A DNA stretch of 64,000 nt from Fodinibius roseus (GTDB lineage: Bacteria > Bacteroidota > Rhodothermia > Balneolales > Balneolaceae). The notes under the pieces were generated by a model. The model saw only the letters and a list, made by a program, of their open reading frames with translations, had not been told where the DNA came from and searched no databases. The stretch covers positions 186,001-250,000 of the forward strand of contig NZ_FQUS01000002.1 of NCBI RefSeq assembly GCF_900129315.1, written 5' to 3'. Each line of letters opens with the position of its first letter. The first letter of the stretch is position 1. This document shows, one piece after another, positions 1 to 64,000 of the stretch. The translations under genes were made by a program, and so were the position numbers.

Positions 1-1
1 G

Positions 2-706
2 CGTGCGGGAGATTACTACGTGATTGAGGAAGGAGTTGAAGAGGGCGAAGAAGTGGTTACTCACGGCAATTTCAAGCTCGACAGCGCTGCTCAGCTGGCG
101 GATAATCTTAGTATGATGAACCGTGAGCCGGGGAGTGGAGCAAATCGTGCGGGCCATGATCACAGCGGAATGGAAGAACGGAGGATACAACAGGAAGAAG
201 ACCATAGCGAGCATACTGATAATCGGTCGGAGATACGTGGAGTCAACGCCGAAGTACCGCAAGAATTTCGCAACCAGTTACGACAGATTGTTAGCGAATA
301 TCTGGATCTTAAAGATGCTTTGGTGGAAGACTCCAATCCAGGAGAAGTTTCGAACCAGGCCGAACGTTTCCTTAGCCAACTGGACCATGCTGATATGTCG
401 CTGTCGAAAAAGAAGCCGCACGATCGCTGGATGGAGTTGCACGAAAAATTACGTCGAGGGGCCGAACAAATTGCCGGATATAATGCCCTCAAAACTCAAC
501 GAAAAGCTTTTTTCCTGTTGTCAGAAGTACTGGTGGAAAGTGTCCGCGAATTCAGTATTGATGGTATTTTATACTACCAGTTCTGTCCGATGGCTTTTGG
601 GGAGGAAGGCGCCTACTGGCTTAGCGAAGAGAAGGAAATTAGCAATCCCTATTTAGGGAAGAAAATGCCATCGTGCGGTGAAATTATCGAAGAAATAACA
701 ATTTAG
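2..706 (+). CDS. Efflux RND periplasmic adaptor (CusB-like), C-terminal part with DUF3347 domain; 5' truncated by window
   Basis: The frame is open from base 2, so this is the 3' end of a longer gene that begins before the window. The first 30 or so residues (VIEEGVEEGEEVVTHGNFKL) match the membrane-proximal end of HlyD/CusB-type adaptors, which join an inner-membrane RND pump to an outer-membrane channel for metal export. A polar, His-rich linker follows (HDHSG, EDHSEHTD), which could touch metal. The last ~150 residues look like a DUF3347 domain, known as a C-terminal extension of Bacteroidota CusB proteins; its FCPMAFG motif with nearby Cys and Met fits Cu/Ag handling. The PII-like gene 28 bases downstream supports a CusABC-type heavy-metal efflux locus. 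The pump itself lies outside the window, so the metal is inferred. An internal ATG at 116 is not a credible start. Confidence 0.8.
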   Translation, partial: RAGDYYVIEEGVEEGEEVVTHGNFKLDSAAQLADNLSMMNREPGSGANRAGHDHSGMEERRIQQEEDHSEHTDNRSEIRGVNAEVPQEFRNQLRQIVSEYLDLKDALVEDSNPGEVSNQAERFLSQLDHADMSLSKKKPHDRWMELHEKLRRGAEQIAGYNALKTQRKAFFLLSEVLVESVREFSIDGILYYQFCPMAFGEEGAYWLSEEKEISNPYLGKKMPSCGEIIEEITI

Positions 707-734
707 CATTAGTCATCAAATATACTCTGTCATT

Positions 735-1073
735 ATGAAATTAATTAAAGCCTATATTCGTATCGATATGTTTGAGACAGTACATAGGGCTCTAAACAAA
801 GAAGGATATACAAGCATGACGGTAATGGAGGCCGAAGGAATGGGCAGCTATAGTGATCCGAAAGATCAGCATAGCTCCCTGAAATTTCCGGCGCTGCATT
901 CCAAAGTGGTGAAGCTGGAAATGATCTCGGAAGCTGAACATGTAGATGACATCGTTCAGGTTATCCATGAAAATGCCAGTACGGGACATCCCGGAGACGG
1001 CCTGATGGTGGTACTGCCGGTGGAACGGAGTATTCGTGTCCGGGATGGGGAGGAGCGGAGATACACGGTTTAA
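735..1073 (+). CDS. PII-like signalling protein of the metal-efflux-associated type
   Basis: This 112-residue protein opens with MKLIKAYIRIDMFETVHRAL, the beta-alpha start of PII/GlnB folds, and keeps a long loop region (residues ~35-55), a VVKLEMI strand and a GHPGDG turn before the last strands. Canonical GlnB binds ATP/ADP and 2-oxoglutarate and senses nitrogen. This one lacks the usual T-loop uridylylation context and sits directly behind an RND metal-efflux adaptor. A PII subgroup (PII-NG) encoded beside cusABC-type pumps is known, and this gene fits it by length and position. A role in controlling the pump or sensing nucleotides or metals is inferred. It is the last gene of its operon; a strong bidirectional terminator lies 280 bases downstream. 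Confidence 0.78.
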   Translation: MKLIKAYIRIDMFETVHRALNKEGYTSMTVMEAEGMGSYSDPKDQHSSLKFPALHSKVVKLEMISEAEHVDDIVQVIHENASTGHPGDGLMVVLPVERSIRVRDGEERRYTV

Positions 1074-1507
1074 TTTATTCCTTCAGTGAATAATTATTTG
1101 TTCAGGTATTTTACTGGAATTCGAGAGTCTGATGCCCGTAGACGCTGTGTATACTAGTTTCTGTAAAAATAGGTGAGTGGGAAAAAGAAAGGCCATGGCT
1201 ATGTTTAATTGATCGCTTAAAATCATAACTAAACCATCATTGCCATGGACTCTGATGGAAAGAATAAGGAAACTGAAGCAGAAAGTCAGCTGGCCAAAGG
1301 AAGGCTGGTCTGAGTATCTATCTATTGGCAGAAAGTTTAGCATTAAACATTAAAAAAGCCTGCCGAAATATTCCTGCAGGCTTTTTAATTGATTTTAGTT
1401 GCTGACTAATCAGATAAATAAATGTGAACGAGGAATGGTTAATTTCCAAAGTCAAGCTTATCTATATTTTGCGTGGAGGATTAATTTCCACACTACTAAT
1501 TCAGCTT
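1074..1507. other. Intergenic region between convergent genes
   Basis: This 434-base stretch separates the PII-like gene from the alcohol dehydrogenase, which converge. It holds one strong bidirectional terminator (1353-1386). A possible 32-codon reading frame on the plus strand (ATG 1255 to TAA 1353) ends at the terminator and begins MERIRKLKQKVSWPKEGW. It has no recognisable family and no clear ribosome site, so I do not call it a gene. No other convincing coding signal is present on either strand. Confidence 0.5.
1353..1386. terminator. Bidirectional intrinsic terminator
   Basis: AAAAAGCCTGC at 1353-1363 pairs perfectly with GCAGGCTTTTT at 1376-1386 across a 12-base loop. It gives an 11-bp stem with a T run on either strand, so it can end both the rightward efflux/PII transcript and the leftward alcohol dehydrogenase transcript. 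Confidence 0.9.
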
Positions 1508-2548
1508 TTATTCATTCTCCAGGATTACTTTCAGTGCTTTCTCTTCAGACGCATTGCCGAACGTGTCATAAGCTTCCATGATCTCATCCAGTTTAAAGTG
1601 GTGTGTTATGAGCTGATCGGGTTGCAGTTTTCCGGATCCCACGGTTTTCATCAGCATCGGGATGGTGTAGGTATCGACCAGCCCGGTCGTCAGCGTGATA
1701 TTTTGAACCCATAGCTTTTCAAGTTTGAGATCTACGCTCTTGCCGTGAACGCCTACATTGGCAACATGTCCCCCGGCTTTAACGATATCCTGGCAGATAT
1801 CAAAAGTAGCCGGGATTCCTACCGCTTCGATAGCAACATCAACTCCCTGGTCGCCGGTGAGCCCCATGATACTGTCAACGGCGTTGCCGTCGCTGCTGTT
1901 GACCGTTTGGGTAGCGCCAAATTCCCGGGATACCTCCAGCCGGTTGTCGTCCAGGTCCACCATAATAATTTCAGCCGGGGAATAGAACTGGGCCGTCAGC
2001 AGTGCGGCGAGACCGATGGGTCCGGCTCCCACAATCGCAACGACATCGCCCGGTTTTACTTTCCCGTTGAGCACCCCCACCTCGAAACCTGTCGGCAAGA
2101 TATCGCTGAGCATCACCAGAGCTTCCTCATCAGCCCCTTCGGGTATGTGATAAAGACTCGTGTCGGCATGGGGAATGCGAACATACTCGGCCTGGGTACC
2201 GTCAATGGTATTTCCGAGAATCCATCCCCCGTTTTCGCAATGGGAATACATCTGTTTCTTGCAGTTCGGGCATTTTCCACAAGCGGTGATACAGCTTATC
2301 AGGACAGGATCTCCCTTTTTGAAGTTGGAGACTCCTTCTCCTGCTTCATCAATAATGCCCACTCCTTCGTGACCGAGGGTGCGTCCGTCAGTCACCGTGG
2401 GCACATCTCCCTTCATAATATGGAGGTCCGTGCCGCAAATCGTCGTCTTAGTAATTTTAACGACGGCGTCTGTTGATTCCTGTATTTCGGGTTTGGGCTT
2501 TTCCTCGTATGCGCGATTATTCGGACCATGATAGACAAGTGCTTTCAT
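1508..2548 (-). CDS. Zinc-dependent alcohol dehydrogenase family protein (medium-chain)
   Basis: A 346-residue medium-chain dehydrogenase of normal length. Catalytic zinc ligands are Cys38 (TICGTDLH) and His60-Glu61 (GHEGVG). A structural zinc lobe is formed by Cys90, Cys93, Cys96 and Cys104. The Rossmann nucleotide site is VGAGPIG near residue 172, followed by an acidic VDLDDNR strand end that favours NAD over NADP. The family oxidises alcohols or reduces aldehydes in the cytoplasm, and the substrate cannot be read from sequence. The sequence resembles the isopropanol/butanediol-dehydrogenase-like branch. A GAGAGG ribosome site lies about 10 bases before the ATG. The GntR regulator gene lies upstream on the same strand 372 bases away and may control it. 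Confidence 0.92.
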   Translation of the reverse strand: MKALVYHGPNNRAYEEKPKPEIQESTDAVVKITKTTICGTDLHIMKGDVPTVTDGRTLGHEGVGIIDEAGEGVSNFKKGDPVLISCITACGKCPNCKKQMYSHCENGGWILGNTIDGTQAEYVRIPHADTSLYHIPEGADEEALVMLSDILPTGFEVGVLNGKVKPGDVVAIVGAGPIGLAALLTAQFYSPAEIIMVDLDDNRLEVSREFGATQTVNSSDGNAVDSIMGLTGDQGVDVAIEAVGIPATFDICQDIVKAGGHVANVGVHGKSVDLKLEKLWVQNITLTTGLVDTYTIPMLMKTVGSGKLQPDQLITHHFKLDEIMEAYDTFGNASEEKALKVILENE

Positions 2549-2920
2549 AATAGGTACCTCTCAGATAAGTTAAATGGGCTGTGTAAATATTGTTATTACT
2601 ATTTATGTGCTGCCTGCACCCGGTCGCCGGATATTTTCGGCAGCATCTGCTATAGGTTGTATTAATGCAATTGTTGTACCACATGTGACCGGTACCACCG
2701 TTTTGTTAGCAGGTGCTTATTTAAGGGCTGCCGGCCCTCTTCAGGCAGTGATAAAGGAGAGTAAATTATCGGTGGGATGTGCTGTCTTGCCGGGAAGCTT
2801 GCAGGATTGCAACGGTGGGGAGCTTTTAATTTGCAGGGCTGCAATGATAACCTGTAAAAAATGATTGAATATAGACAGCAGCTGGAAAGAAAAAATTCGA
2901 TGGTACAGCCGCCGGATATA
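2549..2920. other. Intergenic region upstream of the alcohol dehydrogenase
   Basis: 372 bases between two minus-strand genes. It should hold the dehydrogenase promoter, but no box is convincing. A small CTGCC/GGCAG stem-loop lies near 2731-2748. No coding frame here looks real. Confidence 0.4.
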
Positions 2921-3724
2921 TTATTTTTCTTCCTTAAAGACCGGCGTAAATTCCTTCAGGGTGATATTGTTTTCCTTTTGGGTCGAAGAAGAGGCAGAGG
3001 TACGATCGGCCATCATCTCAAAAACCATTTTATCGTTCCGGTAATACCGCTGTTGATAATACACCGGCTTGTTTCCCACCGTATATGAAATCCGTGTGAT
3101 CAATAGAACGGGAGCATGGATATTGATTTGCAGGTGAGTGGCCAGTTTCTTGTTGGCAAGAGCCGCCTCAATTCTGTAACAGCCCCTCTCTATCGGTATT
3201 TCAAATTCTTCTTCCAGGATAGTGAAAATCGTTTGATGCCGGAGATCATAGCCTTCTATGAGCTGCCCGTAAAAGATGGGCAGCCATGTACTGTCAAATG
3301 CGATAGGCTGACCGTCACCGAGCCTGATGCGCTCAATTTCAACAGCCAGACTCTTGTTTTGCATTTCAAGGGAGGAGAGAATATCATGTTGACCGGCAAT
3401 ATCCTTCTGGGTAAAAGACACTACCTCTGAGCTTGCTTTCATCCCCGATTCAGCCAACTCTTCAGAAAAATCGTTGAGCGTGGAAAAGGAGTGATGGGAC
3501 CGGTGGTCCGTCACAAAAGAACCGAGTCCCTGGCAGCGGTAGATAAGATCTTCATTTTCCAGGGTCTGGAGGGCACGCCTGACGGTGACACGGCTCACAT
3601 CAAACTTGTCACACAGCTCATTTTCAGAGGGAAGTTTTTCGTCCGCCTCATAGTGACTCTCATCAATCCGGCTGCGCAGCCACTCCGAAATTTGGGTATG
3701 TCTGGGGATTCCTTCTTTCAGCAT
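2921..3724 (-). CDS. GntR family transcriptional regulator with UTRA domain (HutC/FarR type)
   Basis: A 267-residue regulator with a winged-helix domain at about residues 8-75 (SEWLRSRIDESHYEADEKLP; ELCDKFDVSRVTVRRAL is the recognition helix). A UTRA ligand-binding domain follows at roughly 90-245. The motif LLITRISYTVGNKPVYYQQR is typical of UTRA, which binds small acids, sugars or amino acids and releases DNA. It should act as a dimeric, ligand-responsive repressor in the cytoplasm. Repeats of the form ACAAGTAA lie 48-65 bases before its start and again (reverse orientation) in the leader of the divergent sulfur operon, so autoregulation and control of that operon are plausible. Its ligand is unknown. 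Confidence 0.9.
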   Translation of the reverse strand: MLKEGIPRHTQISEWLRSRIDESHYEADEKLPSENELCDKFDVSRVTVRRALQTLENEDLIYRCQGLGSFVTDHRSHHSFSTLNDFSEELAESGMKASSEVVSFTQKDIAGQHDILSSLEMQNKSLAVEIERIRLGDGQPIAFDSTWLPIFYGQLIEGYDLRHQTIFTILEEEFEIPIERGCYRIEAALANKKLATHLQINIHAPVLLITRISYTVGNKPVYYQQRYYRNDKMVFEMMADRTSASSSTQKENNITLKEFTPVFKEEK

Positions 3725-3771
3725 GGAGTTGTGATTAGTGATGTCTGACTATTTTCAAAGTACCATTTTAT

Positions 3772-3789
3772 ACATGTAATAACAAGTAA
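3772..3789. promoter_or_regulatory. Candidate GntR operator near the regulator's own start
   Basis: ACATGTAA (3772-3779) and ACAAGTAA (3782-3789) form an imperfect direct repeat with 10-base spacing, one helical turn, about 50 bases before the gntR start. ACAAGTAA recurs as its complement TTACTTGT at 4113-4120. Confidence 0.35.
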
Positions 3790-3956
3790 TATTAACTGTT
3801 CTTATTATTTGATCCTGTGAGCCTGCTGGCTTAGCAAAATGTACTGCGATTCCGTCGGATTTCGGACTTTTCTTCGTAAAACAGGTCCACTATTCGCCTC
3901 AAAAGCTGCCCTCAATCTGACTCAAACTGTCTGATTATCCCCGCGTCCCCTACCTT

Positions 3957-3980
3957 TGACAGGCTCCTGTCAGCTATAAT
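3957..3980 (+). promoter_or_regulatory. Inverted repeat next to a TATAAT box
   Basis: TGACAG (3957-3962) and CTGTCA (3967-3972) form a perfect 6-bp inverted repeat, followed at 3975-3980 by TATAAT. A TTGACA overlaps the left arm, but the 13-base spacing is too short for a standard sigma-70 promoter. The combination suggests an operator inside a rightward promoter. Confidence 0.3.
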
Positions 3981-4106
3981 ACGCATGATAATGGGCGCTA
4001 TACCGATACATAACGATATAATGTCTATATTCGGTCAGTATCCCCGTCCGTGCAGCGGGGGGCATAAACAGAATCTATCCGGTTGATAAAGAATAAATGC
4101 ATTTAT

Positions 4107-4130
4107 TTGTATTTACTTGTATTGACAAGT
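4107..4130. promoter_or_regulatory. Candidate regulator site in the sulfur operon leader
   Basis: TTGTATTTAC (4107-4116) is followed at once by TTGTATTGAC (4117-4126), a tandem 10-bp repeat with one mismatch. Overlapping it, ACTTG (4115-4119) and CAAGT (4126-4130) form an inverted repeat. The TTACTTGT core is the complement of ACAAGTAA near the gntR start. Confidence 0.4.
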
Positions 4131-4339
4131 TGGATATAAACACTTACTTTAATAAGAGATAAGAAAACAGATCAATGGCGTATGAGAATCAACGGTTATT
4201 GATACAATGACAACTAAAAGAGGGCTCTGTCAAACCAGGAATTTTGATCAATATCAAAACCGGAGCAAATCCAAAACCGCAGCATGTATAATGGAACTTC
4301 GGGGATATTGAATACGCGAAATGCAATAATTGGTCAAAC

Positions 4340-4360
4340 GAACGGTTTTGCAAGGCTTTC
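4340..4360 (+). repeat. Dispersed repeat copy A
   Basis: GAACGGTTTTGCAA, one purine, then GCTTTC. This matches copy B at 43346-43366 at 20 of 21 positions, and in both places AAAACAATA follows 8-14 bases later. A looser copy lies in reverse orientation at 24227-24248. Here it abuts the start of the first sulfur gene. Confidence 0.55.
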
Positions 4361-4376
4361 CAAAAAATAAAACAAT

Positions 4377-4937
4377 ATGATGGATCTATTATATGAACCT
4401 TGGCCATGGTATATAGCGGGACCTGTTATCGGTTTGACAGTCCCCCTTCTGTTGTTGGCAGGCGGCAAAATGTTCGGCGTTTCGGCCAATCTTCGTCACA
4501 CCTGTGCGGCCTGCACCTTCGGGAAGGTCGATTTCTTTAACTACGACTGGAAAACGGCCGGCAGATGGAATTTTACTTTTTTGGCCGGTTCCGTAATTGG
4601 CGGCTTTTTGGCGGGACACGTGTTTGCCAATCCCGATCCCATTAACCTGTCTTCCGCAACGATAGCTGATTTACAGGCTTTGGGAATCCGGGACTTTGAC
4701 GGTCTTGTACCGGATGACCTGTTTGTCTGGAGTTCACTCGGGACGGCAACGGGACTGACGGTACTGGGACTCGGTGGTTTCCTGGTGGGCTTCGGTGCGC
4801 GGTATGCCGGGGGATGCACCTCCGGACATGCAATCTCGGGTCTTTCGGATCTGCAGCTGGCGTCGCTGCTGGCCGTTTTCGGATTTTTTATTGGCGGACT
4901 GCTCATGACGTATCTCATTTATCCATTGATCCTATAA
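4377..4937 (+). CDS. YeeE/YedE family sulfur-transport protein, N-terminal half-type
   Basis: A 186-residue inner-membrane protein with about four or five hydrophobic segments and the conserved Cys motif GGCTSGH (near residue 144), the signature of YeeE/YedE (TsuA-like) thiosulfate or sulfur-compound transporters. A second Cys pair, TCAACTFG, lies near residue 42. In many Bacteroidota the transporter is split into two genes, and the partner follows 6 bases downstream. The start could be either of two consecutive ATGs (4377 or 4380); no ribosome site decides between them. It opens a cluster with a persulfide-type MBL-rhodanese protein and a SulP permease, pointing to import and oxidation of reduced sulfur. 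Confidence 0.87.
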   Translation: MMDLLYEPWPWYIAGPVIGLTVPLLLLAGGKMFGVSANLRHTCAACTFGKVDFFNYDWKTAGRWNFTFLAGSVIGGFLAGHVFANPDPINLSSATIADLQALGIRDFDGLVPDDLFVWSSLGTATGLTVLGLGGFLVGFGARYAGGCTSGHAISGLSDLQLASLLAVFGFFIGGLLMTYLIYPLIL

Positions 4938-4943
4938 TCTGAA

Positions 4944-5381
4944 ATGAAGAACACCATGAAACTCACAGAATATCTGAAGTACTTGTCTATAGGTATCGGC
5001 TTCGGCTTCGTATTAGTCAAGTCGGAAGTTGTATCCTGGTTTCGTATTCAGGAGATGTTCCGGTTTGATTCCATTCATATGTACGGAATCATCGGTCTTG
5101 CAGTAATCGTTGGCATGATTTCTGTGCAATTAATAAAGCGGTATAATATGACGGACGTGAACGGGAATCTCATTTCCATACCGGCCAAAGATTCATCGCA
5201 GGTTACCCGTTACATGGTCGGAGGGAGTATTTTCGGCCTGGGCTGGGCCTTGCTGGGTGCATGTCCCGGACCGATGTTCGCCCTGCTCGGCAGCGGCCTT
5301 ACCGTAATGATCGTACCGATCGCTGCGGCCCTGCTCGGAACCTATGTTTACGGGGTACTGCGACCTAAATTACCCCATTAA
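4944..5381 (+). CDS. YeeE/YedE family protein, C-terminal half-type (DUF6691-like)
   Basis: A 145-residue membrane protein with about four hydrophobic stretches and the motif LGACPGPMFALLGSG near residue 105. This is the second YeeE-type cysteine motif and complements GGCTSGH in the upstream protein. The two halves are presumed to form one channel for thiosulfate or a related sulfur species. The gap to the upstream gene is only 6 bases, so translation is probably coupled. A second in-frame ATG lies four codons downstream. It is 33 bases ahead of the MBL-rhodanese gene. Confidence 0.87.
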   Translation: MKNTMKLTEYLKYLSIGIGFGFVLVKSEVVSWFRIQEMFRFDSIHMYGIIGLAVIVGMISVQLIKRYNMTDVNGNLISIPAKDSSQVTRYMVGGSIFGLGWALLGACPGPMFALLGSGLTVMIVPIAAALLGTYVYGVLRPKLPH

Positions 5382-5414
5382 AAGAGTATTTATTAACCAA
5401 AAAGGAGAACGATT

Positions 5415-6818
5415 ATGTATTTCAAACAATTTTTTGATGAAAAATTAGCGCAATACGCCTATCTGGTCGGCTGTCAGGCTAATGGAACAGCCGTGGTTAT
5501 CGACCCGATGCGGGATATTGACCAGTATATTAATGCGGCGGCCAAAGAAAACCTGACCATTGTGGCGGCAGCCGATACGCATATTCATGCGGACTATATT
5601 TCCGGGCTGCGCGAGTTTGCCGAGCGGGGCGTGAAGGTCTATGCGTCGGACGAAGGCGATGAAGACTGGAAATATGAGTGGCTTAACAACAGCAGGTACG
5701 AATATGAATTGCTTCACGACGGCGATACCTTTGCCATCGGAAACATCACCTTTAAAGCCTGGCATACACCGGGACACACCCCCGAACACCTGAGTTACTA
5801 TATCACCGATGGAGCCGCTGCCGGTGAACCGATAGGCATCGCCACCGGGGACTTTATCTTTGTGGGGGATGTGGGGCGGCCCGACCTGCTTGAATCGGCG
5901 GCGGGCATGAAGGATGTGATGGAGCCCTCCGCCCGCACGCTTTACAAGTCGGTAGAAGAGTTTAAAAAGGAGACTGAATACCTGCAGGTATGGCCGGGAC
6001 ACGGCGCCGGAAGCGCCTGCGGTAAGGCTTTGGGGGCCATTCCCGAAAGCACCGTAGGGTATGAACTCCGGTACAACAACTCCCTGAAGTCCGCTACCTC
6101 GGAAGAGGAGTTTGTGCGTTTTATCCTCGATGGTCAGCCGGAACCACCACTCTATTTTGCACGCATGAAGCGCGATAACAAAATGGGTCCAAAGCTGCTC
6201 GATGGCATCCCTCAGCCCGACCGGCTGACCCTGGGCCAGTTGAACACTATTGTGGCGGAAAATCGGGGCACCTTGCTTGATACACGATCCCGAGAGGCTT
6301 ATTCCGGGGGACACCTGCCTGGTTCGCTGCTTTCCACGCTTAACAGGCAGTTCAATACGGTGGCCGGATCCTATATAACTGAGGAGGAGACCATCTACCT
6401 GGTGGTTGATGAACACAATGTGCGGGAAGCGGTGCTCGATTTGATCCGCATCGGACTGGATAATATCGGCGGATATGTAACGCCGGCCGACCTGCAGATG
6501 TACGCAGAGCAGCGGGGAGCGCTGGAGAAGCTGGAAGTAGGTACGTTCGAGACGGTCCGCGAAAAGAAAAATAATCCGGACTACATAGTGCTGGACGTTC
6601 GCAAGGCCTCTGAATATGAGGAAGGTCATATAGAGGGAGCCTTGAATTTCGCCCATACGCGTCTGGCGGAAAACTTGGATAAGATACCCGCGGACAAAAC
6701 ACTGCTGGTCCATTGTCAGACCGGGGGACGTTCTTCGGTGGCTTCGGCCTTCCTGGCCGGCAACGGCTACGATGTCATATTTATTGATGACGACTACGAA
6801 AATGTTGAGTCTGACTGA
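5415..6818 (+). CDS. MBL-fold persulfide-dioxygenase-like protein with two rhodanese domains
   Basis: A 467-residue cytoplasmic protein. The metallo-beta-lactamase domain (about residues 1-230) carries THIHAD at 55-60, HTPGHTPEH and the GDFIFVGDVGRPDLL segment, the metal site of ETHE1-type persulfide dioxygenases. Two rhodanese domains follow. The first (about 265-360) reads LVVDEHN where the active-site Cys loop should be, so it is degenerate. The second (about 375-467) has the catalytic loop HCQTGGRS with Cys434. Such fusions are thought to oxidise glutathione persulfide to sulfite and exchange sulfane sulfur. AAGGAG lies 8 bases before the ATG. The carboxyl end is short, stopping at DDDYENVESD where other rhodaneses carry a GGxxAW tail. 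Confidence 0.92.
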   Translation: MYFKQFFDEKLAQYAYLVGCQANGTAVVIDPMRDIDQYINAAAKENLTIVAAADTHIHADYISGLREFAERGVKVYASDEGDEDWKYEWLNNSRYEYELLHDGDTFAIGNITFKAWHTPGHTPEHLSYYITDGAAAGEPIGIATGDFIFVGDVGRPDLLESAAGMKDVMEPSARTLYKSVEEFKKETEYLQVWPGHGAGSACGKALGAIPESTVGYELRYNNSLKSATSEEEFVRFILDGQPEPPLYFARMKRDNKMGPKLLDGIPQPDRLTLGQLNTIVAENRGTLLDTRSREAYSGGHLPGSLLSTLNRQFNTVAGSYITEEETIYLVVDEHNVREAVLDLIRIGLDNIGGYVTPADLQMYAEQRGALEKLEVGTFETVREKKNNPDYIVLDVRKASEYEEGHIEGALNFAHTRLAENLDKIPADKTLLVHCQTGGRSSVASAFLAGNGYDVIFIDDDYENVESD

Positions 6819-6870
6819 CGATTCGGTCCCCGGCGGTAAAACCGGTGTCCCCCCGTAACCCGTATTGCTC

Positions 6871-6947
6871 CGCCGGGGAGCCCGACAGGCTCCCGGAACG
6901 TTGAATGGGAAGGCAGAGCCTGGTCGGCCGCTGCGTGGAACCTTCCC
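6871..6947 (+). other. Two adjacent hairpins between MBL-rhodanese and SulP genes
   Basis: GGGAGCC (6876-6882) pairs with GGCTCCC (6888-6894) over a 5-base loop, extended by CC/GG with a bulge. It is followed by GGGAAGG (6907-6913) with CCTTCCC (6941-6947), which enclose GCAG/CTGC and GCC/GGC inner stems. There is no T run, so this is not a clear terminator. It may moderate read-through into the SulP gene or stabilise the upstream mRNA. Confidence 0.4.
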
Positions 6948-7085
6948 GATCACCCGAAAGGGATAAGGAAGAAGTCGGCCAGGATTTTCCGGCGGGATTC
7001 AAAACAGGGAGTTATATACATGCGTAATTTAACGTTTACGGGCAAGTGTAACTGAAAACGGCAAAGGATATAAAAACGATTACCA

Positions 7086-8819
7086 GTGAAACATTCCTTT
7101 AACATATCGCAGTTCATACCGATGCTGGAGTGGATCCGAAACTATTCCTCCGATCATTTCAAGGGGGATCTGAATGCCGGGCTGACCGTCGGTATTATGC
7201 TTATTCCGCAGGGGATGGCGTATGCCGTGCTGGCCGGCTTGCCGCCTGTTTATGGGTTGTACGCTTCCATTGTACCTCTGGTTCTGTACGCTGTCTTCGG
7301 GACTTCCCGCCAGCTGGCAGTGGGACCTGTGGCCATGGTTTCCCTGCTGGTGGTCGCCGGGGTGGGTGAGTTTGCCGAGATAGGCAGTGACCGGTTCATC
7401 CAGCTGGCCATTATGACAGCCATGGGTGTGGGCGTGTTTCAGCTGCTGATGGGCGTATTCCGGATGGGTTTTCTGGTAAATTTTCTTTCCCATCCCGTAC
7501 TCAGCGGTTTTACGTCGGCTGCCGCGTTGATCATCGGTGCCAGTCAGCTTAAAAACCTGCTGGGTATTGATCTGCCGCGTACCAATTACATCCACGAAAT
7601 TATGGCCGGGGTCATCGATAAGGCGGGCAATATTGATCCCTATACCGCCGCTATCGGTTTGGGATCGATTGTCCTGATTGCGATGATACGACAATGGAAC
7701 CGGACCTTTCCCTCGGCGCTCGCGGTCGTCGTTATCGGAATATCAGTTACGGCCGTATTCGGACTTGATCAGCGGGGGGTGGCTGTCGTGGGAGAAATTC
7801 CACGAGGACTTCCGTCGCTGGAAGTTCTTTCCTTTGACCCGGGAGCTCTTCAGCAGCTGCTGCCTACCATCCTGGTGATTTCGCTTGTGGGATATATGGA
7901 ATCCATTGCGGTCGCCAAAGCCATCGCTAACAAACACGGCTATAAAGTAGATCCCAACCAGGAGCTTATCGGACTGGGCGTCGCCAATATCGGCGGGGCC
8001 TTATTTCAATCATATCCTACGACCGGCGGGTTCTCTCGCACGGCGGTCAATGACCAGGCGGGAGCTCAAACAGGAATGGCTTCCATCATCAGCGCTGCAA
8101 TTATTGCACTGACGGTACTTTTGCTGACACCGCTTTTCTATTACCTGCCCATGGCGGTACTGGCCGCAATAATTATTGTGGCGGTAGCGGGTTTGTTTGA
8201 TCTTAAGGAGATGAAATCCCTTTGGAAAACCGATCGCAAAGATCTGGCAATGCTTGCCACGACCTTTTTGGCAACCCTGGTCCTGGGTATCGAAGAAGGT
8301 ATTTTAGTGGGGGTCGTGCTCTCGCTGGTGGTCGTTATATACAGCTCTACGAAGCCGCACAGTACAGAGTTGGGACGTCTGGGCGACACCAAAAATTTCC
8401 GGAATATAAACCGGTACCCGGAAGCGAAAACAGAAGACAGCGTGCTTGTTTACCGGTTTGACTCACAGCTCTACTTCGCAAATGTAACGTATTTTCAGGA
8501 TCGTCTCGAAGATATGATTGCCGCCCGGAGGGATAAGCTGGAACTGCTTATTTTAGATGCCTCCGCCATTCATGATATAGATTCAACCGGAATCCATACC
8601 TTAAAAGAGTTAATTGAAGATTTGAAGGCCAAGGGGATAACGTTTTTCATAGCCGGGGCGATAGGCCCGGTCCGCGATAAGCTTAAGACCTCCGAGGTGG
8701 TAAGCAGAATGGGGCAGCATAACTTTTTCTTTGATGTGAATGATGCAATGTCGGCCTACCACGAGGAGAGGAATTTGGATCCGGATGTTGAATACTCCCC
8801 GCTGCAGACCAACTGCTGA
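7086..8819 (+). CDS. SulP family anion (sulfate) permease with STAS domain
   Basis: A 577-residue SLC26/SulP transporter. The N-terminal transport domain (about residues 15-425) shows the family signature GIMLIPQGMAYAVLAGLPPV followed by about ten or more membrane helices. The NxxxxxFQSYPTTGGFSRTAVN segment and the GSGxxS-equivalent loops are present. A cytoplasmic STAS domain occupies about 445-555, with ILDASAIHDIDSTGIHTL around the anti-sigma-antagonist-like phosphorylation loop. It probably moves sulfate or another anion by symport. The start is GTG at 7086, chosen because it begins the conserved MKHSFNISQFIPMLEW head. It follows the persulfide gene by 267 bases, consistent with handling sulfate or sulfite produced or needed by that pathway. 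Direction of transport is not known. Confidence 0.92.
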   Translation: MKHSFNISQFIPMLEWIRNYSSDHFKGDLNAGLTVGIMLIPQGMAYAVLAGLPPVYGLYASIVPLVLYAVFGTSRQLAVGPVAMVSLLVVAGVGEFAEIGSDRFIQLAIMTAMGVGVFQLLMGVFRMGFLVNFLSHPVLSGFTSAAALIIGASQLKNLLGIDLPRTNYIHEIMAGVIDKAGNIDPYTAAIGLGSIVLIAMIRQWNRTFPSALAVVVIGISVTAVFGLDQRGVAVVGEIPRGLPSLEVLSFDPGALQQLLPTILVISLVGYMESIAVAKAIANKHGYKVDPNQELIGLGVANIGGALFQSYPTTGGFSRTAVNDQAGAQTGMASIISAAIIALTVLLLTPLFYYLPMAVLAAIIIVAVAGLFDLKEMKSLWKTDRKDLAMLATTFLATLVLGIEEGILVGVVLSLVVVIYSSTKPHSTELGRLGDTKNFRNINRYPEAKTEDSVLVYRFDSQLYFANVTYFQDRLEDMIAARRDKLELLILDASAIHDIDSTGIHTLKELIEDLKAKGITFFIAGAIGPVRDKLKTSEVVSRMGQHNFFFDVNDAMSAYHEERNLDPDVEYSPLQTNC

Positions 8820-8866
8820 TGGCTATGTTCATAATGACACCGGCTATGTATAAAGTCCGCCGCCGC

Positions 8867-8884
8867 TTCCGGAGTCAGCCGGAA
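8867..8884 (+). terminator. Possible terminator hairpin after SulP
   Basis: TTCCGG (8867-8872) and CCGGAA (8879-8884) form a perfect 6-bp stem 47 bases after the SulP stop. No T run follows, so confidence is low. Confidence 0.25.
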
Positions 8885-9099
8885 ACAGACACAAGTTACA
8901 GCGTGATGTTTTGTTCCAACATCGTATCGGGCAAACTTTTCGGCTCCATAATCCACGTAAGACGTTGCGCATCGAATTGGATGAATTTGGTTCCGGAGAA
9001 GATTGAAAGGGGAGGTAATTTTTACAGAATCGCAATTCGATTCTTACCCAAAAGAAGTTATTTTCCCTGTGGAAATTTTCACTCAGTAAATCCCGAGAT

Positions 9100-10746
9100 A
9101 TGAAGACAATTAAAACAATTGGAATTAGCTTGCTGCTGTTCTTTGCTGCGCTGCAGGGAGGATGGGCCCAGGATCATAACGGATACGGATCTGAAGAAGA
9201 CAGGCCCAAGCTGGTGGTGGGCATTGTAGTAGATCAGATGCGATACGATTATTTGCCCCGGTACTGGGATAAGTTTGAGGAGGGGGGCTTTAAGCGATTG
9301 GTCGGCGAGGGATATAATTTTAGAAATCATCACTATAATTATTTTCCAACCTACACCGGACCCGGCCACGCAGCTATTTATACCGGAACCACACCTTCGG
9401 TGAACGGTATTGTGGGAAATTCCTGGTACGATCGATCGATCGGGAAGGATATGTATGTGGTTTCCGATTCGACCGCCCGGCCCGTGGGGACGGATGGAGA
9501 GACGGGAAAAATGTCCCCGGCCAACCTGATGAGCACCACGATAACCGATGAGCTCAAGTCCGCCGATCAGGAAAGCAAGGTAGTAGCGGTATCAACGAAA
9601 GATCGCGGGGCTGTGCTACCGGCGGGACATTTGGGCGACGGGGCCTACTGGTACGAAGGAGCTTCGGGGAATTTTATTACCAGTTCCTGGTATGCCGATG
9701 CATTGCCGGACTGGGTCCGGCAATTCAACGAAGAGGGACTCGCTAAAGAACTTAGCAATAAAATCTGGGCCACCTTGCTGCCGATAGAAGAGTATACGGA
9801 GAGTAATCCCGATAATACGCCGTATGAAGGAAGCTTTGAAAAGGAAAAAAAGCCTGTTTTCCCCCATAATCTGGCCGAAAACAGGGGGGACGCTTACGGT
9901 ATTATCAATTCCACGCCGTTCGGCAATACGCTCGTAAAAGAATTGGCCAAGCAGGCCCTGGAGGCTGAAAAGCTGGGAGCAGATGAGGCCACTGATTTTT
10001 TAAGCGTCAGCTTTTCATCCACCGATTATGTGGGACATAAGTTCGGCCCTCATTCTGTCGAACTGCAGGATACGTATCTGCGGCTTGACCGTGATCTGGC
10101 GGACCTGCTGGAGTACCTGGACCAAAAAGTCGGAGAGGGCAACTACCTGGTTATGCTGACGTCCGACCACGGGGCGGTGGATGTCCCCGCCGAATTAATG
10201 GACAAAAAATTGCCGGGCGGTTATTTCAATAGCAACGGCGTCATTGAGGTCCTTGAGCGATATCTGGATGGAAAATACGGCGAAGGCGAATGGGTGGAGG
10301 CCTATGCCAACCAGCAGGTATACCTGAACCGTGAGCTGGTGCGGAGCAGGAAACACTTGCTGAAAAAAATGCAGCAGGAGATAGCAGATTTTTTACTGCA
10401 GTTCAAGGCCGTGGCCTCTACGAATACGGCCTACAATTTCCGGAACAAATATTATGCTGATGGCTACCAGGCGATGTACCAGCGGGGTTTTCAGCATAAC
10501 CGGTCGGGGGACGTTTATATACAGTTGAAGCCGGGCTGGCTGGATAGTCGTTCCGATACGGGCACCTCGCACGGCTCGCCGTATAATTATGATACCCATG
10601 TGCCGCTTCTTTTTTACGGGTGGGGAGTGCCCCGGGGAGAAACAACCGAGAGAACGGTCATCCCGCAAATTGCACCGACCCTCTCGATGATGCTGGATAT
10701 CGGTTTTCCCACCGGCTCTCCGGCTCAGGTTCTCGATTTCAAATAA
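9100..10746 (+). CDS. pafA: PafA-type alkaline phosphatase family protein
   Basis: A 548-residue exported phosphomonoesterase. An N-terminal signal peptide ends near AALQGGWAQ (residue 24). Alkaline-phosphatase-fold motifs are all present: GIVVDQMRYD with metal ligand Asp45, the nucleophile Thr86 in PTYTGPGHAAIYTG, the PafA-specific STKDRGA (Lys167 and Arg169, phosphate clamp), SSTDYVGHKFGP and TSDHGAVDVP. PafA of Flavobacteriia is a calcium-activated, phosphate-insensitive monoesterase that frees phosphate from organic phosphates even when phosphate is present. The protein is most likely periplasmic or surface-bound, and a standard-length enzyme. It stands alone, with crcB converging on it. 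The ATG is followed at once by a signal peptide, which supports this start. Confidence 0.93.
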   Translation: MKTIKTIGISLLLFFAALQGGWAQDHNGYGSEEDRPKLVVGIVVDQMRYDYLPRYWDKFEEGGFKRLVGEGYNFRNHHYNYFPTYTGPGHAAIYTGTTPSVNGIVGNSWYDRSIGKDMYVVSDSTARPVGTDGETGKMSPANLMSTTITDELKSADQESKVVAVSTKDRGAVLPAGHLGDGAYWYEGASGNFITSSWYADALPDWVRQFNEEGLAKELSNKIWATLLPIEEYTESNPDNTPYEGSFEKEKKPVFPHNLAENRGDAYGIINSTPFGNTLVKELAKQALEAEKLGADEATDFLSVSFSSTDYVGHKFGPHSVELQDTYLRLDRDLADLLEYLDQKVGEGNYLVMLTSDHGAVDVPAELMDKKLPGGYFNSNGVIEVLERYLDGKYGEGEWVEAYANQQVYLNRELVRSRKHLLKKMQQEIADFLLQFKAVASTNTAYNFRNKYYADGYQAMYQRGFQHNRSGDVYIQLKPGWLDSRSDTGTSHGSPYNYDTHVPLLFYGWGVPRGETTERTVIPQIAPTLSMMLDIGFPTGSPAQVLDFK

Positions 10747-10952
10747 GGTCGGATCAGGGCTTTTAATCCCTGGCAAGTTCACGATTTCCGGGACAGAAAA
10801 ACAGGCACTGCGTGGTACGCCTTTTAGCGTGGCCAAAAAGAGGAAAATATCCCAGGCAAAACCCGGCCTGTTCATTATTACCGGGGAAAGTAACCGGTTC
10901 CGGTGCGTTACAAACGTTTTTTGGGCGTACTTCTCTCAGTATACGGCTAAAT

Positions 10953-11330
10953 TTATAGAAGCCTGCCCAGGCTGAATCCGAACCACACAAAAAATAATCC
11001 CAGCGCCAGGCTGCCAAGGGCGTACAAAAAAGCGTAGCCGGTATGCCCGTTTTGCAGCAGCGAGAAAAACTCAAAGGAGAACGTAGAAAAAGTGGTAAAC
11101 CCCCCGCAAAATCCCGTGGCCAGGAGCAGACGTGCCTGCTGGTTCAGATCTTCGGTCAAAGTAGCGGCGATAATAATGCCTATAAGAAAGGAGCCGGCTA
11201 GATTCACGGTGAAAGTCCCCAGGGGATAGAGGATAGACCAGCTTATATTCATGTAGTAGGATATCACGTAGCGAAGTGCGCTTCCGACAAATCCCCCGAT
11301 ACCCACTATAAAAATAGATTGCAACGTCAT
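10953..11330 (-). CDS. crcB: Fluoride efflux channel CrcB/FluC
   Basis: A 125-residue four-helix membrane protein with every Fluc hallmark: GGFVGSALRY near the start, GTFTVNLAGSFLIG in helix 2 (the pore Asn), and GFCGGFTTFSTF, the helix-3 break that binds the central sodium and lines the phenylalanine boxes. Fluc proteins are dual-topology dimers that let fluoride leak out of the cell. Only one gene is seen, which fits the homodimeric form. I looked for a fluoride riboswitch in the 194-base leader and did not find its GATG/CTGATG pattern. It lies downstream of the copper genes on the same strand, but the gap argues for a separate transcript. Confidence 0.95.
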   Translation of the reverse strand: MTLQSIFIVGIGGFVGSALRYVISYYMNISWSILYPLGTFTVNLAGSFLIGIIIAATLTEDLNQQARLLLATGFCGGFTTFSTFSFEFFSLLQNGHTGYAFLYALGSLALGLFFVWFGFSLGRLL

Positions 11331-11524
11331 TATTCGTAACAGGTCAGTTATTAACAGTTTATTAGCGCCTACAACAGTCGCTGACCGCTGGCCTTGTTAT
11401 TTGCAGAACATTTCATTCCTGTCGGACTATTCAAAGCAATGGGTGTATAAACAGGCATTGCAGCGTGATGGGAAGGAGACATCATCCTCGGAGCAGTTGA
11501 GAGTGAATTCATTCCCTTATCACA

Positions 11525-11992
11525 TTATCTTTGAGCCTGAACCGGGAGGCGAACGTTCCGGGCTCCGGAGTGCCTGAATTCCATCAGCACATTCACCGAG
11601 TCCCCCGCTGCCAGGTCATCTTTCAGTTTTATCAACATAATATGCAGTCCGCCCGGCTGAAGATACAGGTTGTCACCGGATTTTATAACGCGGTCGGGTG
11701 CGGGACGCATAGCCGACATGCCGTTTTCTCCTTTGTATGATTCATGGACCTCGGCTTCCCGGGCGACATCGCTGGATACTCCTGCCAGGGTATCCGGGTA
11801 GGCTGTTTTGTTGCGGATCGTCAGGTAAACAGCACTCATCATGCCTTTTGCGCCGGGACGCGCCCACCCATCGGTCAGCTCAATGGTACCGGAAGCGACC
11901 ACTTCTTTCTGATGGTTTTCGCCGGAACCGCATCCCCAAAAGAGCAGCAGTGGACAGACTAAGGTCAACAGACAATAACGATAAACAGGCAT
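11525..11992 (-). CDS. PCu(A)C copper chaperone lipoprotein
   Basis: A 155-residue lipoprotein with lipobox cysteine at position 21 (LLLFWGC). The mature part shows the PCu(A)C copper(I) site: His83 (EVHES), Met92 and Met95 (GMSAM), then His117 and Met119 (GLHIM), matching the family pattern H...M...HxM. PCuAC proteins hold Cu(I) in the periplasm and load the CuA or CuB centres of cytochrome oxidase together with SCO proteins. Its gene begins two bases after the SCO stop, so the two are translated together, and both lie behind a copper-type TonB receptor. This arrangement supports copper delivery to respiratory oxidases. Confidence 0.92.
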   Translation of the reverse strand: MPVYRYCLLTLVCPLLLFWGCGSGENHQKEVVASGTIELTDGWARPGAKGMMSAVYLTIRNKTAYPDTLAGVSSDVAREAEVHESYKGENGMSAMRPAPDRVIKSGDNLYLQPGGLHIMLIKLKDDLAAGDSVNVLMEFRHSGARNVRLPVQAQR

Positions 11993-11994
11993 AA

Positions 11995-12585
11995 TCAGCG
12001 TATTTTTTGAAGGTCTTCGATCACATTTTCAGGGGGGACGACATTTGCCGGATATTCGGTCCTGATCCGTCCCTGTTTATCCATAATATAGATCGTATTG
12101 GAGTGCCTCATAAAATAATCGCTGCTATCTTGCTGCAGGGAATCGATCCGCGCTTTCTCGGCAACGATATTGAGTTTTGAGAGTAGCGAGTCGATCTCGG
12201 GAGGCTGACCCGTAAGCAGTGAAAACTGGTGATTCAGGCTGTAGACATCTTTGTATTCCGCAAGCACGGAGGGCGTGTCGCGTTCGGGGTCAAAAGTGAT
12301 TTCCACAAAACGAATACCACTGGTATCCGCCAGCTCGCTCTGGATATTCTTCATATTTGCCGTGATGACGGGGCATACATCCGGGCAGTGGGTGTAGATG
12401 AAGGTAATGAGGGTGGTCTTTCCGCTGTAATCGCCGGGAAAGCGTACCGCAGAACTGTCCTCATTGAGCAGCTCGTAGGAATGATTATTCAAATCAATGA
12501 TCGTATCGGGATTGTTACAGGCAGCCAGTGATAGCGATATCCCCAGGGCTGCAAAAGTCCAAAGCATCAGATTGATTGGTTTCAT
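11995..12585 (-). CDS. SCO1/SenC family copper chaperone lipoprotein
   Basis: A thioredoxin-fold lipoprotein of 196 residues from the ATG at 12585. A GTG 18 bases upstream (12603) would add six residues that fit poorly before the signal peptide. The lipobox is LSLAAC (Cys23). The copper/redox site is THCPDVCPVI (Cys67 and Cys71), with the third ligand His161 in MRHSNTIYIMD; all three SCO ligands are present. SCO proteins reduce or metallate the CuA centre of cytochrome c oxidase. It sits between a copper-type TonB receptor and PCuAC in one tight operon, which strongly supports that role. Confidence 0.94.
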   Translation of the reverse strand: MKPINLMLWTFAALGISLSLAACNNPDTIIDLNNHSYELLNEDSSAVRFPGDYSGKTTLITFIYTHCPDVCPVITANMKNIQSELADTSGIRFVEITFDPERDTPSVLAEYKDVYSLNHQFSLLTGQPPEIDSLLSKLNIVAEKARIDSLQQDSSDYFMRHSNTIYIMDKQGRIRTEYPANVVPPENVIEDLQKIR

Positions 12586-12615
12586 AACAGGTAAATATAG
12601 CACTCTGCCGCGTGG

Positions 12616-14916
12616 TTAAAAAGTAAATTGCAGATCGGCAAAAAAGACGCGCCCCGGTTCAGGGATCGGCCGGCCGGAAAACGGGTTCCTGGCGTTCAGG
12701 TGGTTAACATACTGCGTCCCGATAATATTCTTGACTCCGGCCTGCAGGGATAGCTGTCGCAGTATGGTAGCACCCATTTGAAGATCAGCCGTGGTGTACC
12801 CGTCGGTGGATGTCTCGCCTTTTAGAGCAGCAATCCGGTCTTGCTTCCCCACAAAATGAACCGTTCCCTCTACGAAAAAGGGTCGCTGCGGAGATTCATA
12901 GCGGAAACCGGTATTGACGGTCAGCGGGGAGATTCCGAGCGCGGGCTGGTCGAGTTCACGGTCTTCGCCCCAGAGGTAGCTGAGTCCCCCTTTCCATTGT
13001 AAAGCGTCCAGCAGGCTGTAAGAAGCGGCCGCATCGAATCCACGGAACAGGGCCGAGCCGTTAATATACTGGAAAACGGTGTCGGGGCTCAAAGGCAGGC
13101 GTTTCGGCAGGGACGTGGAGGTTATGGTGATATAATTATCCATCCGGCGTATAAAGGCATTGAAGGAAAAATTCCATTTGGGATAGGCGGCGCTGATCCA
13201 TAGGTCGGCCTGGGTGCTTCGCTCGGGACGGAGGGCCGGGTTGCCTGCGAACTCGGCACTGGTTTGGGCTTTACTGGCGGGGGTGCGGTCGGAGTAGCGC
13301 TCCGTGGCGTCAGCAGTGCGTACTACGGATCCGATTCCGGCCCCCAGGGTCCAGTGGTCGGAGGGAATATAGCTCATGGTGGCCGATCCGCTGACGTTGG
13401 TCTCTGAGGAGCGCAGGTCGGAACTTATGTTTTCCCTGAAAAAATCACTTGCCGTATCTGCGTCGGCGCTGACAAAATCGAGGCGGAGCGTGCCCTGCGC
13501 ATTCAGCTGATCGGAAAAAGTGTAATCGGCCTGCAGGTAGCCCCCTCCGTCCCGGATGGTGGCACCGGGCCACATCAGATCCTCAAACATCTGCATGCCG
13601 TTATCACGCCGCTCGATGGTGCGCACTGCCTTGCGGTTCGCGCTGTAATAGTCGCCGCCTATTTTCCAGTCCCACGACTCACCGCCAGAGAAGCTCGAGG
13701 AAAAGGCGCCTCCCGTCACATACATATGGGCATCGACCCCTACATCCAGCCCGAAGGGAGGCATGCGGTCGGGATCGGGTTGCGCGGTGGGTTTGCCGTC
13801 GTTGGTCATTCCGTGATCCACCGTGTTGCGGTAGACAGAGGCTTTCATTGTTTCGATGGTTTCATGGTCCGGGGACCACTGCCAGCGGGCGGACATATTA
13901 TACGTGTCAAAGTATTCCGCATCCAGAAGCCGCCCGGGGTAGTCGATATTTTTTTGGTTCTGATAGCCCAGTGAGACATTTAGGTAGGCGTTTCCCGTTA
14001 TCGCATACCCCAGCTTACCCCGCACCTCGCGAGAGAGAAAATCAGCGGGTATGGTGGTCCCGTTTCCGGATCTGTAATTGTTTCCTTTACGCCACGCTCC
14101 GTGGATCCAGTAGCCTGCTTTCCCCGTGTTGCCAAAGGCCGAGGCGGATTCTTCCACCGCATTGTAGTTGGAGTCATACCCGCTGGAGATCGTCCCGCCA
14201 AAAGGTTTCCGAAGGTCCGTGAGCGGCTGGGTTTGAACGCGGACGGCGCTCATGGTACCGGCGCCCCAGGTCAGGGCATACGGTCCCTTAACCACGTCAA
14301 TGGTTTTGATGGAGGAAGGATCGAGGTGACTCAGGGGGGAGTCCATGCGAGCGGGACCGCCGGGGAAAATGCGGGTGCCGTCCAGGAAGGTGCCGACTTC
14401 AGTCTCCCTGAGGCCGCGAATCACCGGATCAAGTCCCACCGCACCGCGGCGTACGGCGTCCACCCCATCAATGTCGCGCAACAGTTCACCCGAATCACGG
14501 GGATTTGCCTTTTGGATTTCTTCCCGGGCCAATTGCGATCTTTTTAAATCGGGCTGCAGCGCCGTAACCTGGATGCCCTGCAGCAACAATATCCGGGGTT
14601 GCAGCTCAATGCGAAGCGGGCCGAACTGCGAAGTTTCGGCCGGTAGCTGTTTCGTATATGTCCGGTATCCGACAACGGAAAAGACCAGCTCCCGGGTGTC
14701 CTCCGGAATTTTTTCCAGGATAAAGAATCCCTCTTCGTCGGTGGTTGTACCGATGGTCGTTTGGACAAAAAAGACATTTACGCCCGAGATAGGCTGCCCT
14801 GTTTCCCGGTCCAGTACGGTGCCTGTAAGAATCTTGTGTTGCTGGGCGGTGGTCGGACCGGCGGTTACGGCAAGAGTACATACTAATAATAAGAGATAAC
14901 GCATCATCTTGTTCAT
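12616..14916 (-). CDS. TonB-dependent receptor, probable copper type (OprC/NosA-like)
   Basis: A 766-residue outer-membrane receptor. Order: signal peptide to about residue 24; a carboxypeptidase-regulatory-like domain (about 28-110, TGTVLDRETGQPISGVNVFF); plug domain (about 115-235); beta-barrel ending in the canonical aromatic FADLQFTF. The plug has LDPVIRG, a GTFLDGTRI strand, and PGGPARMDSPLSHLDP. This closely resembles the HGGCPNRMDPPTSY stretch of the copper receptors OprC and NosA, although the Cys there is replaced by Gly here. With SCO and PCuAC directly downstream, uptake of copper or a copper complex is the best reading. It could instead carry another metal chelate. It leads the operon; the CNGSC small protein lies 306 bases upstream on the same strand. 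Confidence 0.9.
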   Translation of the reverse strand: MNKMMRYLLLLVCTLAVTAGPTTAQQHKILTGTVLDRETGQPISGVNVFFVQTTIGTTTDEEGFFILEKIPEDTRELVFSVVGYRTYTKQLPAETSQFGPLRIELQPRILLLQGIQVTALQPDLKRSQLAREEIQKANPRDSGELLRDIDGVDAVRRGAVGLDPVIRGLRETEVGTFLDGTRIFPGGPARMDSPLSHLDPSSIKTIDVVKGPYALTWGAGTMSAVRVQTQPLTDLRKPFGGTISSGYDSNYNAVEESASAFGNTGKAGYWIHGAWRKGNNYRSGNGTTIPADFLSREVRGKLGYAITGNAYLNVSLGYQNQKNIDYPGRLLDAEYFDTYNMSARWQWSPDHETIETMKASVYRNTVDHGMTNDGKPTAQPDPDRMPPFGLDVGVDAHMYVTGGAFSSSFSGGESWDWKIGGDYYSANRKAVRTIERRDNGMQMFEDLMWPGATIRDGGGYLQADYTFSDQLNAQGTLRLDFVSADADTASDFFRENISSDLRSSETNVSGSATMSYIPSDHWTLGAGIGSVVRTADATERYSDRTPASKAQTSAEFAGNPALRPERSTQADLWISAAYPKWNFSFNAFIRRMDNYITITSTSLPKRLPLSPDTVFQYINGSALFRGFDAAASYSLLDALQWKGGLSYLWGEDRELDQPALGISPLTVNTGFRYESPQRPFFVEGTVHFVGKQDRIAALKGETSTDGYTTADLQMGATILRQLSLQAGVKNIIGTQYVNHLNARNPFSGRPIPEPGRVFFADLQFTF

Positions 14917-15222
14917 GATAGTTCATTATTAAATTTTGAATAGCTGGAGAATGGTTAATGCAAGCACCTAAATGATTAAGCCAAGCCGGGGTTTTGCCCG
15001 AAGTTATAGTCCGGATCCGAACGACTGATTCAGGCTGTACGGTACGCAAGCACGTTTTTCCCGTCAGTAGGGTAGAAGGGGCATGCGCAGACGCTTATAG
15101 TAAAGCGTTTTATTTACGCTGCGGCCTGCAGATCCTAATCACTTTAGGGGGACAGTGAGAGAAAGAGGCCGCCTGGCGGCGAAATCATAAGAGGGCTTCC
15201 TCCACAAAGACTGTCCCGATAG
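14917..15222 (-). other. Leader of the copper TonB receptor gene
   Basis: 306 bases between two minus-strand genes. Three AGCGT-type words lie in 30 bases: ACGCTT (15091-15096), AAGCGT (15103-15108) and ACGCT (15116-15120). They form two overlapping inverted repeats that could be a metal-regulator operator. A GCCGCC/GGCGGC hairpin at 15168-15180 follows the small upstream gene. No coding frame is credible. Confidence 0.4.
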
Positions 15223-15606
15223 CTATACAACCTGTGGTGGGGGAGGGAAGGGTTCAGCCTGCCAGAGAGAATCAAACTCTTCGGATTCTATAAGAAAAGT
15301 TTGCCCGGCATGATGATGTATCAGATGAAGAGAACGATAGCTGTGCTGAAAATAGAAATGAATTTTAGGGGCGCGATCGACATGGTGAGCCGTGCTCGAA
15401 TGCCTGTCTCTCTGATGCTCCTGTTGCACCATCTCGTCGAGCTTGCAGCTGCCGTTACACGCTATCTCCGGGTTATCCCGGTTGATACACGCTTCCGTAG
15501 CAAAATAGGTAAAATTCGCGTAATAGCTCAGGTAAGGCACAGTAAAATGAAATACGGCCGTTAGGTGAGCGCAAATCAATATGAGAGAAATTCCTTTCTT
15601 CATCAC
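15223..15606 (-). CDS. Small exported protein with CNGSCKL motif, copper-cluster associated
   Basis: A 127-residue protein of unknown function. An N-terminal hydrophobic segment (residues ~4-24) looks like a signal or anchor. Then comes FATEACINRDNPEIACNGSC, with three cysteines ending in the CNGSCKLDEM motif. The centre is His-rich (HQRDRHSSTAHHVDR, LHLIHHHAG). Small proteins with this CxGxC-L head occur beside copper or heavy-metal TonB receptors in Bacteroidota but are usually left as hypothetical. Cys and His density plus the neighbouring receptor, SCO and PCuAC genes suggest metal binding in the envelope; this is inference. The carboxyl end is proline-rich (EPFPPPPQVV). Confidence 0.72.
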   Translation of the reverse strand: MMKKGISLILICAHLTAVFHFTVPYLSYYANFTYFATEACINRDNPEIACNGSCKLDEMVQQEHQRDRHSSTAHHVDRAPKIHFYFQHSYRSLHLIHHHAGQTFLIESEEFDSLWQAEPFPPPPQVV

Positions 15607-15792
15607 CCGTTAAGGTAAGGAAATCCCTCAACCTAATCTACACCCCTTTTAGGAAATCCCTTTGCTGTAAGGACATTGAAATACAGCCTGCAGGATCCCG
15701 TGGATCGGGACAGCTGAGAAACTAATAAAGCTGTATGTAAAAGCATTCTTGGGTGTAAAAAACTGCCCGTCTATTATTTTGCCAAGCCCTTT

Positions 15793-15948
15793 TTAAATGT
15801 GGCCCAGCAGCCAAAAAATAAGAATGATAATGAGTATCGTGCTGAGAATACCGCTGGGACCATATCCCCAACCACGGCTATAGCGCCAGCTGGGCAGAGA
15901 ACCAATAAGCATCAGGAGAACGACGATAACAAGAATAGTACCTAACAT
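15793..15948 (-). CDS. DUF3309 family small membrane protein
   Basis: A 51-residue protein starting MLGTILVIVVLLMLIGSLPS. It has two hydrophobic helices around a central WRYSRGWGYGPSGI loop. That loop (W-x-Y-S-x-G-W-G-Y-x-P-S-G) is the DUF3309 signature, and the length is right. The family is tiny, hydrophobic, widespread in proteobacteria and some Bacteroidota, and has no established function. The ATG at 15948 is preceded by GAGG at about 7 bases. It is probably monocistronic, between the copper small protein and the M14 peptidase, all on the minus strand. Its shortness makes it easy to miss in automated calls. Confidence 0.85.
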   Translation of the reverse strand: MLGTILVIVVLLMLIGSLPSWRYSRGWGYGPSGILSTILIIILIFWLLGHI

Positions 15949-16070
15949 AACAGACCTCAATGAATTAAGATGAGTGAATCACCGGTAAATCTGTATTGGT
16001 CCCTCTTTAAAGGGCTGTAAACCTGAAATGTTCCCGGCGGGGTTGGCAAAATTATGATAAAGAAGGCTGG

Positions 16071-17330
16071 CTATGGCCTTTTTTTCTTTTCCGCAAGTAA
16101 GTGCCGCATGATTATTTGAGCCGCTTGCCGCGATACCTCTTTCAGTTTCTGGCGGTCGGCCCGGTCATCCACCTCATAGGTAACAGCGTCCGCTCCAAAG
16201 GTTTGGTATATCCAGTTTTTCGCAATGGGAGAATTGGTGTCGAAGGGCTCCACGTTGAAGGGGGTCTCCGGGAATTGTTCCTGCAGCGGTTCTATCCAGC
16301 GGTAGGTAAAATCTTCCGGGAAGGTGGATATATCCCGTTTTATGGGATAAAAGATATTCGATTTTGTAGAATGAAAGTCAATCCCGTAATACACCCGCCG
16401 CTCCGGACGTTCGTTAATCGGCAGCAGGTCGTCACGGATAGCCCGGGTTTCCGGCTGGTTGAAGTTTTTCCAGTCGCGGTTCAAGTCGATACCCGCCCCA
16501 TTGTGACGCCAGTGTCCCTCCGCCACCCCGTCCGGATTGACCAGCGGATAGCTCCATATTTCAAATTCTTTTCGGAAGGTGCCGGCAAGTTCCGTATCTG
16601 CTGTCAGCGCCTCGATGAACGCCCGGCTCGCCAGTCCCCCGGTAACTTCGGGCGGATGCTGCCGACCGGTGATTACGAGTACGCCCTGTTTGTGGTCCGG
16701 GGGAGCGCTGCCGATCGTCATTTTTATGACAGGTCGTTGCTGGTGCGAGTAGCCGACGGTATCCAGCTGCGTCGGGGTGGCGGTGCTGATGGAGTCCATC
16801 CACGCTACCATATCACGGTAGGTAAGCAGTTCCTGAGCTGAAATCCATAGGGGATTTTTATTCAGATCAAGGGTCAGGGTAGCCGTGCCGGAGGTGTCTT
16901 CCCGGATGTCGGAAGAATCGATCCTTGTCCACCTCTTCCCATCCCTGCTCAGCTTAGGCAGGTAGCGGTGTTTACCGTGCTTATAGGAGAGTTGGAGGTT
17001 AATCGTAGTGGGGGAATTACTGTGCATCTTAAAGGAATACCAGGGACTGTTGTTAATTGGATGATTTTCAGGTTCGATGACTGCACGGTACAGGGAATCA
17101 CTGACCCGGTAAAAGTCATTCATCCGTGCTCCTTCGAATTCATTGCTTATCCATATTCCTTCGGCTGCGACACCAATCGTACGGCTGTACTGGAACTGGA
17201 TTTCTTTATCAGCAGTATTGGTTACTCCTTCGGGATCGTAAGAGTAGCCGGTAAACTCTTCGCTGCTCTTGCAACTTTGGAACATGAGGAACACGAGCAG
17301 GAGAAACCAAAAAAATCGGGAAGAGGGCAT
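16071..17330 (-). CDS. M14 family zinc carboxypeptidase, lipoprotein
   Basis: A 419-residue lipoprotein (lipobox LVFLMFQSC, Cys20). The N-terminal ~140 residues form a beta-rich domain of the kind preceding AGBL/CCP-type carboxypeptidases. The catalytic domain shows the zinc ligands RQHPPEVTGG (HxxE), then NPDGVAEGHWRHNGAGIDLN and RDWKNF for substrate carboxylate binding, YYGIDFHSTKSN for the third zinc ligand (His), and a late TYEVDD with the general-base Glu. All catalytic positions appear intact, so an active periplasmic or surface carboxypeptidase is expected, trimming peptides or peptidoglycan stems. The substrate is not evident. It is transcribed away from the TamA gene. Confidence 0.88.
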   Translation of the reverse strand: MPSSRFFWFLLLVFLMFQSCKSSEEFTGYSYDPEGVTNTADKEIQFQYSRTIGVAAEGIWISNEFEGARMNDFYRVSDSLYRAVIEPENHPINNSPWYSFKMHSNSPTTINLQLSYKHGKHRYLPKLSRDGKRWTRIDSSDIREDTSGTATLTLDLNKNPLWISAQELLTYRDMVAWMDSISTATPTQLDTVGYSHQQRPVIKMTIGSAPPDHKQGVLVITGRQHPPEVTGGLASRAFIEALTADTELAGTFRKEFEIWSYPLVNPDGVAEGHWRHNGAGIDLNRDWKNFNQPETRAIRDDLLPINERPERRVYYGIDFHSTKSNIFYPIKRDISTFPEDFTYRWIEPLQEQFPETPFNVEPFDTNSPIAKNWIYQTFGADAVTYEVDDRADRQKLKEVSRQAAQIIMRHLLAEKKKRP

Positions 17331-17763
17331 ACGTTACTTTACGTCGGAATTATTCATGAGTGATATGGAATCATTCGTTAAAAGTTACACTTCTTGTTTC
17401 CAATCTCAAACTTTCTACCCGGGATCACTAATTTGACCTCCCCCCGGCGAAAAAATACGGCGCTCAGGGGACAACCGGTTTGAGGGTATAAGATACCACT
17501 ATGTTATGAACCGATTACGGTACATAATATCTGTCTTTTTTGCTTCGCCTTTAAATAGTATCATTAATCACTTGTAAATTACAGCTCATAACGTAGTGGA
17601 AGGATTTGCTGTACAAGAAATAATCGATAGCCTCTGGAAGCCGGTTTCCGGGTTTTTCATTCATTGCCTCACTTCTTGTTATATTGTTACATCGGTTAAG
17701 CGTATACACGCAGAAGTGAAGCGGGAAGTGATGGGTTAACGATCACAAAAAGGAACTGCACAG
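17331..17763. other. Divergent promoter region of M14 peptidase and TamA-like genes
   Basis: 433 bases, AT-richer than its neighbours. A 23-codon frame from the ATG near 17506 (MNRLRYIISVFF) has no support. AAAAAGGAACTG just before 17764 serves as the ribosome site for the TamA-like gene. No terminator or repeat stands out. Confidence 0.4.
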
Positions 17764-19731
17764 GTGTTAAATTTGCGAGCATTATTTTTTATGGGATTGC
17801 TGCTGTGCAGCTGGTGTTATTCTGTGGAGGCACAACAGAGGGGTGGTTCACCTTCTTATGATGATGAGAGGTCCCCGCAGGTGTGGGATTTGGATGTAGA
17901 GGGTAATGATAGTTTTTCAGATATCATTATCAGGGATCAGATTGCAACGGAAGCGGTTACTTTTTGGGACAAACTGAAGTTCTGGAGGCACGGGGGACAC
18001 AATCTTAGTGAAATAACCATTCAAAAGGATGTCGTCCGTATTCGCAATTATTACAACAGGCGGGGTTTTCCAGATGTGCAGGTAGAATACCGCATAGAAG
18101 ATGGAAACAAGCCCTGGAAAAAACACGTGGTTTTTATCATCAACGAACAGGCTCCCATCCGAATTGGCGAAATTAACTATGAATTTACCGGTGATGACCG
18201 TCACCGTGAAATGGTATTGGACAGCCCTGCCTTTGCCCGGGTCCGCCGGCAAAGTGAATTCCGGGGGGGAGAGCGATACGAAACCATAAAAGAGCCGGAA
18301 GTAGTGGGCAGTTATGAACAGTTGCTCAAAAATATGGGTTTTTCATATGCCGAAGTTGCTGTCGGGTCAGAGGTCGATACCACACGGCTCACCGCCGATT
18401 TGACGATCCACTGCTCGCTGGGACCCATGACCTATTTTGATACGATCTCGGTTGCCGGAGACAGCACGGTCAGTGACGATTATATCATTCGCGAGTCGGG
18501 ACTAAAAAAAGGGCAGCAATACAGCATCAATGCATTGCAGGATGCGCAGCGTGAGATTTTCAACCATCATCTTTTTCGATTTGCTACTATTAATATCCCT
18601 GATCAGCCCCGGGATTCGACGCTGAATTTGGAGATGCAGATTCGCGAGAATTCCCTGCGTACTGTGCAAATGCTGGCTGGCTTCGGAACGGACGAGTACC
18701 TGCGGGGACAGGTAAGATGGATCCACCGCAACGCCTTTGGATACGGACATCAATTTACCAGCACGGCGAGAGCATCATTTATTGAACAGACGCTCAACTT
18801 TGATTATCTGATTCCGTATGTTTACAATACGAAAAGCAGCGTCGTCATTTCTCCTTTTGCCCAGCATTTGTTGGAAGACAACTACGAGCTTTACCGGCTG
18901 GGCGTCACGAACAGTTTTATTTATCGCTATAGCCAAAATATGACCGGCTCCGTATCGTACCAGTTTACCAGGAACAGCGAGCTCTCACAGCAGCTGGATG
19001 AAAACCTGCCCGATACGACCCAAAACTACGATCTTTCTTCTATCCAGTTAAGCGGTTATTATAATCAGTCATTAGGCCGGCGAGGGCAGGAAGGATGGGC
19101 CATCCAGCCCTATATCGAGATATCCGGATTTTTAGGGTCGTCAACCTTTAAATTCCAGAAATTTTCGCTCGATGTTCGCCGGTATACCCCGCTGACAACA
19201 ACCACAACCCTGGCCACACGCCTGCAGGCGGGGAAGCTGTTTGCGACCCAGGAAGATTCATTGCCCAACAACATACGCTATTATCTCGGGGGGACCAGTT
19301 CCATTCGGGGCTGGGGACGTTATCAACTGGGACCGAAACGGGCGGTGACCGACACCCTTAAAAATGACAGCGGAGAAATCGTATCCGACACTACCGCCTT
19401 TAGCCGCTACATACCCGCGGGGGGACGTACATTTTTTGCGTTTAACCTGGAATTAAGACAGGATATCGACGCGCTGATTAACGGTTTCGGGCTTACTGCC
19501 TTTCTGGACGGGGGACAGGTTTGGCGCAAGGATCCGGATATTGAGGACAGGCCCCTGCAATTTAGTGTCGGCGGCGGCGTTCGCTATAATTCTCCCATCG
19601 GCCCGGTCCGGCTTGATGTAGGTTACAAGGTAAACCCATCCGATGCGGATCTCAACAGATACCGGGGACGTGATTTTGGAAATGCATGGGATCGCATAGG
19701 AATTCATATTAGTGTTGGACAGGCATTTTGA
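17764..19731 (+). CDS. BamA/TamA family outer-membrane protein
   Basis: A 655-residue Omp85-type protein with a signal peptide ending near YSVEAQQ (residue 25). The N-terminal ~300 residues contain POTRA-like repeats (DLDVEGNDSFSD opens the first; INEQAPIRIGEINY and DTISVAGDSTVSDDYI the next two). The barrel (about 310-655) carries the lid motif GGTSSIRGWGRY (RGW form of the VRGF/Y motif), FLDGGQVW and VGGGVRYNSPIGPVRLDVGY. It ends in a Phe-terminal GIHISVGQAF. The partner tamB gene follows with a one-base overlap, so TamA rather than BamA is the likelier role: assembly or lipid transport at the outer membrane. The start is GTG at 17764 with AGGA 12 bases upstream. Confidence 0.9.
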   Translation: MLNLRALFFMGLLLCSWCYSVEAQQRGGSPSYDDERSPQVWDLDVEGNDSFSDIIIRDQIATEAVTFWDKLKFWRHGGHNLSEITIQKDVVRIRNYYNRRGFPDVQVEYRIEDGNKPWKKHVVFIINEQAPIRIGEINYEFTGDDRHREMVLDSPAFARVRRQSEFRGGERYETIKEPEVVGSYEQLLKNMGFSYAEVAVGSEVDTTRLTADLTIHCSLGPMTYFDTISVAGDSTVSDDYIIRESGLKKGQQYSINALQDAQREIFNHHLFRFATINIPDQPRDSTLNLEMQIRENSLRTVQMLAGFGTDEYLRGQVRWIHRNAFGYGHQFTSTARASFIEQTLNFDYLIPYVYNTKSSVVISPFAQHLLEDNYELYRLGVTNSFIYRYSQNMTGSVSYQFTRNSELSQQLDENLPDTTQNYDLSSIQLSGYYNQSLGRRGQEGWAIQPYIEISGFLGSSTFKFQKFSLDVRRYTPLTTTTTLATRLQAGKLFATQEDSLPNNIRYYLGGTSSIRGWGRYQLGPKRAVTDTLKNDSGEIVSDTTAFSRYIPAGGRTFFAFNLELRQDIDALINGFGLTAFLDGGQVWRKDPDIEDRPLQFSVGGGVRYNSPIGPVRLDVGYKVNPSDADLNRYRGRDFGNAWDRIGIHISVGQAF

Positions 19732-22700
19732 TGAGTACGAATAATAAAACAGATCAATCAAAGGATAAGACGTCGCGGCGAAAATGGCCGTGGGTAATCC
19801 CGCTTTGTGTTCTCGTGGTTATAGGGGGGGCACGGCTGGCCCTGATGACGGGGGGAGCCGGGAACTGGGCCCGAAATATGATTGTGGATGCAGCGAATCA
19901 GCAGTTAGTCCCACGGCTTTCTATCGAAACGCTGTCGGGGGATCTGTGGCATGGGGTCACGCTGACCGGTATCGCGCTAACCGACGAGAATAATACGGTC
20001 GTCGCTTCCATCGATACCCTGCAGATTGAATACCGCCCGTTAAGCTATTTTAGTGACGCCCTCGTCATTGAGAAGATGCGGCTAAGCCGCCCTTTTATCA
20101 AACTGAGTCAGCAGCCGGACAGCAGCTGGAATGCCGGGCACTGGTTGGACGGCGATACCTCTGCCGGAGATACCACGGCCGCTGATTTCCATTTTTTGCT
20201 TTCTGATTTATCGATGGAACAGGGTCAGGTCGATGTTTCCATGCCGTCGCTGGGAGCAGATTCCTCTTTTGTGGTTGATAATATGAATTTTTCCTGCCGC
20301 ATCGGTTTTCTGTCCTCCGGCTATGATGCAACGGTGGATGATTTCAGCTTTAAAATCATGAATACGCGTCTCGATACGCCTGTTTCCTTTACAACTTCCG
20401 GCAACGCAGATGAGACATCCGTTACGCTTGAAAAACTGGCTGTTGCGACCGGCTATAGTATGGTAACCGCAGCGGGACGCGCTAACCTGAGCGACTCAAC
20501 AGCCGAACTTCAGGCAGAAGCATCACCGCTGGGCTGGCACGACCTGGCGGTGTATATGGAGGATGAGAATATGCCCGTGCGGGAAGATGTGGATATCTCG
20601 CTCGGATTCGAAGCCACGGCAACCGATGTCAGGGTCCGCCTGAACGCCCGGGCGGATGGCATAGAACAGTTCAGGATGAATAGTCATTTCCATCGCGATT
20701 CAACCCTCGAGCTTTCTTCATTTGACGTATCGGCAGACCGGCTGGATTTGGCGGTATTCACGGGCGATACGACCATGCCGGCCCTTCAGAATATGATGGT
20801 ACGGGGGACGGGAACAGTGCCGCTGGGTGGCTACCGCAACGCGCGGCTGGAAGGGACGCTGTCGGCCGACAACCTCCGGCAGGGCCCATACCGGCTGGAT
20901 GCACTGCGGGGCGAATTTACCCTCGGGGACGCACAGGCCCATCTGCATCTGGAACCTGCTGTTGGCCGTGAAAAGCTCATGGCTGATGTGGAGATGTCGA
21001 ACATTTGGAGTGAAAAACCATCGGTTGGTGTTGCGGTTCGGGGGACAAGTATCAATCCCGCCAGCTGGCTGCGGGATGAAGCGTATACCGGGAACCTTAC
21101 CTTTAACGGCCGGATGAGCGGGAACGGCTGGTATCCCGGGTCGGGACAAGCGTTCTGGAATTACCGGCTTACGGTTCGCAATAGCCGGCTGATGGACCAG
21201 CAGGTGGACCGTGCGACCTTTGCGGGAAGGTTGAACCAGGATGCGATAACCAATGAATCCCGGCTTGCGATTAACAAAAGCCAGCTGCACCTGCAGGCAG
21301 ATATCCGTCAGTTCCGGACCAGGCCCGCTTTCTCCTATAGTCTGACCGCCTCCGATCTCAATGTTGCTGATGTTGCCGGCATGGAGGAATATCCTTCTTC
21401 TGTTTCGGCTACTGTCGAAGGAAAAGGGAAGGGCGGCAGGCTTCAAAACCTGGAGCTGCAAAGCAGGGTGCGCGTGGACTCATCGATCTTCCTGGGAGAG
21501 GCTATCCGTAGTCTTGACGTGGACCTGCAGGTAAGCGACACGGTAATGACGGTCCAAAACGGGATGCTGGAAAGTGATATCGCTGACGGCCATTTCAGCG
21601 GGCGTTTTCACCTGGACGATCCCTATGATGTAAGTAATTCCCTGAACATGGGAATAGAACTCAAGGATCTCTCATCGTTTGCATCTGTTGCCGGAGTTGA
21701 CGTACTGCGGGCTGCCGGCAGCATAAACGGTAAACTGACGCCAAATGGACAGGATCTGATTGTATTCGAGGGAAAAGCCGATCTCGAAGAGGTAAATTAC
21801 GATAACCGGTTTACAGCTCCGCGAGTATCCGGTGCACTTCGCCTGGGGCTGACTGAAGAACCGGAATATGTGGCTGATTTCGAAATCGTTCGTCCTGTCA
21901 TTGCGTCTGTTGACTTGCAAAATATCAGGCTGAAAACAGAAGGACAGCGTTCGGGCAACACAGCCAACGGCACGTATGAACTTGAGCTCGCCGGCCAGCA
22001 CCAAAATCGCATTGACCAGGCCGGTGCATACCGGGTGAGCGAAGATTCATTGATGGTGGAAATGTCCACTTTCGACCTGACGAGTAGCTTGCGTACGCTG
22101 TCATTGCAAAAGCCGTTTCATATCACATGGTCCAACAGTACCTTGCAGACGGATACCCTGCACATCCGTTCCAGCGATGGATCTTCTTATATGGAGCTGG
22201 CGGTTCCTCATGCCGATTCGCTGCATCAAAAGGGGTATTTCAGAGCACAAAAATTGAATCTGAAGGCCATTCAGGATGCGATACTGGGCAATTCCTACCT
22301 TGACGGAGTGCTTATGGGTGAGTTCCGTGCCGACCGGACGGATACGAGCCTGGTGGCCTCCGGGCATCTGTCGATGTCAAATGTTCACTACGAAGAAACG
22401 GTGCTGGATACGTTCAAGCTTCAGACTGACATTGACAATAAACGACTTGAAGGTATGATGGAACTGCACCAGGGAGGGGAGCTCATCGCCGAGGGGGATC
22501 TGGATATCCCGTTTAGGGCAGAGAACCCGGAGCTTTTGGAGGAACGTTTTTTTGAACAGCCGGTAAGCGGCAAGTTGGTACTGCATGCAATAACATTAGG
22601 GCGTTTTGAAACCCTGCTGAAGCAGGCCGGATATGAAAACACAAAGGGGATCCTGCAATTCGAGGGGACGCTGGAAGGAGAAGCCGGGGAGCCGAAAATG

Positions 22701-24227
22701 GACGCCACTTTTCATCTCAGCGAGGCAATGCTCTCGGGAGTGCCGATTGATTCTCTCGTCGCTTCCCTGGAATACCAGCACACGCAATCGAATCTCAACC
22801 TGAATGCCACGCTCACCTCTCTTAATCAGAAAGCGCTGCAGGTGGACGCCCGGATGCCGCTGGATGTCAATTTACGCAGCTGGGAGGTTGGATTGCCCGG
22901 GCCCGGGGACAGCCTTTCGGTGGCGGTACTGACCAACCAGTTTAACCTGAAAGCCCTGAATGATTTTTTGGGCCGGGATATGGTACGTAATTTGCAAGGA
23001 CGTATAAACGGTATGGTTAACATAGAAGGTCCCCGCAACAGTTTGCAAACATCAGGGGAATTCAGTTTGCAAAATGGGGGGGTAAGGGTGGTTCCGGCGA
23101 ATATACGGCTGGATAATATCGGCTCAACCATCCGGTTCAAACCCGATGAGATTGAGCTGACTAAACTGAGCATGAGAAGCGGGAGCGGAACCCTGAATGC
23201 GAGGGGAACGGTGTCGCTCAATGAACTGGTTCCGGGGGCTGTAAAGATGAATATCAGCGCCAAAAATTTTAAGGTGGCCAATACGGATGAATATAACGGG
23301 ATTATTAATCTCAATGTGGATGTGGGGGGCAGCCTGTCGCAACCGAGATTAAGTGGAACCCTGGATGTGATTAACGGCTTTGTGGAGTTGGACAATTTTG
23401 GAGAAAAATCGGTCGAAGAGGTGAGCCTTGACACAGCCATGGCACCGGAACCCGAGATCAGCCTGTACGATTCGCTGAGCCTGGATATGGATGTCGGATT
23501 TAATCGCCGGTTTTTTGTGCGTAACCAGCGCTACCTGGAGATGGAGCTGGAACTGGAGGGACAAATTGACCTGTTAAAGGATCCCGGCGACGACTTGCAA
23601 ATGTTTGGAAACCTGACCACGGCCGATGGTTATGCGGAGCCTCTGGGGAAACGCTTTGAGCTCGAGGAGGGAGCCCTGGCCTTTTCCGGTCCGGTTGATA
23701 ACCCGGAGGTCAACATACGGACTTTATATGAGCCGCCACAGACCGATCAGGAGATCAAGATATGGTACATTATTGAGGGTACAGTAGAAGCCCCCCAGTT
23801 CAAATATGAAAGCAGTCCCCCGATGGACCTGGCGGGCATTATCAGCTATACGCTGTTTGGACAGCCTTTCTATAAGCTTAATCCCGCAGAGCAGAGCGTA
23901 GCGCGTACCAGCAGCAGTAATACAGCCGCTGATTTTGCCCTGGATGTGCTGATGGACCGGGTGGAGTCGCTGGCAACGCGTCACCTCGGCATCGATGTGG
24001 TGCGTATTGAAAATACCCGTGTAGGCGGGGAGAGCGGTACCTCGATCAGCACCGGTTGGTATATCAACCCCAGGGTGTTTTTTGCGATTCAGAACGTGAT
24101 TACCGGCTCAACACCGACGACCGGCTTTTACCTTGAATATTATTTAAAAGAGAATCTGAGGCTTATTTTGAGCCAGGGGGTCGACAACCGCCAGGGGATC
24201 GATATGCAGTGGGAGTATGACTATTAA
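19731..24227 (+). CDS. tamB: Translocation/assembly module protein TamB (AsmA/DUF490 family)
   Basis: A 1498-residue protein with one N-terminal membrane anchor (WPWVIPLCVLVVIGGARLAL) and then almost continuous beta-strand repeats forming the hydrophobic-groove fold of TamB/YhdP/VPS13-like lipid-transfer proteins. The C-terminal ~380 residues are the DUF490/TamB domain (GTLDVINGFVELDNFGEKSV; GNLTTADGYAEPLGKRFELE; LEYYLKENLRLILSQG). It should span the periplasm and dock onto TamA, moving phospholipid or assisting outer-membrane protein assembly. The ATG at 19731 overlaps the upstream stop as TGATG. A TTG one codon earlier is possible but less likely. The length is typical of Bacteroidota TamB. 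Confidence 0.93.
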   Translation: MSTNNKTDQSKDKTSRRKWPWVIPLCVLVVIGGARLALMTGGAGNWARNMIVDAANQQLVPRLSIETLSGDLWHGVTLTGIALTDENNTVVASIDTLQIEYRPLSYFSDALVIEKMRLSRPFIKLSQQPDSSWNAGHWLDGDTSAGDTTAADFHFLLSDLSMEQGQVDVSMPSLGADSSFVVDNMNFSCRIGFLSSGYDATVDDFSFKIMNTRLDTPVSFTTSGNADETSVTLEKLAVATGYSMVTAAGRANLSDSTAELQAEASPLGWHDLAVYMEDENMPVREDVDISLGFEATATDVRVRLNARADGIEQFRMNSHFHRDSTLELSSFDVSADRLDLAVFTGDTTMPALQNMMVRGTGTVPLGGYRNARLEGTLSADNLRQGPYRLDALRGEFTLGDAQAHLHLEPAVGREKLMADVEMSNIWSEKPSVGVAVRGTSINPASWLRDEAYTGNLTFNGRMSGNGWYPGSGQAFWNYRLTVRNSRLMDQQVDRATFAGRLNQDAITNESRLAINKSQLHLQADIRQFRTRPAFSYSLTASDLNVADVAGMEEYPSSVSATVEGKGKGGRLQNLELQSRVRVDSSIFLGEAIRSLDVDLQVSDTVMTVQNGMLESDIADGHFSGRFHLDDPYDVSNSLNMGIELKDLSSFASVAGVDVLRAAGSINGKLTPNGQDLIVFEGKADLEEVNYDNRFTAPRVSGALRLGLTEEPEYVADFEIVRPVIASVDLQNIRLKTEGQRSGNTANGTYELELAGQHQNRIDQAGAYRVSEDSLMVEMSTFDLTSSLRTLSLQKPFHITWSNSTLQTDTLHIRSSDGSSYMELAVPHADSLHQKGYFRAQKLNLKAIQDAILGNSYLDGVLMGEFRADRTDTSLVASGHLSMSNVHYEETVLDTFKLQTDIDNKRLEGMMELHQGGELIAEGDLDIPFRAENPELLEERFFEQPVSGKLVLHAITLGRFETLLKQAGYENTKGILQFEGTLEGEAGEPKMDATFHLSEAMLSGVPIDSLVASLEYQHTQSNLNLNATLTSLNQKALQVDARMPLDVNLRSWEVGLPGPGDSLSVAVLTNQFNLKALNDFLGRDMVRNLQGRINGMVNIEGPRNSLQTSGEFSLQNGGVRVVPANIRLDNIGSTIRFKPDEIELTKLSMRSGSGTLNARGTVSLNELVPGAVKMNISAKNFKVANTDEYNGIINLNVDVGGSLSQPRLSGTLDVINGFVELDNFGEKSVEEVSLDTAMAPEPEISLYDSLSLDMDVGFNRRFFVRNQRYLEMELELEGQIDLLKDPGDDLQMFGNLTTADGYAEPLGKRFELEEGALAFSGPVDNPEVNIRTLYEPPQTDQEIKIWYIIEGTVEAPQFKYESSPPMDLAGIISYTLFGQPFYKLNPAEQSVARTSSSNTAADFALDVLMDRVESLATRHLGIDVVRIENTRVGGESGTSISTGWYINPRVFFAIQNVITGSTPTTGFYLEYYLKENLRLILSQGVDNRQGIDMQWEYDY

Positions 24228-24248
24228 AAGCCTTTTGCAAAATCGCTC
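24227..24248 (-). repeat. Dispersed repeat copy C (diverged, reverse orientation)
   Basis: AAAGCCTTTTGCAAAA then TCGCTC, immediately after the tamB stop. Read on the minus strand it resembles copies A and B (GAACGGTTTTGCAA...), with a two-base insertion and two changes. It includes the perfect 10-bp palindrome TTTTGCAAAA. Confidence 0.3.
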
Positions 24249-24549
24249 TTCTGCCCAATGTCGGCGATATCGGTCGGTTGAAATCCTCGCATATGAGCTA
24301 TATGCTGCGAGGGCTACCTTCCTCTGGTCGTGACCTTGACCAAAATCCCTGGGTCTTCAAAGGCTCCTGTAATACCGTCCGAGTATTCGCGCTGTGGTCG
24401 TAAGGACTGAAGTATTAATCGGTGGACAAAATGAACTATTTGACGATTTTTCAACATCTACTTCTCGCTAATCTGTGGTGGATTTTGTGGAATAGCTTGT
24501 TATTTTGTGAAATGGAAAAAACGAATTGCTAATCCCCATAATTGCAAAT
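24228..24549. other. Intergenic region with a palindromic element
   Basis: 322 bases between tamB and the M29 aminopeptidase. It holds repeat copy C and a CCTCGCA (24285-24291) / TGCGAGG (24306-24312) hairpin flanked by short symmetric words. The GC-rich block 24240-24400 has no open frame but does not look like random spacer, and could be a decayed mobile-element remnant. The last ~120 bases are AT-rich and probably hold the aminopeptidase promoter. Confidence 0.4.
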
Positions 24550-25653
24550 ATGTATAACAGAAAAGACAAGCAGTTAGCTCAAAAAATATTAACCTTCAGC
24601 TGTGAGCTGGAAGAGGGACAAAATGTGATGCTTCAGCTGGTGGGACTCAATGGAATCGGCCTCTTGCGGGCCCTCGTAGAAGAGGCCCGCGCCATGAACG
24701 CAAACCCGTTTATCCGGATAGAAGATACTGAGATTCGTCGTATCCTTTCTGAAACCGGCGACAAGAATTTTTGGAAAAACCAGGCGGAGGCAGACCAGCT
24801 TCCCTTAATGAAGAAGATGGATGCCTTTGTGGGTATTCGCGCCTCACTGAATATTTACGAGCAGGCGGATGTCAGCAGGGAAGCAAATAAAGCGTATGCC
24901 GATTATTTTGTCGATCCGGTCCACTTCAAGGAGCGCGTGAATAATACCAGCTGGGTGGTGCTCCGCTATCCCTCGGAAGCTTTTGCCATGAACGCCCGGA
25001 TGCCGACGCAGAGATTTCGGGATTTCTATTACAAAGCGTGCCTGCTGGACTACGAGGAGCTGGCCGGGGCCATGAAACCGCTGCAGGACCGGCTGGAACA
25101 AACGGAACACATTCGATTGAAGGGAGAGGGGACCGACATCGATTTTTCGGTCGAAGATCAGACCTGGATTCCCTGCTTCGGCAAGCGCAATATCCCTGAC
25201 GGAGAGCTTTTTTCCTCGCCCATACGATCCTCCGTAAACGGTTATATCAGCTATGCTCCCTCGGTGTACCAGGGCAAGCCTTTTGATTTTGTAAAGCTGG
25301 ACGTGCGCGACGGGGTTGTGGTCGATTTCGACTCATCCAATAATGAGGCTCTTGAGGAGATTCTGGATACCGATGCCGGTGCTCGCCAGTTCGGCGAGTT
25401 CAGCTTCGGACTCAATCCCGTAATTGAAGAGCCGATGCATGATATTCTGTTTGACGAAAAAATCTACGGCTCCAATCACCTGACGCTTGGCAACGACTAT
25501 GAGATAGCCCCAAACGGCAATGAAAGCAACATTCACTGGGACCTGGTTTGTATCGGCGCCGATGTGTATCTGGATGGCGAAAAAGTGAGAGAGGGCCGCA
25601 CCTTTATCACAGATGATTTAAAGGGACTGAATCCGGAAAATCTGATGCAGTAG
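24550..25653 (+). CDS. M29 family aminopeptidase (thermophilic-type metallo-aminopeptidase)
   Basis: A 367-residue cytoplasmic protein from the ATG at 24550. An upstream TTG at 24526 would add eight unconvincing residues. The M29 (AmpS/AmpT) two-metal site is recognisable: the first Glu in RNIPDGELFSSP, the second in QFGEFSFGLNP, then the His and Tyr in SNHLTLGNDYE and the His-Trp-Asp in NESNIHWDLV. The order Glu, Glu, His, Tyr, His, Asp is complete. M29 enzymes are dimeric, Zn/Co-dependent exopeptidases that remove N-terminal residues from short peptides. No operon partner is seen: 298 bases upstream to tamB and 212 downstream to the NEW3 gene. Confidence 0.92.
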   Translation: MYNRKDKQLAQKILTFSCELEEGQNVMLQLVGLNGIGLLRALVEEARAMNANPFIRIEDTEIRRILSETGDKNFWKNQAEADQLPLMKKMDAFVGIRASLNIYEQADVSREANKAYADYFVDPVHFKERVNNTSWVVLRYPSEAFAMNARMPTQRFRDFYYKACLLDYEELAGAMKPLQDRLEQTEHIRLKGEGTDIDFSVEDQTWIPCFGKRNIPDGELFSSPIRSSVNGYISYAPSVYQGKPFDFVKLDVRDGVVVDFDSSNNEALEEILDTDAGARQFGEFSFGLNPVIEEPMHDILFDEKIYGSNHLTLGNDYEIAPNGNESNIHWDLVCIGADVYLDGEKVREGRTFITDDLKGLNPENLMQ

Positions 25654-25674
25654 GCAATACATTGTAATAATGAT

Positions 25675-25696
25675 AACTCCTTTCTTTTAAGGGGTT
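25675..25696 (+). terminator. Hairpin after the M29 aminopeptidase
   Basis: AACTCCTT (25675-25682) pairs with AAGGGGTT (25689-25696), an 8-bp stem with one G-T pair, over a six-base loop. No run of T directly follows, so termination is likely but not certain. Confidence 0.4.
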
Positions 25697-25865
25697 GTCA
25701 TACTCTCTATTTTTGATTGCCCAAAAACGGTATGTAGCCCGGACTGTCCACCAGGGAATTTGGATTTCAAGGCCTCACATAATAAATAGTTCAGATGTTC
25801 GTATTTATATAGTTAAAGTTGGGAACATATTTACTTATTAAATAATAAGAAGATCTGTTTTAGAT

Positions 25866-27047
25866 ATGGAAAAAAAAGCTTCTGTATTTAGAAAACTCGT
25901 CTTATCGCTCACCTTTTGCCTGTCCCCGTTGCTGATTCTTGCCGCTCCCCCCGATCAGGGTATTCTGCTGTATACGGCCTATACGAGTCAGTCTGTAACG
26001 CCGGGCAAAACGGTGACCTACAATATTGAAGTCATCAATCAAACAGAAGGGATACAAAATGTAAATCTTTCGCTACGGGGTGTCCCCAACAGTTGGGCAC
26101 CCTCCCTGACGGCCGGAACCAACAGCATCCAAAAGATCGCGGTAAAACCAAAGGGGGTTGAATCGGAGAATGCCAAAGAGGTTGACCTCAAGCTGAATGT
26201 TCCACTAAAAATCAGTAAAGGATATTACACCTTCGAATTATTTGCCGAAACAGACAGCGGTATGGAATACCTGCTGCCCCTGAGCATTCAGGTTACCGAG
26301 CAGGGGGTGTTCCGGACCGAAATGCAGATCGATCAGGCCAATATGGAGGGATACGCAGATTCCGATTTTAATTATAATTTCACGCTGAATAATCAGACTG
26401 CCCGGGAGCAGAACTATGCCCTCTCTTCCGCAGCACCGCCGGGCTGGGATGTCCGCTTTCGGGTGGGAGGCAACTACGCCACCTCTGTTAGCATCGGCAC
26501 CAACGAGAGCGAGAATATATCGGTGCAGGTAACCCCACCTGAGCAGACAGAGGCCGATACGAGTGAGGTTGTCATCCGGGCCACTTCCGGCAGCACTTCG
26601 GCCCGGGATACGCTGGAAGCGGTTATAAAAGGGAAATATGATCTGAATTTGACAACTCCCTCCAGCCGGCTGAGCACGGAGGTGACGGCCGGGGGTGAGC
26701 AAACGATCGAACTGTTGCTGGAAAACAGCGGCACGGTCCCGCTGCGGGATATCTCGCTGGATGCATCGACTCCTGCTGAGTGGAAGGTCAATTTTGAGAA
26801 CGACGAGGTAACCCGGCTGGACCCGGGAGAGACCACCACGGTGGATGCGACCATAGCCGCCAGCAGCAAAGCCATAGCCGGTGATTACCGGCTGCAGATG
26901 GACGCCAGCACCCCGGAGGCTTCGTCGGAGGCCACCTTCCGGGTAACCGTCAGCAAATCCATTGCCTGGGGATCAGCGGGAATTTTTATCATCCTGCTGG
27001 TATCCGGCGGAATTGCTTACCTGTTTAAAAAGTACGGGAGGAGATAG
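25866..27047 (+). CDS. NEW3-domain exported protein with C-terminal membrane anchor (ABC-associated)
   Basis: A 393-residue protein with a signal peptide (ending near LLILAAPP), three tandem immunoglobulin-like NEW3 domains (starting about residues 30, 145 and 265; repeated patterns such as VTPGKTVTYNIEVIN and VTAGGEQTIELLLEN), and a single C-terminal helix (WGSAGIFIILLVSGGIAYLF) with a basic tail. It therefore sits in the inner membrane with its domains in the periplasm. NEW3 proteins encoded just ahead of an ATP-binding cassette protein and a NosY-like permease recur in many bacteria. Here the ABC gene begins two bases after its stop. It may gate or capture the exported substrate, which is unknown. 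Confidence 0.85.
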   Translation: MEKKASVFRKLVLSLTFCLSPLLILAAPPDQGILLYTAYTSQSVTPGKTVTYNIEVINQTEGIQNVNLSLRGVPNSWAPSLTAGTNSIQKIAVKPKGVESENAKEVDLKLNVPLKISKGYYTFELFAETDSGMEYLLPLSIQVTEQGVFRTEMQIDQANMEGYADSDFNYNFTLNNQTAREQNYALSSAAPPGWDVRFRVGGNYATSVSIGTNESENISVQVTPPEQTEADTSEVVIRATSGSTSARDTLEAVIKGKYDLNLTTPSSRLSTEVTAGGEQTIELLLENSGTVPLRDISLDASTPAEWKVNFENDEVTRLDPGETTTVDATIAASSKAIAGDYRLQMDASTPEASSEATFRVTVSKSIAWGSAGIFIILLVSGGIAYLFKKYGRR

Positions 27048-27049
27048 CC

Positions 27050-27997
27050 ATGAGCGATCCCATCATCAGGATTGAAAATCTGGTAAAGGATTACCGGGAT
27101 ACCAGGGCCGTGGATCACCTGGACCTGGAGATTGAAAAGGGAGAGATCTATGGGCTGCTTGGTCCCAACGGAGCTGGAAAAACGACCGTTATCCTGACGC
27201 TGCTGGGACTTACGGAACCGACAGCGGGCAGAGTTACGGTCAAAGGTTACAATGCGACCTCGGAACCGATCAGGGTAAAAACCGTCACCAGCTACCTGCC
27301 CGACGAGGTGGGATTTTCCGGAAGTAGTACGGGACTGGAAAGCCTGGTTTATACGGCGATGTTAAACCGGGTTCCACGGGAGGAAGCAATCGAATCCGCA
27401 AAAGAATTGCTGGATATTGTGGGCCTGGGAGCGGTCGGAGACCAGAAAACAAAGACGTATTCCAAGGGAATGATCCAGCGGCTGGGACTGGCTGATGTGC
27501 TTATTACGGAGCCGGAAATCATCGTGCTTGACGAGCCCACCATCGGCATCGATCCCAAGGGCATTAATGAGTTTTTGGACATGATCAGGAGCTGGAGCAA
27601 AGAACAGGGGATTACCGTGCTCTTGTGCTCCCACCTGTTGCACCAGGTCCAGAAGATATGTGACCGGGTAGGCATACTGGTAGAGGGACAGCTGCTGGCG
27701 GAGGGGGATATCCACGAGCTGGCCGATGAGCTGTTTGGCGACCGGGAGGCCTCCATTACGGCGGAAGTTGATCCCGTGACCGATAGCTTGATCAGAGAAT
27801 TGAAGCAAACGGAATCGATACGAACCGTTGAAAGGGATGGAGAGACCATCAGGATAAGGGGAAAGCGGGAGGCGGCCCCCCTGATTTCGCAAACGATTGT
27901 GCGCAACGGCGGGGATTTATACCGGCTTTCGTATAAAGAATATGGACTGGATGAAATCTATCAATATTATTTCGAAGGAGGTGGAGTAAAACAATGA
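27050..27997 (+). CDS. ABC transporter ATP-binding protein
   Basis: A 315-residue nucleotide-binding subunit. Walker A is GLLGPNGAGKTT (near residue 36-47), the signature TYSKGMIQRLGLADVL, and Walker B IIVLDEPTIGIDPKG, with the switch His in LLCSHLLHQVQ. The C-terminal ~90 residues form the extra domain common in drug/lipid/NosF-type exporters. It powers the permease encoded by the next gene, whose ATG overlaps this stop as ATGA. All catalytic motifs are intact. Confidence 0.95.
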   Translation: MSDPIIRIENLVKDYRDTRAVDHLDLEIEKGEIYGLLGPNGAGKTTVILTLLGLTEPTAGRVTVKGYNATSEPIRVKTVTSYLPDEVGFSGSSTGLESLVYTAMLNRVPREEAIESAKELLDIVGLGAVGDQKTKTYSKGMIQRLGLADVLITEPEIIVLDEPTIGIDPKGINEFLDMIRSWSKEQGITVLLCSHLLHQVQKICDRVGILVEGQLLAEGDIHELADELFGDREASITAEVDPVTDSLIRELKQTESIRTVERDGETIRIRGKREAAPLISQTIVRNGGDLYRLSYKEYGLDEIYQYYFEGGGVKQ

Positions 27998-28935
27998 CCG
28001 TGGATAGCGATACCGTGAGACCGTTCTGGGTGATGGTTCAAAAGGAAATTTCGGATCACGTCAGGAGCTGGCGGTTTGTAATCCTCGTCGCCCTGATTGT
28101 GTTGACGACCAGCGGATCCATATACACGATCTTATCGGTTATTCAGGATAACCCGGCCCAGCTCAGTGCGGACACTACGTTTCTCTATTTAAAGATATTT
28201 ACGGAATCGATCAATAACCTGCCCCCGTTTATAACGCTTATCGGCTTCCTGGGACCGCTGGTCGGGATCGCCCTGGGATTTGATGCCGTGAACGCGGAGC
28301 GGGACAAAGGGACCTTGAGCCGGGTTATCTCCCAACCTATTCCCAGGGATTATTTTATCAACAGCAAGTTCGTGGGGGCTCTGATCGTAATCTTCGCCCT
28401 CATTTTTGCCCTGGGTTTTCTGGTGCTGGGTCTGGGTATCCTGTATGTCGGTCTCCCGCCTGCCGCCGAAGAACTGCTGCGCATTATCGCATTCCTGGTT
28501 TTTACCTGCGTATACGTAGCTTTCTGGCTAAATCTTGGCATCACCTTTTCCATTGTGTTTCGCCAGTCATCAACCTCCGCACTCTGTACGCTGGCCATCT
28601 GGCTTTTTTTCAGCGTTTTTTATTCGATGCTGGTCAATTTTCTGGTCGGTGCCACCACCTATAGCAATTATGCGGCCCGGACTCTTACGGTGATGCTGTC
28701 CAGGATATCGCCGGAATTTTTGTTTAACGAACTGACGACCATCCTGCTTACCCCCTCCATCAGGAGCCTCGGGGGATTGAGTTTCGAACAGGTATCCGGT
28801 ACGATTCCTTCGACTTTGCCGCTGGGACAAAGTATGCTCCTGGTCTGGCCGAATATCACTGCTTTGGTGGCGGGTACATTAATCTGTTTCGGTATCTCCT
28901 ATATGTTGTTCATGAATCAGGAGATCAGGGCGTGA
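27994..28935 (+). CDS. ABC-2 type (NosY-like) permease
   Basis: A 313-residue inner-membrane protein with six hydrophobic helices. The first is at VILVALIVLTTSGSIYTIL, followed by a large loop, then TLIGFLGPLVGIALGFDAVN and the cytoplasmic ERDKGTLSRVISQPIPR coupling segment typical of ABC-2 exporters. It pairs with the ATP-binding protein just upstream (four-base overlap) and with the NEW3 protein. A strong GAAGGAGGTGG ribosome site lies 10-20 bases before the ATG, inside the end of the upstream gene. The exported substrate is not evident. The transcript probably ends in the 224 bases that follow. Confidence 0.92.
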   Translation: MTVDSDTVRPFWVMVQKEISDHVRSWRFVILVALIVLTTSGSIYTILSVIQDNPAQLSADTTFLYLKIFTESINNLPPFITLIGFLGPLVGIALGFDAVNAERDKGTLSRVISQPIPRDYFINSKFVGALIVIFALIFALGFLVLGLGILYVGLPPAAEELLRIIAFLVFTCVYVAFWLNLGITFSIVFRQSSTSALCTLAIWLFFSVFYSMLVNFLVGATTYSNYAARTLTVMLSRISPEFLFNELTTILLTPSIRSLGGLSFEQVSGTIPSTLPLGQSMLLVWPNITALVAGTLICFGISYMLFMNQEIRA

Positions 28936-29159
28936 AGGGCGTAGCGTTGGGGAGTGGCGGCTTGTCGTAAACACATAGGGTTGTACTCTTATCATCCAGT
29001 AGTAAGTTTTAATCCCCAGAAACCTGATTATAGCTTTTGCCTGTCTATCAGAGGCAGAAATTTTCGGCATTGCTTAATGAAAGGGCATAAACGATAAGTA
29101 CATAAAATTAGTTCTATTACCTGATCGCGGGATATTTAAATCAAATCAAATTATTGCTT

Positions 29160-30374
29160 ATGTCAAATTGTGTTGCCCTGCTTGGATGGAGTCTCCCTGC
29201 CATTGAAAGCGTAGAAAAACTGGACAAACCTTATGTCGTTGTCAGTTTTTCCGATTTTGAAAATTATGCCAACGAACATGACATTCCTTTTGTAAGCTGG
29301 GATTTTAATCACTGGGATGAAACACAAAACTCTCTGCAGCTTGCTGAAAAACTAAAAGCCTTTGATGTGGGCTATGCAGTGCCTCTTTTTGAGGAAACGG
29401 TAGAGTGGGCCGGAGCATTAAATTCGATTCTACGGGATGATCCCAGGCTAATGAACCGGTCTTACCTGTTCCGAAATAAAGCGATGATGAAGCGGAAGGC
29501 GCTTTTGGCCGGTTTGCGTGTCGGTTTATTTGATGAAGTTTACAATACCTCGCAAATCCATCAATTTATGGACCGTCTCAATGAAGCAAATCTTCAGCTG
29601 GAGGGGGAAGAGGATGCATGGATACATCTGAAGCCTTTTGCAGCAGCCGGGACCGTGGGTCATAAGCTGCTGCGCTCCCGTAGTGATATACAGGATAAAG
29701 TTGTTGATAAGGATTTTCCCTGTCTGGTGGAGAGTCATCTGCCCGGGAAGGAATTTTCCTGCGAAGCTTTTGTCCATGAAGGCGAGATTAAATTTCTGAA
29801 TATTACTGAATATGTTCGCCTCGGATACTCCAATTTTGTACCGGCGGGACCAGAATTGCAGGAAAAACGCCCGGCAATCAAAAAGGCGATGCAAAAGTTG
29901 GTAGATTCGTTTGGTATAGAATACGGAATGATTCATCCGGAATGGTTTCTCACGGAAAATGATGAGTTGAGCTTTGGGGAGGTAGCCTGTCGCATACCGG
30001 GGGGGCATATTCTGGAACTGGTAAGCAAATCGTATGGATTTGATGCCATTCAGGCTCTTATTCTAAGCAGCGATCCCGGTACAACTTCGGAGGAACTGGA
30101 CGAATTTTTCCCCAACGATACAACAACTGATGTCTATCACGGCAGTCTGATGGTGTATCCAAAACGAGGCCATATTACCAAGCTGGAAGTTCCGAAGGAG
30201 CTGGAAGAAGACTCGTACTTTGAAGAGCATACGCTTTATCCGCCAAGTCCGCATAAAGTGAGCGACCGCGAAGGATTCGGGAACCATTATGGCACTATCT
30301 TTTTTAAGGGTGAAGAACCTAAACGAATGCAGGAATTATTGCGTCATTACCGGGAGGTTGATTTTTACGTATAA
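29160..30374 (+). CDS. ATP-grasp carboxylate-amine ligase-like protein
   Basis: A 404-residue protein from the ATG at 29160; the upstream TTG at 29154 is less likely. An N-terminal Rossmann-like part (CVALLGWSLPAIESVEKLDK; PYVVVSFSDFEN) precedes an ATP-grasp domain. The phosphate-binding segment is WIHLKPFAAAGTVGHKLL (residues ~157-174), the adenine/ribose segment CLVESHLPGKEFSCEAF, and the metal-binding segment ELSFGEVACRIPGGHI. These place it among biotin-carboxylase-like ATP-grasp ligases, which activate a carboxylate as acyl phosphate and join it to an amine or thiol. The acceptor and substrate cannot be told. It leads a tight three-gene operon with an unknown 662-residue protein and an alanine racemase, which suggests a D-amino-acid-containing amide product. 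Confidence 0.83.
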   Translation: MSNCVALLGWSLPAIESVEKLDKPYVVVSFSDFENYANEHDIPFVSWDFNHWDETQNSLQLAEKLKAFDVGYAVPLFEETVEWAGALNSILRDDPRLMNRSYLFRNKAMMKRKALLAGLRVGLFDEVYNTSQIHQFMDRLNEANLQLEGEEDAWIHLKPFAAAGTVGHKLLRSRSDIQDKVVDKDFPCLVESHLPGKEFSCEAFVHEGEIKFLNITEYVRLGYSNFVPAGPELQEKRPAIKKAMQKLVDSFGIEYGMIHPEWFLTENDELSFGEVACRIPGGHILELVSKSYGFDAIQALILSSDPGTTSEELDEFFPNDTTTDVYHGSLMVYPKRGHITKLEVPKELEEDSYFEEHTLYPPSPHKVSDREGFGNHYGTIFFKGEEPKRMQELLRHYREVDFYV

Positions 30375-30411
30375 ACAATAGCAATATGAATTTAAGTTTG
30401 ATCCCTATTTA

Positions 30412-32400
30412 ATGGCGATATCTGTTGACGCTCCTAAAAAGATTATTGTTCAATTTGATAAGGCACTTGAAAATCTGAGAGAAGCGAAATCATTTGGTAT
30501 AGAACAGTATAAACCCCGGCTTATGAGTGCCGTTCATCGCTTGTTGGAGAGCCCGAAAGGTCTTCAGTTTCTTCATAGTCGTATTGAAGAGCTTCATGAT
30601 GTTCATATTTTTCAGGGATCCGCCTGGGAGGACCCCCATTCGCTGGTACCCACCCTGGTAGGGGGCACATTAAAGGCAGGAGGCGAAGCAGCAGACTTTG
30701 AGATATTGAGTGAGTTGCGTCTTCTTGCCATTGCCAATGGCCGTATCGAAGATGAAGATATCACTGCTGCTGAAGCAGGAGGCTTTCTGCAGAAAGTGTT
30801 GGCCAATAATTTGGAATTTCTTTTCCCGGAGAGTACGGAAGAAGCCCGCAAGACATCGGAAGAACAGTGGAGAAAGATCAGGCAGTTGTTTGAACTGCTG
30901 GTAGAGGAAATTCCACTGGAAGGAATAAAGGAAAATCTTCTGGAAGAAGTAGAAATGATCTGTGCCCAGCGCCCGATTGTAACCGATCGCGCACAGCGTA
31001 TTCTTCAGTTTGTCAAAGAAGAGCTAAACCTCAATTCAGAATTGACCACAGATCACAGTCTTCGTGAATACGTGGACTGCCTGTACAGCCCTACCTTTTA
31101 TTTGCATGATAACCCGGAGTTATCACCGGAAGCCTACGGTGAATATCTCGATCAGGCCGATGATGAACAGCTTAAGTCAGAATGCCTTCAAATGGGGCAG
31201 TCAATGAGTTCAACCGGTCTAACCAGTCCTTGGAGTAGTGTTTTACTTAACAAGATTGTAGAGCAACCGATACGAATCCACCAGGCTCTTGCTTTGAATC
31301 AATCCGGAAAGGCAGAGCTAATGAAACATAAAGCATTTGTTAAGGAGCTGATCACCCGTGTTATAAACCCGGCTACCCATCGTTGTATTTATGGGCTGGG
31401 TCGACTTTTGGAAAGGAACCTGTTGTCACACCAACCGGTGGAAACCGGATTAAAGCGACTTCTGGATTTGAAGATGGATCCTTCCGTCAGCGAAAAGATC
31501 CTTCAGTCAACCCTTGCCCTTAAGTCGGATAATCCGGCACCGGAAGCACTACTTACGGCCGATACCCTAAGTGTGCTGGGCCAGCCGCTTGGCGTCGGAC
31601 AGGGATGGAATCCTACCTGTCAGTCAGCCCGGGGGATTAGTTTATGGAGCAGTCATGCTCCAGGGAAGCTGCTAAATATGATTATTTCCGCTGCCACTGA
31701 GAATAATCTCTCCATGCGTTTCGAAGGAACCGAATTGAATTCTTCTGAATTGCTGGAGGGGCTGGCCAAGGAGCTGGATTACCATTTGGATATGGTTTCC
31801 ATTGTACTGGTACCCCACCTGGACCGCCTGTATAATGAAATGATGAGACGCTGTGCACTTCGTCCCGAGGATGGTCACAAGTGGGTGAATCCTGCAATGT
31901 ACGGGCACTGGATCCCGAATGGATTTCTGTCGGCCTATAATGTAACGACTGATGCTATTACCAACTACGAGGAGTTTATTCGAACGTTTTATGCTACCCA
32001 TCACCCATCCTATAACGGTGGCCACGACCTTGCCTATCCAAATCCGGTAGGAATCTTTATCACCTCATCAAGCGGTAAGCTTTTGGGGTTTCATGCAGTT
32101 TCTATTCTCCGCGTCGCCGAACATGCGGGAGAGGTGCGTGTTTATTTTCTAAATCCCAATAACGAAGGTCGGCAGACATGGGGACCAGGACTGGAACCTA
32201 CCGTGGTCGGGAAAGGTGAGCGGTATGGGGAATCCTCTCTTCCCTTTTATCAATTTGCCTCGCGGATATATGCGTTCCATTATCTTAAGGCTGATCTGGT
32301 TGATCCACAGATTGTTCCGGATAACGAAGTAAACCGAATTATTGACATGGCACGCAGCAGTTGGGGCCATTCCTATACGTGGTCTGGTCAACTGGGTTAA
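30412..32400 (+). CDS. Unknown 662-residue protein with a papain-like Gln/Cys/His/Asn pattern
   Basis: I do not recognise a family. There is no signal peptide or membrane helix, so it is probably cytoplasmic. Residues 1-385 are mostly helical, with acidic, repeat-like segments (RLLESPKGLQFLHSRIEEL; GYxLGRLLERNLLSH). Residues 386-662 look like a separate catalytic domain. Gln397 and Cys403 (GVGQGWNPTCQSARGIS) have the six-residue spacing of papain's oxyanion Gln and catalytic Cys. His561 (KLLGFHAVSIL) begins the strand expected for the catalytic His, and Asn581 (VYFLNPNNEG) follows at a suitable distance. A cysteine peptidase, transglutaminase or acyltransferase is therefore possible but unproven. 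The gene lies 37 bases after the ATP-grasp gene and 15 before the alanine racemase gene. The gene is full length with no frameshift. Confidence 0.7.
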   Translation: MAISVDAPKKIIVQFDKALENLREAKSFGIEQYKPRLMSAVHRLLESPKGLQFLHSRIEELHDVHIFQGSAWEDPHSLVPTLVGGTLKAGGEAADFEILSELRLLAIANGRIEDEDITAAEAGGFLQKVLANNLEFLFPESTEEARKTSEEQWRKIRQLFELLVEEIPLEGIKENLLEEVEMICAQRPIVTDRAQRILQFVKEELNLNSELTTDHSLREYVDCLYSPTFYLHDNPELSPEAYGEYLDQADDEQLKSECLQMGQSMSSTGLTSPWSSVLLNKIVEQPIRIHQALALNQSGKAELMKHKAFVKELITRVINPATHRCIYGLGRLLERNLLSHQPVETGLKRLLDLKMDPSVSEKILQSTLALKSDNPAPEALLTADTLSVLGQPLGVGQGWNPTCQSARGISLWSSHAPGKLLNMIISAATENNLSMRFEGTELNSSELLEGLAKELDYHLDMVSIVLVPHLDRLYNEMMRRCALRPEDGHKWVNPAMYGHWIPNGFLSAYNVTTDAITNYEEFIRTFYATHHPSYNGGHDLAYPNPVGIFITSSSGKLLGFHAVSILRVAEHAGEVRVYFLNPNNEGRQTWGPGLEPTVVGKGERYGESSLPFYQFASRIYAFHYLKADLVDPQIVPDNEVNRIIDMARSSWGHSYTWSGQLG

Positions 32401-32415
32401 ATAAATTTATCTGTT

Positions 32416-33573
32416 ATGCAACGTCATTCATCCCGAATTGAATTAAGTCAGTCAGCGCTGCAAAACAACCTTGATTTTATCCGTAGAAAAACCGGCGAGG
32501 ATGCGATTATATCTTCCGTGGTAAAGGCCAATGCCTATGGACACGGTATACCAGAGTTTGTCCCTATGGCCGAAAAGTGTGGCATTCGCCATTTTGCGGT
32601 AGCATCAAGCTATGAAGCGGAGGAAGTGTTGGAAGCCCGCACGACCGATGCAGATGTTATGATCATGGGGATATTGTATCCTGAGGATCTGTCTTGGGTT
32701 ATTGAGCAGCAGGTTGAGTTTTTCGTCTATGATTACAACCGGTTAAAACGTGTGATAGAAGTAGCTGAAAAAATAGATAAGAAAGCTCGTATTCATCTGG
32801 AGTTGGAGACCGGGGGCAATCGTACCGGTTTGGAAACGGGGCAGTTGGATGCGGTGATCAAACAGATTAAAAAGCATGCAGACCAACTTATACTGGAAGG
32901 AGTTTGCACCCATTACGCGGGAATAGAATCACTTTCCAATCAGCCTCGTATCCAGCAGCAGCGAAAGCAGTTTGGGGAAATGGTCGATTGTATCAAATCA
33001 TCGGGTATTAACCCAAAAATGCAGCATACGGCCTGTTCAGCGGCAGCTCTTGCTTTTCCGGAAACCGTTATGGATTTAGTTAGAATAGGTACGGCGCAGT
33101 ACGGACTGTGGCCCAGTCCTGACATCTACAACCTGCACCTGCTGGAGGAAAACAAGGTGTCTGATAACCCTCTTCAACAGGTATTAAGCTGGAAGACCGA
33201 TATTATGCATCTCAAGGAAGTAGCGAAGGGCGAGTTTATCGGGTATGGGACAGCCTACTGTGCATCTCGTGATATGCAGATAGCGGTGATCCCGGTGGGA
33301 TATGGAAATGGTTATACCCGCAGCCTCTCGAACCGGGGACATGTACTCATCCGCGGAAAGCAAGCTCCTATTGTGGGAGCTGTCAATATGAATGTTTTTA
33401 TGGTAGATGTGACGGATATCGAAAACGTGCAGATCCGGGATGAAGTCGTAATGGTTGGACACCAGGAAAAAAATGCCATTACTATTAAATCCTTCACTGA
33501 AGTTGCCGATGCTATAAATAATGAATTTATAAGCCGCTTGCCTGCAGCCATAAACCGGCAGGTAGTACCATAA
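32416..33573 (+). CDS. alr: Alanine racemase
   Basis: A 385-residue PLP enzyme of standard length. The N-terminal TIM barrel begins with the PLP-lysine motif VVKANAYGHG (Lys37). The C-terminal beta domain contains the catalytic-tyrosine region GYGTAYCAS (residues ~276-284), VIPVGYGNGYTRSLSNRG and GAVNMNVFMVDVTD. The last carries NMN in place of the more common SMD/CMD. It interconverts L- and D-alanine (possibly other small amino acids) for peptidoglycan and for other D-Ala uses. Here the gene is the last of a three-gene operon behind an ATP-grasp ligase and an unknown protein, not beside cell-wall genes. A dedicated role in that pathway, or a broad-specificity racemase, is therefore possible. 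Confidence 0.93.
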   Translation: MQRHSSRIELSQSALQNNLDFIRRKTGEDAIISSVVKANAYGHGIPEFVPMAEKCGIRHFAVASSYEAEEVLEARTTDADVMIMGILYPEDLSWVIEQQVEFFVYDYNRLKRVIEVAEKIDKKARIHLELETGGNRTGLETGQLDAVIKQIKKHADQLILEGVCTHYAGIESLSNQPRIQQQRKQFGEMVDCIKSSGINPKMQHTACSAAALAFPETVMDLVRIGTAQYGLWPSPDIYNLHLLEENKVSDNPLQQVLSWKTDIMHLKEVAKGEFIGYGTAYCASRDMQIAVIPVGYGNGYTRSLSNRGHVLIRGKQAPIVGAVNMNVFMVDVTDIENVQIRDEVVMVGHQEKNAITIKSFTEVADAINNEFISRLPAAINRQVVP

Positions 33574-33747
33574 TACGGGGAGTTCATGAAACTCCTTCAC
33601 ATGCAGACGAATCTCAACAATGAAAGCTCAGGCAGGTACAGCTTTAGATGATGAACCGGATATGGCTTCCCGGTAAGGAATATGGTGGCAATTGCAATGG
33701 GTATGTCCTGGTAGTTGAGCAAGAGATGGAAGGATGAATTAACTAAA

Positions 33748-33779
33748 AGAAGCCCTTCATTAGAAATAGAAGGGCTTCT
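33748..33779 (-). terminator. Terminator of clpB, usable from both sides
   Basis: AGAAGCCCTTC (33748-33758) pairs perfectly with GAAGGGCTTCT (33769-33779). On the minus strand the stem is followed by TTTAGTTAA, giving the terminator for clpB, whose stop lies 30 bases away. It can also stop the converging alr transcript. Confidence 0.85.
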
Positions 33780-33808
33780 ACTGCTATTCTCCTGTGTTTT
33801 TATCGTTA

Positions 33809-36442
33809 TTAGCCCGCCCAGGCTTCGGCGTCATTGAAGACCTCGGCAAACTCGATGGTTTCTCCTTCTTTGCCGAGGGTCGCTTCAAATTCAACCCGCT
33901 TGTCCTCCTCGCGTTTAATCAGTTCGGTAGCAAGCTTATCGATAATCTGGGTCTGTATCAGCCGCTTGAGCGGTCGCGCCCCGTAGACGGGATCGTAGCC
34001 GCGTTCGGCCAGCCAGTCCTTGACGTTGTCTGAGATTGACAGCTTGATATCTTTCTTGTCGAGCATCTTGTGTACCCGTCGAAGCTGGATATCCACAATG
34101 TCCCGGATATGCTCTTTCTCCAGCGGGTGGAATACGATGACATCATCCACGCGGTTGAGGAACTCCGGACGAATTTGCTTCCTGAGCTGCTCCATCAGCT
34201 GATCCTGCAGCTTGTTATACACGTCATCCGTGAACTCCCCGCCGGTCTCTTCGATTTTATCGGAGATAAGGTGCGAACCGATGTTGCTGGTCATGATGAT
34301 AATGGTATTGGTGAAATCCACCGTTACCCCTTTGTTGTCCGTAAGGCGTCCTTCGTCCAGCACCTGCAGGAGCATGTTGAATACATCGGCATGCGCCTTT
34401 TCGATCTCATCCAGCAGAATGACCGAGTACGGCTTGCGTCGCACAGCTTCGGTAAGCTGTCCCCCTTCGTCATATCCTACATAGCCCGGAGGAGCCCCCA
34501 CCAGTCGGCTTACGCTGTGTCGCTCCATGTACTCACTCATGTCAATACGGACCATTGCGTCTTCGTCGTTAAAGAGGAAGTCGGCCAGCGAACGGGCAAG
34601 CTCGGTTTTACCGACCCCTGTTGATCCCAGGAAGAAGAACGACCCGATGGGACGCTGGGCATCCTGCAGGCCGGCGCGCGAACGCCGCACGGCATTGGAA
34701 ACGGTTTCAACGGCGGGATCCTGTCCCACTACCCGTTTATGCAGCTCTTCTTCCAAATGAACCAGTTTCTCCCGCTCGCTCTGCAGCATCTTGCGCACCG
34801 GGATGCCGGTCCACCGCGATACAATATCGGCGATATCTTCGTACTCGACCTCCTCTTTGAGCATGGCGCGGCCTTCCTGCACTTCCTCCAGCTGTTCTTT
34901 GGTTTCTTCGAGATCTTTTTCCAGCTGGTTGATGGTGCCGTATCGCAGCTCGGCCACCTTTTCATACTTTCCTTCGCGCTCGGCCTTTTCGGCCTCGTTG
35001 CGGGAGGTTTCTATCGCCTGCTTGAGGTCGCGTGTTTTCTTGATCAGGTCCCGTTCGGTATCCCACTGGTTGCGCATGGTCGACCGCTTTTCTTCCAGGT
35101 CGGCCAGTTCTTTTTCAATATTTTCAATTTTTTCCTCGTTTTGTTCCCGTTTCAGGCCCTCGCGCTCGATTTCCAGCTGACGTATTTGCCGCTCTACCTG
35201 GTCCAGTTCTTCCGGCATGGAGTCAATCTCCAGCCGCAGGCGGGAAGCGGCCTCGTCAATCAGGTCGATCGCCTTGTCGGGCAGAAACCGTTCGCTGATG
35301 TACCGGTGCGACAGTTCCGCAGCAGCCACCAGGGCTTCATCCCGGATTTTCACCCCGTGATGGAGCTCATAGCGTTCCTGAAGCCCGCGTAAAATTGAAA
35401 CCGTATCTTCCACGCTGGGTTCATTGATCAGCACTTTCTGCATACGGCGCTCAAGGGCGCGGTCCTTTTCGATATACTTGCGGTACTCATCGAGGGTTGT
35501 GGCCCCGATAGCGTGGAGTTCTCCGCGGGCCAGCGAGGGCTTGAGGATGTTGGCGGCATCCATGGAGCCTTCCGAAGCACCGGCTCCAACAAGCGTATGG
35601 ATTTCATCGATAAATAGAATAATTTCTCCCTCTGAATCCTGCACTTCATTGACCACCGCTTTCAGGCGTTCCTCAAACTCGCCCCGGAACTTTGTTCCCG
35701 CCATCAGGGCCCCCATATCAAGAGCTACAATGCGCTTGGATTTTAGGCTTTCAGGCACATCCCCGCGGTTGATACGCAAGGCCATTCCTTCTGCAATGGC
35801 CGTTTTTCCTACTCCGGCCTCTCCGATTAATACCGGGTTATTCTTGGTACGCCGGGAGAGAATCTGCATGACGCGCCGGATCTCCTGGTCGCGCCCGATA
35901 ACCGGATCCAGCTTATTCTTTTCGGCCTCTTCATTGAGATCGCGGGCATATTTTTTAAGGGCGTTATAGCGACTTTCCGCATTGGGATCGTCGACTTTTT
36001 GCGAGCCGCGGACATCCTGCATGACCTGCAGGACATTGTCCCTGGTTACGCCGTGCTGCTTCAGAAGCCGTCCCGCTTCGCTTTGGGTTTTGAGCATTCC
36101 GATCAGAATATGCTCCGAGCTGATATACTCGTCTCCCATTTCATTGGCCGACGACTGGGCCTGGTCAAACAATTCCTTGGAATCATTTGCAAGATACTGT
36201 CCGGAGACGGAAGCGCCCTTGACAACCGGAAGCTTGTCGATACGTTTCTCCAGCTCCGATTTCAGCTGTGGCGCTCGCACCCCCACTTTATTGAGGATGG
36301 TATGGACCACATTATCGGTGTCGGTAAGCAGTGCCATAAGAATATGGGTCGGGGCTACCGCCTGGTGGTTGTTGCCGGAGGCTACATCAACCGCTGCCTG
36401 GACGGCTTTCTGGGCTTTGAGCGTGAATTTGTCTAAATTCAT
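33809..36442 (-). CDS. clpB: ATP-dependent disaggregase ClpB
   Basis: An 877-residue Hsp100 chaperone. Order: Clp N domain (residues 1-~145, with two repeat motifs such as [13 protein letters not shown] and [13 protein letters not shown]); AAA+ module 1 with Walker A GEAGVGKT (near 200) and Walker B LFIDEIH; a long coiled-coil middle domain (about 400-525) that marks ClpB rather than ClpA or ClpC; AAA+ module 2 with Walker A GSTGVGKT (near 605), the GYVGYDEGG pore loop and LLDEIEKAH; and the C-terminal D2-small domain. It threads aggregated proteins with the DnaK/DnaJ system. A J-domain gene, a DegQ-type protease and an Hsp20 gene lie within 9 kb on the same strand. The terminator is clear. 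Confidence 0.97.
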
Positions 36443-36992
36443 AATGGTTGAAGATTAAGATCATCATTCTGTTTTTGTTTTCTGTTAATAATTGGTGCCA
36501 ATATCGTACCGAAACCGGTAAACTGCCGATTTTACAGGCTGTAGAACCGAAATTTTCCAATTTGACATTGTGGAATTCGGAATGCATCAAAAGGGCAGGA
36601 CAGGTGCCCAAAAGGATGTCACAGTAGTGCCTTTTCTTCAGTAAAATAAAGAATGGCGATAAGCAAGGGCATCAAAGTATTACTTCAGTAAGGAGAACGA
36701 AGAGAGCCGGATGCCCACCAGTTTTTTCTTTTGGCATACTGAATGATTTTGTATCTCTTACTTTTGGTAAGGAATATAATAAGAATTATTCAACCTGTTT
36801 TTTTGTTATACTAACCGTTGAGAGGTTAGAAATAAAAATAACAAAAGACCTGACAGTGTGCCAACGAATGCTGGTTCCTGTTAACGTCTCAACGCTTTCA
36901 GGTTCTACAGATGCTGACAGGTTGTTTAAAAGTCAGCCGCACAACGCGTTTATACTAATTCCATTGGAATTAGAAAAAAAGAGAGATACGTT
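36443..36992. other. Divergent region between clpB and the macrodomain gene
   Basis: 550 bases without a credible gene. Two adjacent inverted repeats, ATTGG/CCAAT (36491-36502) and TACCG/CGGTA (36507-36520), lie in the clpB leader about 50-80 bases from its start and could bind a stress regulator. A perfect 19-base palindrome precedes the macrodomain gene (36955-36973). The rest is AT-rich. Confidence 0.45.
36955..36973 (+). promoter_or_regulatory. Perfect palindrome before the macrodomain gene
   Basis: CTAATTCCATTGGAATTAG: two perfect 8-base arms around ATT, ending 19 bases before the ATG and followed by an A run and GAGAG. It may be an operator, or an mRNA hairpin just ahead of the ribosome site. 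Confidence 0.5.
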
Positions 36993-37529
36993 ATGAAAGA
37001 AATACGAGTGGATGAGGTACAACTGGAACTCAGGCGCGGGGATATCGCCAATCAACCGGATATGGATGCGGTGGTCAATGCGGCCAATGCCCAGCTCCGA
37101 ACGGGGGGCGGAGTAGCCGGGGCTATTCACCGGGCGGCGGGACCTGAACTCTCGGAAGAGACGTGTTCCATGGCCCCGATAAAGCCGGGAGAGGCCGTGA
37201 TTTCGGGGGGACACCAGCTGCCCAATGAATATATCATCCATTGCCTGGGTCCGGTCTACGGTCGGGATAAACCGGAGGATAAATTGCTCGGATTTTGTTA
37301 TAAGAATGCCCTAAAGGTTGCGGAGGATCACGGCATAGAGCGCATCGCTTTTCCCGCCATCTCCACCGGCGCATTTGGCTATCCGCCCCGGGATGCCGCA
37401 CATGTGGCTTTTACAACGATCCAAAACGAAATTCCCCAGCTACAGTCGGTGAAACTCCTACGCTTTGTGCTGTGGGGAGAAGACGCGATGAGGATCCATC
37501 AAGACGTGATGGATGAGGTTTTCAGCTGA
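36993..37529 (+). CDS. Macrodomain protein (O-acetyl-ADP-ribose deacetylase, YmdB-like)
   Basis: A 178-residue stand-alone macrodomain of usual size. Motifs for ADP-ribose binding are intact: RGDIANQPDMDAVVNAANAQ (the catalytic-region Asn), LRTGGGVAGAIHRAAG (diphosphate loop), and FPAISTGAFGYPP (the second phosphate loop). It should hydrolyse O-acetyl-ADP-ribose or remove mono-ADP-ribose from proteins or nucleic acids in the cytoplasm. It stands alone behind a perfect palindrome and an AGAGAG ribosome site. No ADP-ribosyltransferase toxin partner is visible nearby, so housekeeping NAD metabolism is likelier than an antitoxin role. Confidence 0.93.
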   Translation: MKEIRVDEVQLELRRGDIANQPDMDAVVNAANAQLRTGGGVAGAIHRAAGPELSEETCSMAPIKPGEAVISGGHQLPNEYIIHCLGPVYGRDKPEDKLLGFCYKNALKVAEDHGIERIAFPAISTGAFGYPPRDAAHVAFTTIQNEIPQLQSVKLLRFVLWGEDAMRIHQDVMDEVFS

Positions 37530-37763
37530 CGGTTGTCCCCGGTTGATGCTGTACATAAAATTAAATTATATGTATAAGGAAAAAATGTTCTGTCCCTCGC
37601 AGAAGGCATGGATCATAGCCATACGATATAATTAAAGACCTGCCAACCATCCCTGTCGCTCCGTTACATTCTAGCGGGAGATCGGGAATGGCCTTGGTGA
37701 TGATCCGAGTTAAATGAGCAGCGGTTTCTGTTGTCATGCTGCATAGACAGGGCGTTTGATAAA

Positions 37764-38540
37764 CTACCCGTAAATCCGGTTGAGCAGGTAGGCCAGCCGG
37801 ACGCCTGCTTTTAGCAATTGCCGGTCGATCGTCGGACGATGGACGTACTGGTAGCGGTAGCCGAGCTGCCGGTCGTCGGGCAGTTCATAAACCTTTTCCC
37901 GCAGCTCCATCGTCTCATGAGCCCAATCCAGCACCTTGCCCTGCTGCCACTTGGAGAGCTGTTCTTTGGTGGGGTGATTGATCGCCTCCGAGAATTCCGA
38001 GTAGCTTAATTTCGTCTCGTCGATCATTTCGGAGTCCCACACGCGATGGAGATTCGACGGCTCATAAAACCACTCGACGCGGGTATCATTTCCGCCGCGG
38101 TCCTCGCCCGTTCCGATATGCATCGGCTGATGGAGGTCGCCGACCAGGTGAATGAGCATTTTTAACTTTTCCGCTTCTTCTTTATCCGACAGGTAGCCTC
38201 CTTTCAGCTCCTCAATAATCGAGTGCAGGGCGTTTATCAGATCGCCATTGGGATTTTTTTCGGTTGCTTCATATCTCTTTCCATCGGGAATGGTCACCCA
38301 ATGCCAGTCATGAGTGTAATCGTAGCGGGAATCCGATCGTATCTTATCCATCCAGGTGCTGGCGATAGCCATGGATTCGAAGCCAAGGATGTTCTTCACG
38401 GCCGTTTGGGCCTCTTCGTTCAAATAATCCGCGGCAATATCGCCGGTGATGCGATGGCCGGTCTTTCCCCACCTGTTATCTTCGAGATGGGTGGCAGAAA
38501 ACGTAAACAGAAGCGTAAGGAGAACAAGGATGTGTTTCAT
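37764..38540 (-). CDS. S1/P1 family nuclease, exported
   Basis: A 258-residue secreted phosphodiesterase with a signal peptide (residues 1-~19). The three-zinc site is visible: NRWGKTGHRITGDIA (mature N-terminal Trp and His), DKIRSDSRYDYTHDWHWV (Asp and His), MLIHLVGDLHQPMHIG (His, Asp, His) and GGNDTRVEW (Asn/His region), then LHRVWDSEMID. P1-type nucleases cleave single-stranded DNA and RNA and remove 3' phosphates. In Bacteroidota they probably salvage nucleotides in the periplasm. The mature protein does not begin directly with Trp as fungal P1 does; about seven residues precede it. It converges on the macrodomain gene. Confidence 0.92.
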   Translation of the reverse strand: MKHILVLLTLLFTFSATHLEDNRWGKTGHRITGDIAADYLNEEAQTAVKNILGFESMAIASTWMDKIRSDSRYDYTHDWHWVTIPDGKRYEATEKNPNGDLINALHSIIEELKGGYLSDKEEAEKLKMLIHLVGDLHQPMHIGTGEDRGGNDTRVEWFYEPSNLHRVWDSEMIDETKLSYSEFSEAINHPTKEQLSKWQQGKVLDWAHETMELREKVYELPDDRQLGYRYQYVHRPTIDRQLLKAGVRLAYLLNRIYG

Positions 38541-38770
38541 ATAAACAGAGATTATTCGGTAGTTTTAATGCTCAGGTCAGAACCCTTACCAAAACAGTTC
38601 ACAAAAGATTATGGAGAAGGCACCGGGACTCGCCTGTGAGTCAGTCGTGAGGGTCTTCCCTGAGCGCCTTGCAGTAAGCAAGCCCGGGCGACCAGAAAAT
38701 ATGGATTGAAAGGCTAAAAAAATAGATTTAAACTTTCTTAATATAACGACCGCACTATTTTTTTGGATAT

Positions 38771-39130
38771 ATGATGTATGAATTTTTAAATATAGCTTTT
38801 ATCGTCTTCCATACGGCACTGATACTGTTCAACCTTTTCGGATGGATCTGGAAGCGCACGCGTCGGTGGAATCTTTTGACGCTGACAGCTACCGCTTTTT
38901 CATGGTTCATACTGGGAATTTGGTATGGATTCGGATACTGTCCCAGTACCCACTGGCACTGGCTGGTGCAGCGGGAGCTGGGTTATTCCGATATGCCTGA
39001 CTCCTACATCAAGTTCCTGATACGGGAGCTGACGGGCCTGGATTTCAGTGCTGCCTTGGTAGATACCGGCACGGCGGTCTGTTTTTTCATGGCCCTGGCC
39101 GTTTCTATTGCTGTCAACGTCAGGAAATAG
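38771..39130 (+). CDS. DUF2784-like small membrane protein
   Basis: A 119-residue membrane protein with three or four helices (FLNIAFIVFHTALILFNLFG; LTLTATAFSWFILGIWYGFG; FFMALAVSIAVNV). The middle segment GFGYCPSTHWHW, with a Cys and two His residues beside a Trp-rich loop, is typical of Bacteroidota proteins labelled DUF2784. The function of the family is unknown. Two consecutive ATGs (38771 and 38774) could start it; no ribosome site decides. It is divergent from the S1/P1 nuclease gene and convergent with the J-domain gene, so it is probably its own transcript. Confidence 0.75.
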   Translation: MMYEFLNIAFIVFHTALILFNLFGWIWKRTRRWNLLTLTATAFSWFILGIWYGFGYCPSTHWHWLVQRELGYSDMPDSYIKFLIRELTGLDFSAALVDTGTAVCFFMALAVSIAVNVRK

Positions 39131-39299
39131 GAGCCGGGGGCAGGTAACAAAATCTACTGCGAGGGGGTCGAATGGGGCTATCTTTCAGCCCATTTTTTTC
39201 GTTAAACAGATCCGCCGGGTCGACTCAAAAGATTCCAAAAAAGGGCCCAAATCCTTGCCTCGCTTTTCACACGATCTGCTACGTCCGGGAGACTGTCGG

Positions 39300-40319
39300 C
39301 TACGCTGACTGTTTTCCGGATAATTGTTCAAACAGTTCTTTCTCTTCCGCCGATAATTTCTCGGGCACCTGGATTTGCAGTCGGACCAACAGGTCTCCTT
39401 TTTTGGAAGGAGATTTAAACTTGGGCATGCCCATTCCATTCAGGCGAAACTGCTTGCCGCCCGAGCTGCCGGCCGGGATCTTGATTTTTGCTTTTCCGCC
39501 CAGGGTCTGTACGATCGTCTCTCCCCCGAGCACGGCCGTGTACAAATCCACCGCATGGTCGATATACAGGTTGTCACCTTTTCGCTCATAGCCCTCCGGC
39601 ATGGTTATTCGAACCGTGAGGTACAGGTCCCCGCGCGCAGCGCCGCGGCGTTGGGAAGCTCCTTTTCCTTTAAGCTTGAGTCGCTGTCCGTCGCTGATGC
39701 CCGCCGGTATCTTAACTTTCATTTTTTCACCGCCCACCCGAACGGTTCGGGAGGTCCCCTCATAGGCTTCTTGCAGTGAAATAGTGACCTCCGCCTTGAT
39801 ATCTCTGGATGTCTTTTGCTTTTGCCGGCGGCGGGACGAGTGGGCGGTTCGTTGCTGTTGTCCCCGGGCCTGGGTTTGCCCGAACGGATTTCCGCCGCCT
39901 CCGAACAGGGTCTCAAAAAAGCTGGAAAAGGGACTTCCTCCCCCGGAGGAGGTTTCCCCGTCAAAAAAGTCATCCATGTTCACCCGGTATGATTGCCGTC
40001 TTCCACCGCCGAAGCCCCGCCCCTGCTGCTGTTGCTGCCGGGCATACTGCGACCAGTCGAAGCCGCCCCCGCCATTGCCGCCGGCCCGCTGGTACTTTTT
40101 CCAGTCTTTGCCCACTTTGTCATAGAGATCACGCTTTTCGGGATCACTCAGTACTTCATAGGCCTCCCCGACCTCCTTGAACTTGTCTTCGGCGGAGGCA
40201 TCATCGGGATTTTTGTCCGGATGATATTTGGCCGCCTTCTTCCTGTAGGCTTTTTTTATCTCATCCTGCGAAGCGTTCTTGGAAACACCCAGTATGTCGT
40301 AATAGTTTTTGTATTCCAT
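39300..40319 (-). CDS. J-domain co-chaperone (DnaJ/CbpA type without zinc fingers)
   Basis: A 339-residue Hsp40. The J domain (residues 4-70) has YHPDKNPDD with the essential HPD triplet. A Gly/Phe/Gln-rich linker follows ([20 protein letters not shown]), then the two C-terminal client-binding beta domains (from about 170; [36 protein letters not shown]). No CxxCxGxG repeats are present, so it is class B, like CbpA, rather than class A DnaJ. It stimulates the ATPase of DnaK and presents misfolded proteins. Its position between DegQ-type protease and ClpB genes suggests joint stress control. Confidence 0.93.
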
Positions 40320-40518
40320 TTCGTTTGTTGTAACTCGTTAAATATCAGTTACTTAACGAATATCGGATATCATTAAAGTAACAAATAGACAACCATTAAT
40401 CGCACATTCATTCGCCTTTCAAATAATAAATATGCAAAAACAATACCTACGGTCCATACGGTGTCATAATTTCACCTTATCTATCAAATAGGCGGGGTTC
40501 CGTGCGTCCATAAGAAAA

Positions 40519-40546
40519 GCCCCTCCGAACGCTCATCCAGAGGGGC
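40519..40546 (-). terminator. Terminator of the DegQ-type protease gene
   Basis: GCCCCTC (40519-40525) and GAGGGGC (40540-40546). On the minus strand the stem is followed by TTTTCTTATGG. It lies about 33 bases beyond the protease stop. Confidence 0.75.
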
Positions 40547-40578
40547 CTTTGCAGGTTAACCGCTGCTGTTCAAACGCA

Positions 40579-42066
40579 TCAGAGTTCAAAAGCGATATAT
40601 TGTTTGTTGCCTTGTCGAAGTACCCGCAGGAGCACGACTCCGTCATCCTCTGCGATCGCGCTGATCGCCTCCCTGAATTCCGCAACAGAAGTTACGGGGT
40701 TATTGCGACCGACTTCTGTGATCACATCGCCCCGCTGAAGTCCCTGGCGCTGCGCATTACTTCCGTCGGTAACTTCCGTGACGACCACGCCCTGTTGTCC
40801 CGGATCGAGCTGCAGCTGCCGGGCGATATCCGCCGTGAGCTCGCGAACGCTGAAGCCGAGTTGGTCGTCCATCGACTGGTCATTCGCCGGCCTGTTCTGT
40901 TGTGCCATCATCTCCTCGGGCATTTCGCCCAGGGTAACGGTAATGTCCCTCGTTTCGCCATCCCTGTTGATCGTCAGGGTTACCTCATCTCCGGGCGAAG
41001 CGGTACCGATAGCCGTCCGGAATGCGGGCCAGCTTCGCACCGCTTCGCCGTCAATGGCCTGAATGACATCATCTTCCTGCAGGCCGGCTTCTTCGGCGGG
41101 ACCATCTTCCGCAACGCTTCCTATAATAACTCCATAGGGCTTACCAAGGTCCAGGGCCTTCGCCATGGTAGCATCGACTTCGCCGCCCATTGAGATGCCG
41201 AGATAGGCCCTCACCACGTGGCCGTGTTCGATAATCGATTTCATAACGCTTTTAGCGATATCGATGGGCACTGCAAAGCCGATGCCGTCATTGCCGCCAG
41301 AGCGCGAAGCGATAGCGGTATTGATGCCAATCAGCTCGCCATCCATATTGACCAGCGCCCCGCCGGAGTTGCCGGGGTTAATAGCGGCATCGGTCTGGAT
41401 AAATCGCTCATAGCCTCCCTGCTCTGCGAGAATGCCGATGTTCCGGTTTTTGGCCGAGACGATCCCCTTGGATACGGAGTGCGCCAGATCGGCTTGAAGC
41501 GGGCTCCCGATAGCGAGGACCATCTCTCCCACGCGGATCTGCTCGCTGTTTCCCAGCTCAATAACATTCAGATCCTCTTTGTCCACTTTTAACACCGCAA
41601 TATCGGTCTGGGGATCGGTCCCCACCACCTTGGCAGTGGCCCGTTCATCATTGTAAAACTGGACTTCGACCTCGTCGGCATTGGCCACCACATGATTATT
41701 CGTCAGGATATAACCATCCTGCGAGACAATCACCCCGGAACCGAGTCCCTGTCGCTGGTACCGCTCAGGCTCTCCCTGCGGATTGCCAAAGAAGCGCATG
41801 AGCGGGTTTTGCCGCTCTATCGTTTTGGTCACGGTAACGGTTACGACCGTGGGACTGGTTTCCTCGGCTATATTCACAATCGCATCATTAAAGTCTTTGA
41901 GGGTGGGGACGGACTGCTGGTCGGCTTTCTCAACCTCGGTAGTGGGACTAAAGTCGGGCATCGTAAACACAGATGCCTGTCCCGAATCGAGATCGATGGT
42001 ATAAAAACCTACAAGCAGTATCGCCACCAGCGCCCAAAGAAGGTAAGACGAACGTATATTTTTCAT
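40579..42066 (-). CDS. Do/DegQ family periplasmic serine protease
   Basis: A 495-residue HtrA protease. An N-terminal hydrophobic segment (residues 8-24) acts as signal or anchor, followed by a low-complexity linker. The trypsin-like domain (about 65-290) has an intact triad: His125 (LTNNHVVA), Asp155 (QTDIAVLKV) and Ser234 (INPGNSGGAL). Two PDZ domains follow (about 300-390 and 405-490; YLGISMGG, AGLQEDDVIQAIDG; QGLQRGDVITEVG). A Met/Gln/Asn-rich linker lies between them. These oligomeric proteases degrade or refold damaged envelope proteins. Hsp20 lies upstream and the J-domain gene downstream on the same strand, each with its own terminator signals. Confidence 0.95.
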   Translation of the reverse strand: MKNIRSSYLLWALVAILLVGFYTIDLDSGQASVFTMPDFSPTTEVEKADQQSVPTLKDFNDAIVNIAEETSPTVVTVTVTKTIERQNPLMRFFGNPQGEPERYQRQGLGSGVIVSQDGYILTNNHVVANADEVEVQFYNDERATAKVVGTDPQTDIAVLKVDKEDLNVIELGNSEQIRVGEMVLAIGSPLQADLAHSVSKGIVSAKNRNIGILAEQGGYERFIQTDAAINPGNSGGALVNMDGELIGINTAIASRSGGNDGIGFAVPIDIAKSVMKSIIEHGHVVRAYLGISMGGEVDATMAKALDLGKPYGVIIGSVAEDGPAEEAGLQEDDVIQAIDGEAVRSWPAFRTAIGTASPGDEVTLTINRDGETRDITVTLGEMPEEMMAQQNRPANDQSMDDQLGFSVRELTADIARQLQLDPGQQGVVVTEVTDGSNAQRQGLQRGDVITEVGRNNPVTSVAEFREAISAIAEDDGVVLLRVLRQGNKQYIAFEL

Positions 42067-42510
42067 AACAACACCATTTTTAAGTAAAATTAATAAATTT
42101 TATAAGTTCTGATAGTTCAATAAACCGTTTTTGAGAGTAATTATTGTATGGTTACCGCAACTTGATTTTTGAAGAGGTTATAAAATCAGTCTTTTGACCA
42201 TATCGCTTGTAATCCTCTCATACGGACTGTTTACTACGTCTTCAACCTCCCTCTGGCCTTGGCATTGGGCAATTCCTTAATTTTCAAAGCCTCTTTTCAT
42301 GCGTTGTGCGGTTAACTGTGTTGACAGCATGCTAACGGGGGTTTATCCCTCCCAGCGTCTTATATCTAAGCAAGAGCTGCAGCTCTTACGGGTGCCGGGG
42401 CTTGTTTGGAATCCAACCGCACAGCGGGTTTCTCTCAATAAAATTAAAAACGGAAACTCCCTGTCACAGGAGTTTCCGTCTTAGGGAGCTAAGGGTCTAC
42501 ACCTGTTTCG
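42067..42510. other. Leader of the DegQ-type gene and tail of hsp20
   Basis: 444 bases without a credible gene. It contains the hsp20 terminator (42451-42478) and the promoter region of the protease gene, in which no box is convincing. The stretch 42300-42420 is more GC-rich but shows no open frame of interest. Confidence 0.4.
42451..42478 (-). terminator. Terminator of hsp20
   Basis: CGGAAACTCC (42451-42460) pairs with GGAGTTTCCG (42469-42478), with CTG/CAG continuing the stem inside. On the minus strand it is followed by TTTTTAATTTTA. Strong intrinsic terminator. Confidence 0.88.
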
Positions 42511-42939
42511 TTAGCTGATTTCAATTTGTTTTTTCACCTTTTCCTCATCCTTGTCGATACTGATGTTCAGCAAACCGTCTTCATAGGAAGCCTCGATGCT
42601 CTCTTCATCCACATTGTCCGGCAGTTGAAACGAACGGTTGAAAGAACCGTATCGTGTTTCTACGCGATGAAACTTTTTGCCTTCTTCTTCTTTTTTGAAG
42701 CTGCGCTCACCGCTGATCGTTAACCGGCTGTTTTCAAGATTGATGTTGATATCTTCTTTTTTCATGCCCGGCAGTTCAGCGGAAATCAGGAACTGATTAT
42801 CCGTTTCGGAAATATCAATGCTGGGGGTAAAATTGTTGCGCCGCGCACTTACGGCTTCATTGAAGAACTCGTCCATGATATCGGAAAACCGTTTTGACAT
42901 CAGGTCATCACTGGATCGATTATATCTTGCGAGTGTCAT
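42511..42939 (-). CDS. Hsp20/alpha-crystallin small heat-shock protein
   Basis: A 142-residue small heat-shock protein. The alpha-crystallin domain (about 40-135) starts FTPSIDISETDNQFLISAEL and includes GMKKEDININLENSRLTISG and the ending signature YEDGLLNISIDKDEE (G-L-L-x-I). The short N-terminal arm has FSDIMDEFFNEAVSARR, and the C-terminus ends KKQIEIS, giving the I-x-I anchor for oligomer assembly. It holds unfolding proteins for ClpB/DnaK. A very strong AGGAGG site lies 8 bases before the ATG. It heads a run of stress genes on the minus strand and has its own terminator. Confidence 0.95.
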   Translation of the reverse strand: MTLARYNRSSDDLMSKRFSDIMDEFFNEAVSARRNNFTPSIDISETDNQFLISAELPGMKKEDININLENSRLTISGERSFKKEEEGKKFHRVETRYGSFNRSFQLPDNVDEESIEASYEDGLLNISIDKDEEKVKKQIEIS

Positions 42940-43417
42940 AATAAATACCTCCTGAACGTTTTGTTAAAAAAAGTTACTTGATTGAATCAAACTCACTTTT
43001 ATAGAAGCAACAGCTGTGCCAAGACCTGTCTCAGGGAATGAGGCTGACATTCAGCCAGTGATGAACTGCGGTTTTTACAGAAAAAGACAAGAGGATGGAA
43101 AAGTTGTCATTCACTGCTCGTCAAAGCGACAGGAGGCTGTTTTTGTGACAGTGAATCCGGTCGTCCGTATACTACCACAACAGGATATGAATCATCGAGT
43201 GGTAGCGTTCACCTCCGGGGGAACAGAGAGATAAAATTTTTATATGCATTTAACCAACAGATGCTGACAAAAAAGGGCAAAAAAGTACATTGTATGGTTG
43301 AAATAAACTAAATAACGCTTGATAAATTAAGTATATTAGCCAAAAGAACGGTTTTGCAAAGCTTTCGATGGATGTTAAGTAAAACAATACGCTGGAGTTC
43401 GTACTAAAAGGTGCCTG
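42940..43417. other. Divergent region between hsp20 and the first ECF sigma gene
   Basis: 478 bases. The hsp20 promoter must lie here, but no clear stress-type box is visible. Repeat copy B is at 43346-43366, about 50 bases before the sigma start. A 72-codon plus-strand frame (43016-43234) has no recognisable family or ribosome site and is not called. Confidence 0.4.
43346..43366 (+). repeat. Dispersed repeat copy B
   Basis: GAACGGTTTTGCAA, one purine, then GCTTTC. It matches copy A (4340-4360) at 20 of 21 positions and, like it, is followed by AAAACAATA (here at 43381-43389). It lies upstream of the first ECF sigma gene. Confidence 0.55.
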
Positions 43418-43993
43418 ATGGGTTCTGAGGAAAAAATGGATGGTGATGATTCAAAATGGGTAGAGGCTCTTAACCATGGAGATTCATCGGCTTTCGAGCA
43501 ATTATTTGCCAAATATTATAGCAGACTCTCGCGTTTTGCCTATCGCTATGTTCAATCCGAAACGGTTGCTGAGAGCCTGACGCAGGAGGTGTTTGTCAAC
43601 GTATGGAAGCAGCGGGATCAGCTGGATCCCGGCCGGAACATACGCTCTTTCCTGTATCAGTCGGTTCGCAACGAGGCCCTGGATTACATCGAACATAAAA
43701 AAATCGTGCGTGACAAGCTCTCTCGTCTCAAAGTTACCCGTGATACGGTGACCCACCCTGAGAACTCTTCCCTTGATAAACAAAAATTTTGGTCTCTTGT
43801 CCAGGAGCAGATAGAAAACCTGCCTCCAAAAACCCGTCGTATTTATAAACTCAGCCGCAAAGATGGGTTGACGTATAATGAGATCGCTGATGTGCTGGAT
43901 ATTTCACCTAAAACCGTGGAGTATCATATCACGAAAGCGCTTGAAATGTTGCGTCAGGAACTCGAAAACAGTCTTTCAGCCCTTTATTTATGA
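43418..43993 (+). CDS. ECF sigma-70 factor (FecI-like)
   Basis: A 191-residue sigma factor. Region 2 covers about residues 20-90 (DSSAFEQLFAKYYSRLSRFA; SLTQEVFVNVWKQRDQLDPG), region 4 about 125-180 (LPPKTRRIYKLSRKDGLTYN; EIADVLDISPKTVEYHITKA). It lacks regions 1 and 3. The sequence type is that of Bacteroidota sigma factors paired with FecR-like anti-sigma proteins. The FecR gene lies 430 bases downstream, followed by SusC and SusD, so it should direct transcription of that uptake locus when the receptor is occupied. A second in-frame ATG (43436) is possible. Confidence 0.93.
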   Translation: MGSEEKMDGDDSKWVEALNHGDSSAFEQLFAKYYSRLSRFAYRYVQSETVAESLTQEVFVNVWKQRDQLDPGRNIRSFLYQSVRNEALDYIEHKKIVRDKLSRLKVTRDTVTHPENSSLDKQKFWSLVQEQIENLPPKTRRIYKLSRKDGLTYNEIADVLDISPKTVEYHITKALEMLRQELENSLSALYL

Positions 43994-44423
43994 GAAACGG
44001 GATTGTATACTACTTGCCCCTTGCTATGTATTCCTCCATTCTCGCTGCCTGAATATTCCGTATAGATGGTTGCCGTAAGCACTATGGGGTAGCTTGTCCC
44101 GCCTTTCCTGCAGCCAACCACTCGCAGAGCCATTCAAGAAGCCTGCACCCCCCTCTTCCTATTGTATGGAAAATACGTGCCCGTATATTCTGAAAAATTA
44201 TTTATAAAAATATTTAGGGGGTCGGGGTTTTCATTCGTATTGATGTGTTATCGAGCGATTTTAGCACGCATCATACGCTCCGAAAAAACCGGGCCGTGAA
44301 ATGGTTCTATGTGTTGCATTGAGAATTCGCGAATGCCCGGGAGTGAGAAATCGGGTCAGCGCTTGTCTTGCGCTATGGTCCGATATGCAGGCCGGAAAAT
44401 AATAACAATCAATAGATCACACG
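43994..44423 (+). other. Intergenic region between sigma and fecR
   Basis: 430 bases. It holds a poly(A/T)-then-GGGGG motif (44206-44223) which also occurs before the second fecR gene and may be the sigma's target promoter. No credible gene lies here; the frame continuing from 43878 is a shadow of the sigma gene. Confidence 0.45.
44206..44223 (+). promoter_or_regulatory. Candidate ECF-sigma promoter element before fecR (module 1)
   Basis: AAAAATATTTAGGGGGTC: an A/T run followed by a G run, about 200 bases before the fecR start. The matching place in module 2 (60357-60379) has an A/T run then GAGGGTATCCCC. Shared position and shape suggest a common promoter class. Confidence 0.35.
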
Positions 44424-45497
44424 ATGGAGGCTTCACTGCTGTCTAAATATCTTTCCGGGGAGTGCACGGAAGAAGAAAAGAGAAAGGTACGATCCTGGAT
44501 TTCCGAAAGTGAGGAGAACCGGAATTTGTTGCGCAACATGAAAAAAATATGGGATGTTGAGCCCAGGGATGAATTTCAGCCTGAAATATCCGCAGGATAT
44601 GAGCAGGTTAAAAAACGGTTACGACAGAACCGGCATACGCAGATGAACCTCCGGGACGGTGCAGGCGATCCTGGATGGAAATCGTCCTATAAGGCTAACT
44701 ACCCCTCCTCTCATGAGAGTCGACGATCCTATGTCTGGACGGCTGCCGCAGCAATTATTGTGTTAATTTCCATTTTGTCGCTGTTGCAATTCATCCCACA
44801 GCAATCGGAGCCGGCCGTTTCGGAAAGGCAGGCCTTAGAAACAGCCAGGGGTGAACGTGCCTCGTTTACATTGAGGGATGGTTCAAAAGTTACCCTTAAT
44901 GCTGACAGCAGGCTGGAGATTGCATCCGAATTTGACAGCGAACGGCGGGAGGTATTCCTGCAGGGAGAGGCTTACTTTGAGGTGGTTCCCGACCGGAACC
45001 GCCCGTTTATCATTTATTCAAAACAAACCTATACCCGTGTATTAGGCACGAAGTTCGGTATCTCCGCTTATCCCGGGGACTCAAAAGTACATGCGGTTGT
45101 AAAAGAGGGCCGGGTTCGCTTCGGCATACAGCCCGATTCGCCCCAACCCGGGGAGGCAGCGGAATTAAAGGCAAATGAAATGGCCGAAGTTGAGAAAGAC
45201 GGCACGATACGCCAGCAGTTATTAACGCATTCGATGGCTCAGTACCTGGGATGGAAAGATGGCAAGCTGGTTTTTGAGAAAACTCCGCTGCGACAAATTA
45301 TTCCGAGACTGGAACGATGGTATAACATAACGGTAGACCTTGAAAATGCCGATCTGGGTGAACGCCTTTTAACGGCAACTTTCCGGGAAGAATCCCTGAA
45401 TGAGGTCCTTGGCATCATAGCACTTTCCCTGGACCTCAATTACCGGCGTCCGGCGGACCATAAGGTTATTTTTTCAGATATCACTGAGCAGAGCTAA
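44424..45497 (+). CDS. FecR family anti-sigma regulator
   Basis: A 357-residue inner-membrane regulator. The N-terminal ~45 residues (LLSKYLSGECTEEEKRKVRS) form the sigma-binding part. One membrane helix follows (residues ~110-127, VWTAAAAIIVLISILSLLQF). The periplasmic FecR domain is at about 150-245 (RASFTLRDGSKVTLNADSRL; GEAYFEVVPDRNRPFIIYS). A C-terminal STN-like DUF4974 domain lies at about 275-350 (LVFEKTPLRQIIPRLERWYN). It receives the signal from the SusC receptor's plug side and releases or activates the sigma factor encoded upstream. The SusC gene follows closely. Confidence 0.93.
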   Translation: MEASLLSKYLSGECTEEEKRKVRSWISESEENRNLLRNMKKIWDVEPRDEFQPEISAGYEQVKKRLRQNRHTQMNLRDGAGDPGWKSSYKANYPSSHESRRSYVWTAAAAIIVLISILSLLQFIPQQSEPAVSERQALETARGERASFTLRDGSKVTLNADSRLEIASEFDSERREVFLQGEAYFEVVPDRNRPFIIYSKQTYTRVLGTKFGISAYPGDSKVHAVVKEGRVRFGIQPDSPQPGEAAELKANEMAEVEKDGTIRQQLLTHSMAQYLGWKDGKLVFEKTPLRQIIPRLERWYNITVDLENADLGERLLTATFREESLNEVLGIIALSLDLNYRRPADHKVIFSDITEQS

Positions 45498-45565
45498 GAT
45501 TGTTACGGATGGTACCAATAAGTAATAATAAGACAACACAAAGTTCTCTATTAACGAAAACTACT

Positions 45566-48500
45566 ATGGAAAACGTCATACAACGATACGGACATAAGGG
45601 CAGGGGTGGCAACAGAATTGTGGGGCTATTTTGCCTGATGCTGCTGCTCCTGCTCATTCAGTCGGCCCCGGCGCAAGATGCCGATCCCGACCAAATTTTA
45701 GCGGAGTCACAGCAGCTGCACCCGGAAATGGAGTTTGTAAAGAGCAGCGAGGGAGAAAACCAACGGCTGCTGCACCAGACGATCAGCCTGGATATCCACC
45801 GGCGAAGCCTTCTCCAGGCCCTGGAACAGGTGGCAGGCAAGACAGATTTCAGTCTTTCTTACGGGATGTTGAATATTCCCATGGAAAAGGAGGTCACTCT
45901 TAAAGAAGACCGGATTACGGTAAACGAAGCACTGTGGAAAATACTGGAAGGCACCGGCCTGCATTTTGCTATCTCTTCGAAGAAACAGCTGGTTATCTTT
46001 AAACGCTACAGCCCCACTCTTTCGAAGCAACGGGTACAGCAAACGGGAACTGTTGCAGGAGAAGTGGTTGAAGCCCGGAGCGGTGAACCCCTGCCCGGGG
46101 CTAATGTCATCCTGGAAGGGACCAACCGGGGAGCCTCTGTAGATGCCAGTGGCGAGTATGAAATTACCGGCATTGAAGAAGGTACATATACGCTTGTAGC
46201 CCGCTTTATAGGGTACCAACCGTATAGGGAAGAGGTTGCAGTTGAAGCGGATACCCGGCTGGAAGTAAATATTGAGTTACGCAGGGAAGCGGTCGGACTG
46301 GATGAAGTCGTGGTAACCGCGACCGGGGAAACCCGCTCACGGGAGGTGGGAACCAGCCTGTCCCGGATCAACTCGGATGATTTTGCGGCGTCGGCGGCCA
46401 GCGACCCCCAGGAGATACTGACCGGACGCGTTACCGGGGCTACGGTACTGGCCAATGCCGGGAACCCGGGCACCGGAGGTACCATCCGGTTAAGAGGGAA
46501 CAACAGCATCACGCAGAGCAACAACCCGATTATTTATGTGGACGGCATACGCATAAGCGGCGATGATACCCCGACTCACCAGGCATCGGGTCAGTCGGCT
46601 TCCCCCCTGAACGATATCAATCCCAATGATATCGAAAGCATTGACGTGGTAAAGGGGGCAGCGGCTACGACCTTGTATGGGACCGAAGCCTCGGGCGGCG
46701 TGATCAGAATAACGACCAAGCAGGGAGAGGCGGGTCAGACGACCTGGAATGCAGGTATTACCGGCGGGTTCAATAATATGGGCCATTTTGGTCCGAAAGA
46801 GGATAACCCGACCGGTCTGTTTGTCGGTCGCTGCCGGGGCGAGGGATTGGAAACCTACGACGGAATTGAATTTCAGGAGGCCAACTGTCCGAACAGCGGA
46901 TCCTGGCTGCAAAATGGCCTGGTGCAGCGTTACAATTTGAGCGTATCGAGCGGCATTCAGGATTTTTCCTATTATATTTCCGGTGAATTTGAAAATGAAG
47001 AGGGCGTTATAAACGGGGGAGGCGGCACCCGGGGAGTGGGATTCCGCGGAAACTTCCGGTTTCAACCTGTTGAAGATGTGACCATTACCTATAACTCTTC
47101 CTATAATCATGATAATACGGACTGGGTGCCCTCCGGCAACAACGGGGATGGATTCGTATTGAACGTCACACGGGGACCGGGAAGCAATTTTTCCGGTGCA
47201 TCCGGTTGCGACGATCCCGAGGCGATATGCGTAGACAACCGGGAGATTCTGGAAAGCAAAAATATCAGTAACCGGGAGCATTTTATCAGCAGCCTTGTGG
47301 TAGAGGCCAATCCAAGCGAGCGCCTGCAGAACCGCTTGACGTTTGGTTACGACTATAATACCTCGGAACTGGAATCTACCCAGTACTTTGGGTATTCCCG
47401 GACTCCATTGGGACAACAAAGTATCGTCGATTGGAAGAAAACGGTTCTTTCCCTGGAATATTTAGGCACATTTGAGCACTCGTTTACACAGGATCTCGGT
47501 TTGACCGTCAACTGGGGGGCACAGATTTTCAATGAGAACACCCAGACGACCCGTCTTTTTTCCGAGGATTTTTCGGGTCCCCAGGAACCGACCCTGATTT
47601 CAGGGGCGCGCAAGGATATAACGGGGGACAGCAGAATAGAGGTAACCACCGGGGGCGTATTCGGACAGGCTGCGGTCGATATCAATGATCAGCTGTTTTT
47701 GACGACAGGACTGCGCGTAGACGGTCACTCGGCTTTCGGTGAAAACTACGGGTTGCAGGTATACCCGAAGGTGAGTGCTTCCTATGTGGTGTCCGATTAT
47801 GACTTTTGGCCCACCTCGTGGTGGAATACCATGCGGCTTCGCGCGGCCCTGGGAGAGTCCGGCCAGGCGCCGGGGGCCTTCGATGCGGTACGGACATGGT
47901 CGCCCATAGCAGGGGAAGACGGCCAGCCCGGCTTTACCCCCAACCAGATCGGTAACCCGGATCTGGGTCCGGAGAGAAGCCGGGAGTTTGAAACCGGATT
48001 TATGGCAAGTTTCCTGGACGGACGCATTACCACGGATGTTACCTATTACAACCAAACCACAACGGAAGCCTTGATTCCCGTCCCGGCCATACCATCTGAA
48101 GGCTTCTTGTCCTCACAGGTCCGCAATGTCGGTGAGCTCACGAACAGTGGTATTGAGTTTGATCTGGATTTAGGTCTGCTGAGAAGGCCGGGCCTCGAAT
48201 GGGATATGAAGTTCGGCTTTTCAAAAGAGGAAAGTGAAGCCGTGGATTTGGGAACGACGGATAATATCGAGGTTGCCTTTTTCGGGCGGACCTACATACG
48301 GGAAGGATACCCGGTGCCCGGAATATTCGGGGCCAGGATTACGAACCCGGATGAAATCGCTGATCCCGAATACCAGGAGGATGCCTATTTCGGTCCCGCT
48401 TACCCCGATAAATCCATATCACTGGGCACCACGGTTCGGCTGATGGATAATATTACGCTGGATGCCCTGGGCGAGTACAAGTACGGCGGCTATATGGTGA

Positions 48501-48892
48501 ATGCCACGGCCTATCAAAACGGGCGAAGAGGGATTTGGCCTCCGTGCTACGACTTGCAGCGGCAGGATGAATCTTCCCTTACGGCCAGCCAGAGGGCCAG
48601 GTGCGCCCTGAATACCGGGGAAGTGTCTCCCAGGTATGATCACTGGATCGAGTCCACCGATTTTTTCAAGCTGCGGCACGTGTCCCTGACGTATGATCTG
48701 CCCCGGGAGTGGATGAGAGGAGCCGTAAAATCTGCTTCCCTGAAAATAGCGGCGCGCAACTTGTTGACGATAACGGACTACTCGGGTACGGATCCGGAAC
48801 TGGATGACTACCGGGGAAGCCTGGCACGCCGGGATTATTACGCTATGCCGACGTACAGATCATTCCTGGCTACATTTAACTTCCGGTTTTAG
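45566..48892 (+). CDS. SusC/RagA family TonB-linked outer-membrane receptor with STN domain
   Basis: A 1108-residue outer-membrane receptor, counted from the ATG at 45566 because a normal signal peptide (IVGLFCLMLLLLLIQSAPAQ) follows. The frame is open upstream to a TTG at 45500 and an ATG at 45509. Order: STN domain (LDIHRRSLLQALEQVAGKTD), which signals to FecR; carboxypeptidase-regulatory-like domain (GEVVEARSGEPLPGANVILE); plug with the SusC motif NNPIIYVDGIRI and IESIDVVKGAAATTLYGTEA; then the barrel, ending AMPTYRSFLATFNFRF. It should import an oligomeric substrate with the SusD lipoprotein encoded next. The neighbouring gamma-glutamyltransferase and oxoprolinase suggest a peptide-like rather than sugar substrate. 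Confidence 0.93.
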   Translation: MENVIQRYGHKGRGGNRIVGLFCLMLLLLLIQSAPAQDADPDQILAESQQLHPEMEFVKSSEGENQRLLHQTISLDIHRRSLLQALEQVAGKTDFSLSYGMLNIPMEKEVTLKEDRITVNEALWKILEGTGLHFAISSKKQLVIFKRYSPTLSKQRVQQTGTVAGEVVEARSGEPLPGANVILEGTNRGASVDASGEYEITGIEEGTYTLVARFIGYQPYREEVAVEADTRLEVNIELRREAVGLDEVVVTATGETRSREVGTSLSRINSDDFAASAASDPQEILTGRVTGATVLANAGNPGTGGTIRLRGNNSITQSNNPIIYVDGIRISGDDTPTHQASGQSASPLNDINPNDIESIDVVKGAAATTLYGTEASGGVIRITTKQGEAGQTTWNAGITGGFNNMGHFGPKEDNPTGLFVGRCRGEGLETYDGIEFQEANCPNSGSWLQNGLVQRYNLSVSSGIQDFSYYISGEFENEEGVINGGGGTRGVGFRGNFRFQPVEDVTITYNSSYNHDNTDWVPSGNNGDGFVLNVTRGPGSNFSGASGCDDPEAICVDNREILESKNISNREHFISSLVVEANPSERLQNRLTFGYDYNTSELESTQYFGYSRTPLGQQSIVDWKKTVLSLEYLGTFEHSFTQDLGLTVNWGAQIFNENTQTTRLFSEDFSGPQEPTLISGARKDITGDSRIEVTTGGVFGQAAVDINDQLFLTTGLRVDGHSAFGENYGLQVYPKVSASYVVSDYDFWPTSWWNTMRLRAALGESGQAPGAFDAVRTWSPIAGEDGQPGFTPNQIGNPDLGPERSREFETGFMASFLDGRITTDVTYYNQTTTEALIPVPAIPSEGFLSSQVRNVGELTNSGIEFDLDLGLLRRPGLEWDMKFGFSKEESEAVDLGTTDNIEVAFFGRTYIREGYPVPGIFGARITNPDEIADPEYQEDAYFGPAYPDKSISLGTTVRLMDNITLDALGEYKYGGYMVNATAYQNGRRGIWPPCYDLQRQDESSLTASQRARCALNTGEVSPRYDHWIESTDFFKLRHVSLTYDLPREWMRGAVKSASLKIAARNLLTITDYSGTDPELDDYRGSLARRDYYAMPTYRSFLATFNFRF

Positions 48893-48956
48893 AGAAAATA
48901 TGCGCATCTGCAAGAAATCTATTAAATGTTTTAACGATCCAAATATTTCCAAACTT

Positions 48957-50156
48957 ATGAAGAAACAAATCTCAGTTGTTACCGTAATCGCATGTATATC
49001 CGTCATTATACACGGATGCGATGTCCAGAACCCGGGTCCCATTGAAGAAAGTGCTCTTAATTCTCCCGAAGCCGTGCCGGGCATTGTAGTCGGAATGTCG
49101 GCCGATCTGTCCGTCGCTTACCGCCAGACCACCATATGGGGAAGCGTCTGGTCGGATGATATGACACACAGCGGAACGTATGCTGCTCCCACGGTCTTCA
49201 GTACGGGAGAAATTAATAGCGAAGACGTTGATACGTGGTGGGACTATGCGCATCGTGCCCGGTGGGTAGCTGAAAGCGGACTTGAAAGAATAAATGACAT
49301 TCTCGGGGACGAATTCAACAGCAGCGAAAATGTAGCCAAAGCGTATCTTTACGCGGGTTATTCCAATCGAATACTGGGAGAAAACGCCTGTTATGCGGTC
49401 ATCGATGGCGGTGAACGGCAGGACTTCACGGTCCATTTTGACAGGGCGGCGGACCACTTTACCGAAGCGGCAGGCATCGCTGAAAACATCGGCAACGAAA
49501 ATCTGCTAATGGCGGCATATGCCGGACGGGCGTCCATGGAGGCGGCCCGGGGCAACTGGACGGCGGCCGCGGAGGATGCCGGCAGGGTGCCGGTTGACTA
49601 TCGTTTTGAAGCTGTGTACTCGCTGAATACCGGCAGGGAGAATAACGACTGGCCTCCCAATACCATTGAACGGGGAGAATATACCGTATGGGATACCCCC
49701 TGGGAGGGGGTGGACGACCCGAGGCTGCCCCAGGAGGTGATCCGGACAGCCGACGGGGATACGGCCACAGCAGCCAACGGAAGGAGTCCCTGGATCACCC
49801 AGCTGAAGCATGAGACCGATGCCGATAACATCGCCCTGTCGAAGGGAACGGAGATGTTGCTGATCCGGGCGGAAATGCAGTTGAGGGAAAACCAGGACGT
49901 CAATGAAGCCATGGAACTGATCAACCAGGGCCGCAGCTACCACGGCCTTGATCCTTTAAGTGCCGGCAGTATGGAGGAAGCCTGGCAGCATCTGCAGGAA
50001 GAACGAGGAAAAGATATGTGGCTGGAAGGGCGGCGATTTTGGGACCTGCGTCGCTGGTACGGAGAGTCCGGTCCGTCACATCATAATTATCTCGAGGCAC
50101 AGGATCGCTGTGTTCCCATCGGCCAGGGAGAGCTGAATATGAATGAAAATTTATAA
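48957..50156 (+). CDS. SusD/RagB family substrate-binding lipoprotein
   Basis: From the ATG at 48957 the protein has 399 residues and begins with a lipoprotein signal (MKKQISVVTVIACISVIIHG then Cys21). The frame is open further upstream to 48804, overlapping susC, but that start would bury the signal. Helical TPR-like segments typical of SusD follow (YAHRARWVAESGLERINDIL; VAKAYLYAGYSNRILGENAC; LLMAAYAGRASMEAARGNWT). The C-terminus carries LQEERGKDMWLEGRRFWDLR, the most conserved SusD signature. It is shorter than glycan SusD proteins (often 500 or more residues). It caps the SusC barrel at the cell surface and binds the ligand. Confidence 0.92.
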   Translation: MKKQISVVTVIACISVIIHGCDVQNPGPIEESALNSPEAVPGIVVGMSADLSVAYRQTTIWGSVWSDDMTHSGTYAAPTVFSTGEINSEDVDTWWDYAHRARWVAESGLERINDILGDEFNSSENVAKAYLYAGYSNRILGENACYAVIDGGERQDFTVHFDRAADHFTEAAGIAENIGNENLLMAAYAGRASMEAARGNWTAAAEDAGRVPVDYRFEAVYSLNTGRENNDWPPNTIERGEYTVWDTPWEGVDDPRLPQEVIRTADGDTATAANGRSPWITQLKHETDADNIALSKGTEMLLIRAEMQLRENQDVNEAMELINQGRSYHGLDPLSAGSMEEAWQHLQEERGKDMWLEGRRFWDLRRWYGESGPSHHNYLEAQDRCVPIGQGELNMNENL

Positions 50157-50221
50157 TTCGAATTAAGCGCCCGTTGTCTTACCTTCGAAAGAGGACAAGA
50201 AAGAGAATGCGACCGGGCATG

Positions 50222-50310
50222 CCACTCCTCATCTCCCCGGCGGCTGGAATCGGTCTCCGGGCGGATGCTCTCGGCCGGAGGTCAGCTCACCGCTATGCCG
50301 GGATGAGTGG
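50222..50310 (+). other. GC-rich folded intergenic block between susD and ggt
   Basis: The outer arms CCACTC...CCCCGGC (50222-50241) and GCCGGGATGAGTGG (50297-50310) can pair with small bulges. Inside, CTCCGG (50255-50260) pairs perfectly with CCGGAG (50275-50280). The whole gap is about 210 bases. There is no T run, so this may be a processing or stability structure in the operon mRNA rather than a terminator. Confidence 0.4.
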
Positions 50311-50368
50311 TTGAAAAATCACGGCCCGAAACCCGGGCTATTAATGCGTTAAAAATTAATTCCTGATC

Positions 50369-52243
50369 ATGCCTTTTATGGACCTGTCATCACCAAAGCT
50401 GGATAAAAAAAATTTTTCGGGAAGCGTATTACTATGCTCCATACTTTTATTGCTGGGATGTGCCACCTCGCAATCCCAGGTAGATCCGTCCCCAACCTAC
50501 CAATCCGATCATGGGAAGAAGCTGGTTGGCGAGGAGGCGATGGTAAGTTCCGCTCACCCGCTGGCGAGCGAAGCGGGGCTCAGTATGCTGGAAAAGGGCG
50601 GCAATGCAGTTGATGCAGCCGTTGCCACTGCTTTTGCCCTGAATGTGGTGGAGCCCAATATGTCGGGCATCGGGGGTGGTGGAAGCATGCTTATATGGGA
50701 CCATGAGAATAAGCAGACCGATTACGCCGATTTTTATACCGCCAAACGGGCCGAGACATACAGGGACCTGGACTACAGTCAGTTTGAAGACGGGGCATTT
50801 AATCTGTTATCAACGGGCATTCCCGGGACCGTGGACGGGTTACTACAGGCCCTCGAACGACATGGGACGATGAGTCGCGAAGAAGTCATGGCACCCGCCA
50901 TCAGGTATGCCCGGGAAGGGTTTCCGGTATACCTGACGCTTGCCCGGTTCATCCGGGACAACGAGGAAAAGCTTTCGCGCTACGAAGGCGCCCGGAGGAC
51001 ATTCTGGCCCGGTGACGAACCTCTCGCGGTGGGCGAAATATTGAAGCAGCCGGAGTTGGCGCGGACCCTGCAAAATATTTCGGATGAGGGAGCTTCAGCC
51101 TTTTACGGGGGCGAAAATGCCCGGGATATGGTTGAGCTGCTTAACAAGGCCGGAAACCCGGTAACGGTCAAGGATTTTGCTGAATATGAGCCGCAGTGGG
51201 ACAAAGTCCCGCTCTGTGGTTCGTACAATAACTATACGGTATTGTCGGCTCCGTTACCGCAAACGGGTTTTTATATTATACAGGCTCTGAATATCCTGGA
51301 GAATTATGACCTGGACCAACAGGGACTGCCTATCGTTTCGGCCCAGGCATTTGATATTTTAAGTTCCACCATGCGCCTGAGTATTGCCGACCGTTCGGAA
51401 TACGGAACCGACCCGAACTGGGAGGATATCCCGATAACCGGACTTATTTCCAAAGAGTATGCGGAGAAGCGCCGCGAGCAGGTGGGACAGGGAACGGTGC
51501 CGGATGAGATAGAACCCGGCGACCCGTCTGACTATACTCTCCGGAATACCTTGCCGCAATGCAGTGAAGTGGGAGCCGGGCGTTCAGCAGACCTGGAGAA
51601 GCCTGACAGACCTGAAATCAAACGGCCGGCCGCAAGCTATGCCCATACTGCGGATTCCTTTGACAATGATAACTATGAGTACGCAGAGGAAGGAGCCGGG
51701 GAGACAACGCATATATCCGTCGTCGACCCGGAGGGCAACGCAGTATCCTTTTCAACGACCTTAAGCCATGTATTCGGGTCCGGAGCCTGGGTTAACGGGT
51801 TTTTGTTAAATAATTCCGGTTTTAATTTTTCCTATCTGGATGGGGAGAAAGAGTGGAATTCCAGTCACCCGTACCGTATCCGTGCTTCCACTATTTCTCC
51901 CACGATTATCCTGGAGGATGGGGAAGTCCGCCTGGTCATCGGCGCCCCGGGCGGGGGACGAATTCCCACGGCCATATTGCAGAATATTGTCTATATTCTC
52001 GAGTATGGATTGGATCCGCTTGACGCAGTGAGAATGCCGCGGATCTTTCCCGGTTCCTCGAATCCGGAAGTACAGGTAGAAAAGGGATTTGACCATGATG
52101 TGCTGGCGAAGGTGCGAAACATGGGATATGACGTTCAGGCCCTTTCAAGTGGATATGCCCGGTTATATCTTGTTTCAGTCGAGGAGGGGAAAATCATCGG
52201 GGTTTCCGATCCCCGCCACGACGGCGAGCCCCGGGGCTTTTAG
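50369..52243 (+). CDS. ggt: Gamma-glutamyltransferase lipoprotein
   Basis: A 624-residue Ntn-hydrolase proenzyme with a lipoprotein signal (LLCSILLLLGC). The large-subunit part has VGEEAMVSSAHPLASEAGLS, GNAVDAAVATAFALNVVEPN and GIGGGGSMLIW. The autoprocessing site is GETTHISVVDPEG with Thr446 as the new N-terminal nucleophile, leaving a 179-residue small subunit that carries the APGGGRIPTAILQ oxyanion loop. It cleaves or transfers the gamma-glutamyl group of glutathione and related peptides at the cell surface or in the periplasm. It sits directly behind susCD and two genes before an oxoprolinase-type enzyme, the next step of the gamma-glutamyl cycle. The start is ATG 50369 or 50378. Confidence 0.93.
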   Translation: MPFMDLSSPKLDKKNFSGSVLLCSILLLLGCATSQSQVDPSPTYQSDHGKKLVGEEAMVSSAHPLASEAGLSMLEKGGNAVDAAVATAFALNVVEPNMSGIGGGGSMLIWDHENKQTDYADFYTAKRAETYRDLDYSQFEDGAFNLLSTGIPGTVDGLLQALERHGTMSREEVMAPAIRYAREGFPVYLTLARFIRDNEEKLSRYEGARRTFWPGDEPLAVGEILKQPELARTLQNISDEGASAFYGGENARDMVELLNKAGNPVTVKDFAEYEPQWDKVPLCGSYNNYTVLSAPLPQTGFYIIQALNILENYDLDQQGLPIVSAQAFDILSSTMRLSIADRSEYGTDPNWEDIPITGLISKEYAEKRREQVGQGTVPDEIEPGDPSDYTLRNTLPQCSEVGAGRSADLEKPDRPEIKRPAASYAHTADSFDNDNYEYAEEGAGETTHISVVDPEGNAVSFSTTLSHVFGSGAWVNGFLLNNSGFNFSYLDGEKEWNSSHPYRIRASTISPTIILEDGEVRLVIGAPGGGRIPTAILQNIVYILEYGLDPLDAVRMPRIFPGSSNPEVQVEKGFDHDVLAKVRNMGYDVQALSSGYARLYLVSVEEGKIIGVSDPRHDGEPRGF

Positions 52244-52333
52244 TGGGCAGCATGCAGCATCCTTGATTTCGGTTGGCTTTTGTAAAAGAAAATCAAGTGC
52301 CATACTTCTCTCATGACCTGTGAGTACCCTTCA

Positions 52334-52352
52334 GGCGACTGTTTTTGTCGCC
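52334..52352 (+). terminator. Possible hairpin after ggt
   Basis: GGCGAC (52334-52339) and GTCGCC (52347-52352) form a perfect 6-bp stem with a T-rich loop, 90 bases after the ggt stop. No T tail follows. It may only weaken read-through. Confidence 0.3.
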
Positions 52353-52504
52353 GGCGATAGTCTTACCTTAGTTACTGGTTAATCCGCCTGGCCGTAACTT
52401 GAGCACCGGAGGGACAGTGGACCTTGCATGAGATCAAATTATTGATAATAATGCCGTGCTAAAGGGGACAAATCACAAGAAGCTAAAATAAATGGCAAAA
52501 ACCG

Positions 52505-55120
52505 ATGGAAAAACATATTATTACCTCCTTTAGCTGGTGCTGTACCCTCCCGAACAAAATGCCTTGCTTATTTGCAGGCCGTTCTTTTTCCGCACAGGCG
52601 TTTATTATTACGGCTATTCTTCTCACAGCTGTTGTTGTCCCTGGAAAAGCACAGAGTGACAGCGAAAACGATCCGGGCGAGATACAGGTTGCTACTTTTG
52701 AGGCGGACGCCACGCCTGATATTGGTGAGCCCCTGGCCTACAATCCTACGAAAAGAATTGAAAAACCGCTCTCTGCCCGGGGGATCGTGATCGCCGGCGA
52801 CGGAGATCCCATTGTTTTATGTGCTGTTGACTGGATCGGTGTCAAAAGCAGGGCTGCGGCGGCCTGGAAGGAAGCTCTTGCCGGGGCGGCCGGCACCACT
52901 CCCGACCGTGTCTCACTGCATGCGCTGCACCAGCATGATGCCCCGAGAGCTGACTTTAAAGCCCTGGATATTCTCAATGAGTATGGTATTGATCCGGCGG
53001 GGACCAATGTGGATAACCGGGCATTTGTGGAACAGACCATCGAGCGATCGGCCGAAGCTCTCCGGGAGGCTATGAAAAATGATCTACGGACCGTTACCCA
53101 TGTGGGGACCGGCACAGCCCTGGTCGAAAAAGTCGCTTCGAACCGACGCCAGGTGAACCGGGAGGGGAAGGAGTTTCTGGGACGCATGAGCTCCACGAGC
53201 GACGTAGAGGCCCAGCGGGCGCCGGTAGGCACTATCGACCCGGAAGTCAGGCTGGTGAGTTTCTGGAACGGAGATGAGCCGCACGCCGTACTCAGTTATT
53301 ATACGACCCACCCGCAGAGTTACTACCGTACCGGCGGGGCCAATCCCGATTTTGTAGGTATTGCCCGCAGCACCTTTGAAACAAAGACCGGAATCCGACA
53401 GGTTCATTTTAACGGCGCGGGAGGCAACATCGCTGCGGGAAAGTGGAATGACGGGTGGACCGAAAAACGACAGATTCTGGCTGACCGGCTTGCCGAAGGG
53501 ATGCTCAAAGCCTGGGAGCAAACCGAGCGCACTCCCGTGGATGCGAGTCAGCTCGAATGGCGTATCGAGCCGGTTGCACTGCCGCTTGGTGACCATATAA
53601 TCAAGGAAGAACTGGAACAGACCCTGAGCCGGGCGTCGGAGATGGATGAAAAACCTACCGGTGCTGCCAGCGACCTCGGATGGGTACGCCGCACGCTGGA
53701 AGGGGATGAGATCAATTTGACCGCCCTGCGTATCGGACCAGCCCGGATCCTGCATACCCCCGGCGAACTGGCCGTGGAGTACCAGCTCTTTGCCCAGTCA
53801 CTTTATCCCGGTGATTTTATTGCCAATGCTTCCTACAGTGATTATGATCCTGGGTATATCAGCACGGAAATCCAATACTTCCAGGGAGGATATGAAGCCA
53901 GCGACCGGGCATCGAACGTAGCCCCTGAAGTCGAACAGGTACTGCTCCCGGCCATCCGGGAGGTCCTTGCCTTTGAGGCTTTCCAGCCGGATCCCAAACG
54001 GTTGGCCGACCTCGGTTACCGCCTTGAACGTTCGGCGCTGCAATACGGCTACGACGGACAGTATTCCTGGGTGAACGGGCGTGCCGGTGTTATTCCCGCT
54101 CATGCATCGATTAATCCCATCGGCAGGCCGACCGTCATCTTTACCACCCATAAAGTCGAGCATTCAGGTCCCGACGTTCTCCGGGGACTTCACTACTTTC
54201 GCAGTCGCGACCTTGGACTGAGCTGGGAAGGTCCTTTCGAGGAGCCGGTGTTTCAGCGGGAAGCGCTGGATAAAGAGGAGGGACATGACCGCCTGGTCAG
54301 TGATTTTGTTCCGAAATATCATGCGGACAGCGAGACTTTGCTGGGCATCGGACACAGTGCGGTGTATGATGAAAATAACGTGGTAGCCGGCAAACAACGC
54401 GCTATCGCCTACGCCACTTTTGACAAACAAGCGCAACGGTGGTCGGACTGGCATACCTTTGGACTGCCCTCCGGTATCGGGATAGATGAGGGAGCGGTTG
54501 CTTCCGGTCGCCGCGTCGACCTGGAGGATGGCTCTGTCCTGTTCCCGGTCCATGGCATGAATGAAGAGGGGTCACAGCGCCAGATTACCGTTGTTCGCAG
54601 CCGGTTTGACGGGGAAACCCTTGAATATGTCGAACACGGCAACCCATTGACTGTAGATGCCGGAGCTGAACGTTATGAACCCTCCCTTGCCGAGTACAGG
54701 GGCCGCTACTATCTGACCTTCCGCAGCGACGAAGAGGTATACGTCGCCCGCAGCGAAAACGGGCTCACCTTTGATAAACCGCAGTCCCTGAACTTTGAAG
54801 ATGGTTCGTCTCTGGCGGGTAACAGCAGCCGGCAGCAGTGGGTTCCGCATAGCGGTAACCTGTACCTTGCTTACCTTACTGAAGGGGGTAAATCACTGAT
54901 GCTTGCGCAGGTGGATCCTGAATCACTGCATATCGTTGGGGAAACCGGGCGGGCGATTATCCCGGCCGAACGCGGCGGTTCCCTGGATAATCTGGGCGTC
55001 ACCGAAATAAGCGAGAATGAGACCTGGGTCATTGCTACCGAATGGCTTGAGCCTTCCATCGTCGGGGGTGAATACGCCATTGACAATTTGATCCATATTG
55101 CGCGGCTCAAGGGACTGTAG
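52505..55120 (+). CDS. Neutral/alkaline ceramidase-like N-terminal domain joined to sialidase/BNR-like C-terminal domain
   Basis: An 871-residue exported protein; the hydrophobic segment AFIITAILLTAVVVPGKAQ (about residues 31-49) is the signal peptide. Residues ~55-500 resemble neutral ceramidases: FEADATPDIGEPLAYNP opening, SLHALHQHDAPRAD (the THTHSGP-like zinc segment) and HFNGAGGNIAAGKWNDG (the NxGDVSPN-like nucleophile segment, but with Ala-Ala-Gly where Ser is expected). Residues ~510-870 form a beta-propeller-like region with an Asp-box (SRDLGLSWEGP) and repeated YxTFRSDEEVYVARSENGL-type blades, as in sialidases. It probably cleaves an amide or ester bond outside the cytoplasm. Because the ceramidase Ser is not evident, the substrate is doubtful. 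It lies between ggt and the oxoprolinase gene. Confidence 0.75.
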   Translation: MEKHIITSFSWCCTLPNKMPCLFAGRSFSAQAFIITAILLTAVVVPGKAQSDSENDPGEIQVATFEADATPDIGEPLAYNPTKRIEKPLSARGIVIAGDGDPIVLCAVDWIGVKSRAAAAWKEALAGAAGTTPDRVSLHALHQHDAPRADFKALDILNEYGIDPAGTNVDNRAFVEQTIERSAEALREAMKNDLRTVTHVGTGTALVEKVASNRRQVNREGKEFLGRMSSTSDVEAQRAPVGTIDPEVRLVSFWNGDEPHAVLSYYTTHPQSYYRTGGANPDFVGIARSTFETKTGIRQVHFNGAGGNIAAGKWNDGWTEKRQILADRLAEGMLKAWEQTERTPVDASQLEWRIEPVALPLGDHIIKEELEQTLSRASEMDEKPTGAASDLGWVRRTLEGDEINLTALRIGPARILHTPGELAVEYQLFAQSLYPGDFIANASYSDYDPGYISTEIQYFQGGYEASDRASNVAPEVEQVLLPAIREVLAFEAFQPDPKRLADLGYRLERSALQYGYDGQYSWVNGRAGVIPAHASINPIGRPTVIFTTHKVEHSGPDVLRGLHYFRSRDLGLSWEGPFEEPVFQREALDKEEGHDRLVSDFVPKYHADSETLLGIGHSAVYDENNVVAGKQRAIAYATFDKQAQRWSDWHTFGLPSGIGIDEGAVASGRRVDLEDGSVLFPVHGMNEEGSQRQITVVRSRFDGETLEYVEHGNPLTVDAGAERYEPSLAEYRGRYYLTFRSDEEVYVARSENGLTFDKPQSLNFEDGSSLAGNSSRQQWVPHSGNLYLAYLTEGGKSLMLAQVDPESLHIVGETGRAIIPAERGGSLDNLGVTEISENETWVIATEWLEPSIVGGEYAIDNLIHIARLKGL

Positions 55121-55355
55121 CCGGATGAATGAGGTGATAACCACCGCATTTCAGGGCCCGGCAAAGGAGGCTTGACGTCTGTCCCGCATGGTGCCCGGCT
55201 TGCCAGGGTTAAGCCATGCGATGAAGCGCCCCCGGCGGTATGACTTTTTCTTGCGGGCATCTAATAATAGGGTGTTTAAAAAACATGGGAAAAATGTTAT
55301 ATTAATTAAATATTATAAGGTTAATTTGATATTATTATAAAAAAATTTTGGTTTA

Positions 55356-58300
55356 TTGGTGAAAAGCCCCAAAGATAAAAGCTGGCAGGTTTGGATTGAT
55401 ACCGGCGGTACTTTTACGGACTGTATCGCTGTCGACCCAGAAGGAGATCGCAAAAGGGTGAAGGTCCTGTCCAGCAGCTGCCTGCGGGGAAAAGTAGTTG
55501 TTTCCGGAGTGACCGGCCCCGCTTCCACGGTTAAGATTGAACAGGACTGGGAAGTGCCCGATGATTTTATCAAGGGATTTCAATTCAGACTCCTGGAACC
55601 GGGGAGTGACGAAGCGGTTGCGGAAGTGACGGGCTTTGACAGCCGGAATTCTACCCTCACGCTTGATCGTCCCCTTGAAATACCCGGTGATATCCCTTCT
55701 TTTGAGGTGCAGTCGGAGGAGGAAGCCCCGGTACTGGCGGCGCGGATGGTGACCCGGACCTCCCGCCGGCGGTCCCTGCCTCCCCTGCAGTTTCGCCTGG
55801 CCACGACCAAGGCTACCAATGCTTTGCTGGAGCATAAAGGGGAACCGACCGCCCTTTTGGTGACGCGCGGATTTGCCGATCTGCTGGAGATCGGCAACCA
55901 GCAGCGACCTGATCTTTTTGCACTGAATATAGAGAAACGAAGGCCTGTTTACGACAAAGTTGTAGAGGTTGACGAGCGGCTGGATGCCGAAGGTACGGTA
56001 CTGGAGCCGCTGGAGACTGCTTCGCTGGAATCCCAGGTGGAGCAGATGCTGGAAGGCGGGATAAGATCGGTTGCGGTAGTGCTGATGCACAGCTATAAAA
56101 ATGATGCCCATGAACAGCAAATGAAGGAATGGCTGGTGCGGAAAGGGTTTAAAAGCGTCTCCGTTTCCTCGGAACTCAGTCCCTTTATAAAGATACTCAC
56201 CCGGGCTGAGACGACCGTGGTAAACGCTTACCTGGCTCCGATAATCCAGCAGTACCTTGATGAGGTACAGTCGGTGATTCCGGACCGGAATATGTATGTG
56301 ATGACCAGTGCAGGGGGACTCACTCTCAAGGAGGACTACGCTCCGAAGGACAGCCTGTTAAGCGGTCCGGCGGCGGGCGTCGTGGGAGCTGCAGCCGCAG
56401 GAAAAGCATCAGGGTATAACAAGGTGATCTCCTTTGATATGGGAGGGACCAGCACGGATGTGGCTCGGTACGAATCCGATTTTGAGTATGTCTTTGAACA
56501 TACGGTCGGTGATGCACAGCTTGTGGCCCCGGCTCTGAATATTGAATCGGTAGCCGCCGGAGGAGGCTCCGTCTGTCACTTCGATGGATATAAGCTTTGT
56601 GTGGGCCCCCAAAGTGCAGGCGCCCGACCGGGCCCGGCTTGTTACGGGGCAGGGGGACCACTGACCCTGACGGATGTGAATTTGCTGCTGGGACGGCTGG
56701 ATCCTCAAAACTTTCATATTCCGGTGGATCGAACATCAGCCGAACAGCAGTTGGAAAAACTCGTTTCAGAAGTGAATGCCACCGGGGAGGCGTCCGTTTC
56801 GAAGCGGGACGTGTTGACGGGTTTTTTGAGGATTGCCAACGAACGCATGGCCGATGCCATCCGCAAGATCTCTGTTCGCAAAGGGTTCGACGTCCGTGAA
56901 TATGCCATGGTCGCTTTTGGCGGGGCCGGGGGACAGCATGCCTGCGCGATTGCCCGGCGACTGGGCATCAAAACCGTATTAATCCCGGAAGATGCAGGCT
57001 TATTGAGTGCCCACGGGCTGGGGAGCGCCCAAATAGAAGAATTTGAGGAATCACAGCTGTTGAAGCCGCTGGAGGAGGTAGAGGGACAGCTGTCGGACAG
57101 GGGACGACGGATGGGAGAAAAGGCTTCCCGAAAACTGCAGGCGTCCGGCATCGCTGAGGACGATATCGTCATCCGCCGGCAAATGGTATCTCTGCGGTTG
57201 GCCGGGCAGCAGACCTCGCTGGAGATCGCTTTAGAAAAGGGGGTGGACCTTAAAAAGGCCTTTAGAGAAGCGTACAGGGAGCGGTATGGCCACTGGGTAC
57301 CGAATCGCACCGTTGAGGTGGAGAGCATGCGGGTCGTTGCTTCAACAGTACCGGGCGGCGCTGAAAAGAGGCCGAGAGATCTCCCTGCTCATACGCCGGA
57401 GCCGGCATTCCACAAACAGATCGGGTTTAGCGGGACCAACCGCCGGACCCCCGTCTTCCTCCGGTCCGCATTAAAGCCGGGGAGCCGCCTAACGGGACCC
57501 GCATTAGTGCTGGATCCCCACAGTACGATTGTGGTGGAGCCGCAGTGGGAGATGGAAGTCACCGGTACGGGCGCGCTGGAAATGGCATATCAAGACCGGG
57601 AGGGGACCCAAACGGATGAGGATGAGGCTACTTCCTCCGAAGTGGTCAGGCTGGAACTGTTTACCAACCGGTTTACCTCCATCGCTGTGGAGATGGGGGA
57701 GATGCTTCGGCGGACCGCTCTTTCCGTCAATGTAAAAGACCGGATGGATTTTTCCTGCGCCCTCCTGAATGCCCAGGGGGAGCTGGTCGTCAATGCTCCC
57801 CACATTCCGGTGCATTTGGGAGCGCTGGGATTATGTGTCAGGCGCCTCAGGGAAAGTATTGCGATGCAGCCGGGGGATGTCGTTATCACCAATCACCCGG
57901 GCTATGGCGGCTCGCACCTGCCGGACGTTACGCTGGTGACCCCGGTGTATACCCGGGAGGAACAGCTGATCGGGTATGCCGCCAGCAGGGCCCATCATGC
58001 GGAAATAGGGGGGACCGCGCCCGGATCGATGCCCCCGGCGGCAACGAGTCTCGAGGAAGAGGGCGTAGTCATCCCTCCCATGCACCTGATTAGAAAGGGA
58101 GAGCAGCGGTGGGATCACATCAGAAACCACATGCTGGAAGCTGCCCATCCCACCCGGAATGTAGAGGAAAATATGGCGGACCTGCAGGCCGCTGTGGCGG
58201 CTAACCACCGCGGGGCGGAAGGACTGCGGCAGTTGTGCCGCAAGCACGGTTTCGGGGAAGTACATTATTATATGAATGCCCTGCGTGACCATGCCGAAAC

Positions 58301-59171
58301 CAAAATGCGGGAGACAATCAACAAAATACCGTCCGGCCGCTATCTAAGCGAAGAATCGCTGGACGACGGGACTCCGCTCAGGGTATCGCTGCAGATTGGG
58401 GAGGATGCCATTGGGCTGGATTTTTCCGGCACCGGCGAAGTGCACCCCCACAACCTAAATGCCACGCCGGCCATCGTAAACAGCGTGGTCATGTATGTAC
58501 TGCGGCTGCTGATTGACGAGCAGATCCCCCTGAATGAAGGGATTCTCAAGCCGGTGCAGCTGCATCTGCCGCCCTGCCTGCTCAACCCTGATTTTGACAG
58601 CGACCCCGCCCAATGCCCGGCGGTGGTCGGCGGGAATGTGGAGGTCAGCCAGCGGCTGGTCGATACCCTGCTGAAGCCGTTCGAACGTGCGGCCTGCAGC
58701 CAGGGAACCATGAATAATGTGCTGTTCGGGAATGATCATTTCGGATATTATGAGACCGTGGGAGGAGGCACCGGTGCGGGACCCTCTTTCCCCGGGAGTG
58801 ATGCAGTGCACCATCATATGACCAATACGCGGGGGACCGATCCCGAAATTCTGGAGCATCGGTACCCGGTTCGGCTGGACCGCTATGCCATCCGAAAAGG
58901 ATCCGGCGGTGAGGGGAAATGGAAGGGAGGAAACGGCATACTTCGCCAGATCACCTTTCTGCAGCCGGTGGAGCTTACCGTATTATCGCAACACCGGACA
59001 GCAGGGCCGTATGGCCTGCAGGGCGGGGAAAGGGGAAAGCCGGGTGAACAGTGGGTGGTGTATAAGGACGGCCGGCGCGAAAGACTGGAACCGGTGGAGG
59101 GCCGGTCGCTTGACAAAGGCGATCGTTTTATCCTGAAAACGCCCGGGGGCGGTGGGTTTGGAGGGGAGTGA
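55356..59171 (+). CDS. Fused hydantoinase A/B family protein (5-oxoprolinase-like)
   Basis: A 1271-residue cytoplasmic enzyme combining both halves of the ATP-dependent 5-oxoprolinase/N-methylhydantoinase family. HyuA half: WIDTGGTFTDCIAVDPEG at residues 8-25 (ATP-binding), RLATTKATNALLEHKGE near 145, VMTSAGGLTLKEDY and ISFDMGGTSTDVARYE near 365, and FGGAGGQHACAIARRLGI near 525. HyuB half: from about 763 (VVRLELFTNRFTSIAVEMGE) through ITNHPGYGGSHLPD to HTPGGGG-like KTPGGGGFGGE at the end. 5-Oxoprolinase opens 5-oxoproline to glutamate using ATP. With ggt two genes upstream, salvage of glutamate from gamma-glutamyl compounds is likely. About 100 extra residues (30-130) lie between the first two HyuA motifs. 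The start is TTG 55356 or GTG 55359. Confidence 0.9.
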   Translation: MVKSPKDKSWQVWIDTGGTFTDCIAVDPEGDRKRVKVLSSSCLRGKVVVSGVTGPASTVKIEQDWEVPDDFIKGFQFRLLEPGSDEAVAEVTGFDSRNSTLTLDRPLEIPGDIPSFEVQSEEEAPVLAARMVTRTSRRRSLPPLQFRLATTKATNALLEHKGEPTALLVTRGFADLLEIGNQQRPDLFALNIEKRRPVYDKVVEVDERLDAEGTVLEPLETASLESQVEQMLEGGIRSVAVVLMHSYKNDAHEQQMKEWLVRKGFKSVSVSSELSPFIKILTRAETTVVNAYLAPIIQQYLDEVQSVIPDRNMYVMTSAGGLTLKEDYAPKDSLLSGPAAGVVGAAAAGKASGYNKVISFDMGGTSTDVARYESDFEYVFEHTVGDAQLVAPALNIESVAAGGGSVCHFDGYKLCVGPQSAGARPGPACYGAGGPLTLTDVNLLLGRLDPQNFHIPVDRTSAEQQLEKLVSEVNATGEASVSKRDVLTGFLRIANERMADAIRKISVRKGFDVREYAMVAFGGAGGQHACAIARRLGIKTVLIPEDAGLLSAHGLGSAQIEEFEESQLLKPLEEVEGQLSDRGRRMGEKASRKLQASGIAEDDIVIRRQMVSLRLAGQQTSLEIALEKGVDLKKAFREAYRERYGHWVPNRTVEVESMRVVASTVPGGAEKRPRDLPAHTPEPAFHKQIGFSGTNRRTPVFLRSALKPGSRLTGPALVLDPHSTIVVEPQWEMEVTGTGALEMAYQDREGTQTDEDEATSSEVVRLELFTNRFTSIAVEMGEMLRRTALSVNVKDRMDFSCALLNAQGELVVNAPHIPVHLGALGLCVRRLRESIAMQPGDVVITNHPGYGGSHLPDVTLVTPVYTREEQLIGYAASRAHHAEIGGTAPGSMPPAATSLEEEGVVIPPMHLIRKGEQRWDHIRNHMLEAAHPTRNVEENMADLQAAVAANHRGAEGLRQLCRKHGFGEVHYYMNALRDHAETKMRETINKIPSGRYLSEESLDDGTPLRVSLQIGEDAIGLDFSGTGEVHPHNLNATPAIVNSVVMYVLRLLIDEQIPLNEGILKPVQLHLPPCLLNPDFDSDPAQCPAVVGGNVEVSQRLVDTLLKPFERAACSQGTMNNVLFGNDHFGYYETVGGGTGAGPSFPGSDAVHHHMTNTRGTDPEILEHRYPVRLDRYAIRKGSGGEGKWKGGNGILRQITFLQPVELTVLSQHRTAGPYGLQGGERGKPGEQWVVYKDGRRERLEPVEGRSLDKGDRFILKTPGGGGFGGE

Positions 59172-59667
59172 AAGCTTACTTCTATATAACATATATAACG
59201 AAACGCTTTTGTAGAATCCTGCCATGTTCTGCTTCCACGGGATTTCAGCATCTATTGCATGGGAATGTTAGAAACTGTCAACCCTATTTTTACAAAAGAT
59301 TCTCTCTCGAGAGTTGCAAATAGTGATACGGTTTTTGTTAAGGACTTAATAAGTAAATCCTGATAAAAATAAGTCCGGGTTTGAAATGAATATTTTTTTG
59401 TATTATTTATAATCAAAAAGGGATTTATGAAGTGCTGATACTACTATCTGGGTGTGGGTTTTATGAATGCATAGTTATTTCCTATTTAAAGCTTGGCAAA
59501 TTAAGCATTGTATTTTTTTTATAACATTTACTTAACGGTTTGTTGAAGACTTGATCGCTCGGAGCAGTTATATTATGATCCGTTTTAAGTAAGGGAAGGG
59601 AGAATAATGATTATTTCTAATTGACAGCATGAAAATGATATGTAAGCAAAGTGACGATTAATTAGTG
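59172..59667. other. AT-rich intergenic region before the second ECF module
   Basis: 496 bases, distinctly AT-rich compared with the preceding locus. It separates the oxoprolinase gene from the second sigma gene and should contain the sigma promoter. No gene, clear terminator or repeat is visible. Confidence 0.4.
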
Positions 59668-60177
59668 ATGCTGACAAAAAAGCAATTCGAAAATCTATTT
59701 AATACGCATATTCGGGCCGTATCTACCTTACTTTCTTATTATACCTCTGATAAGACAGAGTTGGAAGATTGGGTGCAAGAAGTATTCATAAAGGTGTGGG
59801 ATAACCGGGAAAAAATTGATCCCGGTCATCCGCGTGTAAAGGGCTATCTGTTAAAAATGGCTCGGAATCATGCTCTTTGCTGCCTGCGGGAACAGAAGCG
59901 AGAGCCCTTTTTTGCGTATGATAAGGTCGATGACATACCGGTACCCGTCCATTCGGTTCATGGGCAATTAGTAAAAAAAGAATTGTCCCAAGCCTATAGA
60001 GAAGCCCTTGAGCAAGTACCGCCCCGTGCGAAACAGGCCTTTACATTAAGCAGAGACAAGGGATTGACCTACAGCCAGATAGCCGAGGAGATGGGAATCT
60101 CTCCGAAAACGGTAGAGGGACAAATTAGCCATACGTTAAAAATTTTACGTGTTGAGCTGAGTGAATTCAGAGGATAG
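59668..60177 (+). CDS. ECF sigma-70 factor (FecI-like), second copy
   Basis: A 169-residue sigma factor from the ATG at 59668 (a GTG one codon earlier is possible). Region 2 spans about residues 5-75 (FENLFNTHIRAVSTLLSYYT; LEDWVQEVFIKVWDNREKID), region 4 about 110-160 (VPPRAKQAFTLSRDKGLTYS; QIAEEMGISPKTVEGQISHT). It is shorter than, and clearly divergent from, the sigma at 43418. It should control the FecR/SusC genes downstream, from which it is separated by a 435-base gap holding a candidate RNA. Codon choice here is visibly more A/T-rich than in the locus upstream, so this module may have a different history. Confidence 0.92.
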   Translation: MLTKKQFENLFNTHIRAVSTLLSYYTSDKTELEDWVQEVFIKVWDNREKIDPGHPRVKGYLLKMARNHALCCLREQKREPFFAYDKVDDIPVPVHSVHGQLVKKELSQAYREALEQVPPRAKQAFTLSRDKGLTYSQIAEEMGISPKTVEGQISHTLKILRVELSEFRG

Positions 60178-60356
60178 CAGAGGATCTTTTAAATTCTTTG
60201 CGCGTCTTCTCCAAATCTTTTTTATAAATTTAGGAAAGGATTTTAAATTTTACGATTTCATGCCTTAACCGGGGATCTGTGCAGTAGATCCATGTCATTT
60301 ATTTAAGAAAACGCATAACCGGCCAGCCCGAATTTTCTCCCCCTATGAATTTTTTT

Positions 60357-60379
60357 AAATTTTTTTTGAGGGTATCCCC
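60357..60379 (+). promoter_or_regulatory. Candidate ECF-sigma promoter element before fecR (module 2)
   Basis: A run of A then T (60357-60367) followed by GAGGGTATCCCC, which is partly self-complementary. It is the counterpart of the element at 44206-44223 before the other fecR gene. It lies about 75 bases before the structured RNA block. Confidence 0.35.
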
Positions 60380-60451
60380 ATCTTTTGCTCATATATATAA
60401 ATAGAAGAGATAATCAAACGTGAAGTTGACGTAAAATATAATATAAACAAA

Positions 60452-60580
60452 TCTCCTTTTGGGAGAGTCCGCCTATAGGTGGGAGGGTGCTCAAGGCGCA
60501 GGAAGCAGCGAACACCTCCCAGGAAAGCGATCGGAACAGGAAGGAAGGGATTTTAGCCTTCTGTTATAGTTTATTTTTTT
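60452..60580 (+). ncRNA. Candidate structured RNA upstream of fecR
   Basis: A GC-rich, purine-rich island in an AT-rich gap. Stems seen by eye: TCTCC (60452-60456)/GGAGA (60462-60466); CCGCCTA (60469-60475)/TAGGTGG (60476-60482), self-complementary with one G-T pair; GGGAGGGTG (60481-60489)/CACCTCCC (60513-60520) with one bulged G; and GAAGG (60540-60544)/CCTTC (60557-60561) followed by TTATTTTTTT (60571-60580). The second and third stems share two bases and compete. It does not match a class I can name; a passing likeness to glycine riboswitches (CTCCCAGGAAA) is not convincing. Confidence 0.42.
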
Positions 60581-60612
60581 ATATCGAATTCACTTAAATA
60601 AATAATGAAAGA

Positions 60613-61647
60613 TTGACCAGAGATCCCGGCGATATATTATTAAAGCGATACCTCCAGGGGAGTTGTACCCGAACGGAAGAGCTGCAGATAGAGCGATGGC
60701 TGGAAGAAGATCCTTCGCATGCGGTTCGATTAGAACAGTTTTCCGCCAGAAATGCGCCTGCTCTACCTGTAGATGAAGAACGCATTAAAGCAGAGGTATT
60801 ACAGCGTATTGGTAATGAAACTGCAGGTAAAACAGATAAATCACCAGCATTTAATACTCACAATACCAAGAAGTATTCACGCAGGGAATTTATCGTCAGA
60901 TGGGGTGCCGCGGCTGCGGTTATTTTATTTATCCTTTCAACAAGTTTGGGAATTTATTTAATACAGGGTCCAGGACCCATACAAGAACCTGTTTATGTGG
61001 AGCGAACCCTGCCGGCCGGTAAAACAGCCACATATACGTTAAGTGATGGAAGCAAGGTGCATCTGAACTCGGAAAGCACGTTGAAGTTTCCGGAACAATT
61101 CGGTTCGGGAGCCCGGGAGATATATCTTGACGGAGAAGCCTTTTTTGAGGTAACCTCTGATAAAGATCGTCCCTTTGAAGTTCATGCCGGAAATCTTAAA
61201 ACAACCGTTCTGGGGACTGCTTTCAATGTAAAAGCCTTTCCCGAAAATCAGCAGACGCAGGTTGCCGTAGAGCATGGCAAAGTTTCGGTAAAGAAGAAAG
61301 ATTCCGCCCGGACGTCCATGGTGTTAACTCCCAATCAATGGGTAACGTTTGATAAGAAGAAAAAAGAGCTAAAAAGAGAGTCTGGTGATATTCGCCGCAT
61401 AGTCGCATGGAAAGATGGAATCCTGTTCTTCCACAACAAGACGGTTGCTGAAGCAGCAAATATGTTAGAGCGGTGGTACGGGACCAATATTGTGGTTGAA
61501 AACGAAGCCATTAAGAGCTGTGTGCTTCAGGGAGAGCATAAAGAAGAAAGTCTGGAAAATGTATTGGAAGCTATGCAGTTTGCCCTGAATATGGATTATA
61601 GATTCACTGAGAAAGGGGTTGTTATAACAGGAGGACAATGTAAATAA
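60613..61647 (+). CDS. FecR family anti-sigma regulator, second copy
   Basis: A 344-residue FecR protein. The sigma-binding N-terminal part starts TRDPGDILLKRYLQGSCTRT. A membrane helix lies near residues 95-118 (AAAAVILFILSTSLGIYLI). The FecR domain follows (about 130-230; KTATYTLSDGSKVHLNSEST, GEAFFEVTSDKDRPFEVHAG), then the C-terminal STN-like domain (LFFHNKTVAEAANMLERWYG). An in-frame stop at 60595 leaves TTG at 60613 as the only reasonable start. A four-codon minigene (ATG AAA GAT TGA, 60605-60616) overlaps it in another frame, which may couple initiation. The susC-like gene follows after 144 bases. Confidence 0.92.
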   Translation: MTRDPGDILLKRYLQGSCTRTEELQIERWLEEDPSHAVRLEQFSARNAPALPVDEERIKAEVLQRIGNETAGKTDKSPAFNTHNTKKYSRREFIVRWGAAAAVILFILSTSLGIYLIQGPGPIQEPVYVERTLPAGKTATYTLSDGSKVHLNSESTLKFPEQFGSGAREIYLDGEAFFEVTSDKDRPFEVHAGNLKTTVLGTAFNVKAFPENQQTQVAVEHGKVSVKKKDSARTSMVLTPNQWVTFDKKKKELKRESGDIRRIVAWKDGILFFHNKTVAEAANMLERWYGTNIVVENEAIKSCVLQGEHKEESLENVLEAMQFALNMDYRFTEKGVVITGGQCK

Positions 61648-61701
61648 ATAGATAAGAATTTTCTTTAGCAGTACAGAAAACAAGTAAACGGTATAATAAA
61701 A

Positions 61702-61748
61702 AGGCCCGCTTACCTGACGATGTTGGCGCATGCAAGGTAAACGAGCCT
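61702..61748 (+). other. Hairpin between fecR and the susC-like gene
   Basis: AGGC (61702-61705)/GCCT (61745-61748), CG/CG, and TTACCT (61710-61715)/AGGTAA (61735-61740) form one interrupted stem with a 19-base loop, ending 43 bases before the susC-like ATG. No T run follows. It may set the ratio of regulator to receptor. Confidence 0.5.
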
Positions 61749-61791
61749 GTCGATTAACGAGTAATAAGAACCCATTAATCATTGATAAGAT

Positions 61792-64000
61792 ATGAAAAAA
61801 AGAATACTAAAAACAGCCTTCCGTATGTCACGTAATGCTTTGTTCGGACTGTTATTTTGTTGCCTGGTTGCCCCTTTGGTAATGGCCGAGAGCAGTTCCG
61901 GACAAAGTATCGAAGACGTTTTTGTCAAGATATCTGCAGAACATACTCCCGTTGAGAATATTTTTAAAGATATTGAAGCAGCTACCTCGTTTTCATTTCT
62001 CTATGGCAAATACCGAATCGAAGCGATGCCTCATCGTATATCGTTCACAGCAAAAAAAAGATCGGTTGCCGATATATTACGCATTATTTCACGGGAAACA
62101 GGATTACTGTTTAGACAAATCAACAGCACCGTAACGGTCAAAACAGATGATATTCGACCTGTAAAAAGAGAAGAACCATCAGATGAAATGATCGAAGGAA
62201 CCGTATATGATGCGGCAACTAATGAAACCCTGCCCGGTGTAAACATTCTGGTGAAAGGGACTACCATGGGGACATCGACAGACAGAAATGGGGCATTTGA
62301 ATTTACCGTTCCCTCTCTGCAAGATACGTTGGTGGCCTCGTTTGTGGGGTATCAGACAAAAGAAGTACCCATCAATGGCAGAACTGAACTAAACATATCG
62401 TTGAGTTCACAGGCCATTGTAGGTGATGAAATGGTTGTCGTGGGATATGGAGAACAGGAAAGAAGCAGTTTAACCAGTGCGGTCTCCGATATTGATGGTG
62501 ATGTTATTTCTAAAAAACATGTGTTCGACAGTCGAAGAGCATTGCAGGGACTGGCGCCGGGGGTGACTGTTATAGACCGTGGAGGCGATCCTGCAGCGGC
62601 AAATAATATCCAGATCAGAATTCGGGGAAATACCACGATCGGAAATAACGAGCCTCTTGTTTTGGTCGATGGCGTAGAAGAAACTGATGGGTTCGGCGAT
62701 ATGAATCCCAATGATATTGCATCCATCACCGTATTGAAAGATGCTTCTGCTACCGCTATCTATGGATCGAGAGGAGCTAACGGGGTCGTTTTAGTAACCA
62801 CTAAGGACGCTGAGGAAGGAGTGTTGGAAGTAGAATATAACGGCTATTATGGAGTTCAGGAGCTCAATTACAAGCCGGAACACTTGGGATTGGAAAAATA
62901 TATGAGACTGCAAAATGAAGCTTATTCCAACCGTCCCGGTGGACAACCTTTTTATACAGAGGAAGAGATTCAGGAGTATATCAACGCTGATGACCGGTTG
63001 CAATATCCACTACCCAATACCATGTGGGATGCGACCTTCAGCCCCGCCCCGCAACAGAATCACAGCTTGCAATTCAGTGGAGGATCTGAAAGCATAAATT
63101 CTCTCTTGTCACTCAGCTATTCGAATCAGGATGGCGTTATTCCGAACTTTTCATCGGATAAATATAACGTCCGGTTAAATACGAACTTTAAAGTAAACGA
63201 CCGTATTCAGCTGAGCAGCAAGATAACCTATAGGAAAAATGATTCGGTCCGTCCCTTTGAAGACGGGGGGGTTTACTGGCGTCTGTGGCACAGCTCTCAG
63301 TGGACGGTTCCCCAATATCCGGATGGGACATACGGGGTAAGCAATCAGGGTCATAATCCTTATATGTATGCCAAGGAATCAGGAACGCTAAAATATTACC
63401 AGGATTATTTGTTAGGAAATGCAACGGCTGATGTGGAGCTGTTGGACAATCTTACCTATAGCTTACAAGTAAGTGGCCAGATTGATTTGCGAAGTCACCG
63501 AAATTTTAAAAGAGCCTATGACGTCCATGATTATTATGATCCGAGCGTCATCGTTAAGACCGTTTCTCCCAATCAATTAACGGAATTTCGGGATCAAACC
63601 GATCGACTTACGTTGCGAAATTTATTAAACTATAAGCTGGAGCTGGAAAATCACTCAATTAGCATCCTGGGGGGATACGAGCAGATACAACAAAACCACG
63701 AACGGCTAACCGCAAACAGGGAAGGCTTTTACAATAACGAGTTACGAAACCTGGATGCAGGATCCCAGGAAAACTGGTCTAACTCAGGGTACGATACCGA
63801 TACGCGGTTAAGATCTGTTTTTGGGCGACTGAACTACTCTTATGAAGATCGATATCTCTTGGAAGCCAATGCCCGGTACGATGGTTCTTCCAAGTTCTAT
63901 GGAGCCAACAATCAATACAGTTTCTTCCCGTCATTTTCAGCGGCATGGCGAATCTCCAATGAGCAGTTTTGGGAACCATTTGAGTCGGTTATCAGCAATC
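61792..64000 (+). CDS. SusC/RagA family TonB-linked outer-membrane receptor with STN domain; 3' truncated by window
   Basis: The frame is open from the ATG at 61792 to the window end (736 codons), so it is missing from lists of complete frames. A signal peptide runs to about residue 37 (LFGLLFCCLVAPLVMAESSS). The STN domain follows at about 45-115 (ISAEHTPVENIFKDIEAATS), then the carboxypeptidase-regulatory-like domain at about 140-215 (EGTVYDAATNETLPGVNILV), the plug (about 220-340) with NEPLVLVDGVEE, the SusC hallmark IASITVLKDASATAIYGSRG and ANGVVLVTTK, then the first barrel strands. This is the classical SusC/RagA form. A susD gene probably follows outside the window. Its FecR and sigma genes precede it, so a cell-surface signalling module is complete at this end. 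Confidence 0.93.
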   Translation, partial: MKKRILKTAFRMSRNALFGLLFCCLVAPLVMAESSSGQSIEDVFVKISAEHTPVENIFKDIEAATSFSFLYGKYRIEAMPHRISFTAKKRSVADILRIISRETGLLFRQINSTVTVKTDDIRPVKREEPSDEMIEGTVYDAATNETLPGVNILVKGTTMGTSTDRNGAFEFTVPSLQDTLVASFVGYQTKEVPINGRTELNISLSSQAIVGDEMVVVGYGEQERSSLTSAVSDIDGDVISKKHVFDSRRALQGLAPGVTVIDRGGDPAAANNIQIRIRGNTTIGNNEPLVLVDGVEETDGFGDMNPNDIASITVLKDASATAIYGSRGANGVVLVTTKDAEEGVLEVEYNGYYGVQELNYKPEHLGLEKYMRLQNEAYSNRPGGQPFYTEEEIQEYINADDRLQYPLPNTMWDATFSPAPQQNHSLQFSGGSESINSLLSLSYSNQDGVIPNFSSDKYNVRLNTNFKVNDRIQLSSKITYRKNDSVRPFEDGGVYWRLWHSSQWTVPQYPDGTYGVSNQGHNPYMYAKESGTLKYYQDYLLGNATADVELLDNLTYSLQVSGQIDLRSHRNFKRAYDVHDYYDPSVIVKTVSPNQLTEFRDQTDRLTLRNLLNYKLELENHSISILGGYEQIQQNHERLTANREGFYNNELRNLDAGSQENWSNSGYDTDTRLRSVFGRLNYSYEDRYLLEANARYDGSSKFYGANNQYSFFPSFSAAWRISNEQFWEPFESVISN

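Follow-up and report, generated by a model that had tools for sequence, protein, structure and literature searches.

What would a cell make with an ATP-grasp ligase, a 662-residue protein without a family name and an enzyme of the alanine racemase family, encoded one behind another? These genes occur in Fodinibius roseus within the window, i.e., the whole stretch of 64,000 nucleotides analysed here. No paper on this trio was found in the open-licence literature, although an earlier prediction elsewhere is possible. The unit is laid out as follows:

29077..33576, + strand, self-contained unit, 88% identical in a congener and the sole match of the window to the 19.9 kb around that copy
29160..30374, + strand, ATP-grasp ligase, 404 aa, predicted L-amino-acid-ligase type (PF13535, model fold)
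30412..32400, + strand, 662-aa protein, whole ORF
32416..33573, + strand, alanine-racemase-family PLP enzyme, 385 aa (PF01168, PF00842, TIGR00492, K37, Y277)

The first-pass annotation had taken the three genes for a single cassette, and this reading holds: the frames lie where it had placed them, with 37 bases between the ligase and the 662-residue protein (30375-30411) and 15 bases between the latter and the racemase (32401-32415), and the same order recurs in other genomes, as described below. The same-strand gene upstream ends at 28935 and looks by eye like an ABC permease, a neighbour with many paralogues in the genus; downstream, the gene at 33809-36442 is ClpB-like by eye and lies on the opposite strand. 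In a blastn comparison of the whole window with a 19.9-kb stretch of the congener (locus L204 of genome G006), a single match was obtained, 29077-33576, the same unit of ~4.5 kb standing there in unrelated surroundings. The dN/dS values between the window and a congener are 0.042 for the ligase, 0.094 for the 662-residue protein and 0.089 for the racemase.

Conservation and distribution of the three genes

The trio arrangement is far beyond chance. In a locus scan using six peptides of the 662-residue protein as queries, from which distant copies of this protein, or lone copies of the other two genes, would escape, the racemase follows the 662-residue protein in 73 of 73 loci, and the ligase precedes it in 65, the other eight contigs beginning within or beside the gene for the 662-residue protein. 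Taking the nearest ATG as start, the frames of the 662-residue protein and the racemase overlap by exactly 7 bases in 57 of the 73 loci; the window is not of this overlapping type. Among 196 genomes of one family, searched free of the six-peptide limit but with only some of the first-look candidates scored, ligase orthologues (at least 713 bits, the next ligase match reaching 57 bits) and the 662-residue protein occur in the identical set of 44, and in all 44 the ligase comes first. Thus, the supposition that homologues of the 662-residue protein might be found mostly alone does not agree with either survey. Two phylum-wide searches each gave 4 positives in 395, and they count as one result, since they cover the same phylum and three of the four positives fall at the same places.

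The trees of the three proteins agree with one another (Mantel r 0.85, 0.88 and 0.90; 0 of 1000 permutations as high), and the ligase of the window shares 63-72% identity with the other trio ligases that it was compared with. Beyond the trio, no gene family (at least 80 aa) is present in over 16 of the 73 loci. The carriers number in the dozens and are for the most part aquatic bacteria.

Apart from these, the ligase and the 662-residue protein were found side by side in one lineage only, Halomonas, whose ligase scores 26 bits against PF13535, just under the cut-off of 27, and whose record has no racemase beside the pair. For this reason, the pair is probably the core of the system, and the racemase would be part of its form in Bacteroidota/Balneolia. 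Among the 196 genomes, racemases similar to the trio type also lie away from the pair in four cases.

Other kinds of element were considered and rejected. Each of the three proteins matches 0 PADLOC defence families at E 1; no phage record was found, and 0 viral contigs were confirmed from 42 pattern matches; the plasmid collection gave one record only, a 1.8-Mb Halomonas replicon; and 7 of the 73 loci gave 0 Rfam matches at the gathering score. A shared upstream motif was set aside as well, no enriched word appearing in more than 14 of the 61 stretches upstream of the trio.

The ligase and its partner with a predicted papain fold

The ligase matches PF13535 with 31.5 bits (Pfam cut-off 27), and 34 of 34 aligned members match this family at E 0.1 or better. 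Its model (pLDDT 88) is closest to 3vot, the enzyme BL00235 (Z 32.1, 3.9 A, 373 residues aligned), followed by RizA (Z 31.8) and BacD (Z 28.2-29.4), a fold that is alone no proof of dipeptide synthesis because other ATP-grasp enzymes appear from Z 27.7 down. By profile, its nearest solved relative is RizA (E 6.7e-8), and BL00235 comes third and weakly (E 0.017), after a purine-type enzyme. The trio ligase therefore shares with RizA, BL00235 and BacD the full-length fold and PF13535, but it is only 16-20% identical to them in the fold comparison and, unlike them, is paired with the 662-residue protein. The ATP-dependent amide-type ligase named in the first-pass annotation is borne out and can be narrowed, PF13535 and the modelled fold indicating an enzyme of predicted L-amino-acid-ligase type.

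The 662-residue protein matches no Pfam or NCBIfam model above cut-off, and no signal peptide was seen in it by eye. A 'Latarcin' match in Pfam, below cut-off and present in 3 of 43 members, was taken as chance. The modelled protein consists of two parts, the second with a predicted active site:

30412..31581, + strand, helical N-terminal part, residues 1-390 (25 helices, 0 strands by DSSP; AlphaFold2 model)
31582..32400, + strand, papain/calpain-like catalytic part, residues 391-662 (fold model)
31600..31602, + strand, codon of Gln397, predicted oxyanion-hole Gln, six residues ahead of the Cys (Q in 59 of 59)
31618..31620, + strand, codon of Cys403, predicted nucleophile, first residue of helix 403-415 (C in 59 of 59)
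32092..32094, + strand, codon of His561, predicted general base, in strand 557-571 (H in 59 of 59)
32152..32154, + strand, codon of Asn581, predicted third triad member, right after strand 574-580 (N in 59 of 59)

The helical part, whose invariant residues include E97, R103, R146, E179 and Q186-R187-P188, gave weak matches only in the fold comparison (proteasome, NprR, PI3K gamma, Nop9 and others; Z 5-6). For the second part, the model range 361-624 matches cores of calpains modestly (Z up to 7.9, at 4.3 A over 200 aligned residues), and the first 18 matches of this comparison (VIA) are calpain chains, although values of Z below 8 may mean a common arrangement only. Foldseek places cathepsin B at E 0.18 with a probability of 0.87, and nothing at E 0.001. 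Calpain family C2 (PF00648) does not match the window's protein at E 1, and no C2 family stands among the 25 of 33 Pfam families listed for 43 members. In calpain, a Gln precedes the Cys, with His and Asn following, and this Gln has the role predicted here, as described in a passage of PMC4631099. The resemblance to C2 peptidases comprises the tentatively predicted fold of residues 361-624, the order Gln/Cys/His/Asn and the placement of these residues at a helix start and strand ends, whereas the ~390-residue helical front part and the lack of a family-model match set the 662-residue protein apart. The four residues are also kept in two divergent trios and in Halomonas. The thiol-catalytic domain that the first-pass annotation had thought possible is supported by the modelled calpain-like part and the invariant Gln-Cys-His-Asn, and the protein appears to represent a family of papain-fold enzymes that neither Pfam nor NCBIfam has named.

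The racemase and a possible link to ornithine

The third protein carries both domains of alanine racemases (PF01168, 163.6 bits; PF00842, 136.7 bits) and scores 281.9 bits against the NCBIfam alanine racemase model TIGR00492 (cut-off 168), and the PLP lysine K37 and catalytic Y277 are invariant in 59 of 59 trio racemases. It departs from alanine racemases at one position, and in being an extra copy beside other racemases:

33520..33522, + strand, codon of Asn369, in the position of the alanine-specificity Tyr (Tyr354 of Geobacillus Alr); N 55, Q 2, A 2 of 59

Tyr occupies this site in none of the 59 trio racemases, in all eight sister racemases examined and in four of four racemases of MurF-Alr fusion size. 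In a quick tree, the eight sisters form one group (support 85), and the 59 trio racemases need two changes, since the orphan L101 is placed among them. The best match among solved proteins is an alanine racemase, with VanT second; among the NCBIfam models, that of the VanT-G catalytic domain ranks second, its 254.7 bits falling short of the cut-off of 460. Lyr, Bar and VanT are not known from this gene neighbourhood. According to the part of PMC3485190 dealing with this site, the Tyr enforces alanine specificity and is replaced by Thr in lysine racemase (Lyr), by Ala in the broad-specificity enzyme (Bar) and by Asn in VanT, and in this lack of the Tyr the trio racemases resemble the three. The same part of the source reports that restoring the Tyr in lysine racemase (T391Y) changed its Lys/Arg preference little, so that the residue alone is no proof of the substrate. 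Gln is found at this position in 4y2w, a structure whose deposited name is alanine racemase 1. Since the Tyr is replaced by Asn, Gln or Ala in every trio racemase and kept in every sister examined, D-alanine, which the first-pass annotation had named as product beside a related D-amino acid, is doubtful. That annotation had also allowed for a housekeeping racemase, the only one of the cell, and this is ruled out by the six PF01168 places in the window's genome; the 24 other trio genomes searched have at least five such places each, many with a MurF-Alr-sized frame.

A candidate for the substrate is suggested by the surroundings of the trio in other genomes, where the flanking families present in 10-16 of the 73 loci lead to arginine genes. 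Of the 79 stretches searched, 18 have ornithine/arginine genes next to the trio, arranged in five layouts, and the other 61 contain none of the sought arg genes, many of their flanks being short. ArgJ was found in 35 of 44 trio genomes and in 13 of 152 without the trio (Fisher p 1e-19, a value that overstates independence because the genomes are related). Among nearer relatives the figures are 10 of 10 with the trio, one of these carriers (G040) resting on a 39-bit fragment, and 17 of 48 without it. The association is incomplete both ways, 9 of the 44 trio genomes having no ArgJ match and 13 genomes having ArgJ but no trio. Genome G893, a carrier of the trio, has a relative of the trio racemase together with an Orr-like protein (323 bits, below the model cut-off of 480) directly before argB-argD-argC-argJ. 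The window itself contains none of the congener's arg genes, and the ArgJ of its genome lies on another contig; this link was thus invisible to the first-pass annotation.

A proposed pathway and its alternatives

Taking into account gene content, co-inheritance, the kept active-site residues, the lost specificity Tyr and the ornithine/arginine linkage, all of them observed directly, we infer substrates, step order and product as follows. The operon may encode a cytoplasmic amide- or dipeptide-forming pathway linked to ornithine supply and involving a D-amino acid, a tentative reading to which we give a probability of roughly 0.37. The substrate of the racemase would be an amino acid exceeding alanine in size, ornithine or a relative being the likeliest, and would be turned into the D enantiomer; a carboxylate would be activated as acyl phosphate by the ATP-grasp ligase and joined to an amine; and the papain-fold protein would take the amide on its Cys as a thioester, to be passed to a second amine or hydrolysed. 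A narrower version, possible but doubtful, would be a dedicated and hitherto undescribed pathway to a D-ornithine-containing dipeptide or amide in saline-habitat bacteria, fed by argB-argD-argC-argJ, whose papain-fold proteins are new transpeptidases with a helical substrate-binding part of their own. Overall, the first-pass annotation is partly right; the modified cell-envelope component that it suggested as a product found no support of its own.

Two known systems, glutathionylspermidine synthetase/amidase (Gss) and BtrJ/BtrH of butirosin synthesis, combine an ATP-grasp ligase with an enzyme of papain fold, by which the acyl product is cleaved or transferred, and the trio, likened to them here by description only, has the same two components; neither system is known to include a racemase, and both use other substrates. 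By analogy with Gss, the papain-fold protein could be a hydrolase undoing the amide made by the ligase, so that a product is stored and released on demand, the racemase setting the stereochemistry of one part. The papain-type tetrad and the strict pairing with the ligase, even without a racemase, agree with this proposal, but in Gss the amidase, a CHAP domain, and the ligase are fused into one protein, whereas here a separate protein with a ~390-residue helical part is found, and we regard it as rather unlikely. For BtrH, a papain-like fold is stated in a passage of PMC2922099. The ligase might also tag a protein or a ribosomally made peptide with an amino acid, the papain-fold protein then removing this tag or trimming the target, a large helical part with many invariant residues being suited to protein binding and the shared unit including no transporter gene. 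This proposal is unlikely, taking into account that the closest structures of the ligase are dipeptide ligases, that the neighbours recurring across groups belong to amino-acid synthesis, that no further gene family accompanies the trio widely, and that no recurring small ORF was seen by eye in 40 gaps, each longer than 40 bases, separating the ligase gene from that of the 662-residue protein; in these gaps, a precursor peptide of a graspetide or other RiPP is therefore unlikely too.

The distribution of the carriers raises the question of a compatible solute, a dipeptide or acylated amino acid counteracting salt; such a product would account for the occurrence of carriers in the sea, in soda lakes and among Halomonas. 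Ornithine-derived solutes are known, many source records look marine or saline by title (the sample codes being taken by us as such sources), and Halomonas is the one further lineage in which the pair was found. In 20-kb samples, the acidic/basic ratio is 1.197 with the trio versus 1.123 (p 0.008), and the proportion of proteins with pI under 6 is 0.592 versus 0.462 (p 0.027), but D+E shows no difference (p 0.57) and K+R no clear one (p 0.07), in small samples whose statistics ignore kinship and from which 18 of 80 stretches had been left out because of insufficient length or number of ORFs. We consider this explanation about as improbable as the tagging of a protein. Finally, the combination of ligase, peptidase and serine racemase in vanC-type clusters recalls the trio, the three activities being alike in kind, with Asn at the VanT site of the racemase and the VanT-G domain as its second-best model. 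A Van-like remodelling of cell-wall precursors is nevertheless highly improbable: the ligase reaches 10.8 bits against a D-Ala-D-Ala ligase cut-off of 310, the peptidase is papain-like and not a VanXY-type metallo-enzyme, and the hosts are Gram-negative.

The ornithine link reduces the candidate substrates to a short list, making the function directly testable. The trio racemase would be annotated as alanine racemase, a name that may be mistaken in the genomes concerned. A three-gene unit so strictly kept in dozens of species points to an overlooked metabolite.

A conserved three-gene unit

Reading of the open reading frames confirmed three genes on one strand of the window, separated by 37 and 15 bases, where the first-pass annotation had placed an operon.

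29160-30374, + strand: ATP-grasp ligase
30412-32400, + strand: 662-aa protein
32416-33573, + strand: racemase

On the same strand, a gene that looks by eye like an ABC permease stops 224 bases ahead of this trio, and a ClpB-like gene (by eye) lies downstream, facing it. The region directly upstream (window 25866-28935) holds a 393-aa protein with an exported and membrane-anchored look, as judged by eye, and then an ABC ATPase and permease; elsewhere in the genus, the top-scoring matches of this ATPase reach only about 30-38% identity. The trio is carried by 2 of 12 genomes of the genus, and the two copies are 88% identical across window 29077-33576, a common unit starting 83 bases 5' of the ligase and ending 3 bases past the racemase stop, with no other similarity, at the thresholds used, between the 19.9-kb stretch round the second copy and the 64-kb window. 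The trio is a self-contained unit. Between both copies, dN/dS is 0.042 for the ligase, 0.094 for the 662-aa protein and 0.089 for the racemase.

The annotation had proposed counting the neighbours of the 662-aa protein in other genomes. Six of its peptides, scanned against one genome per species (84,980 species), gave 73 loci, whose hosts are, by record title, Balneolota/Balneolia, Cytophagales-type, Saprospirales, Flavobacteriales/Cryomorphaceae and a few others, one being titled Rickettsiales. A racemase gene lies downstream on the same strand in 73/73, and the ligase upstream in 65/73; in the remaining eight, the contig starts inside the 662-aa gene (or where this would lie) or shortly upstream of it. 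With the nearest ATG as start, the racemase frame begins inside the 662-aa frame in 57 of the 73 loci, the overlap being exactly 7 bases. Among 196 genomes from the family of a trio carrier (G426), the 662-aa protein is present in 44, and ligase orthologues (at least 713 bits; best other match, 57 bits) occur in the same 44, adjoining the 662-aa gene in all of them when coordinates are compared by eye. A trio-type racemase (at least 648 bits) likewise adjoins it in 44/44, a count which takes in two genomes with the 662-aa gene cut by a contig break. One genome of this sample, G925, has a trio-type racemase (670 bits) without the other two proteins, and three trio genomes have a second racemase at 625-630 bits, all other racemases scoring 518 bits or less. 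The 662-aa protein was found in 10/58 genomes of nearer relatives, the window's genome counted, and in 4/395 phylum-wide (two overlapping draws).

Protein trees from 59 complete trios, the window's among them, agree with each other (Mantel r 0.847, 0.881 and 0.901; 0/1000 permutations as high), with 42, 32 and 36 of 56 splits common to pairs of trees. The finding of a trio holds, and is stronger than the earlier reading of the window alone could know. Within the open-licence literature searched, no publication was found to describe the trio.

In a Halomonas replicon of 1.8 Mb (NZ_CP040452.1), the ligase gene (47%) is separated by 30 bases from that of the 662-aa protein (39%), and a non-racemase gene comes next; the sole PF01168 match of the record is about 0.5 Mb from the pair, and the end of the 662-aa-type gene matches in two frames. 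From this pair without an adjoining racemase it may be inferred, on one record only, that the ligase and the papain-fold protein are probably the older unit, the racemase being a specialisation.

Predicted ligase and papain-fold enzyme

The first gene does encode an ATP-grasp protein (Pfam PF13535, 31.5 bits against a cut-off of 27), with no NCBIfam model above cut-off. Its model (pLDDT 88) matches L-amino-acid ligases along its whole length: 3vot (Z 32.1, 3.9 A, 373 aligned), RizA (Z 31.8), which is also the nearest solved relative by profile (E 6.7e-8), and BacD (Z 28.2-29.4), while purine-type and other ATP-grasp enzymes score Z 27.7 and lower. E261, E274 and R278 are among the residues invariant in 59/59 ligases.

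Neither Pfam nor NCBIfam gives a match above cut-off for the 662-aa protein. Its model (pLDDT 86.4, pTM 0.83) is all helix through residue 430 and mixed beyond. Calpain chains fill the top 18 places of the structural comparison, the best (Z 7.9, 4.3 A, 200 aligned, over residues 361-624 of the model) lying below the Z of 8 under which, as the tool warns, a match may reflect a common arrangement only; unrelated helical pieces follow from Z 6.1 downward. Foldseek alone gave no match at E 0.001, its best papain-type match being cathepsin B (E 0.18, probability 0.87). The active site is stronger evidence for a papain fold than these scores. Gln397, Cys403, His561 and Asn581 are the same in 59/59 proteins, and two divergent trios and the Halomonas protein have them as well; in the model, Cys403 opens a helix, His561 sits within a strand and Asn581 comes after the following strand. 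Bacterial calpains (PMC4631099) have a Cys, His, Asn triad with a glutamine ahead of the cysteine, the same order. The thiol-catalytic domain suspected in the middle protein is supported by this predicted site, and the protein is taken as a predicted papain-fold enzyme whose family has no name in Pfam or NCBIfam. It is probably cytoplasmic, since no signal peptide is visible by eye in its sequence.

Racemase specificity and arginine-pathway genes

The third protein has both alanine racemase domains in Pfam. Its PLP lysine and catalytic tyrosine do not vary among trio racemases, nor do the arginines corresponding to Arg136 and Arg219. Strict alanine specificity has been attributed to a narrow gap between two inner tyrosines, one of them Tyr354 (Geobacillus numbering), a site where lysine racemase has Thr, a broad-specificity racemase Ala and the serine racemase VanT Asn (PMC3485190). 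The 59 trio racemases have Asn, as VanT does, in 55, Gln in two and Ala in two. Tyr is found at this site in 8/8 sister racemases (relatives outside the trio, forming one tree group), in four racemases of MurF-Alr fusion size (805-831 aa) and in two of four others of 365-377 aa, the other two having His. It could be argued that the trio enzyme is still alanine-specific, taking into account that NCBIfam labels it Alr, that Gln occupies this site in 4y2w, a solved structure bearing the name alanine racemase 1, and that restoring Tyr in lysine racemase little changed its Lys/Arg preference (PMC3485190). However, the specificity tyrosine is missing in 59/59, and the trio racemase is probably not alanine-specific, judging from its sequence.

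Near-trio-type racemases with no ligase or 662-aa gene nearby occur in four other loci (L101 5645-6802, L102 6287-7474, L103 6192-7424, L104 5959-7149), with Asn at this site in three and Thr in one; those of L102, L103 and L104 lie near IMP dehydrogenase-like and dihydrodipicolinate synthase-like genes (by eye).

Two conserved gene families flanking the trio are arginine-pathway genes. The search for argB, argC, argD, argG, argJ and a gene of 235 aa (N-acetyltransferase-like by eye alone, with no Pfam or NCBIfam match) covered 79 stretches, made up of the 73 loci, L204-L206, the two divergent trios and the Halomonas record. L206 and L025 appear to be one contig. Within the flank sequence at hand, arg-type genes occur in 18/79, in five layouts.

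Layouts of arg-type genes beside the trio
Layout 1: argB-argD-argC-argJ, or its argD-argC-argJ part; downstream, same strand; L031, L032, L033, L049
Layout 2: argC-argJ; upstream, same strand, its end about 35 bases 5' of the ligase; L069
Layout 3: argB-argD-argC-argJ; upstream, same strand, 200 bases off; L204 (congener)
Layout 4: argB-argD-argC-argJ; divergent, 230-260 bases off; L066, L084
Layout 5: argD, argC, argG and the 235-aa gene; divergent; 10 Cyclobacterium loci

A rough calculation puts the expected share of loci with an arg neighbour at well under 1%, so chance is an unlikely source of five layouts, although the pathway had not been singled out in advance. With kinship uncorrected throughout, ArgJ is present in 35/44 trio genomes versus 13/152 without the trio (Fisher p 1e-19), in 10/10 versus 17/48 among nearer relatives (p 1.6e-4; G040 with a 39-bit fragment only), and in 4/4 versus 5/31 in the window's own family (p 0.0024). 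argC adjoins argJ in 14/14 ArgJ regions examined, the full argB-argD-argC-argJ being recognised in nine and argG in none (argF and argH were left out of the search); argB, argD and argJ score above NCBIfam cut-offs in the examples tested. The D-alanine-making racemase of the earlier reading should therefore be replaced, given the absent tyrosine and the arg-gene linkage, by a non-alanine, probably ornithine-linked one.

Eight further stretches (L220, L221, L223-L225, L227-L229), from genomes with and without the trio, hold an argB-argD-argC-argJ cluster with no argG recognised nearby. A 280-aa gene stands between trio and arg genes in L031, L033 and L049. Genes for 260-280 aa directly follow the racemase in L031 (9134-9976) and L073 (9114-9899); they belong to two families, each in 4/73 loci, with no Pfam match at E 0.0001. 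A second racemase operon is found in the window's own genome outside the window (L100 4230-10445; contig C28 300229-306444), in L105 (5178-10591) and in L233 (1092-6332), with a sodium-solute symporter, GNAT, M20 amidohydrolase, Alr2 and a PF01168 protein of about 360 aa, named by Pfam for L100 only, by NCBIfam for L233 only and by eye for L105. Alr2 is 47% (L100) and 45% (L105) identical to the trio racemase and keeps the tyrosine. In L233, the PF01168 protein reaches 323 bits with the model of ornithine racemase Orr (cut-off 480), and its gene directly precedes argB-argD-argC-argJ.

Habitat and proposed pathway

Many trio records appear to be marine, soda-lake or salt-lake, judging from titles and sample codes. 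In a crude acidity test, stretches no longer than 20 kb came from 40 trio and 40 non-trio genomes picked by handle, of which 34 and 28 were kept once short ones had been dropped. Comparing trio with non-trio genomes, the acidic/basic residue ratio was 1.197 versus 1.123 (p 0.008) and the share of proteins with pI below 6 was 0.592 versus 0.462 (p 0.027), with no difference in D+E alone (p 0.57) and no clear one in K+R (p 0.07). A saline role of the trio is weakly suggested.

Glutathionylspermidine synthetase/amidase and butirosin BtrJ/BtrH, in which an ATP-grasp ligase works with a papain-fold acyl enzyme, are parallels to the pairing in the trio. BtrH has a papain-like fold (PMC2922099).

The analysis shows the gene content and co-inheritance of the trio, its predicted folds with the active-site residues kept, the loss of the specificity tyrosine and the linkage to arg genes. 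In the pathway proposed, argBDCJ would supply L-ornithine, from which the racemase may make D-ornithine, if not another non-alanine D-amino acid; the ligase would form an amide via an acyl phosphate, and the papain-fold enzyme would transfer or hydrolyse it.
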